The translations under genes and the position numbers were made by a program. From a virus: a DNA stretch of 50,550 nt. Shown here in pieces: positions 1-50,550 of this stretch; within the stretch, counting starts at the first letter, position 1, and each line of letters opens with the position of its first letter. Location: positions 1-50,550 of the IMG/VR virus record IMGVR_UViG_3300027719_000008. One strand, given 5' to 3'. Below the pieces are notes generated by a model. That model saw nothing but the letters and a program-made list of their open reading frames with translations. It did no database searches and was not told the DNA's origin.

Positions 1-73
1 CCGACCTGAGTTACGCAAACCTGAGTTCCGCCAACCTGCGTTCCGCCAACCTGCGTTCCGCCAACCTGCGTTA
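1..73. repeat. Terminal direct overlap with 50478-50550
   Basis: Bases 1-73 match bases 50478-50550 exactly by eye. The joint falls inside the 15-bp pentapeptide repeats and keeps the reading frame (the codon starting at 50477 continues into GAC at base 3). This is what a circular or terminally redundant assembly gives. Because the overlap is itself repetitive, the number of repeat units at the joint is uncertain. Confidence 0.85.
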
Positions 74-431
74 CGCCGACCTGAGTTCCGCCAACCTGCG
101 TTCCGCCAACCTGCGTTACGCCGACCTGAGTTCCGCCAACCTGCGTTACGCAAACCTGAGTTACGCAAACCTGAGTTTCGCCAAAGACGGATCAATCTGC
201 CGTATGGATTTCGGCGGATGGAGTATCTGCATCCGAGCCACATACACATCTATCGGATGCCAGACGCACGAAAATGAGAAATGGCTTGCATGGGGGTACA
301 GAGCAAATGCGATCATCAAGATGGAGCCACGAGCGTCGGCATGGTGGAGAATGCATGGCGATGCCATCAAAGCCGCTATCGTCGTCGTGATGAAGAAAGC
401 CAAACAGGAGAAACAGAATGGCAAAGCGTGA
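1..431 (+). CDS. Pentapeptide-repeat protein, 3' part (gene crosses the circular joint)
   Basis: Reading frame 3 runs open from base 3 to a TGA at 429-431. It begins with about 12 pentapeptide repeats of the form A(D/N)L(S/R)(Y/S), each encoded by a 15-bp unit, and ends in a roughly 80-residue non-repeat tail rich in Trp and Cys (IGCQTH, WLAWGYRAN, MHGDAI). Such tails are common on phage pentapeptide proteins. The 5' part lies at 50237-50477. Joined through the 73-bp terminal overlap, the product is 223 residues. Pentapeptide repeats fold as a right-handed quadrilateral beta helix; some members mimic DNA and protect gyrase, but no such role can be shown here. The 15-bp repeats may be miscounted in assembly. 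Confidence 0.85.
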   Translation, partial: DLSYANLSSANLRSANLRSANLRYADLSSANLRSANLRYADLSSANLRYANLSYANLSFAKDGSICRMDFGGWSICIRATYTSIGCQTHENEKWLAWGYRANAIIKMEPRASAWWRMHGDAIKAAIVVVMKKAKQEKQNGKA

Positions 432-567
432 CCTCTGGGAGGCAATGCTGGAGCGCAAGCGTCCGCTGGACATCGCGCTCGTGACGGACTGGATGGTAGG
501 CGCGGCGGTCGCGCTCGGGTGTTTGGCTGTGGTGCTGGCTTTGCTGGCAACGATTGGAGGCGAGTGA
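418..567 (+). CDS. Small single-span membrane protein (49 aa)
   Basis: ATG at 418 follows an AGGAG at 406-410 with normal spacing, and the gene overlaps the end of the pentapeptide gene by 14 bases. A charged N-terminus (MAKRDLWEAMLERKR) is followed by a hydrophobic stretch of about 20 residues (roughly 26-46) that could cross the inner membrane once. The stop overlaps the next start (TGATG). No family was recognised. It could be an early membrane-acting protein, but this is only inference. Confidence 0.7.
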   Translation: MAKRDLWEAMLERKRPLDIALVTDWMVGAAVALGCLAVVLALLATIGGE

Positions 568-1166
568 TGGTTCAGCTTCGCGACGGCGGACGGTATCGGT
601 TGAGGAATGGAAGAGTAATTACGTTGAGTACCCGTACTGACGTATACCCGTGGGTGGGAAGCAATGGTGAGACGTATACGGAAAGTGGCAGTTACAGCGT
701 TATGTCCGACGAAAACAATATGGACATCATCGCCGAAGTGCCCGAAGAAAAGGAGGAACCGATGGATATGGTTTGGGTGTTGGGTAAATACTACACCGCG
801 AGCAATGGATGCAAAGCCCGTTGTCTGTGCATACATGACGGCTACGCGTTTATGCATGTTGACGATAATCGCGGCCCAAGAGAGGCCCATTACATTGCCT
901 GCACCGATGGACGGTGCAAGAACGGCGATACGGCTTACGACATCACAGGCCCATGGGTCGAGCCGCTGAAGATCAAGTGGGAGATGGTGCCTGGCGCGTT
1001 TTATAAGATGATTATTAATGACAATGACGGCGTTCAGATTATCGGAGATGGTGGCATGTGGCAGTATGTCACTAACCTTTGGATGGATCACATTGCCAAT
1101 GGTTGGAGTGGTCATCTTGGTGAGACGAACTACCGGGATGGGCGGATTGAAAGGAGTAAGCCGTGA
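567..1166 (+). CDS. Conserved-type phage hypothetical protein (199 aa)
   Basis: ATG at 567 overlaps the preceding stop and is preceded by GGAGG at 555-559. The N-terminal part has a GRYRLRNGRVI motif, then a short YPWVGSNGETYTESG segment and DIIAEV, a pattern seen in many small phage proteins of unknown role. The second half repeats short Tyr/Trp-rich segments (GKYYTASNG, PGAFYKM), suggesting small beta-rich modules. It lies directly upstream of the recombination pair with a 4-base overlap, so it is probably co-translated with it. Function unknown. Confidence 0.75.
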   Translation: MVQLRDGGRYRLRNGRVITLSTRTDVYPWVGSNGETYTESGSYSVMSDENNMDIIAEVPEEKEEPMDMVWVLGKYYTASNGCKARCLCIHDGYAFMHVDDNRGPREAHYIACTDGRCKNGDTAYDITGPWVEPLKIKWEMVPGAFYKMIINDNDGVQIIGDGGMWQYVTNLWMDHIANGWSGHLGETNYRDGRIERSKP

Positions 1167-2107
1167 GAGATCGCACAACGTACATCGGTGGCACTGATGT
1201 GTCAGCCATCTTCGGAAAGAACAAGTGGAAAACCGCGTTCACGGTCTGGCGCGAGAAGATCGGCGAAGGCGAGGAGACGCCGGACAATCCGAGCATGGAG
1301 TGGGGTCGCAGGTCGGAACAGATGATCGCTGAGAAGTTCTGCGAAGATCACGATCTTCTGATCGACATGACAAAGCCCCAAGACCTCGTGCATCCGCAGT
1401 TCCAGTTCATCGGCGGCACCGTGGATCGCTGGCTTGTGGATTCGACCGGTAAGACGTTCGGGTTGGAGATCAAAACGGCGCACAGCCGAACCGACTGGAC
1501 AGACAACGAGGTTCCGCTGCATTACTGGATGCAATGCCAGTGGTATTGTGGCATCGCCAAGGCGCTTGGTTACGATGTGGACGGCTGGTATCTTGCCGTG
1601 CTGTTCGACGGACGCGACTATGTTGAATACTGGATTCCGTTCGATGACATCTGGTTTGACGGCGCTGTGCGGGACATCGCAACATGGTGGGTGGCACATG
1701 TCATCAACAAAGACCCCGTTGACGTTGACGGATCGGACGCGGCGAAAGCCTACCAGACGGAACGCTTCGCTGTAACAGAGAAGCAAGCAATCCTGCCGAG
1801 CAGCATGATCTCCGCAGCTGACCGCACGCTTCTGGCGGAATACCTCACGATGAAGCGGAACATGGAGCTGCAAGAGACAACACTTGACATCCTCGAAACG
1901 CAAATCATGGGCATCATCGGAACGAACAAGGGCGTGGCGCTGGACAATGGGGCTACCGTGACATGGGTGCGCTCCAAGCCCACCGAAAGCGTCAAGTGGA
2001 AAGATGTCGCCAAGGCTGCGCAGGTTCCGGACGACATCATCAAGCAGCATACAACGGTCGGCGCTGGCCGGTCGTATCTGAAAGTGGCTGGACTGGAACA
2101 GGAGTAG
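1163..2107 (+). CDS. YqaJ-family phage recombination exonuclease
   Basis: This is a lambda-exonuclease-like (PD-(D/E)XK) nuclease expected to resect double-stranded ends for single-strand annealing with RecT. Visible motifs are IGGTDVSAIFG near the N-terminus, EWGRRSE (about 46-52), GGTVD with D88, LEIKTA with E102 and K104 as the catalytic E-x-K, and HYWMQCQWY with Q124/Q126 as the YqaJ glutamine motif. At 314 residues it has the usual family length. The start is GTG at 1163, 6 bases after AAGGAG (1151-1156). The next gene, 4 bases on, is RecT, the standard partner. Confidence 0.92.
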   Translation: MRDRTTYIGGTDVSAIFGKNKWKTAFTVWREKIGEGEETPDNPSMEWGRRSEQMIAEKFCEDHDLLIDMTKPQDLVHPQFQFIGGTVDRWLVDSTGKTFGLEIKTAHSRTDWTDNEVPLHYWMQCQWYCGIAKALGYDVDGWYLAVLFDGRDYVEYWIPFDDIWFDGAVRDIATWWVAHVINKDPVDVDGSDAAKAYQTERFAVTEKQAILPSSMISAADRTLLAEYLTMKRNMELQETTLDILETQIMGIIGTNKGVALDNGATVTWVRSKPTESVKWKDVAKAAQVPDDIIKQHTTVGAGRSYLKVAGLEQE

Positions 2108-2111
2108 GAAC

Positions 2112-3134
2112 ATGGCGAACGATGTTGCGACCAAGATGAAGGAAATCAGTGGTTGGCTGGAGACGCCGGGGATTCAGGCGAGCATCACCAAGGCGTGCGC
2201 GAAGCATCTCACCGGGGAGCGCCTGACGCGCATCGTCATGTCGGCGATCTCCCGCAACCAAGGTCTGCTGGAATGCACGAAGGAAAGCCTGTACAGCGCC
2301 GTCCTGTGCTGCGGCCAGTTGGGGCTGGAGCCGTCGCTCCTCGGCGAAGCGTACCTCGTGCCCTACAACAACAGTAAGATGGGACGCAAGGAGGTGCAAT
2401 TCCAAGTCGGCTACAAGGGACTGGTTGCCCTTGCGCGCCGGTCGGGAGATATCTCCACGATAACGGCGGAATGCGTTCACGAGAAGGACACATTCTCCTA
2501 CCGCCTCGGCGACGATCCCAAGATCGAACACATCCCGGCGCTGGACGATGAACCCGGATCATGCACACACGTCTACGCTATCGCCAAGCTGAAAGATGGC
2601 GGCATTCAGCGCGTCGTCATGACCAAGGGCGCGATTGAGAAGATTCGCACACGCAGCAAGGCCGGATCGTCCGGCCCGTGGGTGACGGACTGGGAGGAGA
2701 TGGCCAAGAAAACCGCCATCAAGCGACTCTGCAAGCTCCTCCCCATGAGCATCGAACTGGCCGATGCCATCGACACCGATACGAGCGCCGAGTCGGATGT
2801 TCCGATGCAGCTCAAGGATGTGCCTGCCGAAGTCGTGGACACCACCGCCCCGAAGTCCCGCAATAGCGCCAAGGCCCGTGCCGCGATCTCCAAGCCGGAG
2901 CCGGAAGTCGTTCCCGTCGAGGCCGAACCCCTGGCCGAGAAGGACGAGCCGGAGTCCTATCTGACGTTCTTTACGAGCCTGTTGCAGCGCAATCCGGACC
3001 TGTTCGCCAAGACGATTGCCAAGGCGTCGGAAGCGGACCCGAACTTCATGGGCGTCAAGACGGAGGATGACCTGGCGCGCTTCGACGAAGCCGACCTGTC
3101 GTTCCTGATGACGCAGTATCAACTCGTGATCTAA
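2112..3134 (+). CDS. recT: RecT-family single-strand annealing protein
   Basis: The N-terminal 230 residues match the RecT pattern: TRIVMSAISRNQGLLECTK, LYSAVLCCGQLGLEPS, GEAYLVPYNN and VQFQVGYKGLVALARRSG, followed by PWVTDWEEMAKKTAIKRL. RecT pairs complementary single strands in phage recombination, here with the exonuclease just upstream. After residue 235 comes an Ala/Pro/Glu-rich linker and a small acidic C-terminal segment (LTFFTSLLQRNPDLFAK). The usual core is about 270 residues, so the tail is an extension that may contact SSB or other replication proteins (inference). Confidence 0.93.
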   Translation: MANDVATKMKEISGWLETPGIQASITKACAKHLTGERLTRIVMSAISRNQGLLECTKESLYSAVLCCGQLGLEPSLLGEAYLVPYNNSKMGRKEVQFQVGYKGLVALARRSGDISTITAECVHEKDTFSYRLGDDPKIEHIPALDDEPGSCTHVYAIAKLKDGGIQRVVMTKGAIEKIRTRSKAGSSGPWVTDWEEMAKKTAIKRLCKLLPMSIELADAIDTDTSAESDVPMQLKDVPAEVVDTTAPKSRNSAKARAAISKPEPEVVPVEAEPLAEKDEPESYLTFFTSLLQRNPDLFAKTIAKASEADPNFMGVKTEDDLARFDEADLSFLMTQYQLVI

Positions 3135-3274
3135 AACCCTATGCGGGCGCTCCTGCCATCGTGCAGGGTGCGGCGACTAGAGCCACCCGCCCGTCGCGCG
3201 CCGAAACCATTGCCCGGTCCTCAGCCGGTCGGCATAACGAGATAACCCGTCGCCCGCATCTTTGAACACTACCG

Positions 3275-3318
3275 CCGCCCCCGTCGAGCGTACCAAGGGG
3301 GGAACGTTCCGGGGGCGG
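3275..3318 (+). promoter_or_regulatory. Hairpin in the leader of the SSB gene
   Basis: The 207-base gap 3135-3341 holds no gene. It contains CCGCCCCCG (3275-3283) and CGGGGGCGG (3310-3318), a 9-bp stem, with a perfect 10-base palindrome GGAACGTTCC (3301-3310) reaching into its loop. The stem has no T tract after it. It lies 23 bases before the SSB start (SD AAAGGA at 3331-3336). It may act as a translational control element, a weak terminator for the recET-like unit, or an operator. Confidence 0.4.
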
Positions 3319-3341
3319 TTACTCTGAATGAAAGGACTACC

Positions 3342-3782
3342 ATGCAATACGAAAAAGCTCCGTTCCTGAATATGGCCGTCGTGACCGGTCGCCTGTTGAA
3401 TGACCCGCAGGTACATGACAACAACCGCGTTACGGTGTTCTTCCACATCAACGGCTACTTCGACAAGACCACCAAGCGCGAGAAGAACTACGTGCATATC
3501 GGCGTCACCTGCTTCGGTAAGGCAGCGGCATTCCTCGCAAAGCGCAGCAAGGGAGACATCCTAACATTCACGGGCCGCATGGGTGGTTACGAGCAGGACG
3601 TTGGCGGCAAGAAGGTGTGGCGGCATGAGATATGCGCTGACAAGGTTTGCCTCTATGGCTCCGTCAAGGGATTCGATGAAGTGGACGACGCCGAGCCAAC
3701 CGCAGACAACAATCCCACTCCGCCAGAGCAGAAGGCCCAAGGCGAGGCCGAAGAATACGACGACGAAGGAGCGCCGTTCTAA
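3342..3782 (+). CDS. ssb: Single-stranded DNA-binding protein
   Basis: A 146-residue OB-fold SSB: MAVVTGRLLNDPQV near the N-terminus, then VTVFFHINGYFD, YVHIGVTCFGKAAAFL, KGDILTFTGRM and ICADKVCLYG, which follow the order of strands in bacterial SSBs. The C-terminus is acidic and ends DDEGAPF, like the partner-binding tip of cellular SSBs (D-D-D-x-P-F). It should coat single strands during replication and RecT annealing. ATG at 3342 follows AAAGGA by 5 bases. The stop overlaps the next start. Confidence 0.9.
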   Translation: MQYEKAPFLNMAVVTGRLLNDPQVHDNNRVTVFFHINGYFDKTTKREKNYVHIGVTCFGKAAAFLAKRSKGDILTFTGRMGGYEQDVGGKKVWRHEICADKVCLYGSVKGFDEVDDAEPTADNNPTPPEQKAQGEAEEYDDEGAPF

Positions 3783-3964
3783 TGCGTGCCGTCACACAGC
3801 CAAGCCATAGGGCGATCAAAGTAGCATCCGCCATTCACGCAATGAACGCGCTCGAAAACCCCTGCAAGTATTGCCCGTATCAGAATACCCATGCGCATTG
3901 CCCGGAGAACTACTGCCACAAGGTCGCTATGATCATCGACTCCATGTTAAAGGAGAAGCCATGA
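3782..3964 (+). CDS. Small Cys-rich protein (60 aa)
   Basis: The ATG at 3782 overlaps the SSB stop (TAATG), and the stop overlaps the next gene, which supports translational coupling. The centre reads NPCKYCPYQNTHAHCPENYCHK: two C-x-x-C or C-x4-C pairs and two His that could bind one zinc ion. No family recognised. Confidence 0.65.
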   Translation: MRAVTQPSHRAIKVASAIHAMNALENPCKYCPYQNTHAHCPENYCHKVAMIIDSMLKEKP

Positions 3965-4155
3965 CATGTAAGATCGCGGTTGAAATCAACCCCATGAATG
4001 AGAAGTGGTGCGGCATGTGCAGAAAATTGTCAAGCTATCTGGGATGCCGGTTCTATTGCAGTATTCTCGGAAACGAAGAACTCAATTACGATCTGGATGG
4101 AAATATCATGCGTCATCCCGATTGCATCAAGGCCGAAAAGGAGGCGATGAAATGA
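3961..4155 (+). CDS. Small Cys-rich protein (64 aa)
   Basis: ATG at 3961 overlaps the previous stop as ATGA and follows AAAGGAG. The product has cysteines in WCGMCRK, GCRFYC and HPDC, again a zinc-ribbon-like spacing. It ends KAEKEAMK, whose codons overlap the start of the Lar-like gene. Function unknown. Its layout resembles its upstream neighbour, and both may be small metal-binding adaptors. Confidence 0.65.
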   Translation: MTCKIAVEINPMNEKWCGMCRKLSSYLGCRFYCSILGNEELNYDLDGNIMRHPDCIKAEKEAMK

Positions 4156-4469
4156 CCGACGAACTCAAGCCGTGCCCTTGGTGCAATGGTAATGCTCACG
4201 TTAGGATATACATGCGAGATGCAACGTCGAAAATCATTGACGGGTATTCTATCGAGTGTGATGACTGCCACATCGATCCTGATATTTATGACGCTCACGA
4301 GGAAGAGGCTATTAAGCAATGGAACACCCGCCCCATCGAGGACGCGCTGGTGAAGGCGCTGGAAGCCATGATCGATCTTGTGAATGCTGATCGTCAAGAC
4401 GCGGTTGAATGCGACAAGATGGCCCGTGCCGCCCTTGCGCTGGCGAAAGGAGGGAACGATGCACAATGA
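4152..4469 (+). CDS. Lar-like restriction alleviation family protein
   Basis: The 105-residue product opens with MTDELKPCPWCNG, has a second cysteine pair in ECDDC about 40 residues later, and then EEEAIKQWNTRPIE. This ELKPCPxCG ... C-x-x-C ... AI-x-x-WN-x-R pattern is that of the Lar zinc-ribbon family. The Rac-prophage Lar protein alters the balance of type I restriction and modification. Many phage members are assigned only by this ribbon, so an anti-restriction role is possible but unproven. The cytosine methyltransferase at 11123 would fit that theme. The C-terminal 40 residues are helical. Confidence 0.7.
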   Translation: MTDELKPCPWCNGNAHVRIYMRDATSKIIDGYSIECDDCHIDPDIYDAHEEEAIKQWNTRPIEDALVKALEAMIDLVNADRQDAVECDKMARAALALAKGGNDAQ

Positions 4470-4917
4470 CATTATGAGTCGATTGCGTAAAGCCGGTGTG
4501 CACGCAAGCATCTATGGCAGATTCGCGTATGATCCGATTAACGCAACAGACATCGACATCGCTATTGCGGATGACAAAGATCACACGTATCTCAGCGCCA
4601 TAGAGGGAATGACATACGATCATCCGTATAACGAGGAATATGACGGAGAATGCGTTGTTGACTTCATCGAATGGAAAGACAAACAAACAAAAAAAACCAT
4701 CCAAGGAGTCGTTTTTAGCCCGCAATGGTTCCCTGTTGCGATTGCAGCAAACAATACAATAGGCAGCATCTATATGAATACTAACGTTGAGTTTGAGTCG
4801 GCACGGAGTCTGCATTCGCTCACCCACACCAAAGAAGGTCGGCATGCCATCTTCGCTACTATTGAGTGTGCCATGAAAAACTACATGGACGAGCTGGCGA
4901 AAGGAGGGGCAAAGTGA
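4459..4917 (+). CDS. Hypothetical protein with nucleotidyltransferase-like acidic motifs (152 aa)
   Basis: ATG at 4459 follows a strong AAAGGAGGG (4446-4454). Residues about 15-35 read SIYGRFAYDPINATDIDIAIADD, and later there is CVVDFIEW. The order G-x(n)-D-h-D-h followed by h-D-h recalls minimal nucleotidyltransferase (MNT) folds, but the usual GS or GG is replaced by GR. The assignment is therefore a hypothesis from motif spacing only. The C-terminal third is helical with a SLHSLTH segment. Its 3' end shares a 15-base boundary cassette with the upstream gene. Confidence 0.65.
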   Translation: MHNDIMSRLRKAGVHASIYGRFAYDPINATDIDIAIADDKDHTYLSAIEGMTYDHPYNEEYDGECVVDFIEWKDKQTKKTIQGVVFSPQWFPVAIAANNTIGSIYMNTNVEFESARSLHSLTHTKEGRHAIFATIECAMKNYMDELAKGGAK

Positions 4918-5177
4918 GTGATAATGATAAAAACAACGGCTTTGAATGCGGAACAATCGCATCAGTAGTAAGAACGGCACGGGAACATAGCGCCGAACTT
5001 GAAAGCGAACTGGCGACGGCGCGCAACGAAATCGCACGGCTGCGGGAACTGGTGGAGGATGCCTATAACGAGGGAGTCAATGATACATTTGACTTCGGCG
5101 TGACGGATGGAAATCGCGGGTGGCTTGATTCCGACGCCAAGGCTGCGCTCGATGGGGAGGGGAAACATGAGCTTTAA
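4914..5177 (+). CDS. Coiled-coil hypothetical protein (87 aa)
   Basis: GTG at 4914 overlaps the previous stop and follows AAAGGAGGGG. Residues about 24-50 (HSAELESELATARNEIARLR) form a heptad coiled coil, a common element in small phage early proteins. The remainder (NDTFDFGVTDGNRGWLD) is short. Function unknown. Confidence 0.65.
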   Translation: MSDNDKNNGFECGTIASVVRTAREHSAELESELATARNEIARLRELVEDAYNEGVNDTFDFGVTDGNRGWLDSDAKAALDGEGKHEL

Positions 5178-5418
5178 TCACAAGAGCGATCTGTGCGAAA
5201 CATGCGTCTGGGATGCGTGCGTCAACAAATTCTGCGCGAAGTGCGACGGGAATACCTACTACAGGGCGGCAACCGCAACCTCCCGCATCGCCGAACTGGA
5301 GGCGGAGAATCGGCGGTTGAAGGAGGCGCTGAACGTTATCTGCGCGCTCAATACTGCGGAAACGATGAAGCGCGCGGCATGGAAAGCCCTCGCCAGCGGA
5401 AAGGACGGTGACGCATGA
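5167..5418 (+). CDS. Cys-pair plus coiled-coil protein (83 aa)
   Basis: ATG at 5167 follows GGGGAGGGG. The N-terminus has CETCVWDACVNKFCAKC, five cysteines in zinc-ribbon-like spacing, followed by a coiled coil (RIAELEAENRRLKEAL). It ends GKDGDA, a tail shared with the gene ending at 5819, and these codons double as the start region of the next gene. Unknown role. Confidence 0.65.
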   Translation: MSFNHKSDLCETCVWDACVNKFCAKCDGNTYYRAATATSRIAELEAENRRLKEALNVICALNTAETMKRAAWKALASGKDGDA

Positions 5419-5606
5419 CGGAGTCATTCTCCATCGACGGCGGAAAAACGTGGATTCCGTGCGAGTTCGTAACGTTGACCGTGAAGAAGAAAAGGCATCC
5501 CAGAAAGACGCTCCGGAAGATAACAAAGGGGCCGATGAAGTTGACAGCAACCATAACGGAAGAACAGCGTATGCAGCTTGCTATTCTTGCTGCGATGACG
5601 GAATGA
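5415..5606 (+). CDS. Small basic hypothetical protein (63 aa)
   Basis: ATG at 5415 overlaps the previous stop (ATGA). The product is basic in the middle (VKKKRHPRKTLRKITKG) and ends with a short helix (EEQRMQLAILAAMTE). The start sits in the boundary cassette GGACGGTGACGCATGAC that recurs at 5605-5620 and 5804-5820. Function unknown. Confidence 0.6.
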   Translation: MTESFSIDGGKTWIPCEFVTLTVKKKRHPRKTLRKITKGPMKLTATITEEQRMQLAILAAMTE

Positions 5607-5615
5607 CGGTGACGC

Positions 5616-5819
5616 ATGACTCGGATTGAGTTTGTTGGAAGGTATGCGAAGCGATTTGCGCAACTGACTGGATGCGACTACGAGATTGCGTTCCAAACGG
5701 CAGAAGCGTGCGCAGATGCAATTTGGGATTGTTTTTGCGAACAAGAGACGCCTGAGGAATGTGCGGAATCGGAGGTTGATGCACAATCACAAGAAGAAGC
5801 AAAGGACGGTGACGCATGA
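5616..5819 (+). CDS. Small acidic hypothetical protein (67 aa)
   Basis: ATG at 5616 lies in the second copy of the boundary cassette. The product has a basic N-terminus (TRIEFVGRYAKRFAQLTGCDYEIAF) and an acidic, Cys-containing C-terminus ending EEAKDGDA. That ending is nearly the same as the gene ending at 5418 (GKDGDA). Unknown role. Confidence 0.6.
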   Translation: MTRIEFVGRYAKRFAQLTGCDYEIAFQTAEACADAIWDCFCEQETPEECAESEVDAQSQEEAKDGDA

Positions 5820-6121
5820 CCAAGGCGAAAGAACCGAGTAAGGCGACGATAAGGGCATGGTATGACGCCGTAAGCAAATGGGCGCATCCGGACCCGTTTG
5901 ACGATAACCGGAACACCGATAGCAATGTTGACGCCGCTCGCATCATCCAGCGCCACGTTGACCGCGAAGTGCGCAGGGCGGTGCGGCGGCACAACAAAGT
6001 AGCGATGTGCTCCGACAGATTCGTCAAATCACTTTTTTGTGGAAGTTATATTAATACTCTATCAGCGCAGAAGAACCTTGTCGCCGCAGTCAACGCCATG
6101 AAGGATGGGAAGAAAACATGA
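5816..6121 (+). CDS. Basic helical hypothetical protein (101 aa)
   Basis: ATG at 5816 overlaps the previous stop and lies in the third boundary cassette. The product is Arg/Lys-rich (RHVDREVRRAVRRHNK) and probably helical. It could bind nucleic acid, but no motif proves this. Coupled to the next small membrane gene by an ATGA overlap. Confidence 0.6.
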   Translation: MTKAKEPSKATIRAWYDAVSKWAHPDPFDDNRNTDSNVDAARIIQRHVDREVRRAVRRHNKVAMCSDRFVKSLFCGSYINTLSAQKNLVAAVNAMKDGKKT

Positions 6122-6231
6122 GTGGATACGGGCCGACAGGATGGAAGGGCTGCATCACATTCGCATTGCTTGCGCCGTTCATGATCGTGGCCATGATTTT
6201 CAGGGCGATTCGCGAAAGGATTTCTAAATGA
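6118..6231 (+). CDS. Small membrane peptide (37 aa)
   Basis: ATG at 6118 overlaps the previous stop (ATGA) and TGA at 6229-6231 overlaps the next start. Residues about 12-29 (CITFALLAPFMIVAMIF) form one hydrophobic span, followed by a basic tail (RAIRERISK). It is a single-span inner-membrane peptide of unknown function. Confidence 0.6.
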   Translation: MSGYGPTGWKGCITFALLAPFMIVAMIFRAIRERISK

Positions 6232-6380
6232 GCTTTTACGACATTGAAAACATCAGTTGGTTGAATCGTTACGACCGCCTGTCATTCGTTCTTGTTGCGC
6301 CGATGTTTATCGCCGCGACCATTTACATGACGCCTGTTTTTCTTGTCGGTTGGATTGCGCGAAAGGTATGCAAACCATGA
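6228..6380 (+). CDS. Small membrane peptide (50 aa)
   Basis: ATG at 6228 follows AAAGGA (6215-6220). After a polar N-terminus (SFYDIENISWLNRYDR) comes a hydrophobic segment of about 25 residues (LSFVLVAPMFIAATIY then FLVGWIA) and a basic end. Like its upstream neighbour it is a one-span membrane peptide. The pair may be paralogous, sharing APFMIVA and APMFIAA. Confidence 0.6.
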   Translation: MSFYDIENISWLNRYDRLSFVLVAPMFIAATIYMTPVFLVGWIARKVCKP

Positions 6381-6532
6381 CCGCCCTATCCGACGTATAC
6401 GCCGAAGCACTGGACCCGCGCAACTGGACTGAGCCGGAGGGCGGGGAAATTGAGTATGACCGGAGCGATGACTGTGACGAACCGGATGAAGATGAAAGCG
6501 AGGACGACCATGCCACGGAAGATCACGGTTGA
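6377..6532 (+). CDS. Very acidic small protein (51 aa)
   Basis: ATG at 6377 is favoured over ATG 6368 because AAAGG at 6362-6366 is too close to the latter. The second half is almost all Asp/Glu (DDCDEPDEDESEDD). Such acidic phage peptides can mimic DNA or bind basic host proteins, but nothing here identifies a target. Its ESEDD codons belong to a boundary cassette repeated at 6636-6654. Confidence 0.55.
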   Translation: MTALSDVYAEALDPRNWTEPEGGEIEYDRSDDCDEPDEDESEDDHATEDHG

Positions 6533-6683
6533 ATTGACGATAGATGAAGAATGGTTTGAAGATAATGTGAGCGATGATTTGACCATTCGCGACATCTTTG
6601 AAGATGTCGTTGGCGTCGGATTCAGAATAATTACGGAAAGCGAGGACGACGATGAGCAAGACACGACCGTTTGCAATCAGTGA
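6510..6683 (+). CDS. Small acidic protein (57 aa)
   Basis: ATG at 6510 follows GAGG in the cassette GAAAGCGAGGACGACC and overlaps the previous gene by 23 bases. The product reads as a beta-strand then helix (KITVELTIDEEWFE, IRDIFEDVVGVGFRII) and ends in an acidic tail with ESEDDD. Function unknown. Confidence 0.6.
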   Translation: MPRKITVELTIDEEWFEDNVSDDLTIRDIFEDVVGVGFRIITESEDDDEQDTTVCNQ

Positions 6684-6918
6684 GCGCATTCTTGGTGTTG
6701 TCGTCGGAATGATTGGAATGCCGTTCTTTGCAATCACAACGTTTTCGCCGGTATTCATTCACCCAGATATGGATAACGCGCTTGGGTTTTTGGCTGCCGT
6801 TCCGTTCATGGTGATCGTGTCAATCGGATCGCTTGCTGCATTGATGGTGAGCGTCAGTACGTTTATGGCGTGTGCGTTTGGCTCTGTAACTGTTACTGAA
6901 GGCGAGGATAAAGAATGA
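6652..6918 (+). CDS. Membrane protein with two to three spans (88 aa)
   Basis: ATG at 6652 is in the second GAAAGCGAGGACGAC cassette. Hydrophobic stretches at about 13-34 (LGVVVGMIGMPFFAITTF) and 45-76 (FLAAVPFMVIVSIGSLAALM) indicate two or three membrane spans. It ends in an acidic tail (EGEDKE). Size and layout would allow a holin, but it sits among early genes, so an early membrane role is more likely. Confidence 0.6.
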   Translation: MSKTRPFAISERILGVVVGMIGMPFFAITTFSPVFIHPDMDNALGFLAAVPFMVIVSIGSLAALMVSVSTFMACAFGSVTVTEGEDKE

Positions 6919-7097
6919 GCGACCAGACCCTATTCAAATCCATCGAGAACAACCCCACCGACATCGGCCAGCTTGCGGAGATTCTCACAAAGATCGAAGT
7001 CATGAGCGGACTTTTGCAGCGTACCGCCGAAAACTGTGAGCGTCAACACAAAGAGCTTGGCAACCTTCGGGCATCCATGCAGCCGAGCGCCAACTGA
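6915..7097 (+). CDS. Small helical hypothetical protein (60 aa)
   Basis: ATG at 6915 overlaps the previous stop (ATGA). The product is helical with heptad-like spacing (IGQLAEILTKIEVMSGLLQR). No family recognised. Confidence 0.6.
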   Translation: MSDQTLFKSIENNPTDIGQLAEILTKIEVMSGLLQRTAENCERQHKELGNLRASMQPSAN

Positions 7098-7108
7098 AAG
7101 GAGTGGTC

Positions 7109-7285
7109 GTGAAACGCATGTGCGAAAAGTGCCACGAGTACCCGAAGCACCGGGACACGAAGTATTGCCGCAAGTGCCTCGCAGCAGTCCGATCAACGAT
7201 GGAACAGCATGACCGCGAGGAAGCCTACTATGACCATGTGCAGTCGATCAGGACGCACAACCGGAGAGCAGGGAGGGATGTATGA
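7109..7285 (+). CDS. Zinc-ribbon-like small protein (58 aa)
   Basis: GTG at 7109 is chosen because AAAGGAG (7097-7103) lies 5 bases upstream. The N-terminus has MCEKCHEYPKHRDTKYCRKC, two C-x-x-C pairs about 13 residues apart, the classical spacing for a zinc ribbon. The tail is basic and polar. Probably a small metal-binding protein; role unknown. Confidence 0.65.
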   Translation: MKRMCEKCHEYPKHRDTKYCRKCLAAVRSTMEQHDREEAYYDHVQSIRTHNRRAGRDV

Positions 7286-7599
7286 GTGCCATCAAAGAAC
7301 TGATTGATATCCTCGTTGACGCAAACACCGATCTTGGCAATGACCACACATACGAGGACCGCGTTGATAACCATAGCCACGGATTCAGTGACACGACTAT
7401 AGCCAACCTCAAGCACCTGCAAAGCAGGATAGCTCCCATTCAGAACACTACTCGCACTCAACGAGAGCAAGGAGCCGAGCGCATCCTATTCATGGTGCGC
7501 CAGTGCATCAACTACGCCAAGCGCGAAGGCACGCTGCCGGACGTGTTTGATGAACAACTGTGCGAAGGTATCGAGACGTTTTTTAGAGGACGTGGATAA
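7282..7599 (+). CDS. Hypothetical protein (105 aa)
   Basis: ATG at 7282 overlaps the previous stop (ATGA). The sequence is mainly helical with polar loops (IKELIDILVDANTDLG, GAERILFMVRQCINYAKREG). No family recognised. It precedes a small confused region at 7601-8000 where two frames overlap. Confidence 0.65.
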   Translation: MSAIKELIDILVDANTDLGNDHTYEDRVDNHSHGFSDTTIANLKHLQSRIAPIQNTTRTQREQGAERILFMVRQCINYAKREGTLPDVFDEQLCEGIETFFRGRG

Positions 7600-7600
7600 T

Positions 7601-7846
7601 ATGGAACCCGACGACATCGAACAATACCGCAACGCCGACAACACCAGGATGCAGGAGTACCCAACCGAGATCGAAATCCGGATGGCCAAAGCAGGGACAA
7701 CGAACTGGAGGCAGAAAACCGATGGACACCGATACAAACAGGATCGCCACGCTTACAAGCCCCGTGATGGAGGATTCCATTGCAAGCCTCGAAAGGGCAA
7801 AGGTGGAAGTGTGCCACCTGCCGCGCGGGGTGACGGTATTCTATAA
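7601..7846 (+). CDS. Uncertain small ORF overlapping its neighbour (81 aa)
   Basis: ATG at 7601 follows AGAGGA (7584-7589) rather distantly. The first 40 codons look real (MEPDDIEQYRNADNTRM). From about 7700 the product becomes Arg/Gly/Pro-rich, as an off-frame translation would, and it overlaps the next gene by 125 bases. In the third frame near 7696 the sequence reads DNELEAENRWTPIQTGSP, a phrase typical of small phage coiled-coil proteins, so a frameshifted remnant is possible. Confidence 0.4.
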   Translation: MEPDDIEQYRNADNTRMQEYPTEIEIRMAKAGTTNWRQKTDGHRYKQDRHAYKPRDGGFHCKPRKGKGGSVPPAARGDGIL

Positions 7847-8000
7847 GCAATCGAACACCATCATCGACAACGACGGCACGCTCTACGATGACTCGGCGCT
7901 GGAACTTGTGGACGCATTCAAGGACGGCCAGCGCATTGCCTGTGATGACTACCGCCTCTTGGAAGAGGTCGTGAGTGAACTCAACTGGAATACCATCTAA
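7722..8000 (+). CDS. Hypothetical protein (92 aa)
   Basis: ATG at 7722 follows GGAGG (7707-7711). The 92-residue product has a balanced composition (VEVCHLPRGVTVFYKQSN, LVDAFKDGQRIACDDYRLLE) and ends 13 bases before the XRE regulator. Unknown role. Confidence 0.7.
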   Translation: MDTDTNRIATLTSPVMEDSIASLERAKVEVCHLPRGVTVFYKQSNTIIDNDGTLYDDSALELVDAFKDGQRIACDDYRLLEEVVSELNWNTI

Positions 8001-8013
8001 TAGGAGATGAACA

Positions 8014-8523
8014 ATGAACATGAAACAAGCAATGAAGCTCTACGGCTGGAAAATGCGCGAGGAGCGCCGCTCTAAGAAGCTGCAACAGGATGAAGTCGGC
8101 CAGATGGTTGGCGTTACCGGAACGACAATCTCGTACTATGAGAACGGAACCGGCGGCAACCCGTACTCCGAAGGATTTCAAAAGTTGTTCAAGCTATTCG
8201 GTGGCCTCGGGGTGTTCGACGGATCACTGAATATCATCTACAAAGAGCAGGCATCAGCGCCCGGGATTGAGCCGGTCGCCGTCCAGTCCGATCCGCTCCA
8301 GCAGGGCCACTTCAAGATACTCCGCATCAACCTGGACACAGGGGCCACCGAGGTCATCACCCATGACGAACTCATCCAGCGCGCCGTGCGCGCCGAAGAA
8401 GCTTTTGCTGCAACACGGAAGCGATACCAAAGCCTGAAAGCATCCATAAACGACCTCGCCAAATCACTGGAGGATACAGCCGCACTATTCCGCAAGGCGA
8501 CCGACGACATCACCAACGCATGA
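8014..8523 (+). CDS. XRE-family helix-turn-helix regulator (169 aa)
   Basis: ATG at 8014 follows AGGAG. The N-terminal 50 residues form a Cro/CI-type HTH: MREERRSKKLQQDEVGQMVGV, then TGTTISYYENG (about 14-45), with the recognition helix around T35-Y42. The rest is a linker and a C-terminal coiled coil (RAEEAFAATRKRYQSLKASIN) probably used for dimerisation. No protease-like self-cleavage (LexA/CI) domain is visible. It could be a repressor or Cro-like regulator; candidate targets are the palindromes at 8563-8581 or 23152-23236. Confidence 0.85.
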   Translation: MNMKQAMKLYGWKMREERRSKKLQQDEVGQMVGVTGTTISYYENGTGGNPYSEGFQKLFKLFGGLGVFDGSLNIIYKEQASAPGIEPVAVQSDPLQQGHFKILRINLDTGATEVITHDELIQRAVRAEEAFAATRKRYQSLKASINDLAKSLEDTAALFRKATDDITNA

Positions 8524-8541
8524 GCCGTCCGAAAAAAGTTG

Positions 8542-8581
8542 TTGACATGACAACCCGCATACGTATAGTTAATAACTATAC
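8542..8581 (+). promoter_or_regulatory. Strong promoter with perfect 19-bp palindromic operator
   Basis: TTGACA (8542-8547), a 16-base spacer and TATAGT (8564-8569) form a near-consensus sigma-70 promoter. A perfect palindrome of two 9-base arms around one A (8563-8581, arms GTATAGTTA and TAACTATAC) covers the -10 element, where a bound repressor would block RNA polymerase. The next gene encodes a ribbon-helix-helix protein, so autoregulation is likely. The string TTGACATGAC is shared with the promoter at 23195. Confidence 0.8.
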
Positions 8582-8595
8582 ACAAGGAGACGCGA

Positions 8596-8751
8596 ATGAA
8601 GCTGAATACCACGCAATTCAATATCCGCATTCCGCGCCGTATGCGTGATGATCTCGTTCGAGAGGCAACAGCCCTTGGGTTGAACGTATCGGAATACGTC
8701 CGGAGGATCATTGATGCGCGGCGCGCAGAAGCGGCACGGAAGGAGTCGTGA
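8596..8751 (+). CDS. Ribbon-helix-helix (Arc/MetJ-type) regulator (51 aa)
   Basis: ATG at 8596 follows AAGGAG. The product has the RHH layout: a short strand (TTQFNIRIPRRM), helix 1 (RDDLVREATALG), the turn GLNVSEY and helix 2 (VRRIIDARRAEA). RHH proteins bind palindromes as dimers through the beta ribbon. The perfect palindrome at 8563-8581 just upstream is its most likely operator. It heads the replication genes that follow. Confidence 0.85.
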   Translation: MKLNTTQFNIRIPRRMRDDLVREATALGLNVSEYVRRIIDARRAEAARKES

Positions 8752-8752
8752 C

Positions 8753-9814
8753 ATGAAATGGTTCAAGCACATGACGGACGCCTTTGATGACGAGAAGCTC
8801 GCGGCGGTGGTGGCCGAGAAGGGCATGGGCGGATATGGATTCTACTGGCGAACGCTGGAGATTCTTGCCGACCAACTCGACATCGGCAAAGGAAAAACGT
8901 CTGCTATGGTGCGCTATCCGATCAAGAAGTGGGCCGACAATTATGGCATGCAGCCCCGAACATTCCTTGATTTTATCGGATGCCTGCACCGCAATTCCTT
9001 AGTGAATCTCTCGCAAATCGGAAAATATTTTGCGATCTCGGAAGGAATTGGACGCTTGACCAAAGAAGATGTTTTAGAAATTGATTGTCCTAACTTGTTG
9101 AAAATAAAGGATAATCACACTTCGAACTTGCAAGCGACTAACAAGAAACTTGCAAGCAAAGAAGGAGATGTAGAGCTAGATGGAGAAGGAGAAACAACTA
9201 CCCCCCCTAAGAAAGCTAACGCTTTCTCCCCCCAAGGGGGATCGTCATTGCCCGAACAGCCGGAGAAAACTGCAACCGCCACCCCGGTCACGGCATTTTC
9301 CGAGAAAACGCCTACAAGCCCCGTAGACGATTCGGAAGCAGGAGATAAGGCAATCGCCTTACCTGCCCCATCCAAAGCGACTGGCGGGGCGCGCAAGCGG
9401 GTAAAAAGGGCATACCCAGAGAAGATCGCCGCGCTACTCGACCGGTTCGCGGAAATCAGGAAATCAGACGATAGCCGTGATGTTGCATCGAGGAGTATTG
9501 CAAAGCGAATCAAAGAAGGCCATAGTCATGAAGAACTCATGCGCTGCATCGAGAGATATCATAGGACTATAGAAAACCCCTGCTATCCATTCAAGGTTGG
9601 AAACTTCTTCGGGAACGACAAGCGATTCGTTGCCTACCTTGACGAAAACTTTACCGAACCAGAGCCGACGTTTAACCCGAACGTGCCAAGCATCTGGGAT
9701 ATGCTCCGCGAACAGGGCTGCGATGTGCCCACCAAGTACAGCGACGAGGACATCAAGTGGATCGAGGATCAGGAACGCGAGTTCCGTAAACCAAAGGAGG
9801 CCGCTGTTGGATGA
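8753..9814 (+). CDS. Phage replisome organiser / replication initiation protein (353 aa)
   Basis: ATG at 8753 follows AAGGAG of the previous gene's end. The N-terminus (MKWFKHMTDAFDDEKLAAVV, GGYGFYWRTLEILADQL) matches the DUF4373/Lin1244-like domain of phage replication organisers. After a low-complexity Pro/Thr-rich linker (about 155-230) there is a C-terminal DnaD/O-like segment (EELMRCIERYHRTIENPCYPFKVGNFFG). Such proteins melt or mark the origin and load the helicase. The next gene is a DnaB-like ATPase, as expected. It overlaps that gene by 8 bases. Confidence 0.82.
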   Translation: MKWFKHMTDAFDDEKLAAVVAEKGMGGYGFYWRTLEILADQLDIGKGKTSAMVRYPIKKWADNYGMQPRTFLDFIGCLHRNSLVNLSQIGKYFAISEGIGRLTKEDVLEIDCPNLLKIKDNHTSNLQATNKKLASKEGDVELDGEGETTTPPKKANAFSPQGGSSLPEQPEKTATATPVTAFSEKTPTSPVDDSEAGDKAIALPAPSKATGGARKRVKRAYPEKIAALLDRFAEIRKSDDSRDVASRSIAKRIKEGHSHEELMRCIERYHRTIENPCYPFKVGNFFGNDKRFVAYLDENFTEPEPTFNPNVPSIWDMLREQGCDVPTKYSDEDIKWIEDQEREFRKPKEAAVG

Positions 9815-10715
9815 AAAGCCAAGTACCCTCCTGAGTGAAGCCTACATGGATATCGTGGAGGGCCGCGTCAAACCCGTCCCGTCACCGTTGGGCCGGTTCA
9901 ATACCAGCATCGGTGGTGGGTTTCGGGAGGGCCAAGTGACTGTTGTGGCCGGAACAGCTGGGAGCGGGAAGTCGTATTTCTTGGTGCAGCACATGCTTGA
10001 CTGGACGAAAGCCGACATCCCGTGGAAGTACAAGCCGCTGGAGGATAGCAAAATCGACGTACTCCAACGTATGCTGGCGATCAACACGCATTCATGGGAC
10101 CCCGTAACGCAGACCGAGGAAGCCGCATTGAACGCCACCGAGCTGAGTCTGGACCCGAACAACATCACCGTGATGAAGCGCGCCGGACGGTGCATCGAGG
10201 AAAACACCATGGTCGAAGGCGTCGATGTGAACAACTGGGGCATGGTTGAGTCGTGGATGCGCCAACAGGCTGATGCAGGCCAGCGCGTGATTGTCGTGGA
10301 CCCTGTCAGCCAGATCAACTTCGTGCAGGAGTTCAAGCGATCCTTCGATTTGGAAAACAAGTTCATGCAGAACATTACCGGATGGGTGAAAAACTACCCG
10401 TGCCATATCATCCTCGTTTGCCATATGACAAAGGGCGACGGCGGCAATGGAAGCATCCGGGGGAGCGCAGCATTCACGAACCTCGCCCACAACGACATCC
10501 GCATCATGGGCCACGAGCAACGCGAAAGCCCAATCTTTATTCCCGAAGGTGGGAGGGATTCCGTGACGCACAACAAGACGATCTACATCTCCAAGGCGCG
10601 CAATGGACATACCGGGAAATCCATCGCGTGTCGAGTCGGCAATAATGGACCGGAGTTCATGGAGCTTGGGTATATCGCTCCGGAGGAAAAGAAGGGGAAA
10701 TATGGACGCAATTGA
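9807..10715 (+). CDS. DnaB-like/RecA-fold replicative helicase ATPase (302 aa)
   Basis: TTG at 9807 is chosen because AAAGGAGG (9793-9800) lies 6 bases upstream and no ATG fits. Walker A is GTAGSGKS (about 49-56), Walker B VIVVDP with D165, and a later IRGSAAFTNLAHNDIRIM resembles the DnaB motif around the arginine/loop region. It lacks the DnaB N-terminal domain, so it is a compact helicase core, as in many phages using a separate organiser. It may instead be a RepA-type ATPase (AAA_25). It should act at the fork with the upstream organiser. Confidence 0.82.
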   Translation: MDEKPSTLLSEAYMDIVEGRVKPVPSPLGRFNTSIGGGFREGQVTVVAGTAGSGKSYFLVQHMLDWTKADIPWKYKPLEDSKIDVLQRMLAINTHSWDPVTQTEEAALNATELSLDPNNITVMKRAGRCIEENTMVEGVDVNNWGMVESWMRQQADAGQRVIVVDPVSQINFVQEFKRSFDLENKFMQNITGWVKNYPCHIILVCHMTKGDGGNGSIRGSAAFTNLAHNDIRIMGHEQRESPIFIPEGGRDSVTHNKTIYISKARNGHTGKSIACRVGNNGPEFMELGYIAPEEKKGKYGRN

Positions 10716-11130
10716 CCTGCAAGAAAAGATCGACCGTATTGAGCAGCATACCAAGCGACATGCCATCGAGGGGAAGCGCGACCTTGCAGCTATCGCCAAG
10801 CGCGTGGACATCATCACTGAGGACGTGCCAGACAGACGCCGCGCGCGTGCGTTCATGATTTCGGAAGCGATGGCGTGTTCCCTGCCGGGGCAAGGATCAT
10901 GGCTGACGGATGACGATCTGATTCGCCGCTGGCGGCACGAGCAGCTTTCCAGCATCATCTGCGACCCAAGCACCACGTTCCAAGAGAAATGCGCGCTCTT
11001 GGAGATCGACGAGGACGATGTGCTGGAGAAGGCCGGGATTGTCTGCGAAGGACGCAGCCCTGCCGCTGATGCGCTGGCGATGTACCTCGTTGCCACCAGT
11101 CAGGTGAGGAAAGGAGCGTGCGTTGAATGA
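10702..11130 (+). CDS. Hypothetical protein (142 aa)
   Basis: ATG at 10702 follows AAGGGG and overlaps the helicase gene by 14 bases. The product is helical and charged (IDLQEKIDRIEQHTKRH, DDDLIRRWRHEQLSSII). No family recognised; its place after the helicase suggests a replication accessory. Its end overlaps the starts of both reading frames of the methyltransferase locus, so three frames are used near 11123-11130. Confidence 0.7.
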   Translation: MDAIDLQEKIDRIEQHTKRHAIEGKRDLAAIAKRVDIITEDVPDRRRARAFMISEAMACSLPGQGSWLTDDDLIRRWRHEQLSSIICDPSTTFQEKCALLEIDEDDVLEKAGIVCEGRSPAADALAMYLVATSQVRKGACVE

Positions 11131-11848
11131 GCTGGCTCTTTTCGCAGGCGCTGGAGGCGGCATACTCGGAGGCCACTTGCTCGGATGGCGAACCGTCTGC
11201 GCCGTTGAAATCGAACCATACGCCGCAAGCGTACTTGTCGCCCGACAGAATGACGGCATTCTCCCGACTTTCCCGATTTGGGATGACGTTTGCACCTTTG
11301 ACGGAAATCCATGGCGAGGCATTGTTGACGTGGTGTCGGGTGGTTTCCCTTGCCAGGATCTCAGTTGCGCCGGAAAAGGAGCCGGACTTGACGGCGAACG
11401 AAGCGGACTGTGGCGAGAGTTTGCCCGGATCATTGGCGAGGTACGACCGCGATACGCATTCATTGAAAACTCACCAATGCTCGTTATTCGCGGACTTGAG
11501 CGCGTCCTCTGTGACCTTGCCGCGATGGGGTATAATGCACGATGGGGAGTTGTATCCGCTGCCGACGCCGGAGCGTGTCACAAGCGTGAACGATTTTGGT
11601 GTGTCGCTTCCGACTCCAAGCGGGGTATCGAATCATCGTGCGAATCATGTCATGGGAAGAATGGACGAATGGGGAGGATCGTCAAATCCTTTCCGTGGGA
11701 CAGAGATTGGGAAGGTGCGCTGTGCAACTTTCGAGGAATGGATGATGGGATGGCCTATGGGGTGGAGCGACTTGACTGTATCCGCAACGGACAGATTCCT
11801 TGTGTGGCGGCACTCGCATGGAATATCCTTACAGGAGGAATCGAATGA
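11123..11848 (+). CDS. dcm: C5-cytosine DNA methyltransferase
   Basis: The 241-residue frame shows the ordered C5-methyltransferase motifs: motif I LALFAGAGGGILGG, motif IV GGFPCQDLS with the catalytic Cys, motif VI FIENSPM, motif VIII KRERFW and a late RNGQIPCVAALAW (IX/X region). It would methylate cytosine in phage DNA, probably against host restriction. The target-recognition region is short. The start must be TTG at 11123, because a TGA lies in frame at 11105-11107. AAGGAG at 11111-11116 is 6 bases away. A second open frame covers the same bases. Confidence 0.9.
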   Translation: MNELALFAGAGGGILGGHLLGWRTVCAVEIEPYAASVLVARQNDGILPTFPIWDDVCTFDGNPWRGIVDVVSGGFPCQDLSCAGKGAGLDGERSGLWREFARIIGEVRPRYAFIENSPMLVIRGLERVLCDLAAMGYNARWGVVSAADAGACHKRERFWCVASDSKRGIESSCESCHGKNGRMGRIVKSFPWDRDWEGALCNFRGMDDGMAYGVERLDCIRNGQIPCVAALAWNILTGGIE

Positions 11849-11855
11849 GCAATGA
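11127..11855 (+). CDS. Full-length overlapping frame within the methyltransferase gene (242 aa)
   Basis: ATG at 11127, 10 bases after AAGGAG, opens a 242-codon frame that runs the whole length of dcm in another frame and ends at 11855. Its sequence (MSWLFSQALEAAYSEATCSD, FSRLSRFGMT, PRWGIMHDGELYPLPTPE, EWMMGWPMGWSDL) resembles, from memory, a group of stand-alone phage hypothetical proteins with the same phrases. It may be a genuine overlapping gene, or only a shadow kept open by dcm. It has the only ATG start of the two. No function can be named. Confidence 0.5.
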   Translation: MSWLFSQALEAAYSEATCSDGEPSAPLKSNHTPQAYLSPDRMTAFSRLSRFGMTFAPLTEIHGEALLTWCRVVSLARISVAPEKEPDLTANEADCGESLPGSLARYDRDTHSLKTHQCSLFADLSASSVTLPRWGIMHDGELYPLPTPERVTSVNDFGVSLPTPSGVSNHRANHVMGRMDEWGGSSNPFRGTEIGKVRCATFEEWMMGWPMGWSDLTVSATDRFLVWRHSHGISLQEESNEQ

Positions 11856-12012
11856 CGACCTGATTTTCCAGAGCGACAACGTGGGCATCCGGCGCGACGG
11901 CCAGGTGGCGTTCCTTCGCCCGAAGTGTGAGATCGCAGCCCTGCGTGACATCGCCAATGAAATCAAACGGCTCCATGAGGAGCAGGAATCCAAGGAGGAT
12001 GACGGGAAATGA
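11845..12012 (+). CDS. Small hypothetical protein (55 aa)
   Basis: ATG at 11845 follows ACAGGAGG and overlaps the dcm stop (ATGA). The product has a strand-rich beginning (DDLIFQSDNVGIRRDGQVAF) and a charged helix (ALRDIANEIKRLHEEQ). Unknown; coupled to dcm. Confidence 0.65.
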   Translation: MSNDDLIFQSDNVGIRRDGQVAFLRPKCEIAALRDIANEIKRLHEEQESKEDDGK

Positions 12013-12242
12013 ATCACACCTGTATGGCGCTGTATGCCAAAGAGCAGCTTGATAGTATCTACACCAAACTCGCAAAGCTCGACATGGCTATCGCCGTCTA
12101 TGCCATCAAGCATCAAGACATGGATGATGAATTGCGCACCATCCTTCGGGATATTTCAAGCGTGCGCAGGAAATCCTCGGAGGCGTGCAAGACAGCATGG
12201 AACCCCATTCCGGCAGTATGGAAGGAGCGAAGGCATGATTAG
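12009..12242 (+). CDS. Helical hypothetical protein (77 aa)
   Basis: ATG at 12009 overlaps the previous stop (ATGA). Helical with heptad-like spacing (LDSIYTKLAKLDMAIAVYAI, DELRTILRDISSVRRK). No family recognised. Confidence 0.6.
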   Translation: MNHTCMALYAKEQLDSIYTKLAKLDMAIAVYAIKHQDMDDELRTILRDISSVRRKSSEACKTAWNPIPAVWKERRHD

Positions 12243-12495
12243 CATCTGTTGCGAGATATGCGGACGGACGCTCGACCAGAGACACACGCACACATCCGTC
12301 TGCGCATGGGATTCCATTTTGACGCTGGCATTGCAGCGCGAGGCACATGTGATGTGCGCGCAATGCGAACATGACATCATGCAGATACTTTCTATCCGCG
12401 CTCGTGGTGCCGCTGATCTACATAAGGAGCGGTCGGAGCAGGCGTGGATTCACGAAAGTCAGGCGCGGCATTATCCGGAAGGAGAGAAGGCGTGA
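12235..12495 (+). CDS. Cys-pair small protein (86 aa)
   Basis: ATG at 12235 is chosen because AAGGAG (12222-12227) lies 7 bases upstream; the longer upstream frame is off-frame to the previous gene. Two cysteine pairs, CCEICGRT and MCAQCEHD, about 45 residues apart could bind zinc. The rest is helical. Its end overlaps the RuvC-like gene by 4 bases. Confidence 0.65.
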   Translation: MISICCEICGRTLDQRHTHTSVCAWDSILTLALQREAHVMCAQCEHDIMQILSIRARGAADLHKERSEQAWIHESQARHYPEGEKA

Positions 12496-12971
12496 TTATC
12501 ATCGGAATCGACCCAGGATTGAGCGGCGGCATTGCGCTGTATGACACCAAGTACAACACATGGATAGTGTACGTGATGCCTGTTGAAAAGAAGACCGGAA
12601 TACACGTTGCGGAGATTCACGCACGCTTCTGTAGCTATATCCACGACTGGAGCGACACGCTGGCGGTCATCGAAAAGGTGCATGCGATGCCAGGTCAGGG
12701 TGTGACCAGCATGTTCACTTTCGGCATGGGCTATGGGAAGGTCATCGGACTCCTTGAAACGCTGGAGATACCCTATCTGAACCCAACGCCGCAGCAATGG
12801 AAGAAACGCATCCTTGAAGGCACCACCAAGGACAAGGACGCAACGATTGCGTATGTGAAGCAGCGGTACCCTGCAATCAGCCTGTTGCCGACGCAGCGCT
12901 GCACAAAGCCCCACGACGGAATGGCCGATGCCATCTGTCTTTGCGAATATGGGATGAAGGAGGTGAAATAA
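12492..12971 (+). CDS. RuvC-like Holliday junction resolvase (159 aa)
   Basis: GTG at 12492 follows AGAAGG. The protein starts with the RNase-H-fold motif IIIGIDPGLSGGIALYD (catalytic D7), has IEKVHAMPGQGVTS with E61, FGMGYGKVIGLL, a PQQWKK segment, and ends with KPHDGMADAICL (D142/D146). This order of acidic residues matches RuvC-type endonucleases, and the length is right for the family. It should resolve branched recombination or replication intermediates before packaging, alongside the YqaJ/RecT pair. Confidence 0.9.
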   Translation: MIIIGIDPGLSGGIALYDTKYNTWIVYVMPVEKKTGIHVAEIHARFCSYIHDWSDTLAVIEKVHAMPGQGVTSMFTFGMGYGKVIGLLETLEIPYLNPTPQQWKKRILEGTTKDKDATIAYVKQRYPAISLLPTQRCTKPHDGMADAICLCEYGMKEVK

Positions 12972-13291
12972 TGGAAGCTGGAGAGATTGTTACGGTCAAT
13001 GGAGTCAAGTACACTATTCGCAGGATAGCAGCGCCGCTGTCGTATTGTCCGCCAAGCGATCCGCGTCCGGATTTACTGGCCGTCCTTGATCGCGTTGCGC
13101 CAAAGCCTGACATCCGGTGGGAGCGGATTCCGGATTATGTGACGCATCTATCCATCGAACCAAGCGGACTCCGTGGAGAACGTGTTCTTGTTTTTTATAA
13201 TCGAAACTACAAGGGCGATGATTGGGCGTTCCCAAACTGGCGCGATTTCATCGGGAAGACGTTCGAGAGGCCGAAGGGAGGTGAAGCGTGA
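12971..13291 (+). CDS. Hypothetical protein (106 aa)
   Basis: ATG at 12971 overlaps the previous TAA and follows AAGGAGGTGA. It opens with short strands (GEIVTVNGVKYTIRRIA), has a Pro-rich centre, and ends RDFIGKTFERPKGGEA. No family recognised. Confidence 0.65.
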   Translation: MEAGEIVTVNGVKYTIRRIAAPLSYCPPSDPRPDLLAVLDRVAPKPDIRWERIPDYVTHLSIEPSGLRGERVLVFYNRNYKGDDWAFPNWRDFIGKTFERPKGGEA

Positions 13292-13539
13292 AGAAAACCG
13301 ACATCCGAACACTGATCGACTCCATGCGCTTGCTTGCGCGTGACATCCAGAGCGAGGACGGAGTTGCAAACATGGCGATCCGTGAAGCCGCCGACCGCAT
13401 GGATGATATGCTGGCCTGTATTATGGCTCGCATCCCGGTGCAATGCCGGAAGGATAAGCGGTACGATAGCATCACATGCCGCGATTGTGAGAGCGCAGGA
13501 ATGTGCCAGTGTCTGGGAGGGTACGATGATGGGAAATGA
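13288..13539 (+). CDS. Helical protein with C-terminal cysteine cluster (83 aa)
   Basis: GTG at 13288 follows GGGAGGTGAAGC. An N-terminal helical part (IRTLIDSMRLLARDIQS, REAADRMDDMLACIM) is followed by CRKDKRYDSITCRDCESAG and MCQC, six cysteines that may bind metal. Unknown role. Confidence 0.65.
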   Translation: MKKTDIRTLIDSMRLLARDIQSEDGVANMAIREAADRMDDMLACIMARIPVQCRKDKRYDSITCRDCESAGMCQCLGGYDDGK

Positions 13540-14005
13540 TGACATCTGTGCCGTGTGCGGGAAAGAGATGTGCGGTGCATTTGTATCGCATCCGTTCTTG
13601 CGCATATGCTCGCATGATTGTTTTGATCGTCGCCAGGCTGCTGAGTTGCAGTATCTGTGGAAGATGCGGGATGATCTATTGATGCGGATGGACCAGCGAG
13701 ATGAAGTAGAAGGCATCAAGCACGACGCCGGAAAGCACCGCTACGACCTGTTGCCCCCGGATGCGCTGGAGTACATGGTGGATGTGTTCACCTATGGCGC
13801 GCGCAAGTATGAAGATCGTAATTGGGAAAAGGGTATGAAATGGGGCCGTGTGTTTGGAGCAACCATGCGGCACTTGTGGGCATTCTGGCGCGGGCAGGAT
13901 ATTGATCCTGAGAGCGGACTGCATCACATCGCGCACGCTGCCGCGAATTGCCTGTTCCTGCTGGCCTATGCCATGCGCAAAGTTGGGGAGGATGACCGGC
14001 AATGA
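13526..14005 (+). CDS. dATP/dGTP pyrophosphohydrolase-like protein with N-terminal Cys motif (159 aa)
   Basis: ATG at 13526 follows GGAGG (13516-13520); ATG 13529 is an alternative. From about residue 64 the sequence (KHDAGKHRYDLLPPDALEYM, DVFTYGARKYEDRNWEKG, ATMRHLWAFWRGQDIDPESG, LHHIAHAAANCLFLL) matches DUF5664, the all-alpha MazG-like family noted as dATP/dGTP pyrophosphohydrolase N-terminal domain. The first 35 residues add an unusual CAVCGKEMC ... CSHDC cysteine motif. It probably trims dNTP pools. In Z-genome phages related enzymes work with PurZ, but no PurZ was seen here. Confidence 0.78.
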   Translation: MMGNDDICAVCGKEMCGAFVSHPFLRICSHDCFDRRQAAELQYLWKMRDDLLMRMDQRDEVEGIKHDAGKHRYDLLPPDALEYMVDVFTYGARKYEDRNWEKGMKWGRVFGATMRHLWAFWRGQDIDPESGLHHIAHAAANCLFLLAYAMRKVGEDDRQ

Positions 14006-14271
14006 GCCTGATCTACTTCATCCGGCAGGGAACGCCAGAGGTTGCGCCTATTACGGTATTCCCGGAGCAACTTTTCAATGACATGCTGGCAAGGTATTAT
14101 TTGATTCAACATGGTGGCCCTTCTTTTGTGCCCATTGGGAATACCGCGTTATATGTAATACGCGGAACATGTCCGAAGTGTGGTAAGCGGCGACTGAAAC
14201 GGAATCGCTGTGTTCTTTCGAGATGTCGCAAATGCAAGTGGAAGCCGATACCAAGAAAGGAATCATCATGA
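14002..14271 (+). CDS. Zinc-ribbon protein (89 aa)
   Basis: ATG at 14002 overlaps the previous stop. The C-terminal third has CPKCGKRRLKRNRC and SRCRKCKW, a basic zinc ribbon likely to bind nucleic acid. The N-terminus (SLIYFIRQGTPEVAPITVF) is strand-rich. No named family. Confidence 0.65.
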   Translation: MSLIYFIRQGTPEVAPITVFPEQLFNDMLARYYLIQHGGPSFVPIGNTALYVIRGTCPKCGKRRLKRNRCVLSRCRKCKWKPIPRKESS

Positions 14272-14708
14272 AGATTGAAGTCGGAGGTCAGTATTTTGGG
14301 CGCTATGTCGTATGCGCCTACATCGGCAGCAAAGTGGATTGTCCCGTCTGTGGGAAGCCTATTTTCAAGGGAGCCTACACGAAGCGCGGCATTCCGAAAC
14401 TCGTGCGCTTCGCATGGAATGAGGACGGAACCGATCATCGGTCGTGTCGCTTGGATGACAACCAGGCTATCGAGACGGGAGGGCTAGCGGAGTTGTACGA
14501 TTTCAGTCTCTGGGGCGTCGATGTCCAGATTGGATGCCGATACAAACTCCATGGATTCGGCGACAAGAACATGGCGCGCCACGAATGCACGATTGTTGAG
14601 CGGACAAACGACGGTCTTTTCGTTGACGAGGAAGGATTCCACTACTACCAAGGAGGCATGTGTACATATGGTTTGCGAAGTAACGACATCATGGAAGTGA
14701 TCGCATAA
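14268..14708 (+). CDS. Hypothetical protein (146 aa), last gene of the rightward early unit
   Basis: ATG at 14268 overlaps the previous stop and follows AAAGGA. It has one cysteine pair (DCPVCGKPI) and beta-rich segments (GGQYFGRYVVCAYIG, DVQIGCRYKLHGFGDKN, NDGLFVDEEGFHYYQGG). No family recognised. A terminator follows its stop within a few bases. Confidence 0.7.
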   Translation: MKIEVGGQYFGRYVVCAYIGSKVDCPVCGKPIFKGAYTKRGIPKLVRFAWNEDGTDHRSCRLDDNQAIETGGLAELYDFSLWGVDVQIGCRYKLHGFGDKNMARHECTIVERTNDGLFVDEEGFHYYQGGMCTYGLRSNDIMEVIA

Positions 14709-14711
14709 GAC

Positions 14712-14748
14712 AAAGAAGGGACAACCGCGAGGCTGTCCCTTTCTTCTT
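14712..14748. terminator. Terminator between converging transcripts
   Basis: AGGGACA (14717-14723) pairs with TGTCCCT (14734-14740); the stem is extended by AAAGA on the left and TTCTT on the right, with a run of T after it on the + strand and A before it. This can stop both the rightward early transcript and the leftward transcript reaching the recombinase gene. Confidence 0.8.
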
Positions 14749-14769
14749 TGCGATCCTCTTTCTACCGTA

Positions 14770-15519
14770 TCAGGATGCTTTTCCCTTTCTATTCCTGACG
14801 GCATCGAACACCGAACGCACCGCCGAAAACGTCACGGGCCCACCATGCCAGCGCGTGTACCCGTACTCTTTCAATGCAGCCGTGATCTTGGGCGCTGAGT
14901 ATCCTTCGGCGTGCCACTTTTCAATCAGGCCGATGATATGCTGCTCCGACTCGCTCTTCCGGAATGCCTTGTGGCGGCGCACCCCTTTCTCGTTGACGAC
15001 GAAGCCCTGCGTCGGATCGGCCTCATAGCCGAAGGGGATCTTGTCCTCGCCGAATATGACAATCCCGTTTTCCATCGCGCGCTGATGGACAATCGACGTT
15101 CTTTCGGCAATGCGCGCGCGTTCAAACTCCGCAAAGCCCGCGAACATGGTCAGCAGCATCTTGCCGATCGGTGTTGACGTATCCAGCGGAACGCCATTGA
15201 AATCTGCCACAGCAAGAGCGCATCCCTTTTTCATCCAGAGATCGACCGTCGATAAAGCGTCAGAACACACGCGGAAGCCTCTGTCCAGCGTTGAGAGGAT
15301 CACAAGGGAACATTCACCCTTGGCGACCGCCGTGTTGATCCTTGAGCCTCCGGGACGCTTTCCGAAGGCTATTGTGCCCGATGTCGCTTCATCCTCGACG
15401 TATTCGATGGAGTCACACGCCAACCCCTTTCCAGCGGCATAGCGTGCGATGACTTCCCGTTGCGCGTCAATTGTTCTGATTTGCTTGCCGGTGGATGCGC
15501 GGATATAGGCAAAGATCAT
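14770..15519 (-). CDS. Serine recombinase (resolvase/invertase type, 249 aa)
   Basis: The N-terminal catalytic domain has IRASTGKQ with R7 and nucleophile S9, LSTLDRGFR with R80 and R83, and the E-helix phrase GKMLLTMFAGFAEFERARIA ending in ERT. The C-terminal part (PFGYEADPTQGFVVNEKG, then SAPKITAALKEYGYTRWHGG) is a short recombinase/HTH region. At 249 residues it lies between resolvases (about 190) and large serine integrases (over 400). It could resolve multimers, invert a segment or integrate the phage. No inverted crossover sites were found by eye. Confidence 0.88.
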   Translation of the reverse strand: MIFAYIRASTGKQIRTIDAQREVIARYAAGKGLACDSIEYVEDEATSGTIAFGKRPGGSRINTAVAKGECSLVILSTLDRGFRVCSDALSTVDLWMKKGCALAVADFNGVPLDTSTPIGKMLLTMFAGFAEFERARIAERTSIVHQRAMENGIVIFGEDKIPFGYEADPTQGFVVNEKGVRRHKAFRKSESEQHIIGLIEKWHAEGYSAPKITAALKEYGYTRWHGGPVTFSAVRSVFDAVRNRKGKAS

Positions 15520-15830
15520 GCTCTTTCCCCTTTCGCTTTGGAGATTGCATCCAGCGCCATGCGATGCGCACGAGGATCATTGGGATTCGCCTGAATCTCC
15601 ATCAATGCAGCCAGCATATCCGGCGCGGCAGCAATCAGGCGAGCGTTTGACGCTTGTTCCGGAGACAGATAACGATATGCGCCCGGAGAGCTTTCTTCGT
15701 CCTGCCCGCGAGCGTATGCTATTGCGAATGTTGCGCAATCGGAAAGGCACGTATGATACTGATCAGCAGGAATAATGGCAAAAATGCCTGATCGGATATC
15801 AGCTTTCCAAGGCCCAGGTGTGTGATTCAT
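15516..15830 (-). CDS. Conserved phage HTPGPW-type hypothetical protein (104 aa)
   Basis: Starts MNHTPGPWKADI and later has EQASNARLIAAAPDMLAAL. The HTPGPW opening with a NARLIAAAP-x-ML motif is a widespread phage family of unknown function. SD GGGAG precedes the ATG. The stop overlaps the recombinase start (4 bases). Confidence 0.8.
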   Translation of the reverse strand: MNHTPGPWKADIRSGIFAIIPADQYHTCLSDCATFAIAYARGQDEESSPGAYRYLSPEQASNARLIAAAPDMLAALMEIQANPNDPRAHRMALDAISKAKGERA

Positions 15831-15868
15831 TGCAATTCTCCCTTTCTATTTTCGCCTACCATCATCAG

Positions 15869-15890
15869 CATGGAGCGGCGATTCTCCATG
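15869..15890. other. Intergenic hairpin
   Basis: CATGGAG (15869-15875) and CTCCATG (15884-15890) form a perfect 7-bp stem with an 8-base loop in the gap between two leftward genes. There is no T tract on either strand. It may be a weak terminator or mRNA-stability element. Confidence 0.3.
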
Positions 15891-15914
15891 GACGGGGATT
15901 GCTCCCTGTTTCTG

Positions 15915-16124
15915 CTACGTGTATTTCAATTCCATGAGGTTTGGGAATTGTCCCAAAATAAAGCCCGTGTAACGCAGAGGCATATCCATATCGCGGACAA
16001 TCTTTTCGATTTCTGCATTATCGACGCCGTTTGTGTGAAGTTGTTTGAGTAGCTTGCATACAAGAAAAAGGCGCTGATCTTTGTTGACTATTTTTGATAG
16101 CTTCACTTGCGTTGTCAAATCCAT
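15915..16124 (-). CDS. Small helical protein (69 aa)
   Basis: Start ATG at 16124 follows AAAAGG; the longer upstream frame has no ribosome site. The product (MDLTTQVKLSKIVNKDQRLF, NGVDNAEIEKIVRDMDMPLR) is helical and may hold a small HTH-like unit, but no family was recognised. Confidence 0.6.
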   Translation of the reverse strand: MDLTTQVKLSKIVNKDQRLFLVCKLLKQLHTNGVDNAEIEKIVRDMDMPLRYTGFILGQFPNLMELKYT

Positions 16125-16159
16125 TTTGATCATCCTTTTCGTTTGCGGGACATTCCGCG

Positions 16160-16179
16160 ACAGGGAATCGCTTCCCTGT
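16160..16179. other. Intergenic hairpin
   Basis: ACAGGGAA (16160-16167), loop TCGC, TTCCCTGT (16172-16179): a perfect 8-bp stem between leftward genes. The sequence GGGGATTGCTCCCTGTTTC at about 15894-15912 is a related copy in the next gap downstream. No T tract. Confidence 0.35.
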
Positions 16180-16204
16180 TTCGACCGTTCCCAGGCGGTC
16201 CTCA

Positions 16205-16447
16205 TCAGGCAGGTTGAGAAAAATGCAACGCGATGCAATGAAATCCGCACGGTTTCGCAGCCTGGCACAGCGCGTCAACATCGAAACTATTATACGGTGC
16301 GTACAGATAGTCTCGACAGCAAACGCCATTTATGATCGTTTCGATATAGGCATATCGCTTACTCTTTATCTTGACGATGTTGAGTGTCTTTGTGCTATCG
16401 ATAGTATAGTGTGACAGTATCGCGGTCCAGTCGTGTATTTTTTTCAT
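16205..16447 (-). CDS. Hypothetical protein (80 aa)
   Basis: ATG at 16447 follows AAAGGGGAG. The product (MKKIHDWTAILSHYTI, IVKIKSKRYAYIETIING) is strand-rich in the middle and has four cysteines. No family recognised. Confidence 0.65.
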   Translation of the reverse strand: MKKIHDWTAILSHYTIDSTKTLNIVKIKSKRYAYIETIINGVCCRDYLYAPYNSFDVDALCQAAKPCGFHCIALHFSQPA

Positions 16448-16450
16448 GAT

Positions 16451-16654
16451 TCACTCCCCTTTCTCTACAAAGTCGATAAGTTCCGCATTTGCTTCGTCAT
16501 GGGACATGCCGCCCATCCGCAAAGCATCGTAGCATGTTGCGCGGTTATATATCCCGCAATCCCACCCGTATACATGCCATGTCCTGTCGATGCTATCATA
16601 TGCGATATATCCGCCATCTTTGCGCCATTGCGCCATTGCTGCTGAAAAATCCAT
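16451..16654 (-). CDS. Hypothetical protein (67 aa)
   Basis: ATG at 16654 follows GAAAGGAG. The product (MAQWRKDGGYIAYDSIDRTW) resembles the small phage proteins around it in having a Trp/Tyr-rich core. Its DSIDRTWHVYGW recalls DTVDASWIPLDI in the gene at 17460, so the two may be distant paralogs. Unknown role. Confidence 0.65.
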   Translation of the reverse strand: MDFSAAMAQWRKDGGYIAYDSIDRTWHVYGWDCGIYNRATCYDALRMGGMSHDEANAELIDFVEKGE

Positions 16655-16668
16655 GGCCTATTCTCCTT

Positions 16669-16782
16669 TCAATTCCACACCGCTTCCAGTTTAATCATCA
16701 CCAGTTGCGCCGATATGGTACGTTGGCAATCCAGCACGGATACCGCCGCTTCAATGGCGTCTATCATTTCTTCAGTGGACAT
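16669..16782 (-). CDS. Small helical peptide (37 aa)
   Basis: ATG at 16782 follows GGAAAGGGAA. The 37-residue product (MSTEEMIDAIEAAVSVLDCQ) is one helix or a helical hairpin. The strong ribosome site and its fit between two coupled genes support it as real. Confidence 0.55.
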   Translation of the reverse strand: MSTEEMIDAIEAAVSVLDCQRTISAQLVMIKLEAVWN

Positions 16783-16800
16783 TGCTATTCCCTTTCCGGA

Positions 16801-17457
16801 TTACAAGAGGATACCATCGTCAACCAATTTCAAAGCGTAGCCGATACTGTTATCGGCTTTTGTGACAAGCTTTTTGAAATCATCGAGAGGCCTTCCGCCG
16901 TCAAGCCCTTCGGCTATGGCTATGCGCTGAACCTCTTTGGCGTATACTTCGGTGAGACTGCCAGTATCTAGGCGGCGGGTTAATTGTACCCTTGTCGCAC
17001 GTCGAAAAAACGGTACCAGTTCTTTCTCACTCACTCCATCGAATAATGCGCCTTCGCCATCCATTGTCGTAGTAAACGCCATATATGCCCATGCTGGCAT
17101 GTTTTCCATAATGCCTAGCATTTTCGCCACAACAGCCGCTTTCATCCTATGCGCCTCATTCACGATAATCGCTTGTGGCAACATGCTAGAATGCTTGAAT
17201 CTTTCTTCCATATCATTCATGACGCTTGCCGTGATATCATCGCCGGAACCGTATTCCATGACGATACCCGTTTCGCCACAATGCTGGCTTGCGACAATCC
17301 TTGCCAGTGTAGTTTTCCCGCACCCCGAAGGGCCAACGATGAAATGGATTGCTTTGCCCGTTCCGTTTCGTGTCGTATGTTGGATAATTCGGACGGCTTT
17401 CTCTTGACCGACCAATGCGCTAAACGCTTTCGGACGGTATTTTTCAGTCAACTGCAT
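16801..17457 (-). CDS. Clamp-loader-like AAA+ ATPase (218 aa)
   Basis: The opening LTEKYRPKAFSALVGQEKAV is the start typical of DnaX/RFC clamp loaders. Walker A is GPSGCGKTT (about 42-50). Walker B is AIIVNEAHR, where N100 stands in place of the usual Asp before E101. Later PFFRRATRVQLTRR matches the position of the family's sensor-2/lid entry, but the SRC arginine-finger motif is not visible. The protein is shorter than cellular gamma/tau. It may load or displace the host clamp, or be a specialised ATPase. No phage DNA polymerase or clamp gene is seen. Confidence 0.8.
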   Translation of the reverse strand: MQLTEKYRPKAFSALVGQEKAVRIIQHTTRNGTGKAIHFIVGPSGCGKTTLARIVASQHCGETGIVMEYGSGDDITASVMNDMEERFKHSSMLPQAIIVNEAHRMKAAVVAKMLGIMENMPAWAYMAFTTTMDGEGALFDGVSEKELVPFFRRATRVQLTRRLDTGSLTEVYAKEVQRIAIAEGLDGGRPLDDFKKLVTKADNSIGYALKLVDDGILL

Positions 17458-17459
17458 GG

Positions 17460-17708
17460 CTATTCCTCCGTTCCGATTGTAGAGTTATGATTGATTGCAA
17501 TCTTGTTATAGGCTTTCCAGTATTCCTGGCGCGCGTATGGCGTGTAACTTTCAGCGCCATACATTTCAAGAAAACGCGTTTGGTCATTCGCTTCCATATC
17601 TGGCGCATCTTTCCCTACGCGAACGATATCCAACGGAATCCATGAAGCGTCAACCGTGTCGTATGCATATTTCACACCCGCCTTGCGCGCAAACATGATC
17701 GCGTTCAT
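17460..17708 (-). CDS. Hypothetical protein (82 aa)
   Basis: ATG at 17708 follows AAAGGGAA. The product (MNAIMFARKAGVKYAYDTVD) has an aromatic core and a polar C-terminus. It is preceded by a structured leader at 17753-17789 that may control it. Confidence 0.65.
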   Translation of the reverse strand: MNAIMFARKAGVKYAYDTVDASWIPLDIVRVGKDAPDMEANDQTRFLEMYGAESYTPYARQEYWKAYNKIAINHNSTIGTEE

Positions 17709-17752
17709 TGCTGTTCCCTTTCTGTTTTACCCTTGTTTTGAGTCTGACAAAC

Positions 17753-17789
17753 CGCTCTTGATACCCTACTGAAAGAGCGAGTAGGGTAT
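17753..17789 (-). promoter_or_regulatory. Structured leader RNA with interleaved stems
   Basis: Four segments lie in order: CGCTCTT (17753-17759), ATACCCTACT (17761-17770), AAGAGCG (17773-17779) and AGTAGGGTAT (17780-17789). The first pairs with the third (7 bp) and the second with the fourth (10 bp), all perfectly. In the leftward RNA the 10-bp hairpin forms first with the other arm in its loop. The loops are too short for a full pseudoknot, so two competing folds, or a partial pseudoknot, are possible. Confidence 0.5.
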
Positions 17790-17801
17790 GGAGAAAGGTT
17801 T

Positions 17802-18188
17802 TTACATCCAACTGCTTTTAAGCGCATATCCGCCAGCATAATCCGGCTCACCGTTCCGTGTCCCATGTGGTTCGGGAGTACCATCCGGCCAAACAGCCGC
17901 ACCGAGATTATAGACGCACGCAAAGCCCATATCCATGCCGCAACCGTCGACGGTCATGCCTTGCTTGTCCTGATTCCACGCCCCATAAACATCAGCAAGC
18001 GTCATGAGATATCCGATATGGCGCGGCGCGCCGTCAACGTAAATCACAAAGTCGATAACACGGCGCATTCCGCTTTTCGATACGTGCCGAAGGATGCAAA
18101 AGACTGTATCCTTCGGTTTGAGCATTGCGCGCAATTCCGCGATCGCTTCTAACTTTTCCGCCAAACGCTTTTTGGTCATCTTCGCCAT
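17802..18188 (-). CDS. Conserved phage hypothetical protein, CGMDMGF family (128 aa)
   Basis: ATG at 18188 follows AAAAGAGG. The phrases VFCILRHVSKSGMRRVIDFV, DGAPRHIGYLMTLADVYG, VDGCGMDMGFACVYNLG and GGYALKSSWM match a widespread phage family with RHVS(R/K)SGM, GCGMDMGF and a final GYAL-x-x-x-W. Its role is unknown. It belongs to the leftward accessory cluster. Confidence 0.82.
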   Translation of the reverse strand: MAKMTKKRLAEKLEAIAELRAMLKPKDTVFCILRHVSKSGMRRVIDFVIYVDGAPRHIGYLMTLADVYGAWNQDKQGMTVDGCGMDMGFACVYNLGAAVWPDGTPEPHGTRNGEPDYAGGYALKSSWM

Positions 18189-18213
18189 GATTGCATCCTC
18201 TTTTCTGTTTATT

Positions 18214-18236
18214 GCGCTTATCCATAAGCGCTTTTT
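18214..18236 (+). terminator. Intrinsic terminator facing rightward, antisense to the genes here
   Basis: GCGCTTA (18214-18220), loop TCCA, TAAGCGC (18225-18231), then TTTTT (18232-18236). This is a textbook terminator for + strand transcription, yet all genes around it are on the - strand, and the - strand copy has no T run. It probably stops antisense transcription. Confidence 0.65.
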
Positions 18237-18276
18237 GTATGGCCATGGTGTTAGGCATGACCATAGGAAAAGCGTT

Positions 18277-18486
18277 TCAGTCGCAATAGATACGCGTACC
18301 TTTTGATTCAATCCAAAAGCAGGCCACATTTCCGATACCCTGAACGTATACCCTATACCATCGGCCTTCGCGAAAAAGCATGATATGCGACGCGCGTTTC
18401 GCGTATGGTCCTTTGTAGATATTTCGACTTGTCCATGGCGTTTCCTTTGTCCGATAATCGTGCATCCTGATTCTTTGGATTGCCAT
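18277..18486 (-). CDS. Small basic hypothetical protein (69 aa)
   Basis: ATG at 18486 follows GGAAAGGGA. The product is basic and aromatic (MAIQRIRMHDYRTKETPW, REGRWYRVYVQGIGNVACFW), probably a small beta fold. No family recognised. Confidence 0.65.
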   Translation of the reverse strand: MAIQRIRMHDYRTKETPWTSRNIYKGPYAKRASHIMLFREGRWYRVYVQGIGNVACFWIESKGTRIYCD

Positions 18487-18489
18487 GAT

Positions 18490-18663
18490 CTATCCCTTTC
18501 CGTTTCTGAGCGAGTGAACCAGGGTATCCGAATGCCAAATCTCCACAAGACGCTTGAGACCGGCATAGTCTTTGTTGTTGAGGTACCAAAGGGCTTTTTT
18601 CGCGTATTGCGCTTGTATGCTACTGGCAAGCGCGCGGTTTTTCACGTCCGCTAGGGTATCCAT
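18490..18663 (-). CDS. Small helical hypothetical protein (57 aa)
   Basis: ATG at 18663 follows GTGAGG; the longer frame upstream lacks a ribosome site. Reads MDTLADVKNRALASSIQAQY, then AKKALWYLNNKDYAGL, an all-helical peptide. Three bases separate it from the next gene. Confidence 0.6.
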   Translation of the reverse strand: MDTLADVKNRALASSIQAQYAKKALWYLNNKDYAGLKRLVEIWHSDTLVHSLRNGKG

Positions 18664-18664
18664 A

Positions 18665-18832
18665 TCACACCTCACCGAAAAGAATGCCGTCAAGCCTGTC
18701 AACTTCTTCCCATGCAATCGCTTTTTCTTCCGCCGTGAGATTGCTTTTGCGGACCAATGAACGGAACATGTATTCCGCCCACAGGGTTTCGCGCTCTGTT
18801 GTTTGCGCGATTGTGCATACGATGATTTGCAT
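18665..18832 (-). CDS. Small hypothetical protein (55 aa), first gene of the leftward unit
   Basis: ATG at 18832 follows GGAGAGG. The product (MQIIVCTIAQTTERETLWAE, LTAEEKAIAWEEVDRLDG) starts with a strand and continues as helix. It is the first gene after the large non-coding region, so the leftward promoter should lie upstream of 18840. No family recognised. Confidence 0.6.
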   Translation of the reverse strand: MQIIVCTIAQTTERETLWAEYMFRSLVRKSNLTAEEKAIAWEEVDRLDGILFGEV

Positions 18833-19014
18833 GTCTGCCTCTCCTGATTGTCCCGGCCTGATTGCCGGTCATGCTGTATATCGGCGCTAGAGGACAATAT
18901 CCGCCGGTAATTCCGGGAAATCGTAGAGAAAGGACGGAAAATAGGCGCAAAAGAGGCTGGAGATAGGCTCATATGGACCGAGAGCGAGCCGGTCCGGTGG
19001 GATTGCATTGCCAA

Positions 19015-19040
19015 GGTGATAGCCTGAGGTGATAGCCTGA
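19015..19040. repeat. Tandem 13-bp repeat
   Basis: GGTGATAGCCTGA occurs twice head to tail, at 19015-19027 and 19028-19040, exactly. It contains the GATAG word found throughout the surrounding gap. Confidence 0.85.
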
Positions 19041-19223
19041 GGCGGATAATGGGCCATGGATAGCATCGGGATAGGTATTGAGTAAGGTACGGATTGACGG
19101 TGATTAGCGGGGCAATAGGGGCATGACTGAGGTGATCTCGCGCGAGTAAGCAAGGCGACGGTGGTGTGATAGGGGAGAGAACAGGGAGAGAATAGCCAAT
19201 GGGTAGGGGGGGGGGGCTTTAAA

Positions 19224-19266
19224 GGGTAATAGTAGTACTGTATTATATATATAGGGTGATAGTAGT
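19224..19266. repeat. Pair of 13-bp direct repeats flanking an AT block
   Basis: GGGTAATAGTAGT (19224-19236) and GGGTGATAGTAGT (19254-19266) differ at one base and start 30 bases apart, about three helical turns. Between them is TATTATATATATA, which melts easily. This is iteron-like. Confidence 0.7.
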
Positions 19267-19413
19267 TTGGTTATGGTAAGGTATAAGAGAGAGGGGAAGA
19301 GTAGTCTTTCGGCCAATCCAAACGTTTGTATTAAGGGAAATTGAGCATATCGGCATGAGCAAGGCAGGGGCCGGATAGCATGGCAATAGGGGTGATTAAC
19401 AGCATGATCGGTT

Positions 19414-19429
19414 GATAGTGTTCACTATC
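19414..19429. promoter_or_regulatory. Inverted repeat, candidate operator
   Basis: GATAGTG (19414-19420), two bases, CACTATC (19423-19429): a perfect 7-bp inverted repeat built on the GATAG word. A second smaller palindrome, GATAGGCTATC, lies at 19472-19482. Both look like protein-binding sites. Confidence 0.5.
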
Positions 19430-19797
19430 CGCCGTCATAACTCCAATGATTTTAAGGTACTAACAGCATAAGATAGGCTATCTGGCGGGGTCCAACCATG
19501 TTGATATTGAGATTCAATCCCGATAGCACGCCAGACGACGCCCCTACCCACCCGCAGGCGCGCGGGGTATTTCTATATATGATACCTCCACCCAAAACCT
19601 ACAAAAAAAATTCTCAAAACTTTTCATAAAACTCAGCAGAAAAGGGCTTTACGACGCTATTCCAGCCAAAAGCAACCGTATCCCATCTGACAGGCGCCCG
19701 TTATTCCCCCAGAGACGCAATCCTCGATAGGCTCAAAAACGCGCGCTAAGGCACCAAGGTTGCATTTTCCCACCAACGGTAGTGTGATGATACGACA

Positions 19798-19826
19798 AAG
19801 CCCCCTGAAATGCCTCCAAGGGGCTT
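19798..19826 (-). terminator. Probable terminator for the 19855-23040 leftward unit
   Basis: AAGCCCC (19798-19804) pairs with GGGGCTT (19820-19826) just past the end of the last leftward gene. On the - strand the stem is followed by TTTGTCG, a short T tract. Confidence 0.55.
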
Positions 19827-19854
19827 GTAGTGTGTCGTTCGTCTCGAAAACCGG

Positions 19855-20046
19855 CTATTTCCCCGCGTTGGCATCCTTCACGGCCTGATATGCGGCATCC
19901 TCGATGGCTTTCTTGACCATCATGCCCCAGGTGGGGTCATTGGTTTGCTCCCGGAAGAATGCGAGCGTGGCCTCGTAGATGGCCTCCTTGACAGTCTCGG
20001 GGTCAATGGTGGTTCCGATAGAGTAATTCTCGTTGTCTCCGCTCAT
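19855..20046 (-). CDS. Small hypothetical protein (63 aa)
   Basis: ATG at 20046 follows GAAAGGAA. The product is acidic and helical (TIDPETVKEAIYEATLAFFR, MMVKKAIEDAAYQAVKDA). It is the last gene of its leftward unit, just before a hairpin. Unknown role. Confidence 0.65.
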   Translation of the reverse strand: MSGDNENYSIGTTIDPETVKEAIYEATLAFFREQTNDPTWGMMVKKAIEDAAYQAVKDANAGK

Positions 20047-20067
20047 GTTATGTTCCTTTCTTGCGTC

Positions 20068-20661
20068 TCAGACGTGTTCATGGACGGTTTTCGATGATGG
20101 ATCGTACCAATAGGCTTTCTGGACCCTATCGTACCACTGTTTCTGGAGGCGCGCTTCGTTGGCGTGGCCGAACATGGGCCTGTTGTTCTCAACGCCGTCC
20201 CACGCATAACGTCGTCCTTGCTGCATATCCCTCTCTTTGAGAAAAAACGAGAGCCAATCCCCCCTCTCGACGTGTTCAATGGCATCGTGGTCCTCGCGGG
20301 AGACGATCATATCGGTGGCGTGAATGCGATCATCGACGATGACATCGTGTTCTCGCTCCGGCTCCAAGGGATAATCCATCGCCGCCATGAGGTCCGCTGT
20401 CGGGTGCATGGCCTCCAACAGTGATTGGATGCGCGTGACCTTGTGCTGGATGCCTTGCCGCGTCAGACCAAGGTGATCTGCGATGGCCTGGAGCGTCATC
20501 TGCCCGGAGGTATGGACCGCCCAGACGATGATCTGGTGGCGGAGGTGTTCCTTCCGGGACGAGTCGGCCATCCAGTCATAGTTCATGAGGCGTTGAACGC
20601 AGGCGATGATCGGTTCGAACGTCTCCGGGATGGGCAGCGTGTCGTAGCGCGATGGCGTCAT
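20068..20661 (-). CDS. HTH-containing protein (197 aa)
   Basis: ATG at 20661 overlaps the stop of the tiny upstream gene (ATGA), which favours this start over longer ones. Residues about 52-82 (SGQMTLQAIADHLGLTRQGI, then QHKVTRIQSL) form a clear HTH like those of sigma region 4 or TrpR-type regulators. The C-terminal half is acidic then aromatic (DWLSFFLKERDMQQGRRYAW). It may be a regulator of phage genes; a packaging role is also conceivable, though TerS is placed elsewhere. Confidence 0.72.
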   Translation of the reverse strand: MTPSRYDTLPIPETFEPIIACVQRLMNYDWMADSSRKEHLRHQIIVWAVHTSGQMTLQAIADHLGLTRQGIQHKVTRIQSLLEAMHPTADLMAAMDYPLEPEREHDVIVDDRIHATDMIVSREDHDAIEHVERGDWLSFFLKERDMQQGRRYAWDGVENNRPMFGHANEARLQKQWYDRVQKAYWYDPSSKTVHEHV

Positions 20662-20747
20662 TTTATAATCCAATAGAGTCCAAGGGCGATGACGATCAGC
20701 ACCCACAGTGGGCATTTCAGGCGAAAGATCACATTGTCGTCATTCAT
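20658..20747 (-). CDS. Tiny membrane peptide (29 aa)
   Basis: ATG at 20747 follows GGGAGAAGCC. It begins MNDDN and is then almost entirely hydrophobic (LWVLIVIALGLYWII) with a final Lys: a single membrane span. The stop overlaps the next start (ATGA), so translation is probably coupled. It resembles the 25-residue peptide at 21064-21141. Confidence 0.6.
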   Translation of the reverse strand: MNDDNVIFRLKCPLWVLIVIALGLYWIIK

Positions 20748-20758
20748 GGCTTCTCCCT

Positions 20759-21037
20759 TCACACGCCCATGCGGATGATGTCGCCCAGAAGCTTCTGTTC
20801 GCGCCACCCGCGCCACGCTTGGATGGTTTCGTAGAGTCGATGTTTCGACTCGTCGCTGAGGTTGAGGTATACAGGGAAGCAAATATGGATATGGGCCTCT
20901 GTGTCCGGCGATGCAATGGCGGCATAGGGCTCGCCGGGGGCGAAGAAGGTATCGGCGCAATCCCACAAATGGGGATACTGCTCGATCTTCTCGATGATGG
21001 CGTTTACGATCTTCGCGGTGGTGGATGTGTAGTTCAT
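20759..21037 (-). CDS. Hypothetical protein (92 aa)
   Basis: ATG at 21037 follows AAAAGGATAA; the longer upstream frame overlaps another small gene. The product (MNYTSTTAKIVNAIIEKIEQ, HLWDCADTFFAPGE, HIHICFPVYLNLSDESKHR) looks like a compact alpha/beta protein. No family recognised. Confidence 0.68.
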   Translation of the reverse strand: MNYTSTTAKIVNAIIEKIEQYPHLWDCADTFFAPGEPYAAIASPDTEAHIHICFPVYLNLSDESKHRLYETIQAWRGWREQKLLGDIIRMGV

Positions 21038-21063
21038 GGTGTTATCCTTTTCGAGAAAACGGT

Positions 21064-21141
21064 TCATGGAGTACCGCACAGAAAAACATACAGAATGATC
21101 ATGATGAATATCACAGGGATGATGGCATCGTCGTCGTTCAT
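21064..21141 (-). CDS. Tiny membrane peptide (25 aa)
   Basis: ATG at 21141 follows GGGAGGAT. The 25-residue product starts MNDDDA and then runs IIPVIFIMIILYVFL before CGTP: one membrane span. The start MNDD and size match the peptide at 20658-20747, so the two may be paralogs. Confidence 0.5.
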   Translation of the reverse strand: MNDDDAIIPVIFIMIILYVFLCGTP

Positions 21142-21338
21142 GGTTCATCCTCCCGCACCGCCAGCTTCACCAACTCGGCGACGATGGCTTCGGCGCACTC
21201 CAGCGCCTGACGATGCGCGTTTTCAAGACTATGCACATAGGCAGCATGGTATTCCGGAAGCGGTTGCCTCTCGGCATAGTGCAGCTCGGAGGTCAATGCT
21301 GATGCGTGCTGCATGGCGTTGGCGAGATTGATGCTCAT
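21138..21338 (-). CDS. Small helical protein (66 aa)
   Basis: ATG at 21338 follows AAGGGGATGG. The product is helical (MSINLANAMQHASALTSELH, AHRQALECAEAIVAELVKL). Overlaps both neighbours by 4 bases (ATGA). Unknown. Confidence 0.65.
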   Translation of the reverse strand: MSINLANAMQHASALTSELHYAERQPLPEYHAAYVHSLENAHRQALECAEAIVAELVKLAVREDEP

Positions 21339-21661
21339 TCCATCCCCTTCCGGTATCGGTCACACACATGCGTGATATCGGCCCATGCGCTCTGGCAATA
21401 CTGCCCGGACCGGCGCATTTGGTCCAGCACGAATTGCTTTTCAATCGACATGTCGGTAGTCACCAACGCAACCCTGTCGTATGCTTGCCGCATCCAATCC
21501 TGTTCATCTGGGGTCAATTGGCACCACGGCACCATAGCGATATGGCGAACAGGAATCAGGCTGCACATTACATAGCGGCCATCATCGTCGTCCTCGTCGA
21601 TCTTGGCATTGGCGCACGTTCCGCAGCATTGCGCGCTGCGATAGTTGTGTTCCGCGCTCAT
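21335..21661 (-). CDS. Cys-rich hypothetical protein (108 aa)
   Basis: ATG at 21661 follows GGGGAGGAG. Cysteines in QCCGTCANA, MCSLI, PWCQL, QYCQS and HVCDR are spread across the protein, suggesting a metal site. The rest is helical (EQDWMRQAYDRVALVTTDM). No family recognised. Confidence 0.68.
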   Translation of the reverse strand: MSAEHNYRSAQCCGTCANAKIDEDDDDGRYVMCSLIPVRHIAMVPWCQLTPDEQDWMRQAYDRVALVTTDMSIEKQFVLDQMRRSGQYCQSAWADITHVCDRYRKGME

Positions 21662-22050
21662 GTGTTACTCCTCCCCATAATCTCGTCGATCTCTCGTTGA
21701 TACCGTTCATCCCAATACTGCGTGCAGGCGGAACAGAACCTGGCCCCGTCCTCGCGCATGGCTATCCCACAATGGCGGCACACGTCCGGATCGTACCCAT
21801 GCTCTCGAATGCAGGCGTCGGCTTCCTCGCCGGTCATGCGGACAAACGCATCGGGTTCGCACTGGACGCAGCAGATGAGGCGATCATGATCGTCGGCACC
21901 GTGCAGATAGACGCCGTTTGCATCGCAGGTGAACCAGACACGATCCCATGCTCCATCGTCGAACAGCGCCAGGGCATCGATGGTTCCGCCAGCATTCTCC
22001 ACAGACTGGATGGGTGGGTATTCCCAATGGACATCAGTGCGTTTGATCAT
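21658..22050 (-). CDS. Hypothetical protein with C-terminal zinc ribbon (130 aa)
   Basis: ATG at 22050 follows GGGAGGAT. The first part is beta-rich (VHWEYPPIQSVENAGGTIDA, DRVWFTCDANGVYLHGAD). The C-terminus has VCRHCGIAMREDGARFCSAC, two C-x-x-C pairs of a zinc ribbon, then an acidic helix. Unknown role. Confidence 0.7.
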   Translation of the reverse strand: MIKRTDVHWEYPPIQSVENAGGTIDALALFDDGAWDRVWFTCDANGVYLHGADDHDRLICCVQCEPDAFVRMTGEEADACIREHGYDPDVCRHCGIAMREDGARFCSACTQYWDERYQREIDEIMGRSNT

Positions 22051-22192
22051 GCTGATCCTCCCACCGTTCCGGCTCCTGCACGCTGGCGACCGTAATGCTG
22101 GCTTGGAACCCGCAATCGCAGAGAGCTTCGTACTCGTGGCCTTGGTTGAAAAACTCAATATCGTCGCCGCAGTTGGGGCATGTGATGGTCAT
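22034..22192 (-). CDS. Zinc-ribbon protein (52 aa)
   Basis: ATG at 22192 follows GGAGAG. The sequence MTITCPNCGDDIEFFNQGHE then ALCDCGFQ has the C-x-x-C and C-x-C of a small ribbon. It overlaps the next gene by 17 bases, with that gene's ribosome site inside it. Confidence 0.65.
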   Translation of the reverse strand: MTITCPNCGDDIEFFNQGHEYEALCDCGFQASITVASVQEPERWEDQHDQTH

Positions 22193-22488
22193 CGTAGTCT
22201 CTCCAATCCAGCAATGACATGACGCGGGTCTTGCTTCCCGCACAGTTGATACATCGTCCGCGACTGCAACCATCGCTTGTAGGCGCGCCAGACGAACCGC
22301 TTGTCGAACCACGAGAACGTGGTATTCAAAGGCTGATTGATATCAAACCCCCAATATCCATGTTCAGTCCATAGCTTGACTCCGCTTGCGTGATCGACGG
22401 TAAAATGTGTTTGCGTCCATGTCTCCGGTTCGACATCGAAGTGATGGACGATATCATAGGCCAGCGGCGTATGCGTGAGCCATGTCAT
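22189..22488 (-). CDS. Trp-rich hypothetical protein (99 aa)
   Basis: ATG at 22488 follows CGGAGGAT. Many Trp and Tyr (TWLTHTPLAYDIVHHF, FVWRAYKRWLQS) suggest a compact fold. No family recognised. Overlaps the ribbon gene by 4 bases. Confidence 0.68.
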   Translation of the reverse strand: MTWLTHTPLAYDIVHHFDVEPETWTQTHFTVDHASGVKLWTEHGYWGFDINQPLNTTFSWFDKRFVWRAYKRWLQSRTMYQLCGKQDPRHVIAGLERLR

Positions 22489-22691
22489 CGCATATCCTCC
22501 GGCAGCTCATAGGCGTCCTCCATGCGAATCCACCTTTCAGCGCCTTCGACGATGCATGCAACATCGGGAGCTTTTGTGCAAGAAAGTGCTCCATTGGACT
22601 GAATCGCCAGCATTAGCTCCCGCGCGAGTTCCAGAACGCGGTCGTGGCGGTTGTAGACATCGGCTCCGGCACTCACACCATAGTCTCTCAT
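22485..22691 (-). CDS. Small helical protein (68 aa)
   Basis: ATG at 22691 follows GGGAGGAAG. Helical (HDRVLELARELMLAIQSNG), with two cysteines near the centre. Overlaps both neighbours by 4 bases. Unknown. Confidence 0.65.
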   Translation of the reverse strand: MRDYGVSAGADVYNRHDRVLELARELMLAIQSNGALSCTKAPDVACIVEGAERWIRMEDAYELPEDMR

Positions 22692-22855
22692 GACTTCCTC
22701 CCGTTCAGTCGCTCGTCAATCATTGCCTCTAAAGCATCCCTACGCCGTTGCCTCGCCACGCGCCACGCGACCTCCATCGGATAGAGAATCGCAACGGCAC
22801 CACAGAGTGTCATGCCGATTGCCATTCCGCAACAGAAAGAATCCCAATGAATCAT
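22688..22855 (-). CDS. Small single-span membrane protein (55 aa)
   Basis: ATG at 22855 follows GGGAGGAAG. Residues about 7-30 (FCCGMAIGMTLCGAVAILY) are hydrophobic, and the rest is a basic helix (RVARQRRRDALEAMIDERL). It is an N-in or N-out single-span protein of unknown role. Confidence 0.62.
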   Translation of the reverse strand: MIHWDSFCCGMAIGMTLCGAVAILYPMEVAWRVARQRRRDALEAMIDERLNGRKS

Positions 22856-23040
22856 GACTTCCTCCCATTCTCCGGGCATCCGTTGCGAATCCAGTCCATG
22901 ATCCCCTGTTGGCTCCACCGCCGCGAGCGCCCCAAGAGGATCGACTGCGGCAGCTTTCCGGCAGCGGCCATCTTTTGCACATGGCGCGCGGAGACGGAGA
23001 GCATGGCGGCAACCTGCTTCACATTGAGTAATTCCGGCAT
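22852..23040 (-). CDS. AlpA/excisionase-like HTH protein (62 aa)
   Basis: ATG at 23040 follows AAAGGA by 6 bases. The sequence MPELLNVKQVAAMLSVSARH, then VQKMAAAGKLPQSILLG and RRWSQQGIMDWI, is the MerR-like winged HTH of the AlpA/Xis/HTH_17 group. Such proteins act as excisionases or small activators. As first gene of the leftward unit next to paired operators it is a good candidate regulator of the divergent promoters. Confidence 0.85.
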   Translation of the reverse strand: MPELLNVKQVAAMLSVSARHVQKMAAAGKLPQSILLGRSRRWSQQGIMDWIRNGCPENGRKS

Positions 23041-23151
23041 ATCCAATCCTTTCGTCACGAAATCCAACTAAACGGTCTAGCGCACTTCTGTTCGTATACA
23101 CGCACGGTACGCTGCACGCAAGAACAATCCCGGAATCCAGCGAAAGTGATA

Positions 23152-23236
23152 TTGAGACGCAGTATCAATAAGGTTGTGTTGGCGAAAATAGTCCTTGACA
23201 TGACCTTGCGGTAAGCGTATTGAGACTCAGTATCAA
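23152..23236 (+). promoter_or_regulatory. Divergent control region: promoter with two 17-bp operators
   Basis: TTGAGACGCAGTATCAA (23152-23168) and TTGAGACTCAGTATCAA (23220-23236) differ at one base; the second is palindromic except for one base pair. Between them TTGACA (23195-23200), a 17-base spacer and TATTGA (23218-23223) make a promoter toward the terminase genes, and the second operator overlaps its -10. The first operator lies on the side of the leftward genes, where TTGCGT and TATACG (- strand, about 23092-23120) could form a weak promoter. Centres are 68 bases apart, which allows looping. Confidence 0.7.
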
Positions 23237-23254
23237 CAAGAATGGGTGGACTGC

Positions 23255-23683
23255 ATGGCGCGCAGATCAGTGAAAGGCTCCGGCTCGGTCGTCAAAGTCG
23301 AGGGATGCGAAGAGATTGAACGCATTCTCCGCGACAATGAGGCCATTGAGACGATTGTCCGCAAGTGTGTGATGCTGGTGAAGCGGATCAGTGACAAGAG
23401 CCTCGATGATCCCGAGTCCATGCGGATTGCCAAGCTCGGATTGGATGCAGCCAAGGTCGTGGTGGATATCCACAAGTTCCATGTGGGCGTCAGCACCAAG
23501 ACCGTGGAAAGCGAGCGGATGTTGGAGGATGGGCTGGAAGCGGAAGATGACGAAGCTCTCCTGTCCATGATCCGCCAACTGGAGACAGCGACCGGCGAAA
23601 AGGTCATTGATGCCAAAGGGGTGATTGTTGACGGCGACACTGGAGAAGCCCACGACGAAGAAGCGGAAGAAATCGCAGGCTGA
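23255..23683 (+). CDS. terS: Probable terminase small subunit (142 aa)
   Basis: ATG at 23255 (GTG 23246 is an alternative) opens a 142-residue helical, acidic protein just before TerL. The N-terminus is basic (MARRSVKGSGSVVKV), followed by helices (EEIERILRDNEAIETIVRKC, MRIAKLGLDAAKVVVD) and an acidic tail. The position and size fit TerS, which binds packaging sites and recruits the large subunit. No clear family motif was recognised, so the assignment rests on context. It overlaps TerL by about 56 bases. Confidence 0.65.
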   Translation: MARRSVKGSGSVVKVEGCEEIERILRDNEAIETIVRKCVMLVKRISDKSLDDPESMRIAKLGLDAAKVVVDIHKFHVGVSTKTVESERMLEDGLEAEDDEALLSMIRQLETATGEKVIDAKGVIVDGDTGEAHDEEAEEIAG

Positions 23684-25373
23684 CGAGGTTGCCCTGCGAC
23701 TGGAAGCCGCGAAGCGTGTTCTCGAACGGCGCAAGCTGCGGGAATGGGTTCTGGCGTCAACGCTCAACTTCTCACGATTCGTCGGCGTCAATCCATACCA
23801 CTTCAAGCGCCAAGAGGTGATGTACGATCCCGATACGGGGTTCTATCCGTGGTGCCCCTATGCCGAGCGCGCGGCAGCGTATTTCGACCGCCCCGGCGTG
23901 GATGAACACGGCAATGCCATCGCCAAGCCCAAGTATATCGTATTCATCGCCCGTGACCACTTCAAGACCACCATCGCCGAATGCGCTCTCGCGCGTGAAA
24001 TGCTGGCCCACCCGGAAAAGTCGTTCATGATCCTCTGCGATAAAGAGGACAAGGCCACCGCGCGGCTTGCTCGCGTGACGAGTTTGCTGCTCCACCCGAA
24101 GGTGCAAGACCTCTTTTCCGACCGTGTTTTCCCCTACTCCAAAGACTATTACACCTCCGGCGCGGTCTACATGAACCGTCCGGGCGACGGCTTGAACAGT
24201 CGCGCCCCGGCGCTCATGGCCGACGGTATCCTGTCCGGTTTGGCCGGATTGCATTTCAACGGCGTCGTCTGGATGGACGACATCGTGACGGATAAGAATT
24301 ACAAGCAGCAGGAAGTGCAGGGCCAGTTGTGGATGAAGATGCAGCAGGTGATGTCGAACGTGGCCTCTCCGGGATGCCATATCTGGGTGACAGGCACGCG
24401 CTATCAGATGGGCGATGCCTATCGGAACATCCTCGATCACGACTCCCCCATCAAAACCGACATCGTTCCGGGCCATATGGTCCTCGGATGCACCGAACCG
24501 GATGGTCATGGTGGCAAGCGCCCCCTCAACTTCCTGCGATTCTGCATTGATATTGATGACGTGAACCGCCCCGTGAAATACCGTGGCGTCAAGTTTGAGA
24601 ACATCATCCGCGAAAGCCTCCTCGTGAAGAAGCAATCCACGCGCCCCGTCAGCGAATGGTACGCGCAGATGGAGAATAACCCAACTTCCGAGGATAATGC
24701 GTTCTTTGCGGCGGATGACTTCGCGCATGATGTCAACTGTTCCGCCGAAAAGCTGGTAACGTGGCTCGGATGTCCGGAAGGCATCGCCATGATGGGTGAG
24801 AACCAGGGTGGATTGCAGATTGCCGTCCTCGGCGACCCGTCGTATGGTGGCGCGGATAGTGCCGTCCTCCTCGTCGTGGCCTGCGATAACAAGGGCCGAC
24901 TCTACCTGATGAACGGCATGGCGGCTCCGCAGAAAGACTTGCGCGCCTACTTCATGCGGGCGCTCGAATGGCGCGACAAGTATGGATGCACGAAGCCCTT
25001 TGGCATTGAGATTCACGCCAAGGAGAGCAGCCGGACGCTGTGCGAGGACATGGCGCGCGGCTTGGGTGTGCGGCCCCCGCTGTTCTTCAAGCTGACGGAC
25101 AATAGCATCAAATCGAAGGAAGCGCGCATCCAAACGCTCGCGTCCTATCTCGTGGGCGGCAAGCTCTGGTTCTGCAACGACTTCCCGGTGGAACTGCGGC
25201 GTCGGATGCAGGATGAAGCGATGACGTTCCCGAACGGCGTGCATGACGACATTATCGACACGCTGGCGAATGCAGTCCAAGTCTTTGACGTTCGGCGCGG
25301 TTCCGGCAAACCGGTGTGTCTGACCCCGGCGCTGAATCGTGTTCCCCGTGGCGTGCGGAGGTTCCTGGCATGA
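23628..25373 (+). CDS. terL: Terminase large subunit
   Basis: The packaging motor ATPase and nuclease. The ATPase has a Walker-A-like IARDHFKTT (about 107-115, the R-x(n)-KTT variant seen in terminases), and Walker B VVWMDDIV with D217/D218. The nuclease has LGDPSYGGADSA (D403) and GVHDDIIDTLANAV (D540/D541), the expected RNase-H-like acidic residues. Length 581 residues is normal. Start TTG at 23628 is chosen for AAAGGGG 6 bases upstream; TTG 23625 is possible. The stop overlaps the portal start (ATGA). Confidence 0.93.
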   Translation: MTATLEKPTTKKRKKSQADEVALRLEAAKRVLERRKLREWVLASTLNFSRFVGVNPYHFKRQEVMYDPDTGFYPWCPYAERAAAYFDRPGVDEHGNAIAKPKYIVFIARDHFKTTIAECALAREMLAHPEKSFMILCDKEDKATARLARVTSLLLHPKVQDLFSDRVFPYSKDYYTSGAVYMNRPGDGLNSRAPALMADGILSGLAGLHFNGVVWMDDIVTDKNYKQQEVQGQLWMKMQQVMSNVASPGCHIWVTGTRYQMGDAYRNILDHDSPIKTDIVPGHMVLGCTEPDGHGGKRPLNFLRFCIDIDDVNRPVKYRGVKFENIIRESLLVKKQSTRPVSEWYAQMENNPTSEDNAFFAADDFAHDVNCSAEKLVTWLGCPEGIAMMGENQGGLQIAVLGDPSYGGADSAVLLVVACDNKGRLYLMNGMAAPQKDLRAYFMRALEWRDKYGCTKPFGIEIHAKESSRTLCEDMARGLGVRPPLFFKLTDNSIKSKEARIQTLASYLVGGKLWFCNDFPVELRRRMQDEAMTFPNGVHDDIIDTLANAVQVFDVRRGSGKPVCLTPALNRVPRGVRRFLA

Positions 25374-27631
25374 GTGGCGCGAACTACGATCTGACAGCCT
25401 ACCAGCAACAGCGCCAAGCGATTGCGGCGGAGAACCAAGCCAACACGCAAGCGTATGAGCAGAGCGCCATGATGTGGGATCAGCAGGCGGCTGCGATCAT
25501 CCGTGCCAACGAGGAGAGCGGCGGGGAGCAGATTCCCATCCCGACCGACCCCGAACCCCCGGAGATGTACGAGGAGCTTCCGGCGCTGCCCCCGGCGTTC
25601 GACCCCAAGTTGATGCCGGAGATGGAAGGCGCGAAGTCCTTTGCGGAGGTCATGGAGCGTATCGACAAGAAAGTCGAGACGATGCACACGCACCTCAAGA
25701 ACATCCGCACAACGAAATATGAGGACGACTGGACCCGCATCGAAGCGGCGTTCAACATGGACGACGGCATGCGCGAGGATTTGCTGCGCAATGCGTCCGT
25801 CAACATGATGGACGATGACCGCTCTGATGTCGAGAAGGGCCGCTGGCGTCTTGGGCAATCCCTCCCGCTCGTGTTTGAGGCGTGCGAACACATCTACAGC
25901 CGTCTCTACATGAACGTGCGCGGCAATGCGCAGGACTACTGCGACATCAAAGGCCGCGAGAAGAACGATATTCCAGGTGCCAAGCGCGCCGTGTCATTCC
26001 TGAACTACCAATACAGCCACGAAATCCAGACCGATGAAGAGCTGAGTGATTGGTGTTACGACGCGGCGAAGCTTGGCACAGGCTTTATGTTCCAGTATTG
26101 GCAGGGCAACAAGCGCATCATGGAGTCGATCTCCCCGTGGAACATCTGGATTGACAACGCCCGCAACATTGAGAAGTGCGCGTGCGCGATCATCCGCAAG
26201 ATGGCCACCGTGGGCGAACTCACCGCGATGCGTGCTGCCGGACTGGTGTGGTTTACGGATTCCGACATGGAAGCCGCTGCGAACAAGAAAGTCGATTACA
26301 CCGGCCCCGGCACGACTTATGGCGGCTACGCCTCGAAGCGGATGCTGGAGCTTTCGCAGACGACCGAGAAGAAGGCCGACATCGACCCGTACTATCAGAA
26401 GGTTGCGGTTGACACGTTCATGGACACAGCCAACAAGCGGTGGATCGTGCGCGTCAACGAGAGTATCGTGATCGCCGTCCATCCGGCCATGCTGGAAGGC
26501 CGCCTGCCGATCAGCGTCCTGACGCCGCGCCGCCGTGGGCGTGAATTGTACGGCGACAGCGACTTGATCCGCACGCTGGACTTGCAGGACATGGCGAACG
26601 CCATCATGGAAGTCGGGATCGAGAACATCAAGAAGTCCTCGAATCCTGCCTACATCGGAAGCGACGCCGATCTTGCGAATCAGCGCATCACGCCCGGATA
26701 TTACCACTATACCCAGAACCCGCGTGATGTCCAGCCTCTCATGCCGCCGAACGCCACCCAACAGATTTTCTTCGCGATTGACTGGATTCGCCAGAACGCC
26801 ATCGACCGCGCCTCCGGGGTGAACGATACCATGCGCGGACAGGCGCAATACTCCGGCATGACGGCGACGGCCACACGCGACCTCTCGATGCAGGCTGGCA
26901 ACCGGATGGCCCCGCAGGATGACATGGCGATTGCTGCAATGGTCGATGTCAACACCGTCGCGCTGGAGCTGTGCCAGATGTACCTCCAGCCCCATGAAGC
27001 GTTCCAGGTGGTCGGCGAGCAATGGCTCCCGGTGCCGATGGGCGCTGAGATGCAGAACGCCCGTCCGATCGAAGGGAATGACCTCTTTGGCATCGTCGGG
27101 AAAGACCTTGTTCCGACGGGAAGCCCCGGAACGCCGGTGGGCCTCGCCCAAGAATACCTCAATTTCGCCACTGTTGCGGCCCAAATGGGCGGCAATCCGC
27201 AGCCGATCATGCGCGAGTATGCGCGAGTCGCGTTTGAAGGTCGCATCAATCCGGACGACGTGTTCCCGGAGAACCATATCGGCAACGACCCGATGCAGGA
27301 GAACGAAAACCTGATGCAGGGTGCGCCGATCAGCCGCGATCCGGATGACAACGACGCCCGCCACCTGCAGGTTCACCAAATGCTGATGCAGGACAAAGCG
27401 TTCATGCAGATGGCGAACATGAACCCGATGCTCGGCATGGCGCTCATGGCGCATGTGCAGGAACACTTTGCGTTCGCCCAACGTCAAGCCGCGATGATGG
27501 CTGGCGCGCCGATGCCGGAAGGTCGTGGTAGCGGACAGGGTGGCGCTGGCATGGGAGCCGAGCAGCTTCTTGAGCCGGATGTCAAAGAGGACAGTGAGCG
27601 CGAAGCGCAGATGGAGGCGCAACAGTCATGA
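25370..27631 (+). CDS. Portal protein (753 aa)
   Basis: ATG at 25370 overlaps the TerL stop. The large protein has a Gln-rich N-terminus (QQQRQAIAAENQANTQAYEQ), a central portal-like core (LPLVFEACEHIYSRLYMNV, SISPWNIWIDNARN, LPISVLTPRRRGRELYGDSD, LDLQDMANAIMEVGIENIKK), and a Met/Gln-rich C-terminus. Size and place between TerL and the scaffold/capsid genes fit the 700-800-residue podoviral portals. It forms the ring at the capsid vertex through which DNA passes. Confidence 0.85.
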   Translation: MSGANYDLTAYQQQRQAIAAENQANTQAYEQSAMMWDQQAAAIIRANEESGGEQIPIPTDPEPPEMYEELPALPPAFDPKLMPEMEGAKSFAEVMERIDKKVETMHTHLKNIRTTKYEDDWTRIEAAFNMDDGMREDLLRNASVNMMDDDRSDVEKGRWRLGQSLPLVFEACEHIYSRLYMNVRGNAQDYCDIKGREKNDIPGAKRAVSFLNYQYSHEIQTDEELSDWCYDAAKLGTGFMFQYWQGNKRIMESISPWNIWIDNARNIEKCACAIIRKMATVGELTAMRAAGLVWFTDSDMEAAANKKVDYTGPGTTYGGYASKRMLELSQTTEKKADIDPYYQKVAVDTFMDTANKRWIVRVNESIVIAVHPAMLEGRLPISVLTPRRRGRELYGDSDLIRTLDLQDMANAIMEVGIENIKKSSNPAYIGSDADLANQRITPGYYHYTQNPRDVQPLMPPNATQQIFFAIDWIRQNAIDRASGVNDTMRGQAQYSGMTATATRDLSMQAGNRMAPQDDMAIAAMVDVNTVALELCQMYLQPHEAFQVVGEQWLPVPMGAEMQNARPIEGNDLFGIVGKDLVPTGSPGTPVGLAQEYLNFATVAAQMGGNPQPIMREYARVAFEGRINPDDVFPENHIGNDPMQENENLMQGAPISRDPDDNDARHLQVHQMLMQDKAFMQMANMNPMLGMALMAHVQEHFAFAQRQAAMMAGAPMPEGRGSGQGGAGMGAEQLLEPDVKEDSEREAQMEAQQS

Positions 27632-27897
27632 CGAACCGCGACCTCCAAGCGCGCCTGATGGCCGGGGTGCAAGACCTCCAACGCTTTCGCCGTGAGCTTG
27701 GCGATTGGGCGGAGGACCCGATGACCGCGCGCTTCATGGCGATGATGGGTGCCGCCGTGGAATGGCACGAGCAGAAGATGCTGCAAGCCATCAACGACGA
27801 CACGCACGCGAAGAACCACAACTTGAACTACAATCGTCGGCAGGTCTATCTGGACTTGCTGAGTGTGATTGACGGACTGCTTGAGCAGAAGGAGTAA
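27628..27897 (+). CDS. Small helical head-region protein (89 aa)
   Basis: ATG at 27628 overlaps the portal stop. Helical and Met-rich (LQARLMAGVQDLQRFRRELG, ARFMAMMGAAVEWHEQKM). Lying between portal and scaffold, it may assist head assembly. No family recognised. Confidence 0.7.
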   Translation: MTNRDLQARLMAGVQDLQRFRRELGDWAEDPMTARFMAMMGAAVEWHEQKMLQAINDDTHAKNHNLNYNRRQVYLDLLSVIDGLLEQKE

Positions 27898-27901
27898 GAT
27901 C

Positions 27902-28684
27902 ATGGGTGACGAAAACCTTGTGGCACCTGGTGCTGTGGTTCCGGAAACGCCTGCATCCCCTGTGGTGCAGCCGACCGAACCCGCAGCCCCTGCTTCTGGC
28001 GAGACGGTACCGGACGCCGGGAGTGCTGAATACCTGAGCCGTAGTGAGGCGGAAGCCGTCATTGCGGAACGGGAACGGCATTTCCAGAGCGTGGCCGACC
28101 GGCGCATTGCCGAGGAGCGGAGAAAGATGCAGCAGGAGTTTGAGTCCAAATACGGAGCCGCCGCGCAACCCGCAGCCGTATCGCCCCAACCGCAGGCCCA
28201 GATGCAACAGGCAATGGATGCCGGTTTCACGCAGGCCGAAGTGGTGAAGGCGATTGACGACGGCACATTCCCGCAGTTGATGACGAAGATCGCCGATGCG
28301 ACCATCGAACGTCGATTGCAGGAGCGGGAGAATCGCGAGCGTGCAGATCGTGCCGTGGCCCAATTCGGCAATGAAGTGGATCGGATGGTGAAGCAGTACG
28401 GACTGTCGCCTGCGGAGGTGCAACGCATCGCCGACGTGACGGATCGGTTCATCAACGAACGCGGATACCTGCCGAATCCTGTGGAAGCGGTCTATGCGGC
28501 AACCGGCGTCAACCAGGAGCAAATGCTCGCGGCTGCGCTGAATGCTCGCAAGACCCCTCCCGCCGCTCCAGTCCGTACCGCCCCGCCGATTGTCGGTGGT
28601 GACGGAAGCAACATCCCCAACGCAGCGCCCACGCCGTCCGCCTATCAGAGCGGAACGGTTGGCTCTCTCTGGAAGAAAGGATAA
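27902..28684 (+). CDS. Probable scaffolding protein (260 aa)
   Basis: ATG at 27902 follows GAAGGAG. The N-terminus is Ala/Pro-rich, then a long charged coiled coil (SEAEAVIAERERHFQSVADR, RKMQQEFESKYG) and a second helical region (TIERRLQERENRERADRAVA, QYGLSPAEVQRIADVTDRF). Such helical proteins directly before the capsid gene are typically internal scaffolds. No protease domain is visible. Confidence 0.75.
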   Translation: MGDENLVAPGAVVPETPASPVVQPTEPAAPASGETVPDAGSAEYLSRSEAEAVIAERERHFQSVADRRIAEERRKMQQEFESKYGAAAQPAAVSPQPQAQMQQAMDAGFTQAEVVKAIDDGTFPQLMTKIADATIERRLQERENRERADRAVAQFGNEVDRMVKQYGLSPAEVQRIADVTDRFINERGYLPNPVEAVYAATGVNQEQMLAAALNARKTPPAAPVRTAPPIVGGDGSNIPNAAPTPSAYQSGTVGSLWKKG

Positions 28685-28690
28685 CCCATC

Positions 28691-29917
28691 ATGGGAACGC
28701 CCACTCTTGGTCAAAGCACCGCGTTTTCGGATACCATTCTCAGCAGGCAGATTCTCAAGCCGGATGAAGTCATTCACATGACCGGCGATCAGGACAACAC
28801 CGCTATGTACCGCCTGTTCTCCATGATCCCGATGGAGACGGCTGGCAACTCCAAGTACACATGGTACGAGGACGAGGACTATCGCGCGACCGTCCGCATC
28901 ACGACTGCCGCCAGCGATAGCGCCACGACCCTCGTGGTGGTCAGTGGCGACGAGGACATCCTCCGCAAGTATGACGCGCTCTACAACCTGCGGACGGGTG
29001 AAGTGATCCACGTCACGGCCACACCGACGACCTCCAGTATCGCCGTCACCCGTGGCTTCGGCTCGGAAGCGGCGGCTGCGATCCTCGCCGGTGACGAATT
29101 CGCCGTCATGGGCAACGTCCTGCCGGAACTCAGCAGCCCCGTGGATGTCTACAACCGCGAACCGTGGACGCAGTACAACTACGTCCAAATGATGCGCGAA
29201 GGCTGGAAGATTTCCGGCCTCGCCAAGGCCGAACAGGTCTACGGCCCGGACAAGCTGACCTACGACCGCCAGAACGCTACGCGCGAGTTCCTGCGCAAGA
29301 TCGAGCGTTCCTTCCTGTTCGGTCAGCGGTACAAGACCGGAAGCAGCACGGCGACGTATCGCCAGACCGGTGGCCTCCAGTATTTCATGACCGCCGACGG
29401 CAGCCGCACGATGAACGTGGACGTGACCGGCACCATCTTCACGGAGTCGGTGTTCAACAACCTTCTCGTCCGCTACTTCAATCAGGCGGACACGAGCGAC
29501 AGCAAGGTGGCGTTCTGCGGCACGAACCACTTCCTCGCCATGTCCTCGTGGGCGCGCGACAAGCAGCAGATCATCGTCAACAACGCTGCGGCGACCGAGA
29601 AGCTCGGCACGGCGGTCTACGACTTCCAGTGCAGCACGGGCCAGATTCTCCACTGTGTCCCGTACAAGCCGTGGAACTACAGCGGCAACGGCGGCCTCGG
29701 CCTCGATGACCAGATCTGGATTCTGGACACGAACAAGATGGCGAAGTTTGGCGTCAACGGTCGTCCGGTTGATGTGACCCTGACCACCAGCGGCACGTCC
29801 GACGGCAACCTCGCCGGTATCGGTGTTGACGGCGAACACAACGAACTCCAGCTCGAAGTCGGGTTCAAGCTGTGGAACACGGAGAACTTCGCCATCATCT
29901 CGGGTATCGGTGCCTAA
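28691..29917 (+). CDS. Major capsid protein, SU10/DUF5309-like
   Basis: ATG at 28691 follows AAAGGAT. The 408-residue protein reads like DUF5309/SU10-type HK97-fold capsid proteins: TILSRQILKPDEVIHMTGDQ near the N-terminus, MIPMETAGNSKYTWYEDED, VYNREPWTQYNYVQMMREGW with KISGLAKAEQVYG, FLRKIERSFLFGQRY and LEVGFKLWNTENFAIISGI at the end. Pre-capsid scaffold and following decoration-like gene support it. It forms the icosahedral shell. Confidence 0.85.
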   Translation: MGTPTLGQSTAFSDTILSRQILKPDEVIHMTGDQDNTAMYRLFSMIPMETAGNSKYTWYEDEDYRATVRITTAASDSATTLVVVSGDEDILRKYDALYNLRTGEVIHVTATPTTSSIAVTRGFGSEAAAAILAGDEFAVMGNVLPELSSPVDVYNREPWTQYNYVQMMREGWKISGLAKAEQVYGPDKLTYDRQNATREFLRKIERSFLFGQRYKTGSSTATYRQTGGLQYFMTADGSRTMNVDVTGTIFTESVFNNLLVRYFNQADTSDSKVAFCGTNHFLAMSSWARDKQQIIVNNAAATEKLGTAVYDFQCSTGQILHCVPYKPWNYSGNGGLGLDDQIWILDTNKMAKFGVNGRPVDVTLTTSGTSDGNLAGIGVDGEHNELQLEVGFKLWNTENFAIISGIGA

Positions 29918-29941
29918 TCAGGCCCAGAAAGGAGTTTGATC

Positions 29942-30691
29942 ATGGGTTACGAACAGATCAACGCCATGCTGGAATCCAAGCGCGGCAACTACGTGCGCAC
30001 GGATGACACGGATGAAGTGCTGATCATCAAGTACATCGGCGCGACGGTCTCTGGCGCTGTCACGGTGGAGGTCGCTGAAACGACTGGCGATCTCACGTTC
30101 ATCGTGGACGGCGCTGCCGATACGACCGTTGTTGCCTCGACGGGTGTGATCGACGTGAGCGCGACGGCGTACAACACGCTGGCGAAGGTGGCCGCGACGA
30201 TCAACGGCAGCCCCAACTGGCGCTGCTACATCAAGGACGGTCTCGGCAGTGAAACCTCCGCCGCCGCCATGAAAACGATGGCCGCGACGAGCGCCAAGAC
30301 CGCCGAAATCGTCTGCTACGGCGACACCAGCACCAAGTTGTCCCTCGACCTCAGCTTGACGCTGGAGGCCAACACGGACGGCTACGAGCTGGACGAGTTG
30401 CTTGGGATGCTGTCCAAGGTCTACGGCATCACGGGCTACAGCACCTATGCCTCCGGCACCTCGAAGTTCCAGATTTATGCCGTGGACTGCGAGGACGGGA
30501 CCGAGACGAAGATTTACGAGTCGGCTACCGGCGCCACGACCGTCTCTGCGTCCGTGACCAGCACCCCCGGCTGGAAGCCCGGAACTCGCGAGTGCGCGTA
30601 CAAGCTCGTCGTGCGCATCATCAACAGCGCGGCGATGGCGAGTGCCAGCCTGACGGTGGACGCTGCTCTGGGCCGCGTCTCCGAAGCCTAA
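29942..30691 (+). CDS. Head-associated structural protein (249 aa)
   Basis: ATG at 29942 follows AAAGGAG. The product is rich in Thr, Ala and Val with regular beta strands (VSGAVTVEVAETTGDLTFIV, TTVVASTGVIDVSATAYN, SASVTSTPGWKPGT), suggesting a beta-sandwich. It lies right after the capsid gene and before a strong hairpin, so a decoration or minor head protein is likely. Abundant expression with the capsid would fit. Confidence 0.65.
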   Translation: MGYEQINAMLESKRGNYVRTDDTDEVLIIKYIGATVSGAVTVEVAETTGDLTFIVDGAADTTVVASTGVIDVSATAYNTLAKVAATINGSPNWRCYIKDGLGSETSAAAMKTMAATSAKTAEIVCYGDTSTKLSLDLSLTLEANTDGYELDELLGMLSKVYGITGYSTYASGTSKFQIYAVDCEDGTETKIYESATGATTVSASVTSTPGWKPGTRECAYKLVVRIINSAAMASASLTVDAALGRVSEA

Positions 30692-30698
30692 TCCTCCG

Positions 30699-30731
30699 CT
30701 CCCCGGCCTGCCGTTTGGGTGGGCCGGGGAG
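30699..30731 (+). terminator. Strong hairpin after the head genes
   Basis: CTCCCCGGCC (30699-30708) and GGCCGGGGAG (30722-30731) form a perfect 10-bp GC-rich stem with a 13-base loop; TGTTCTTC follows. The T tract is weak, so it may be a partial terminator that sets the head genes' higher expression, or an mRNA 3' stabiliser. Confidence 0.65.
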
Positions 30732-30740
30732 ATGTTCTTC

Positions 30741-30759
30741 TGACTGACTGACTGACTGA
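30741..30759. repeat. TGAC tetranucleotide repeat
   Basis: TGACTGACTGACTGACTGA is four and three-quarter copies of TGAC. Because the unit is 4 bases, it places TGA in all three forward frames just before the next gene. Confidence 0.8.
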
Positions 30760-30770
30760 TTGAAGGGACG

Positions 30771-31157
30771 ATGACCATGGCCAATGATATGCCGAAGAAC
30801 GAGATGCCAAAGAACGTGGACCAAGGGCCGGTGATCTTTGCCTACCGGACGGGCGCGAAGCATGACGTGATGGTGCGCGCGGTCCCGAAAGGCGAGATGC
30901 CGCAGCCGGACGACTTCGTGACGTTCACGCATGGCTATCTGGAGACGAGCGATCCCAAGGTGATTGCCGCGCTCCGGGCGCACAAGTCCAACGAAAAGAA
31001 CAACACGAAGAAGCCGCAGAGCCGTTGCTTCCGCGAACTGAGCGACATCGACGCGCGGATTCTGCGGGAAAAGATTCGTACCAGCCGCCTGCCGTCCCGT
31101 CTCCACCTGCGGCAGCTTGGCGTTCTCAATGGAGAGTTTCAGAGTCTGGAGGATTAA
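30771..31157 (+). CDS. Hypothetical structural-region protein (128 aa)
   Basis: ATG at 30771 follows GAAGGG; ATG 30777 is an alternative. It is basic and polar (ANDMPKNEMPKNVDQGPVIF, RAVPKGEMPQPDDFVTFTHG, KIRTSRLPSRLHLRQLG). Its place between the head and adaptor genes suggests a minor virion or assembly protein. No family recognised. Confidence 0.68.
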   Translation: MTMANDMPKNEMPKNVDQGPVIFAYRTGAKHDVMVRAVPKGEMPQPDDFVTFTHGYLETSDPKVIAALRAHKSNEKNNTKKPQSRCFRELSDIDARILREKIRTSRLPSRLHLRQLGVLNGEFQSLED

Positions 31158-31160
31158 CCG

Positions 31161-31784
31161 ATGGCAACATTCGCGTCATTGCGTTCTCAGCTTCTGGGCA
31201 TGGAAGGACATGACCGTTCCGATATGGCCTCGCTGACGCTGGACGCGAACCTGGCGCTCAACGCCGCCTATCGGGAACTCTGCCATATGCAGCCGTGGTG
31301 GTTTACCGAACAAACTGAAACCATTACTGCGGCAGGTGGTTACCTGATTCTGTCTCCAACGACAATCCATGTCCGCGATGTCTACGATGCCGACGGCAGC
31401 CGTGTCGTGCATCGGACGCGCGGGGGGCAGATTCGATGGGCGGACAACCTGTCGTATCTGGAGACAACCTCGTGGGCGATTGCCGGATACGATACGGGCA
31501 CCAATGCCATGCGGTTACATCTTGAACCCGCGACCGCAGGTGTGTATACTGTCCTGTCAGCGTTCATGCCGACGGAGATGGCGGCAGACTCCGATGTTCC
31601 GCTCGGGCCTCCGCTGGTTGGGGATTTCATCCTGTGGTCAGCACGGCAGGATCGCTTGAAGCGGGATGAAGAGCGGCAGTATCTGGACATGACGGCGCAG
31701 CAGTACCGGCAGCAATACCTCAACGAATTGAAGCACATGCACGCGAAGTTGTCGCGAGAAGATGGGCCGTTCTTTGCGAGGTGA
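31161..31784 (+). CDS. Head-tail adaptor-like protein (207 aa)
   Basis: The product (FASLRSQLLGMEGHDRSD, LALNAAYRELCHMQPWWFTE) opens like podoviral head-tail adaptors (gp4/gp11-type), with helices followed by strands (TETITAAGGYLILSPTTIHV). It ends in a helical, charged tail (LDMTAQQYRQQYLNELKHM). Position between capsid and nozzle-type genes supports an adaptor binding the portal. Confidence 0.72.
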   Translation: MATFASLRSQLLGMEGHDRSDMASLTLDANLALNAAYRELCHMQPWWFTEQTETITAAGGYLILSPTTIHVRDVYDADGSRVVHRTRGGQIRWADNLSYLETTSWAIAGYDTGTNAMRLHLEPATAGVYTVLSAFMPTEMAADSDVPLGPPLVGDFILWSARQDRLKRDEERQYLDMTAQQYRQQYLNELKHMHAKLSREDGPFFAR

Positions 31785-31786
31785 GC

Positions 31787-34138
31787 ATGTCAACCGAAAA
31801 CCCCGAAGAACCTGACATCCGGCAAGCGCGCTTCGGTGGGATCAACAAAGCCCTGCCGATGTACAATGTTCCGTTGGGGATTTTCCCTGACGCGCGGAAC
31901 ATGGTCACGTATGCCCGTGAAGGGTATATGGAGACGCGACCGGGGTATCAGGTGGCCTCGCCACGGGTGGAGGTCGATCCCTTCGCCATGCTTGGCGGCG
32001 TGGAGGGTGGCCTCGTGATCGTCGTTCCGGGTGATCCGACCGACGAGGACTTGGAAGGCGACTTCGTGATGTCGGTGGAGGACTCCAACTCTACCATCAT
32101 GTATTACAAGACCGGCAAGTGGTATGGGTACGACCCAAGCGCCACGATGATTCAGGCGACGGGAAGCCTCCTGTTCACGACGTATGGCGGCGACGACCTC
32201 GGCATTGAAGCCGACGAGTATACATGGCACCATTACGTCCTCTGGGGCACCGGCGACCATACCACAACCACGGATGTCACCTATACCGATCAGGCGGCCT
32301 CCAAGACGCTCACCTTCATCCTGCCGCCGGACGATTCCTTGGGGTCGTATGGCACGCTCGTCTCGTCATGGGACCGGGGCGACGGCACGATTCTCAACGT
32401 CTACTACTACGGCACGGCCACCATCACAGCGTCGGGCGTCGATACGAACGACGACACACGCACCGTCTCGAAAACGTTTGCCATCCTCTACTTCCCCGGC
32501 AGCGTTGGGGGTGGTGGCGGAGGTGGCGGTGGCGGCACTGAGGAGGACGAGACGGAGCCGGAGGACGAAGAAGAGGACGACGACGATACAGACGATGGGG
32601 ATGACGGCGAGGATGGCGACGACGGGGATGATACCGACGAACCGACCATCTCGATCATCACGCCGCCGACCATTACGCCGCCCGACTCGCCGCCGATTGT
32701 CCCGCCGGACGATCCTGATGAACCCGATGAACCGGGGGGTGGCGACGACGAGGACATCAAGACCGACAAGATTCAGTTGATTGTGACGGCTCCGGAGACG
32801 GTCCAGCACAACGGCTACTTCTCCTTCACGGTGACGGCGAAGAATCTCAAGACGGGCATGATGGTGGCGCTGCCGGGCGTTCCGACATTGCGCGCCTATC
32901 TGCCGACGGATTACATGCCGGGGTTGAAAACGTCCAGCACCTATTACACCGAAGCCCGTTATCTGATCGACACCGCCGCAGCGACAGGGGTGTTCAGCAA
33001 CGGAAACACCGTCTGGACGATGACGAATGCGCGGTTCAACCTGCCGGAGACGCCGGACGATTCGTATGACCTCGTGACGAACGTGCGCGCGGTCATCTCG
33101 GCGACGATCCTTGGCAATAAGAATTACCTCCAAGGCGGCACCATGACGAATGTGGTGCGCCCGATTCCGACGCTTTCCGTCAATCTTCACACGCTGGACC
33201 TGGATGGACTGGATGGCCGCGAGTATGTCGGCTTCACCGGCACGAATGCCTACTCCTCCACGATCATGCTGTGGGTCACGCAGACGGCGATGGCAGGCGT
33301 GGGCGGAACGTTCATCCCGTTCGACATCGTGCTGTATGCCGCGTCGATGGTGGGGGCATCCGCAACGATGACGTGGGGCAAAGCCTGCCCCGGCCCGACA
33401 TGGGTGGAAGGATCGAGCGTGTCACTGGGCAGTACCGCCAGCGGATACCCGTCGATTCCGTCTGCTGTCTTTGAGTCGGGCGACGGCGTGGCCCTCGTCA
33501 AGCTGACAGTGGCATGGAGCGGCACGGCGGCAGATCCGGACAATGGCATCTGGCCGTGGTATGTCGATGACAATTGGACGGGCTTTGAAGTGTTCGCCAT
33601 GCTGCCGTCCTATCTGGAGCAGAATCGCGCAAGCCTGAGCAATGACGCCTTCAGCGTGACCAAACAGACATCCTCCGGGGTGGCGTTTGCCAGTGCGCGC
33701 CAAATCCTTCTGGGGATGCAGTATGCGAAGGTTGGCCTCCCGGACGATTACGTGAGCGTGGACGAGGATTTCTATCAGGAATACGTGTGCGCATCCGGAC
33801 AGACGTGGGCTGTGGATGCCGTCCTGTATGACCCGGATCATGAAGTCTCGCGGCGCATTACGGGCGGCTTCACCGTGGTCGGCGGCACGGACACCTATGC
33901 CATGACCGCTGGCGTCATCAATGACACGGCGACTCCGGCGATTGCGATCCCGTCCGGCGAATGGCTGCAATCTGACGACTTGGACGAGGACTTGGTAACG
34001 CCGCGCTTGGGCGACCGCGACTTGTATATCTACGGGTATGCGCCGGGGAAGTGCTTGGCGACGACCTATGACCTCTATCGCGAATGCGGTGCAACAGACG
34101 TTGACAAATACGACACGTACCGCGAGTGCGCCGGATAA
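31787..34138 (+). CDS. Large tail/nozzle-type structural protein with acidic Gly/Pro linker (783 aa)
   Basis: ATG at 31787 follows GAGG (GTG 31781 is an alternative). The N-terminus (FGGINKALPMYNVPLGIFPD, ARNMVTYAREGYMETRPGYQ) resembles the start of podoviral nozzle proteins (G-x-N ... G-x-x-x-x-RPG). Residues about 240-325 are a Gly run then a very acidic Asp/Glu and Pro-rich linker. After it come Ig-like beta segments (TAPETVQHNGYFSFTVTAKN). The rest is beta-rich. It may share a nozzle function with the gene at 35094. Confidence 0.68.
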   Translation: MSTENPEEPDIRQARFGGINKALPMYNVPLGIFPDARNMVTYAREGYMETRPGYQVASPRVEVDPFAMLGGVEGGLVIVVPGDPTDEDLEGDFVMSVEDSNSTIMYYKTGKWYGYDPSATMIQATGSLLFTTYGGDDLGIEADEYTWHHYVLWGTGDHTTTTDVTYTDQAASKTLTFILPPDDSLGSYGTLVSSWDRGDGTILNVYYYGTATITASGVDTNDDTRTVSKTFAILYFPGSVGGGGGGGGGGTEEDETEPEDEEEDDDDTDDGDDGEDGDDGDDTDEPTISIITPPTITPPDSPPIVPPDDPDEPDEPGGGDDEDIKTDKIQLIVTAPETVQHNGYFSFTVTAKNLKTGMMVALPGVPTLRAYLPTDYMPGLKTSSTYYTEARYLIDTAAATGVFSNGNTVWTMTNARFNLPETPDDSYDLVTNVRAVISATILGNKNYLQGGTMTNVVRPIPTLSVNLHTLDLDGLDGREYVGFTGTNAYSSTIMLWVTQTAMAGVGGTFIPFDIVLYAASMVGASATMTWGKACPGPTWVEGSSVSLGSTASGYPSIPSAVFESGDGVALVKLTVAWSGTAADPDNGIWPWYVDDNWTGFEVFAMLPSYLEQNRASLSNDAFSVTKQTSSGVAFASARQILLGMQYAKVGLPDDYVSVDEDFYQEYVCASGQTWAVDAVLYDPDHEVSRRITGGFTVVGGTDTYAMTAGVINDTATPAIAIPSGEWLQSDDLDEDLVTPRLGDRDLYIYGYAPGKCLATTYDLYRECGATDVDKYDTYRECAG

Positions 34139-34147
34139 GGAGCCGCC

Positions 34148-34762
34148 ATGAGTGCTGAGATAAAAATCACCGCGCAGACCACGCCTCCAGCCGTCGTCAA
34201 GGTGAACGGGAAATGCTATTCGCTGGCGCAAGCGGCGGTTCCGGGTAAGCCTGATACGGCCATTAGCGATATCACCAATACCTATGCGACGTGCGCAGCG
34301 TGTCTTGCATCGGGAAGCGTTCCCGCAACGTGTCCGTGCAGTACGTCGTGGGGCACGTTCCCGTGTGGCGGCGATGGTGAGAATATCCTTGGCGTCTATG
34401 ATATTACTATTGCGGATGCCGTCTCGACCGCCGCCTACACGCATATCTCGACCGACGTTGCAGAGATTTCGAATATCAGCTATTATGCCGCAACGCCGTG
34501 CTTCTGGTTTTTTAACGGTGTTGCTGATCTTCGCGTTCCGGATACGGATATGCGGGTTGACGAGATGGCCATCCAATTGGTCGGCTCGTCCTATTGGTTG
34601 TTTGCCATTACATCCGGCGCCACCCATGGCATATGGGTCAAGCGCGATGGTGACAATCCGGACGGAACATACACGCTCTGGCCAAACGGAACGGAAGAAC
34701 CGACGACGCATTATACGTCAACTATTATCTCCCCGACCACGATGGAGATTTCAGCGCCATGA
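34148..34762 (+). CDS. Cys-containing structural-region protein (204 aa)
   Basis: ATG at 34148 follows AAGGAG. A strand-rich N-terminus (AEIKITAQTTPPAVVKVNG, KCYSLAQAAV) precedes YATCAACLASGSVPATCPC, a cysteine group often found in such phage structural proteins, and a beta-rich second half (SYYAATPCFWFFNGVADLRV). It lies between two nozzle-like genes. Confidence 0.66.
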   Translation: MSAEIKITAQTTPPAVVKVNGKCYSLAQAAVPGKPDTAISDITNTYATCAACLASGSVPATCPCSTSWGTFPCGGDGENILGVYDITIADAVSTAAYTHISTDVAEISNISYYAATPCFWFFNGVADLRVPDTDMRVDEMAIQLVGSSYWLFAITSGATHGIWVKRDGDNPDGTYTLWPNGTEEPTTHYTSTIISPTTMEISAP

Positions 34763-35091
34763 TCGACATTGATTTCGTATGCCAATTCATGCTGCGTGAT
34801 CCGAACCGCAAGACGGTCGGATGCCTGCGCCAAGTCTTTGGCCCATTCCCAAACATTGCGACGTGCGCGCGTGACTGTCGCGGCAATCCGGACGCGATGC
34901 AGGCGAAGCAAGCCAGTGCCGCGAAGATTGCAGCCCTTCCGCGATGTGAGTTTCTGGACCTCAAGACCGGCGAATGCGATGATCCAGAATTGACGACCGA
35001 GCAATGCGTCCAGTTGAAGGGCTACACATGCCGACACTTCGTGCAGAAGCAAGTCATTCCGTGCGCAGCCTGCGGCGATAAAGGAGCCTGA
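34759..35091 (+). CDS. Cys-rich hypothetical protein (110 aa)
   Basis: ATG at 34759 overlaps the previous stop (ATGA). It holds ten cysteines (ATCARDCRGN, RCEFLDLKTGEC, GYTCRHF, IPCAACGDKGA), the last a C-x-x-C pair. Possibly metal-binding and co-assembled with its neighbours. No family recognised. Confidence 0.68.
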   Translation: MIDIDFVCQFMLRDPNRKTVGCLRQVFGPFPNIATCARDCRGNPDAMQAKQASAAKIAALPRCEFLDLKTGECDDPELTTEQCVQLKGYTCRHFVQKQVIPCAACGDKGA

Positions 35092-35093
35092 GG

Positions 35094-37016
35094 ATGGCAA
35101 CTCCTGAGACGGTCTTTGAGCAGATTCCGGAAGCGTGTGTCGTGGATAACACGCTCTATCTCATTGCCAATCATGAGATGGTCAAGTCTGTCGCCGGTGC
35201 GCGCTATCCGTGGGGCGTTCCGATCAGCAAAGTCAACCTCGCCTATTCGTCTTGCACGACAGGCGGCAGCATGGTCCGGGGCCGCTATAAGCTGTGCGCC
35301 GTCCCGGAGAACATGCTTGGCCGTATCGGGAACCCGTACAAGACGGATGCCAATTTCATCCCTCTCACGGTGCAAACGCAGGTCTATACGACCGCTGCCA
35401 CCAACATCAAGATTGTCGTGACGGTGCCAACGCATCCCGATAGCCAGGTCAAACGCTGGCTCATGTACCGGACCAAGGTGGATGAACTCGGCCCGTACTA
35501 CTATGCCGGAGAGGTGGACGAGGGCACCACGACGTTCACGTTTGACGACGGGGATGACGCGCTGCCGCTCAACGACTTCCTTGATGGCCCGTACAGCGAC
35601 GACGATTCCACGTTGGCGGGACCATTCATCTATGGCCGTCCGCCTGTGCATAGCTATATGCTCCATGCCTACGGCGACACGATGTTTGTGTTCGGCGCGC
35701 GCCCGTACCGGAAGGGGCTGGCAACAGTCACGGTCGGCTCCACGCTCGTTACGTTCTCGGAAGCGATCATCGACGGTGGCGGGAATACGGCCACGGTCAC
35801 AGCCAACACGACGCTTGGTATCAAGTGGACATCCGGCCTCGTCCAGCAGCGGCCCCCGCAGATCATCACGCCGGATGTGAGCCAACGCTTTCTGGGGCAT
35901 CGCTTCAAGCTGGATGACTCCGGCCTCTCCTACACCATCGCCAGCGTCGTGAGTAAGAACAGCGTGCGCCTGAATACCGCGTACCTGGCGGAACAGAACC
36001 AAGCGGCTGGCACCACAATCACGGGCGCCTATACCATTGTTGCGAATCAGAACATCGTCTGCCCCTCGCGTCCGGGGGAGATGGAATACTTCTGCCCTGC
36101 CGAGCAATTCTCCATCGGCGAAAGCACGGGAACAACGCTCCGTGGCGGCATCAGCTATGCCGGGGATGCGCTCCTGTTCACCGAGAAAACCATCTACCGT
36201 GTCGTCAAGGGCGTCAATCCCGGCACGCACGAAGTCTACGAAACGCTCTCGAACTATGGCACCATCGCGCATCGCAGCATCTGTCAGACGCCGCGCGGCA
36301 TTGCGTTCTTCACCGGGGATCACATTGCGATCTACTCCAACCAAGTCTCCACGCTGATCTCCGAACCCTTGGGCGATCTCCTCAAGAACAGCAACCCAGA
36401 CCTCAAGGAATGGGTGATGTGTAAGGTGGTGGACAACCGCCTCTACGTGGCGTTCGCAGCCGAGGATTCCGTCTACATGGACTCCATCGTGGTGTTCGAT
36501 TTCAATACCGGCGCGTGGGACCGGTGGGACGGCTTGCAGATCGTCAACATGCAGTGCATCACGAGCAAGAAAGGACAGAACCGCCTGCACATTCAGGTGC
36601 CCGTCGGCAATGACGGCTATGCCGCGCACTACTTCACGCCGAATGCGTTCAACGACGGCTTCGGAAGCGTCTATCTGGGCGGCACCGTCCAGAATGCCAC
36701 GGCGACAACCCTGACCACGACGGGCACGTTCCCGACGGTCGGCTCGCACGGATGGGACTTGCGCGGGATGCGCGTCAAGATTCGCGAAGGCGTGGCCGCT
36801 GACGAGAAGCGCCGGATCATCGCCAACACCTCCAACAGCCTGACGGTCGGCGTGCCGTGGGATACCGTCCCGGCGGTCGGCGACGAGTATACCGTGGGCC
36901 AGATCGAAAGCTACTTCCGGACAGGGCGGCAATCGTTCCCGGACCCGCAGACCGAACATGTGATGAAGGACGCGGAGATGCGTATCTCCTACGTCTCGCT
37001 CAAAACCACGCCGTAA
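35094..37016 (+). CDS. Tail nozzle-type beta-propeller-like protein (640 aa)
   Basis: The start is ATG at 35094. The product is beta-rich with repeated blades (ISKVNLAYSSCTTGGSMVRG, RGGISYAGDALLFTEKTIYR, GIAFFTGDHIAIYSNQVSTL, RLYVAFAAEDSVYMDSIVVF, FNTGAWDRWDGL), a pattern common to podoviral tail nozzle/stopper proteins (P22 gp10 and T7 gp12 groups). It should sit below the adaptor and hold the fibres. The N-terminal region of such proteins may be supplied by the 31787 gene. Confidence 0.72.
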   Translation: MATPETVFEQIPEACVVDNTLYLIANHEMVKSVAGARYPWGVPISKVNLAYSSCTTGGSMVRGRYKLCAVPENMLGRIGNPYKTDANFIPLTVQTQVYTTAATNIKIVVTVPTHPDSQVKRWLMYRTKVDELGPYYYAGEVDEGTTTFTFDDGDDALPLNDFLDGPYSDDDSTLAGPFIYGRPPVHSYMLHAYGDTMFVFGARPYRKGLATVTVGSTLVTFSEAIIDGGGNTATVTANTTLGIKWTSGLVQQRPPQIITPDVSQRFLGHRFKLDDSGLSYTIASVVSKNSVRLNTAYLAEQNQAAGTTITGAYTIVANQNIVCPSRPGEMEYFCPAEQFSIGESTGTTLRGGISYAGDALLFTEKTIYRVVKGVNPGTHEVYETLSNYGTIAHRSICQTPRGIAFFTGDHIAIYSNQVSTLISEPLGDLLKNSNPDLKEWVMCKVVDNRLYVAFAAEDSVYMDSIVVFDFNTGAWDRWDGLQIVNMQCITSKKGQNRLHIQVPVGNDGYAAHYFTPNAFNDGFGSVYLGGTVQNATATTLTTTGTFPTVGSHGWDLRGMRVKIREGVAADEKRRIIANTSNSLTVGVPWDTVPAVGDEYTVGQIESYFRTGRQSFPDPQTEHVMKDAEMRISYVSLKTTP

Positions 37017-37031
37017 GAAAGGATGCCTGAC

Positions 37032-37430
37032 ATGGATGCGTTGTTGAGTAACCCGAATGTGATGGACATGATTCTCAGTGTGGTGGCGATGGTCATCTCC
37101 CTTGGGTGGGCGTGGATTCGCCGGAACGAGAAACTCCAGAACGCCACGCTCCAAAAGGCGATGGACTGCATTGCGGCTGGCGTGCAGGCGTCGTATGACG
37201 ACTATGTGCGTTCCATCAAGGATGCCAGCGCCGACGGCAAGCTGACCGACGAGGAGCGCAAGACGGCCCGTGACATCGCCATGAATCGCGCCATTGCCTA
37301 TGCCAAGAATCAGGGTGTCGATCTCCTGAAAGTGATCGGGGCCGACCTCCTGCCGATGTTCATGGAACGCTACATCCTCAAAATGAAGGGTGCCAGCGCC
37401 GACGTGATCGAACCGGAAATCCTGAAATGA
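37032..37430 (+). CDS. Holin-LLH-like membrane protein (132 aa)
   Basis: ATG at 37032 is preferred over ATG 37023, which lies right on the AAAGG. One N-terminal span (MDMILSVVAMVISLGWAWI) is followed by a soluble helical part (LQKAMDCIAAGVQASYDDYV, TARDIAMNRAIAYAKNQGVD, LLKVIGADLLPMFMERYIL). This resembles the LLH holin superfamily (one span plus helical domain). It heads a group of small lysis-like genes. Confidence 0.6.
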   Translation: MDALLSNPNVMDMILSVVAMVISLGWAWIRRNEKLQNATLQKAMDCIAAGVQASYDDYVRSIKDASADGKLTDEERKTARDIAMNRAIAYAKNQGVDLLKVIGADLLPMFMERYILKMKGASADVIEPEILK

Positions 37431-37564
37431 AGTGGCTCTACGGAATCCTGCAAGCGGTCATCGGAAGTCTCCTTGACTTCTGGTGGAAGAAGAAGGAGGA
37501 GAGCCATGAAGCTGTTCGTATGGCTGATAGCCGTGACACTCTTGATGACGGCGAGCGGTTGTAG
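37427..37564 (+). CDS. Small amphipathic/membrane peptide (45 aa), lysis-like
   Basis: ATG at 37427 overlaps the previous stop (ATGA). A hydrophobic start (MKWLYGILQAVIGSLLDFWW) is followed by a charged tail (KKKEESHEAVRM). The lipoprotein gene begins inside it in another frame, as in embedded spanin pairs. It may be an inner-membrane partner, but it is shorter than typical i-spanins. Confidence 0.6.
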   Translation: MKWLYGILQAVIGSLLDFWWKKKEESHEAVRMADSRDTLDDGERL

Positions 37565-37769
37565 TGATCTGATCGGCATGTTCCGCGCGAAGAAGCTCTA
37601 TGTCGGCGCGGGGCAGTATGCGGAGATTGCAAAGCCCATCAAGATTCCGGTATGGATCACCAACGGAGACACCGGCAAGAAGGAACACCGCATCGTCGAG
37701 GCCCAGGCAGGGTGGCTCGTCGGGCGGCAAAAAGGCGACCCGAAAACCGTTGCAAGCGGGGATCGGTAA
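37506..37769 (+). CDS. Phage lipoprotein (87 aa), lysis-like
   Basis: ATG at 37506 follows GGAGGAG. A signal sequence (MKLFVWLIAVTLLMTASGC) ends in a lipobox-like A-S-G-C, followed by a mature part (YVGAGQYAEIAKPIKIPVWI, then VEAQAGWLVG). Similar phage lipoproteins with VWV...AGWY endings follow a small WW-type peptide in many genomes. It could be an outer-membrane spanin partner, or act in superinfection exclusion. The 59-base overlap with the upstream peptide gene is in a different frame. Confidence 0.68.
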   Translation: MKLFVWLIAVTLLMTASGCSDLIGMFRAKKLYVGAGQYAEIAKPIKIPVWITNGDTGKKEHRIVEAQAGWLVGRQKGDPKTVASGDR

Positions 37770-37793
37770 TATCTCAAGGAAGGAGGCGGCATC

Positions 37794-38054
37794 ATGGCAG
37801 ACGACGGCACCTGCCCGTCACACGGGCGACTGACACAGCAGCTTGATCGCATCGAGGAGAAATTGGATTCCTTCAACGACCGGCTCACGGCTGGCTCAGT
37901 GATGTTCGAGAACCATGAAGGTCGCATCCGATCCTGTGAGGCGCGCGCAACCGCCGATGGACTCAAAGCGAACGACTGGCGCAAGGCTGGCATCGACATC
38001 ATCAAGGTCATCGGGCTGGCTGGACTCAGCATCGCGTTGGGGATGAAGTTATGA
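37794..38054 (+). CDS. XhlA-like coiled-coil membrane protein (86 aa)
   Basis: ATG at 37794 follows AAGGAGG. A coiled coil (LTQQLDRIEEKLDSFNDRL) precedes a C-terminal hydrophobic span (IIKVIGLAGLSIALGMKL). This is the layout of XhlA/hemolysin-type lysis helpers, which act with a holin. Confidence 0.62.
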   Translation: MADDGTCPSHGRLTQQLDRIEEKLDSFNDRLTAGSVMFENHEGRIRSCEARATADGLKANDWRKAGIDIIKVIGLAGLSIALGMKL

Positions 38055-38254
38055 TCTGCCGCAAGTGCAGCCGCCCACTGACCGCCACGGAAGTCTATCA
38101 CTACGGCGACTTGTGCGCGTCCTGCATCTTTGTCGGCTACCACCAAAATGAATGCTACTGGAAGAATAAGTATCACCATGAAAAGGAGCAGCGTGATGGC
38201 ATCCGGAACGCTCACCCTGACCCAGATCACCACCACGGGCACGATCCTCGTTGA
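38051..38254 (+). CDS. Zinc-ribbon-like protein (67 aa)
   Basis: ATG at 38051 overlaps the previous stop (ATGA). CRKC and CASC (about 3-6 and 22-25) form a ribbon-like pair. The C-terminus is His/Asp-rich (NAHPDPDHHHGHDPR), partly because it overlaps the next gene for 59 bases; the last third may not be under selection. Confidence 0.5.
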   Translation: MICRKCSRPLTATEVYHYGDLCASCIFVGYHQNECYWKNKYHHEKEQRDGIRNAHPDPDHHHGHDPR

Positions 38255-38702
38255 GTTTACCGGCGCGGCGACGTTTGCGACCGGCATCCTGAACGTCGAG
38301 AATACCCGCACCGGCGTCGTCGCGACTTCGGCGGTGGTCAACGGTGCCAACACCATCACGGTGGACGGTGGCACGCGCTATGCCATCTACGTCGAAAGCT
38401 ATGATGTGACACCGGCATTCCTTGGGGTGAGCAACCATCTTATTATTACGACGCCCTCTATGATGAACGGAACCGCATGGCCGGTCATTGAGACGGAATG
38501 GCGGACGGATCGCATTACCGAATGGCAGTCGGTCCTCTCGTCGCTCTCGGATGAAGATCGCGTGACGCTGGCCGTCAACAGTCGCGGCTATTGGTACCAG
38601 CAGCGAACGCGATGCACGGAACAGAATGCTCGGCTTGTGGTGCATGGCTTGAAGCTGAACATGCGCATCAAGGGACGTGGCGAGGAGGCGCGAAGTGCCT
38701 AA
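38196..38702 (+). CDS. Beta-rich tail-region protein (168 aa)
   Basis: ATG at 38196 follows AAGGAG by 7 bases. The N-terminal half is Thr-rich strands (SGTLTLTQITTTGTILVEFT, RTGVVATSAVVNGANTITVD, TRYAIYVESYDVTPAF); the second half is polar. Lies before the fibre genes and may be a tail or fibre accessory. Confidence 0.65.
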   Translation: MASGTLTLTQITTTGTILVEFTGAATFATGILNVENTRTGVVATSAVVNGANTITVDGGTRYAIYVESYDVTPAFLGVSNHLIITTPSMMNGTAWPVIETEWRTDRITEWQSVLSSLSDEDRVTLAVNSRGYWYQQRTRCTEQNARLVVHGLKLNMRIKGRGEEARSA

Positions 38703-38991
38703 GGGATTCAACGTCGAGAATCAACAACTGAATGATTGGCTGAATCGCATCGAGCGCGATGTGCATTCCAGCAATGCCAGCATTCAGACGATCCGGACGA
38801 CATTGACATCCGTGGAAGGCGAAGTCGGCGCGCTGGAGGAGGAGGTTGGCATCGTCTCCTCGTATCTCGGCACAGTGAATATCGACGGGGGTTCCCCGGA
38901 AGCAATCTACCTGGCGACACAGCACATTGACGGCGGCGCTCCGGATGATGTCTATACGTCCGGGCAGTCTCTTGACGGAGGAACACCATAA
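38695..38991 (+). CDS. Coiled-coil protein with IDGG repeats (98 aa)
   Basis: GTG at 38695 follows GGAGG. The N-terminal helix (LNDWLNRIERDVHSSNASIQ, SVEGEVGALEEEVG) is followed by three short repeats ending DGG (NIDGGSPEAIYL, HIDGGAPDDVYT, SLDGGTP). Similar short phage proteins next to fibre genes are common. It may trimerise or link the fibre. Its TAA overlaps the fibre start. Confidence 0.7.
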   Translation: MPKGFNVENQQLNDWLNRIERDVHSSNASIQTIRTTLTSVEGEVGALEEEVGIVSSYLGTVNIDGGSPEAIYLATQHIDGGAPDDVYTSGQSLDGGTP

Positions 38992-40874
38992 TGGCCCAGC
39001 AGATTCAATGGCGTCGAGGAACTGCCGCAGCGTGGACCGCAGCCGATCCGATCCTGGCCGACGGTGAGGCAGGGTATGAAACCGACACGGCGATGTTCAA
39101 GCTCGGTGACGGCACGACCGTCTGGAGCGCGCTGCCATACTCGGCCACGAGCGGTGCGGCATCCGGCATCACGTTCAGCAATACCGCGAGCGGACTGGAA
39201 GCCGACAATGTGCAGGAAGCTATCGACGAGCTTGTTGCCGTCCCGAAGTTTTCAGCCGGATGTGTGACAGAGCCGACCTACACCAAGACAAGCGATTCGC
39301 TGATTACGGTCGATGCGGTTACGGTCTATCTGTATAAGACGACGGACTTTTCTGGTGGCATTTATCAGTATACGCTCGCATCAAAAGCCTTGGCGATGAC
39401 GGATAACGTGACGAATTATATCGTCGCCAAATACAATGCCGGGACGCCAACGCTGGCGGTAACGACATCGGTTTCCGACATCAACGAAAGCGATGTGATT
39501 CCGGTCTTTACGATCCCACGTACCGGATCATACTGGCATGTCGTTCCGTGGGATACGTTGGGGCTTGGCGCGGTGTCGAAACTGCATTACGCCGAAGTGA
39601 AAACGGATCGGTATCGTCGCGAATACGGACTGGCGTTTGCTGTCAATAGCAGCTTGCAAGTCTCTGTTGACGCCGGAAGGGTATGGATCGCAGCCAATGC
39701 GGTGACTGTTGATGCGGCATCCAGTGCAACGGATACCATGTTCTTCTGCTACCACAGCAGCAGCGCATGGACCTATAGCATTGTGACGACGCTCAATAAT
39801 ACACAATACGACAACGGAACAGGGCTGGCCACGCTGACGGCAAATCGGTATGCCGTGAACTGGATCTATCGTGGCGTCGAAACACAGAAGCACATTTATG
39901 TGACGCTTGGGACGGGTGACTACACGCTGACCGAGGCACAGGAAGCGCAGCCTCCGTCTCCGCCTGACCTTATTTCCAGCCATGCCGTATTGATTGGCAA
40001 GGTCATTTACCAGAAGTCGAGCAGCACGTATTACAGCCTCCAGTCAGCGTTTGACACGGCGTTCGTAACGGCTGGCGTGACGGATCATGGCGACTTGACG
40101 GGACTCACGGAAACAGCCGTCCATCCTGCCGCGTCGATCAGTGTCGATGCCAGCGGATTCACCGGCAACCTCTCCGCGTCGGATACGGACGTGCAGACGG
40201 CGCTCGAAACCATCGACGCGATGACATCCGGCTCATTCTCGCTCTGGGCGGATGTTGCCAGCGTGACGCGGACGGATAGCAATACGTTCGCCAAGGCTGG
40301 ACTGGAAAGCGTCCTGCCCGTCGGAACGCACGTTCGATCCTACAGCGGCACCACGCGCCCCGTTACAACGTCAACAGACTGGAAGCATCATTACGTTATT
40401 TCCGTTGGAACGGACGCCGTGGATGTGATCGGTGAAGAGATTCCGACCGGCGGGACAACGCTGTTTGTGGAGTATTCGACGGACATTGCATCGACGATGA
40501 AGTTAGAACTTAGAACGCTTGGTGGGGCGTGGGCGGCTGAAACAAGTACAGGGTTGGTAAACAATCCTGCTTTCAATGGACATACCATCGTTTGGTCGGA
40601 GCCGACTGCGCGCTTGATTGGAGCAATGCAGATTAAAAGTGTGACCGATGATACCGGGGCGGCGCAACCGACGATCATGCCAACGGCAGGCGGAACTGAT
40701 TTGCTTGGCGGCGCTGTAACTGTTGTTGATTCGTCCTATGCTAATACCGGCGTCATCGCGTCCGGGCAAGCCGTAAGTAACGGGGAAGTGATTGACGTTG
40801 ATTGTGAGTCAACCGGGACGAACGCCGTGAGTTTTGGTATGCGAATCCAATTCCTGATTGCGAGGCACATCTAA
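38991..40874 (+). CDS. Tail fibre with Mtd-like N-terminal domain (627 aa)
   Basis: The N-terminus (MAQQIQWRRGTAAAWTAADP, ILADGEAGYETDTAMFKLGD) is the QxRRGTAAxWTAxxP ... GExGxExDTxxFKxGDG domain found at the base of many phage fibres, including Mtd-type ones. The middle contains repeated beta segments, with ITFSNTASGLEADNVQEAID and FTGNLSASDTDVQTALETID as likely fibre repeats. It probably binds the host surface. No diversity-generating reverse transcriptase or repeat pair was seen. Confidence 0.8.
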   Translation: MAQQIQWRRGTAAAWTAADPILADGEAGYETDTAMFKLGDGTTVWSALPYSATSGAASGITFSNTASGLEADNVQEAIDELVAVPKFSAGCVTEPTYTKTSDSLITVDAVTVYLYKTTDFSGGIYQYTLASKALAMTDNVTNYIVAKYNAGTPTLAVTTSVSDINESDVIPVFTIPRTGSYWHVVPWDTLGLGAVSKLHYAEVKTDRYRREYGLAFAVNSSLQVSVDAGRVWIAANAVTVDAASSATDTMFFCYHSSSAWTYSIVTTLNNTQYDNGTGLATLTANRYAVNWIYRGVETQKHIYVTLGTGDYTLTEAQEAQPPSPPDLISSHAVLIGKVIYQKSSSTYYSLQSAFDTAFVTAGVTDHGDLTGLTETAVHPAASISVDASGFTGNLSASDTDVQTALETIDAMTSGSFSLWADVASVTRTDSNTFAKAGLESVLPVGTHVRSYSGTTRPVTTSTDWKHHYVISVGTDAVDVIGEEIPTGGTTLFVEYSTDIASTMKLELRTLGGAWAAETSTGLVNNPAFNGHTIVWSEPTARLIGAMQIKSVTDDTGAAQPTIMPTAGGTDLLGGAVTVVDSSYANTGVIASGQAVSNGEVIDVDCESTGTNAVSFGMRIQFLIARHI

Positions 40875-41584
40875 TGGCCCTATCGCATCCCAGTAGCAGA
40901 ACAACGGATCAGCGTATCCAGTGGCCAGCAGGTGGCGGGTATATCACGCTGCCGTTCTCCGCGTCGTTGTGGTTCCGCAACCCAAACGCTGTGCCATCTA
41001 GTGTCTATCACGTTGCGGTTTCTTGCGGTAATGCCACATCGACGCCGTGGCATGTGAGCGGGTATAACGCGCTCAATAAAATCGGTATCGCGGTGCGAAA
41101 TGCCGCGAATAGCGCGAACTATCGCATTGAAAGCGCAGAGGGCACGCCGTGGGATGGGGAATGGCATTTCGCGTGCGTGGTAGTCCAGACGGGCACGAAC
41201 GCCACGAAGGTTTTTCTTGATGATCTTTCGGCTGGCGTCGGCACCGTGAGTGATATTCTGTCAGTCGCATCGCCGCGTGTGGCATTGCTTGGACTGACAA
41301 ACAGCGCGACGGCGCATCAATTCGCAGGCGGCGCCGTGTCAGATGTGCGTATCTGGGATACCGCCCTGAGCGATGCAACGGTTGCGAGGATTCGGGCCGG
41401 ATATCTGCGCGATGGAATTACCGGCTTTCTTCATCGCTATGCTGTCGGCGATACAGGGCCGGGGGCGTCGGTTGCAGGAAAGAACTTGTTTGATTATGTT
41501 GCCATGACTAAGGCCGACAGCATTACGGACAATCCGTATTCGGAGCTTGACCCGTATTTCCCATGGCCCACGGAGGACACATGA
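40874..41584 (+). CDS. Concanavalin-A/LamG-like carbohydrate-binding tail protein (236 aa)
   Basis: ATG at 40874 overlaps the fibre stop (TAATG). The sequence fits a LamG/ConA-like lectin: ITLPFSASLWFRNPNAV, GEWHFACVVVQTGTNATKVF, DDLSAGVG, GGAVSDVRIWDTALSDATVA. This domain usually binds sugars. It should lie at the fibre tip or be a separate receptor-binding protein. Confidence 0.75.
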   Translation: MALSHPSSRTTDQRIQWPAGGGYITLPFSASLWFRNPNAVPSSVYHVAVSCGNATSTPWHVSGYNALNKIGIAVRNAANSANYRIESAEGTPWDGEWHFACVVVQTGTNATKVFLDDLSAGVGTVSDILSVASPRVALLGLTNSATAHQFAGGAVSDVRIWDTALSDATVARIRAGYLRDGITGFLHRYAVGDTGPGASVAGKNLFDYVAMTKADSITDNPYSELDPYFPWPTEDT

Positions 41585-42147
41585 TGCCAGTGAATATTAT
41601 CGAATCGTATTTCATCACCGCAGAAAACATCATCGCATTGGCACGCATTGAAGGCGATCAGCGATTGCTGGCGTATTGCCCGTCCGACAGCGCGCAGAGC
41701 CACTGGAAGATCAGGACCGCGCAGATCGAAGGGACGCTGACTGGAAAGACGATTCCCGATGCCTATGTTGCGCCGATTGGCCCAACGCTGGATGATGTGA
41801 AGGCTGCAAAGATCGAGGCGATTGACGCCAGGACGCAAGAGTTGATTCGCGCAGGGTTCACATGGGGAGGGAATCAATTCTCCATGAGCGACGCCGCACA
41901 GCGGAATTGGATCGGCATGGGTACCATGCAGAGTCTTGGCATGATGCAGTATCCATTTCCGGTGAGCACGGTCAATGAAGGCGTAGCCTATCTGCAATCG
42001 GCCAACGATCTCATGACGTTCCTCGCGGCATATGCGACCTATCAGACGAATCCATCTGGGCCGCTTGGCAGCGGGCGCGCACTCAAGGCGCTTGTGACGG
42101 CATGCGAGACGGTTGATGCGGTGAACGCTATCGTGGATGCGAGATAA
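41581..42147 (+). CDS. DUF4376-like tail fibre-associated protein (188 aa)
   Basis: ATG at 41581 overlaps the previous stop; ATG 41584 is an alternative. The stretch LDDVKAAKIEAIDARTQELI, RAGFTWGGNQFSMSDAAQRN matches the DUF4376 pattern (K-x-x-K-I-x-x-I ... GF-x-W ... F-x-x-S-x-x-AQ) seen in fibre or fibre-assembly proteins. The N-terminus (IESYFITAENIIALARIEGD) is short. Confidence 0.72.
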   Translation: MMPVNIIESYFITAENIIALARIEGDQRLLAYCPSDSAQSHWKIRTAQIEGTLTGKTIPDAYVAPIGPTLDDVKAAKIEAIDARTQELIRAGFTWGGNQFSMSDAAQRNWIGMGTMQSLGMMQYPFPVSTVNEGVAYLQSANDLMTFLAAYATYQTNPSGPLGSGRALKALVTACETVDAVNAIVDAR

Positions 42148-42149
42148 TC

Positions 42150-42434
42150 ATGTATTGGCCAAAGTGCCTCACCTACGGGAATTGGGGTGGTCCTGGATGG
42201 AGCGCGGGACGGTTCAACGACGATCCGGCGCAAACAGATTGGTCGGTGGAGCCGATTGACGATATGGATGCGCTCTTCCGGATGCACGATTTTATGTATC
42301 AGCATGGGGTGGGTAGGCACGCCGCCGACCTTGAACTCTGTAAGTCATTAGTGTATTGTAATGTTGTCGGCGTATGTCCGAATATCTATCGGGCCGGAGC
42401 AATCATGATTTTCGCGGTACGATCTTTTCTGTAG
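42150..42434 (+). CDS. Phospholipase-A2-like protein (94 aa)
   Basis: The product has YGNWGGPGWSAGRF (about 9-22), which fits a Gly-rich calcium-binding loop, then DDMDALFRMHDFMYQHG with the catalytic-type H46-D47 dyad and Y50, and AADLELCKSL with D60. This order (Gly loop, D-x-x-D-x-x-x-x-x-HD-x-x-Y, later Asp) matches secreted and parvoviral VP1-type PLA2. A C-terminal hydrophobic region follows (AGAIMIFAV). In the tail region it could act on host membranes during DNA entry or at lysis. Confidence 0.6.
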   Translation: MYWPKCLTYGNWGGPGWSAGRFNDDPAQTDWSVEPIDDMDALFRMHDFMYQHGVGRHAADLELCKSLVYCNVVGVCPNIYRAGAIMIFAVRSFL

Positions 42435-42443
42435 GAGCATATC

Positions 42444-43220
42444 ATGGCTGTCAAGACAAGTCTCAATCCGACCGGCGGCGGATATGTGCCCTCCGGAAGC
42501 TTTGTGTGGAACCAGCAAACGTCGGGCCGGAAGATCGGAACCGGCGTCAACTCCATGCAGAACTACTACCAGCAATACCTCCAGCAGATGCAGCAGGCCC
42601 AGAGCTGGCAGCAGCAGCAGGCGGCGAACGCCCAGAAGCAGGCCGCAGGGTACATCGAACAACTCTCCCCGAAGATCGAAGGATACCTCCAGCAGATGCA
42701 GGGGAACTACGACAAGGGGCTGGAGGCCATGCAGAACGCCGGGGGCGACTCCAGCTATCTCAAGAAGGCATGGAGTATGGCCCGTCAAGGTGTGGCGAGT
42801 CCGGGGTGGGGGGATCAGACCGTCCGCCAGATGAAGAACGCGGCATCCGCCCAAGGGAGCGCGCAGCAGGCATCGGCCACGCGTCAACTGGAACGCTCGA
42901 TGTCCGGACGCGGCATGGCTGGACCGGCGGCTGACTACCTGAAAGCGTCCTTGAAGAACCGCTTCGGGATGCAGACGGCGGCTGGATTGCGGAACGTCGA
43001 TGTCAATGCGGCGACCTATGCGGCGGATTCCAAGAAGCAATATCTGGGCCTGGCGGGTCAGTACGCTGGCGACCTCGCGCGCATGGGGCAGCAGAACCAG
43101 ACGAACCTGGCGAACTATTATCAGCAGTACAACCCGCTGAATTGGCTCCAGCAGACGCAGAGTATTCTATCCCCGTTGCAGACCATCGGCTATGGCGCAG
43201 GCCAAGGCTTGGCTTGGTAA
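42444..43220 (+). CDS. Gln-rich probable internal/ejection protein (258 aa)
   Basis: ATG at 42444 follows GTAGGAG. Very rich in Gln, Ala and Tyr (QNYYQQYLQQMQQAQSWQQQ), with helical stretches (RQMKNAASAQGSAQQASATR, AGPAADYLKASLKNRFGMQT). Similar Gln/Ala-rich proteins ahead of the giant virion protein in podoviruses are internal or ejected proteins. Confidence 0.65.
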   Translation: MAVKTSLNPTGGGYVPSGSFVWNQQTSGRKIGTGVNSMQNYYQQYLQQMQQAQSWQQQQAANAQKQAAGYIEQLSPKIEGYLQQMQGNYDKGLEAMQNAGGDSSYLKKAWSMARQGVASPGWGDQTVRQMKNAASAQGSAQQASATRQLERSMSGRGMAGPAADYLKASLKNRFGMQTAAGLRNVDVNAATYAADSKKQYLGLAGQYAGDLARMGQQNQTNLANYYQQYNPLNWLQQTQSILSPLQTIGYGAGQGLAW

Positions 43221-43231
43221 GGAGGCTCCTG

Positions 43232-44425
43232 ATGAGTGCCAATTTTGCGGGTGTTCCGGCCCTGTTGGGCAACATGCAATATACGGCGGGCAATATCTCC
43301 GGCGTCAATGCCGGGATTCAGTACCGCGATGCCATGCGCATGAAGCGGTTGCAGTCGGCAATGGAGCTGGCCGCACAGCAGCAGCAGCAGATGAACGCGG
43401 ATCGCGCGCGCAGGGATTCCTTGCGCCAGTACAGCGACCAGCAGGCCCGTGCGAACCGGCAGGAACAGTACGGGATGCAGCGTGACGCGATGGCCGACCA
43501 GTGGAAGGAACGGCTCTACAAAGAGAGCTTGGGCGATAAAGCCTACGCGCGCGAACGCGACACCGTTGGCGACACACGCTATGCCGATGCGACCGCCTAT
43601 GCCCGTGGCCGTGATACCGTGCAGGACACGCGCTATGCCGACGAGATGCAGCGTGCGCTGGAGAATCAGGCGTATGGCCGTAGCCGGGACACGCTGGCTG
43701 ACACGCGCTATGACACCGGACAGCAACTGGCGCTTGAGAATCAGAATTATCAGCGTGGGCGCGACACCGTGCAGGATCAACGGTATGCCGACACGCGCGC
43801 CTACGCGATGGGCCGCGACACGCTCATGGACAAGCGGTACCAGGAAAACCAGAACTTCGTCATGGGCGACCGGTGGGCCGACAATGCCCGTCAGTGGACA
43901 TCGACGCTGCTCAATAACCCGTTCACGCAGGCCGCTGCCAGTTGGCTCCGGCAACCGCGTGATGCGAGGGCGCAGAGGCCGATGTCGGTATCGGACGCCA
44001 AGGCTCTTGCTGAGATGGAGGCACAGGCTCGCGCCGGTGGCGAAGGGTCGGATGTGGCGCGCGCGACTCTCCAGAATCTTGGGCGACCGGCTCCGCTTGA
44101 CATGACGCCAATCGAAAGCCGCAAGTCTGGATGGCTGAATCGGGCATGGAACGCATTCAGCTCGGCCAACCCCGCAGGGTCCATCCCGTATCTTGCGGAA
44201 GGACATAGCGAGAATTGGCGTCAAGCGTATACCGGGTACTCTACCGAGGATGCTACCAAGGAGCTGCAAGAGATCGACGCGCGGCTCCAACAGGTGTTGG
44301 ATCGGTATGACGCGAAGGGCAACATCCGTCCCGGCATGGAGTTGACCAAGGACGAGGAGCGGTATCTGGAGGAATTGCAGCGTCGAAAGCAGGCGATTGA
44401 AGATGGGCTTTCCGCGACCTTGTGA
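43232..44425 (+). CDS. Probable internal virion protein with RDT-x-x-D-x-RY repeats (397 aa)
   Basis: ATG at 43232 follows AAGGAGG. Residues about 106-210 hold five degenerate repeats of the form Y-x-R-x-RDT(V/L)-x-D-x-RY (RERDTVGDTRYAD, RGRDTVQDTRYAD, RSRDTLADTRYD, RGRDTVQDQRYAD, GRDTLMDKRYQ), probably a charged helical rod. The C-terminus is helical. It lies between the Gln-rich protein and the giant polyvalent protein, so an ejected or inner-core role is likely. Confidence 0.68.
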   Translation: MSANFAGVPALLGNMQYTAGNISGVNAGIQYRDAMRMKRLQSAMELAAQQQQQMNADRARRDSLRQYSDQQARANRQEQYGMQRDAMADQWKERLYKESLGDKAYARERDTVGDTRYADATAYARGRDTVQDTRYADEMQRALENQAYGRSRDTLADTRYDTGQQLALENQNYQRGRDTVQDQRYADTRAYAMGRDTLMDKRYQENQNFVMGDRWADNARQWTSTLLNNPFTQAAASWLRQPRDARAQRPMSVSDAKALAEMEAQARAGGEGSDVARATLQNLGRPAPLDMTPIESRKSGWLNRAWNAFSSANPAGSIPYLAEGHSENWRQAYTGYSTEDATKELQEIDARLQQVLDRYDAKGNIRPGMELTKDEERYLEELQRRKQAIEDGLSATL

Positions 44426-44437
44426 AAGGAATAACCG

Positions 44438-47400
44438 ATGCCATTGACCCCGGAAGAGGTGCTTGGATTACGCGCAAGGCTGTCCTCGAAGCCCAACTAT
44501 GCTGTTCCGGAAGCCTCATTTGGTGAGTTTATTGCCCCAATTGTGGCCCCGTTGACACTGGCCGAGCGCGCCGGTGGCCTCGTCTACAACAACCTTGGCC
44601 TTCCGCTCATGGGTGGAGCCATGCGTGCCGTCGGCATTGATGCGGATAGCGTAGCAGGGCAGGCGCAGTTGGATCGCGAGACATCGGTGAACCCAGACGT
44701 GACCTCCATGCGCGGCTGGATAGGATTGCTTGGCGTCGGGCGCGAAGGCGACACCGGATATACGAACGTCGAGACGGGCGCACCAGTGCGGGGCGCGAAC
44801 ACGCTGGAAGCGATTATGAATGCCCAAGGCGGCGATGTCGAGGGCTTCTATCGTGATTACGGAGTTCCCGGCCAAGTGGCTATGACGGTCGGCTCCATGG
44901 GGCTTGACCCTCTCAATGCAACCGCCATCGGTGGTGGCGTCAAGGCCGCATGGCAAGCCAGCAAGATTCGCGCCGGACTCCGTGGAATCAAAGGCGTGGA
45001 TGCAGCAGCCGATGCACAGCGTGCGGAATACCTGGCCGAGCAGCTTGGCAATCTCTCACCGCAGGGGCAGTCGGGCCTCGAACGCTTTGGCCGAGCCCTG
45101 ATTGGCGAGGAACAGGCCAGCGACTTCTTCCAGCAGGGCCGTGTGTTCAACCGGACGCCGGAGTTCAACATGGCTGGCGAGGTAGGGCCGGAGACGTTGC
45201 GCTCACGCATGGGCCTGAATCTCATGGACCGGCTTGCAGAGCGCATGTACCCGGATGCAAGCGCGGACTTCCTGCAACGGGCCGCTGATGCTGATGCGGA
45301 ACGCATTGCCGGGATTCGCTATGATCGCTGGCGTGATGTCCATCGCCCCGTCCCGGATCGTCTCCAGCAGATTCCGGAATGGGGAGGCATGGCCATCGAG
45401 AATGTCGATCCACGCATGATGCGCGTCATCAATGACACGATGCAGAATATGGACATGCCGAGTCAAGCGGTTGTTCCGCCGAGCCGTCAGCTTCCATTTG
45501 AGAACTCAGCAGCCGCCGACCTCTCAGCCAGGATGCAGCGCATGATGTCACCCGAAGAGCGCATGGCATGGGAGATTCCGGAATATGTTCCGGATACCAG
45601 CATGGCCGCGCGCGAGGATTTGGCCGCACGGATGCGCCGATTCCAGCAGCCTGAGCCAGAACGCACGCCGTGGGAAGCTCCTATTGAACAGACTCCAGCT
45701 CCGGTCCAAGAGGCCGTATCCGCACCCGCCCTTGACCTCGCAGCCCGGATGCGCCGCGCCATGACGCCCGCCAACGTCGAGGTGGCTCCGGTCCGACCGA
45801 CCGCGCGGACACCATGGGATGCCGCCGAGGATGTCCCGGAGCCGGTTCGCGCCGAAGTGACCATGCCGGTCGCGGAAGCGCCCAAGATCGCAGAGACGCC
45901 AACGCAGAAGCTAGCGCAACCCAAGACTGCCGAACAGCTTGCGAAAGAGGCGGAACTGGAGGCGCGCGCCAAGGCTGTAAATCCAGAAGCCAAGGCCAAG
46001 CGCGATCCGTATGCCGACATTGACGAAGCCAGTATCAAGAAGGCATCGGATGTACTGATGTCCGAACGTGGGCAGAAGAATCTCAATGCGCTCGCCCGTC
46101 AGTATGGGTTGGAGCCGGACGAGATGATGAGTGAGTTGATCATGCCGTTGGCGAAGCGTGCCGCCACGTTTGATCCGAAGCTTGGGAAGGATGAAGCGAC
46201 CTATCTTGCCAACCAGATGTCGTATGCCGCCAAGGATGTGCGCCGCAAGCAGGATGTCATTGCCGCGCGCGAGGCCAGCTACAACAAAGAGGTGGGTGAA
46301 GGCGACGACGCTATGCAGATCGTGGATACAATCGCCGACCCGACAGCCGCAACACCCGCACAGCAAGCATTGCGCGGTGAAACGGAATCCGCCTTCATGA
46401 AGCTCGTGCGATCCAGCAAGCAGCCGGAACGTGCGGAGTCGATTGTTGCCGCCCTGACGGACCAGATGGATACCAAGGGCCGGATGAATGTTGCCGCACT
46501 GAGCGAGACGACGGGCTACACGCCATCGACGATCCAGCGGGTGCTGGACGATCTCCATGCGCGCGCGATGGATGCTGGCATTGAGCCTGATGTCAAGTTC
46601 AAGACCGTCCGCAAAGCCTTTGTCCGTGGCGTGGCAAAGGATGATCTCTTGAAAGCCCCCGGCGTCAAAGGCGTCGAGGAGCTTGGAGATAATGACTTCC
46701 GAGTGACGTTCAAGAACGGCAAGACGATTGACGTGCGCACGAATGCGAACATCGAATTGCGCGCCGCTCCGGACTTGGTGGCTGGCCGCACGATCACCGT
46801 GGCCGACCCAAAGACGGGCCAACAGATCAACGTGGACTACACGCGCTTTGCGGACCAATCCACGATCAACCACGAACACGTCCATGTTGCGCGGTCGATG
46901 GGCCTGTTCACCGATTCCGAGTGGTCCAAGCTCGTCTCGACCTATGCCAAGAACATCACGGATGAAGTCCGGATGGAGGAAGCCGTCGCCAGTGGACTGG
47001 AGAAGATCGGTGGCACATTGGCACAGCGGATCAAGGAGTTCCTGGGAAAGCTCTACGAGGCCATCACAGGCGACACTTCCGCATGGTCAACGCAGGGCCG
47101 CTGGCGCAAGGGCGAGGTGTTCCGGCGCGAGAAGGTGGGCGCGGCCCGGACGGATGGTGTGCGGTATCAGACGCAGGCTCCCGACTGGCGCACAACCGGC
47201 GATGCCATCCAGAATATTGCCAAGAAGATGGAGACGGCTGGCGATGCTCGTGACATGGAACCGGCTGGAGTGCTCGCAAGCGCCAAGCGTCTCTTCACCA
47301 AGGAAGGCTTGAAGGCGATCGAGGATAAGCTGGCCCCGCAACTGTGGGATGCAGCCCATATGCTCATGACGCGCGGCTTCCGTCCGCTGGAGGATATCCT

Positions 47401-50065
47401 CTCTCCGGCCCAGAAGATCACGGGCAAGGCCGACATTACTGGACAAGGCAAGGGCGGAGCGGGACTGGCCGAAATGCTGTTCCGCACGAAGGAAGGCAAA
47501 GCAGGCCGCTTGCAGGCCGTCATGAAGGGCGAGACGCCGCTCTCTGTGTACATTGGGAACGAGAAGAAAGTCTACTATCAAGGCAACGCCGTCGAGAACA
47601 TCCTTGGTCCGGCCAAGCAGTTCCTTGGGAAGGGCGCGAGCGAGGCCGACTTCCAAGCTATCATCCAGATGGCCGATGTCGCCGGGGTGAGCCAGCGGAT
47701 TCGGCAAGAGCGCGACCTGATGCAGGCGGCGATTGCACGCATTGGTGAAGGCAAGGGAACCGATGCCGACTTCACGCGGTTGGCGAAGATGGGATACGAG
47801 AAGCCGTCGGTACTCCGCGAGGGGTTGCAGGCGGACCTGGCTGGAACCATGCAGCAGCTTCGGACGGATGCGGCGAAGTGGGAAAAGACCATGATGCTGC
47901 GTTCCGGAACGGACTACGAGGATGCCCTGAGCGCCATTGAGGAGTTCAAGGCCAAGGGGATGCTGACGGAGAACACGGACAGCCCCGGCGTGCTGGACAA
48001 GGTGCTGGAGGCCGAGCGGAAACTCAGCAAGGCGAAGCTGGAATACGCGCGCGACAAGGGGATCATCTCGCAGGAAATGGCCGACGCCTATGCTAAGACG
48101 GGTGACTATTACACCCCTCTTGAACGCGTATTCGACGACCTCGAAAAGATGTCCGGTGGCAAGGGAAGCGCCACGGGGCAGTTCACGAATCAGGCACTTG
48201 GCAGCGAACGCCTTATCAAGTCGCCGATCAGTAGCGTCTTTGAAAGCCTCAATAAGTTGGTCCGACTGGCCGACGAGAACGAAGTCTGGCGCACGCTGAC
48301 GGATGATATTGATGACGCGAAGAAGCTGGTTGCCGCGCAAAAGGAAGATGCCAAACATCTCATTGGTGCCGAGAAGGGTGTTCCTGAGAATAAAGTTCTC
48401 CCTGATGGTGCCATTGCGGAGAATGAATCGTACATCGCCGAGACGGAGAAATACATCCAGCAGGTGAGTGGCGACGAACGCATGGCGAAGGATGTGATCC
48501 CTGTCATCCGGGATGGCAAGACGACGTATTGGCGCTTCGTGGACCCGGAGGCGCGCAAGACCTATGCTGCGATGCAGATGCACGCTCCATCGGGGTGGCT
48601 GGAGAAGGCGGCACGTTGGCCGTCCCAGGTGTTGCGGAAGTGGCTGGCTGCCTCCCCGCGCTTTGCCGCGTTCAATACGACGCGCGACACCTTCATGCGT
48701 CCGATCATCTCGGAACACGAAGGCAGCAAGATGTCGGATGTGTTGATGCAATGGACCGACAAGGCCAAGTATGAGGAGATGGACGAAGCGTTCATGCGCT
48801 CCGGCGGCTCACAGCAGGCCATGCTGAATGATCTGGAGGACGCCTACAAGGACGACATGAGCGGGTTCATCCGGAAGGCCGTCGGCACAAAAGGCACGAT
48901 GGTGGGCCTCCCGCAAGACCTGATCAAGTATATGAAGGGCGGATTCGATAAGGTGACGGCGCTGACGGGCAAGGGTGAAAAGCTGAATCGCTTGGCCGAG
49001 TACAAGGACGCCTACGAATACGCGATGAAGAACATCCCGAACATCACGCAACAGGAAGCGGAGACGTATGCTGCATTCCATAGCCGTAACCTCTTGGACT
49101 TCGCGCAGGCTGGAACGTTCATCCGGGCGATTAACAAGTATGTGCCGTTCACGAACGCCGCTATCCAAGGCTCGCGCGTGATGTTCCGTGCTGCCAAGAA
49201 TCACCCGAAGCAATTCGCCAAGCAATTCGCCAAGCTGATCGTGGCCCCGTCGATTGCGACCTATGGCATTGCACAAGCGGCAGGCCGTGAAGAGGAATAC
49301 CGTGCGCTACCCGCGTACCGGCGCGACTTCTTCTGGAACATACCGATTCCCGGAACGAAGCTGTGGTTCGCCATCCCGAAGCCGTTCGAGTTGGGCGTCC
49401 TCGGCACCACGTTCGAGCGCACCGTGGACTACGCATGGAAGGGTAACTTCGACGAAGCGTTCGCCGGTCACGGTGGATCGCTCGCCAAGGGCATGATTCC
49501 AGTCGATGAAGCCGCGTTCCTTGGTGCATTCCGTCCTGTTGTCGAAGTGCTGGCGAACCGTAATCTGTTCTACGATCAGCCGATCATTCCCTATTGGGAA
49601 GAAGGCTTGGATGTCCGCCTCCGCAAGGGCGCGCAGGGTGGCAGTCGCATCGGCAAGACCATGCAAGACCTGTTCAAGGTGGATTCCCGCAACGTCGATC
49701 ATCTCATTGGCGCATTCTTTGGCGACTATGGCCGACTGGCAACAAACGTCGGGAAGATCGGGCAGGATGTCGAGAACCCCATGACATTCGGGAAGTCGAT
49801 CATGAAGGCGTCCGGATTCGTGCGCGAGACATCACCGTGGGAGATTCAACCCGCGAAAGAGGCCATGCGCACGCAACAGCGCCTCGGCGTGCAGGCCACG
49901 AAGCCGTCGAAAGCGTTCCGCGACATCCTGAAAGAGGCGCAGGCCGGGACGCGAACGATGAAGGAAGCGATTGAAGCATCGCGTGCGGAGAAAAATCGGT
50001 TGTCGCAAATCACGATTGAGCAACGCATTAAGGAGATGTTCGAGAAATCGAAAAAGAAAAAGTAG
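44438..50065 (+). CDS. Giant virion polyvalent protein: sigma-like region, zincin domain, LPD38-like end (1875 aa)
   Basis: ATG at 44438 follows AAAGGA. In order: (i) N-terminal helical region to about 525, with Pro/Ala/Arg-rich repeats (RTPWEAP, RTPWDAA); (ii) about 530-710, a sigma-70-like stretch (YGLEPDEMMSELIMPLAKRA, TFDPKLGKDEATYLANQMSY, later TTGYTPSTIQRVLDDLHARA); (iii) about 770-850, a zincin with H812-E-H-V-H816, ARSMGLFTDSEWSKL and third-ligand candidates E847/E848; (iv) a long helical middle; (v) about 1380-1800, an LPD38-like end (NTTRDTFMRPIISEH, YVPFTNAAIQGSRVM). Such polyvalent proteins are injected with phage DNA. A zincin could process host or virion proteins on entry. No transglycosylase or RNA polymerase motif was seen. 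Confidence 0.82.
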   Translation: MPLTPEEVLGLRARLSSKPNYAVPEASFGEFIAPIVAPLTLAERAGGLVYNNLGLPLMGGAMRAVGIDADSVAGQAQLDRETSVNPDVTSMRGWIGLLGVGREGDTGYTNVETGAPVRGANTLEAIMNAQGGDVEGFYRDYGVPGQVAMTVGSMGLDPLNATAIGGGVKAAWQASKIRAGLRGIKGVDAAADAQRAEYLAEQLGNLSPQGQSGLERFGRALIGEEQASDFFQQGRVFNRTPEFNMAGEVGPETLRSRMGLNLMDRLAERMYPDASADFLQRAADADAERIAGIRYDRWRDVHRPVPDRLQQIPEWGGMAIENVDPRMMRVINDTMQNMDMPSQAVVPPSRQLPFENSAAADLSARMQRMMSPEERMAWEIPEYVPDTSMAAREDLAARMRRFQQPEPERTPWEAPIEQTPAPVQEAVSAPALDLAARMRRAMTPANVEVAPVRPTARTPWDAAEDVPEPVRAEVTMPVAEAPKIAETPTQKLAQPKTAEQLAKEAELEARAKAVNPEAKAKRDPYADIDEASIKKASDVLMSERGQKNLNALARQYGLEPDEMMSELIMPLAKRAATFDPKLGKDEATYLANQMSYAAKDVRRKQDVIAAREASYNKEVGEGDDAMQIVDTIADPTAATPAQQALRGETESAFMKLVRSSKQPERAESIVAALTDQMDTKGRMNVAALSETTGYTPSTIQRVLDDLHARAMDAGIEPDVKFKTVRKAFVRGVAKDDLLKAPGVKGVEELGDNDFRVTFKNGKTIDVRTNANIELRAAPDLVAGRTITVADPKTGQQINVDYTRFADQSTINHEHVHVARSMGLFTDSEWSKLVSTYAKNITDEVRMEEAVASGLEKIGGTLAQRIKEFLGKLYEAITGDTSAWSTQGRWRKGEVFRREKVGAARTDGVRYQTQAPDWRTTGDAIQNIAKKMETAGDARDMEPAGVLASAKRLFTKEGLKAIEDKLAPQLWDAAHMLMTRGFRPLEDILSPAQKITGKADITGQGKGGAGLAEMLFRTKEGKAGRLQAVMKGETPLSVYIGNEKKVYYQGNAVENILGPAKQFLGKGASEADFQAIIQMADVAGVSQRIRQERDLMQAAIARIGEGKGTDADFTRLAKMGYEKPSVLREGLQADLAGTMQQLRTDAAKWEKTMMLRSGTDYEDALSAIEEFKAKGMLTENTDSPGVLDKVLEAERKLSKAKLEYARDKGIISQEMADAYAKTGDYYTPLERVFDDLEKMSGGKGSATGQFTNQALGSERLIKSPISSVFESLNKLVRLADENEVWRTLTDDIDDAKKLVAAQKEDAKHLIGAEKGVPENKVLPDGAIAENESYIAETEKYIQQVSGDERMAKDVIPVIRDGKTTYWRFVDPEARKTYAAMQMHAPSGWLEKAARWPSQVLRKWLAASPRFAAFNTTRDTFMRPIISEHEGSKMSDVLMQWTDKAKYEEMDEAFMRSGGSQQAMLNDLEDAYKDDMSGFIRKAVGTKGTMVGLPQDLIKYMKGGFDKVTALTGKGEKLNRLAEYKDAYEYAMKNIPNITQQEAETYAAFHSRNLLDFAQAGTFIRAINKYVPFTNAAIQGSRVMFRAAKNHPKQFAKQFAKLIVAPSIATYGIAQAAGREEEYRALPAYRRDFFWNIPIPGTKLWFAIPKPFELGVLGTTFERTVDYAWKGNFDEAFAGHGGSLAKGMIPVDEAAFLGAFRPVVEVLANRNLFYDQPIIPYWEEGLDVRLRKGAQGGSRIGKTMQDLFKVDSRNVDHLIGAFFGDYGRLATNVGKIGQDVENPMTFGKSIMKASGFVRETSPWEIQPAKEAMRTQQRLGVQATKPSKAFRDILKEAQAGTRTMKEAIEASRAEKNRLSQITIEQRIKEMFEKSKKKK

Positions 50066-50183
50066 ATTTTCTGGTGGATTTTGCCGACGCGATCCGATAT
50101 AGGTGTGTTGGCAGACCAAGCAACGGCAAGGTTGTGAGGCTGCAAAGCAATCAACGCTGGTGACGGCCCGACCGTCTTTGACT

Positions 50184-50219
50184 CCTCCTGCATGGCTTGC
50201 CCTGTGCAGGGGGATTCTT
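50184..50219 (+). terminator. Intrinsic terminator after the late genes
   Basis: CCTCCTGCA (50184-50192) pairs with TGCAGGGGG (50205-50213), a 9-bp stem with one G-T pair, followed by ATTCTTTTT. It lies after the giant gene and before the pentapeptide gene. The rest of the gap 50066-50183 shows only a short GACGG/CCGTC hairpin near 50164. Confidence 0.8.
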
Positions 50220-50236
50220 TTTGAATGGAGCGTGCG

Positions 50237-50550
50237 ATGAATAAGATTGAGTTGGATGCGATTATTGCAAAGCACTGGAAATGGTTATGCAGTGAGGATG
50301 GCGGCGAAAGAGCCGACCTGAGTTACGCCGACCTGAGTTACGCAAACCTGAGTTCCGCCAACCTGCGTTCCGCCAACCTGCGTTACGCAAACCTGAGTTA
50401 CGCCGACCTGAGTTCCGCCGACCTGAGTTACGCAAACCTGAGTTCCGCCAACCTGCGTTACGCAAACCTGAGTTCCGCCGACCTGAGTTACGCAAACCTG
50501 AGTTCCGCCAACCTGCGTTCCGCCAACCTGCGTTCCGCCAACCTGCGTTA
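50237..50550 (+). CDS. Pentapeptide-repeat protein, 5' part
   Basis: ATG at 50237 follows GGAG. It begins [20 protein letters not shown], then DGGER, and moves straight into repeats ([20 protein letters not shown]). This LDxIIxKHxKWL ... GGxRADL start is common to phage pentapeptide proteins. The gene continues across the circular joint into 1-431. Placed after a strong terminator, it begins the early rightward unit. Possible roles include protecting DNA or blocking host enzymes; none is shown. Confidence 0.88.
50478..50550. repeat. Terminal direct overlap with 1-73
   Basis: Exact copy of bases 1-73 (see the entry at the start). The first 241 bases of the pentapeptide gene up to 50477 join base 1 in frame. 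Confidence 0.85.

Follow-up and report, generated by a model that had tools for sequence, protein, structure and literature searches.

A putative two-subunit cytosine-5 methyltransferase from almost fully overlapping phage genes

Split cytosine-5 methyltransferases and the locus described here

M.EcoHK31I and M.AquI are proven cytosine-5 methyltransferases (C5-MTases) of two polypeptides that are split in a corresponding region (PMC3404938). M.EcoHK31I (YGGCCR) carries motifs I to VIII and X on its larger subunit and motif IX on a smaller polypeptide, while in M.AquI (CYCGRG) the natural break follows motif VIII, and a separate chain bears motif IX along with part of the recognition region (PMC3404938). 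The division of a C5-MTase such that motif IX sits on a partner chain is already known from M.EcoHK31I. Here, we describe a locus in a 50,550-base virus record (the window, i.e., the whole stretch of DNA analysed) that very probably encodes a two-subunit C5-MTase from almost fully overlapping genes, a dcm-like alpha frame and a beta frame in +1, with a predicted joint activity.

Compared at the level of motifs, the locus resembles M.EcoHK31I in having motifs I to VIII and X in alpha and motif IX on the second polypeptide. The beta gene of M.EcoHK31I also lies inside its alpha gene in a different frame, but in the window beta begins 4 nt behind the alpha start and extends over the entire alpha gene, and the conserved recognition segment lies in beta, whereas the recognition domain of M.EcoHK31I is predicted in the larger subunit. 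With M.AquI the locus shares a second polypeptide bearing part of the recognition region and motif IX, but motif X is found on the small subunit of M.AquI and in alpha in the window; M.AquI-like placement of both IX and X in beta is seen in the relatives L055, L061, and phages Dylan and Peaches. Annotated phage pairs can also be compared: Paenibacillus phage Jacopo has nested genes (gp56/gp57, both annotated as DNA cytosine methyltransferase) with motifs I to VIII and X in alpha and LNPDWVECLMGFPIGW in beta, though beta begins about 200 nt inside alpha and its N-terminus differs. Similarly, mycobacteriophages Peaches (gp77/gp76) and Dylan (gp7/gp6), with both genes of each pair annotated as DNA methylase, combine an alpha core with a beta in the +1 frame that carries the recognition segment and motif IX, but their overlap is only partial and motif X lies in beta. 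One-piece C5-MTases (M.HhaI, M.HaeIII, and chromosomal relatives) share the large-domain fold and motifs I to VIII, but are single chains with their own motif IX and recognition domain, and stops are not depleted in their +1 frame. What is different here is the near-total overlap, the recognition segment in beta, a motif X that relatives carry in one frame or the other, and how widely the family is spread. We found no description of the phage alpha/beta overlap arrangement in the open-access literature searched; the ShiLan out-of-frame HNH insertion in phage methylases (PMC11855218) is a different phenomenon.

Layout of the locus and the catalytic half

The methylase locus has a DnaB-like helicase (9771 to 10712) and a RuvC-like resolvase (12489 to 12968) as neighbours in the virus record. 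The frame boundaries in the first-pass annotation proved exact in the letters: alpha (241 residues) runs from TTG (11123 to 11125) to TGA (11846 to 11848) and beta (242 residues) from ATG (11127 to 11129) to TGA (11853 to 11855), with a single AAGGAG placed ahead of both starts as that annotation had described (Table 1). Its reading of the positions around 11123 to 11130 also holds, since the TGA of the upstream gene (11128 to 11130) overlaps the beta ATG and three frames are thus used at that point. A further TGA at 11124 to 11126, immediately 5' of the beta ATG, closes the beta frame, and 124 homologues show a G-rich stretch at -13 to -9 relative to this ATG. On the minus strand, a 334-codon open frame (window positions 10092 to 11096) lies opposite the helicase gene and the gene that precedes the methylase, in antisense to both; long antisense frames are numerous in the window.

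Table 1. Features of the overlapping methylase locus (window coordinates)
Feature	Position	Strand	Remarks
Shine-Dalgarno AAGGAG common to alpha and beta	11111..11116	+	6 nt to alpha TTG, 10 nt to beta ATG
alpha (dcm), predicted C5-cytosine methyltransferase catalytic subunit	11123..11848	+	241 aa, TTG start; motifs I to VIII and X, without motif IX
alpha motif I (LALFAGAGGG)	11132..11161	+	invariant columns
alpha motif IV (GGFPCQDLS, catalytic Cys77)	11339..11365	+	invariant columns; alignment to M.HhaI
alpha motif VI (ENSPML)	11465..11482	+	invariant columns
alpha motif VIII (HKRERFW)	11579..11599	+	invariant columns
alpha motif X (IRNGQIPCVAALAWNILT)	11780..11833	+	invariant columns; near alpha end
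beta, predicted recognition subunit, +1 frame	11127..11855	+	242 aa, ATG start
beta N-terminal extension over alpha catalytic core	11127..11606	+	under selection
beta recognition segment (LPTPSGVSNHRANHVMGRMDEWGGSSNPFRGTEIGK)	11607..11714	+	beta is the conserved frame there
beta motif IX (VRCATFEEWMMGWPMGWSDL)	11715..11774	+	4-fold alpha sites; synteny with motif X in relatives
ATGA, overlap of beta start and upstream-gene stop	11127..11130	+	upstream TGA at 11128..11130
Next gene	11845..12012	+	ATG at 11845 overlaps alpha stop (ATGA) and beta tail

Alpha has the hallmarks of a C5-MTase, with motifs I, IV (PCQ), VI, and VIII in order and in invariant columns. Its AF2 model (pTM 0.74) finds M.HhaI and M.HaeIII as top fold matches (M.HhaI with E 2.2e-13), and phrog_363 covers residues 3 to 234. 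The Pfam profile PF00145 matches residues 5 to 169 only (E 3.6e-30) and ends at profile position 167 of 324. By this match and by motif pattern, canonical motif IX and the recognition domain are absent from the alpha chain, and an IX-like block is found in the +1 frame.

Openness and conservation of both frames

Scans of viral contigs returned at least 578 relatives for the beta query and 399 for the alpha query, from which we drew 129 distinct usable loci. Of these 129 viral homologues, 125 keep beta open across alpha, compared with 2.4 expected from codon shuffles that preserve the alpha protein. For the window alone, beta stayed open in 0.54% of 50,000 synonymous recodings of the alpha gene (using its own codon usage and counting openness from the beta ATG), so that the single case is by itself weak evidence. 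Only one of 55 distinct loci fetched via alpha similarity alone is closed (L090), which shows that the openness is no artefact of beta-based searching. The two starts are 4 nt apart in 132 of 134 loci and, among 124 loci, the beta start codon is ATG in ca. 98%, while alpha starts with ATG, GTG, or TTG in 106 and has none of these at that place in 18. A lone stop interrupts alpha with beta intact in L051 and L153, and beta with alpha intact in L005, L075, L076, and L090; such loci may be decayed, mis-sequenced, or really need or keep one subunit only.

Because alpha codon position 3 is position 2 of beta, any alpha-silent third-position change alters beta. Fourfold degenerate alpha sites have an identity of 0.60, compared with 0.31 in shuffles and 0.27 from composition, and are 0.92 identical at alpha residues 201 to 220 beneath the FEEWMMGWPMGW block of beta; beta identity lies above shuffles in all 15-residue bins. 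As internal control we used C/T at position 1 of Leu CTR/TTR codons, which is silent in alpha and in beta. Identity is near saturation at this position (0.577 versus 0.561 expected; excess 0.019, 95% -0.004 to 0.07, column bootstrap) in contrast to position 3 of Leu codons, which is silent in alpha but not in beta (0.820 versus 0.636 expected; excess 0.178, 0.093 to 0.266, column bootstrap). The contrast is weaker but unchanged in direction in the 27 alpha-fetched sequences alone, and it falls below the resolution of the column bootstrap in short sub-regions. Recombination, RNA structure, or plain lack of saturation would each lift Leu positions 1 and 3 alike. Across eight loci that share GRxDEWGGSxNP, identity over the recognition segment amounts to 75% for beta and 43% for alpha, and alpha codon positions 1, 2, and 3 show identities of 0.47, 0.78, and 0.83, with position 1 (position 3 of beta) evolving fastest. 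By its higher identity and these position rates, beta is the governing frame in this segment.

Chromosomal C5-MTases without beta IX, an independent sample of 21 genes, behave differently: their +1 stops are not depleted between motifs I and VIII (ca. 135 versus ca. 138 expected), and none of the 21 has an open +1 frame. Several of them have a recognisable canonical motif IX, and the others a motif IX that is missed by the pattern but visible by eye. This chromosomal sample is the clean negative control; a Streptococcus-phage set planned for that purpose is itself positive over the core, and a Staphylococcus-phage set is so in part (see below). The beta motif-IX pattern does occur in the +1 frame of seven of eight short chromosomal alphas (L503, L506, L507, L511, L512, L515, L518, and L540).

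Could the beta frame merely shadow the conserved dcm gene, with its openness a matter of composition and its similarity a by-product of alpha conservation? The chance openness of one gene of such composition (0.54% of recodings) would allow this for a single locus, but not 125 open frames where 2.4 are expected, and the one-piece chromosomal relatives lack any depletion of stops. Conservation of beta-changing sites next to near-saturation at sites silent in both frames, as well as the better conservation of beta than alpha in the recognition segment, also run against it. We consider this explanation refuted by the contrast between Leu positions 1 and 3 together with the reversed codon-position rates, and its probability as negligible. 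Judged by these patterns, alpha and beta are both under purifying selection and constitute an overlapping dual-coding pair, as the first-pass annotation had proposed; the comparison of synonymous sites that it suggested shows alpha-silent, beta-changing sites to be conserved across homologues. Stops in the second frame of homologous dcm genes would have counted against its proposal, but homologues without their own motif IX retain an open second frame. The beta phrases that it described as recurring in other phage proteins are real as well (tblastn matches in 37 phage records and at least 578 viral contigs), and the search for independent homologues of beta that it suggested leads to partly independent ones, with partial overlap, in mycobacteriophages and Gordonia phage GordTnk2.

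Motif IX, target recognition, and the proposed enzyme

The C-terminus of beta contains a variable segment after a conserved (L/W)PTP, followed by the consensus LNPxWxEWLMGWPxGW, and its IX-like FEEWMMGWPMGW block is identified as motif IX on four grounds. In the beta proteins of Dylan, Peaches, EmyBug, and GordTnk2, which overlap alpha only partly, the IX-like block and motif X (IIGNGVCPQQA and similar) follow each other in a single frame with a short gap between them, and alpha ends after motif VIII. Alpha also stops early in L055 and L061, where beta carries IX and motif X; the latter reads RVDRLKAIGNGQVP in these loci, shifted from the alpha to the beta frame, with ca. 100 extra residues between IX and X. 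The form found in L540 (LTPEDGEELMGYPQEW) is intermediate toward the RRLTPRECARLMGF of one-piece enzymes. When beta was compared to one-piece enzymes with hhalign, the best match fell on motif IX without significance (E 0.32), and the motif IX call therefore leans on synteny with motif X. Complementarity was tabulated for a subset of 209 motif-bearing loci, the strict alpha-motif pattern having missed 188 loci: 33 have canonical IX in alpha and none of these has beta IX, while of the 176 that lack canonical IX in alpha, 149 show beta IX in the +1 frame and 27 show neither by simple pattern.

Profile searches of Pfam and NCBIfam found no family for beta, and a PDB fold search with its low-confidence AF2 model (pTM 0.27) gave no match. 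Beta is matched by phrog_1008 and phrog_26627, and together with phrog_35493 these families match beta or its C-terminus in nearly all members. These three families are labelled only as DNA methyltransferase or unknown, with neither the overlap nor a subunit role stated. The N-terminal 160 residues of beta are constrained, and its N-terminal two thirds contain no recognisable methyltransferase motif. In Paracoccus phage KLEP18-1 (L167:921-1742), the beta segment is 69.8% identical to that of the window over 53 aa and alpha is only distantly related. This pattern is suggestive of a recognition cassette that extends over the two frames and can be exchanged.

At the level of sequence, what speaks for a split enzyme is that both frames are coding and co-conserved, that their motifs are complementary, that motif X moves between frames, and that the recognition segment lies in beta. 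Alternatively, beta could regulate or inhibit the methyltransferase as a separate protein instead of being a structural half of it. The selected yet motif-free N-terminal two thirds of beta would fit such a function, as would the constrained +1 frame in Streptococcus-phage methylases that have a motif IX of their own. However, the IX-like block occurs in beta exactly where alpha has none, beta can hold motif X too, and its variable segment is positioned at the site of the C5-MTase recognition domain, so that we regard a purely regulatory beta as improbable. Even less credible, in our view, is a programmed frameshift by which the alpha core would be continued, within one protein, by the recognition segment and motif IX of beta. 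It would be an economical way to join the motifs of one enzyme that are split over two frames of one message, but the beta frame has a conserved ATG to itself, its constraint already exists 5' of every point at which a shift would be useful, motif X in alpha would require a second shift back, and annotated relatives have separate starts.

We therefore favour two separate subunits, and we infer an enzyme complex, its activity, the mechanism of initiation, and a biological role along the following lines. Alpha would form the large domain with AdoMet binding, catalytic Cys, and motif X, and beta would supply the small domain, made up of motif IX and the target-recognition segment, and add an N-terminal extension specific to its lineage. 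Both subunits would be expected from one message, with alpha initiating at a weak TTG at optimal spacing from the single ribosome-binding site, and beta from the same site at an ATG at longer spacing, coupled to the upstream-gene stop via the ATGA. If M.AquI and M.EcoHK31I are taken as a model, a complex of alpha and beta is most likely, in which beta sets the target site. The complex would be a single orphan modification enzyme of the phage replication region and would methylate phage DNA at this site, probably for protection from host restriction. The first-pass annotation had considered the second product to be of unknown kind, possibly a partner or inhibitor of the methyltransferase. The presence of recognition segment and motif IX, both missing from alpha, in the beta C-terminus means that beta is not an unrelated protein and favours the partner, while we found no support for an inhibitor. 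It is conceivable, though we rather doubt it, that beta does more than lend motif IX and has a further conserved function, in which case overprinting of the core would be general and mostly unannotated in phage C5-methylases. The constraint on the N-terminal 160 residues of beta, which overlap the catalytic core, would fit this, as would the constrained +1 frame (residues ca. 31 to 185) over the core of Streptococcus-phage methylases that possess a motif IX already.

Distribution, annotation, and other phage methylases with +1 frames

Relatives are found in phages of Pseudomonas, Vibrio, Salmonella, Klebsiella, Acinetobacter, Microcystis, and others, on plasmids of Acinetobacter and Leptospira, and in 121 GTDB genome stretches, mostly of Gammaproteobacteria and Betaproteobacteria. 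The arrangement is thus common, with hundreds of phages and prophages, and not rare as had initially been supposed. Database records mostly annotate a single frame, which is beta, labelled a hypothetical protein, in phPA-G and Vibrio phage 1.236.O and alpha in Salmonella S9-5; both frames are annotated only exceptionally, as in Paenibacillus phage Jacopo and the mycobacteriophage pairs. Gene 58 of phage N15 (L263:1003-1998) and a gene of Sulfitobacter phage phiGT1_51 (L265:1063-1800) each have an annotated frame without IX and a +1 frame with GGQLNPHHSRWLMGLPVEW and CVGAMMGFPPGW, respectively, and by sequence both look like unrecognised alpha/beta genes.

Many short cytosine methylases of phages and prophages that are annotated as complete, or whose beta is annotated as hypothetical, would by sequence be half of a two-subunit enzyme. 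The annotated gene cloned alone may consequently yield no activity, and a construct that retains the natural DNA may hide the synthesis of a second protein. These loci amount to many natural gene pairs that overlap almost completely, have one known enzymatic fold, and include a motif that has moved between frames; they lend themselves well to work on overprinting, on the splitting of enzymes into subunits, and on the exchange of recognition cassettes.

Streptococcus-phage methylases with their own canonical motif IX (L262:1045-2298 and L271-L349) show a +1 frame of 168 to 186 open codons over the catalytic core. In this set of 29 sequences, fourfold identity is 0.54 to 0.73 at residues 31 to 180 compared with 0.27 in shuffles, the flanks are saturated (0.30 to 0.34 in residues 1 to 30 and beyond 211), and Leu position 3 has an identity of 0.858 versus 0.559 at position 1. 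The C-terminal end of the +1 product reads ..ILEAxVDxKYYLS, and the annotation of Streptococcus phage P0091 includes the nested +1 gene, which corresponds to phrog_16143. Staphylococcus-phage methylases (L264 and L453-L484) display a weaker form of this signal, with the frame closed outside residues 81 to 160 and, within these residues, 0.27 and 0.18 +1 stops per sequence versus 2.27 and 1.55.
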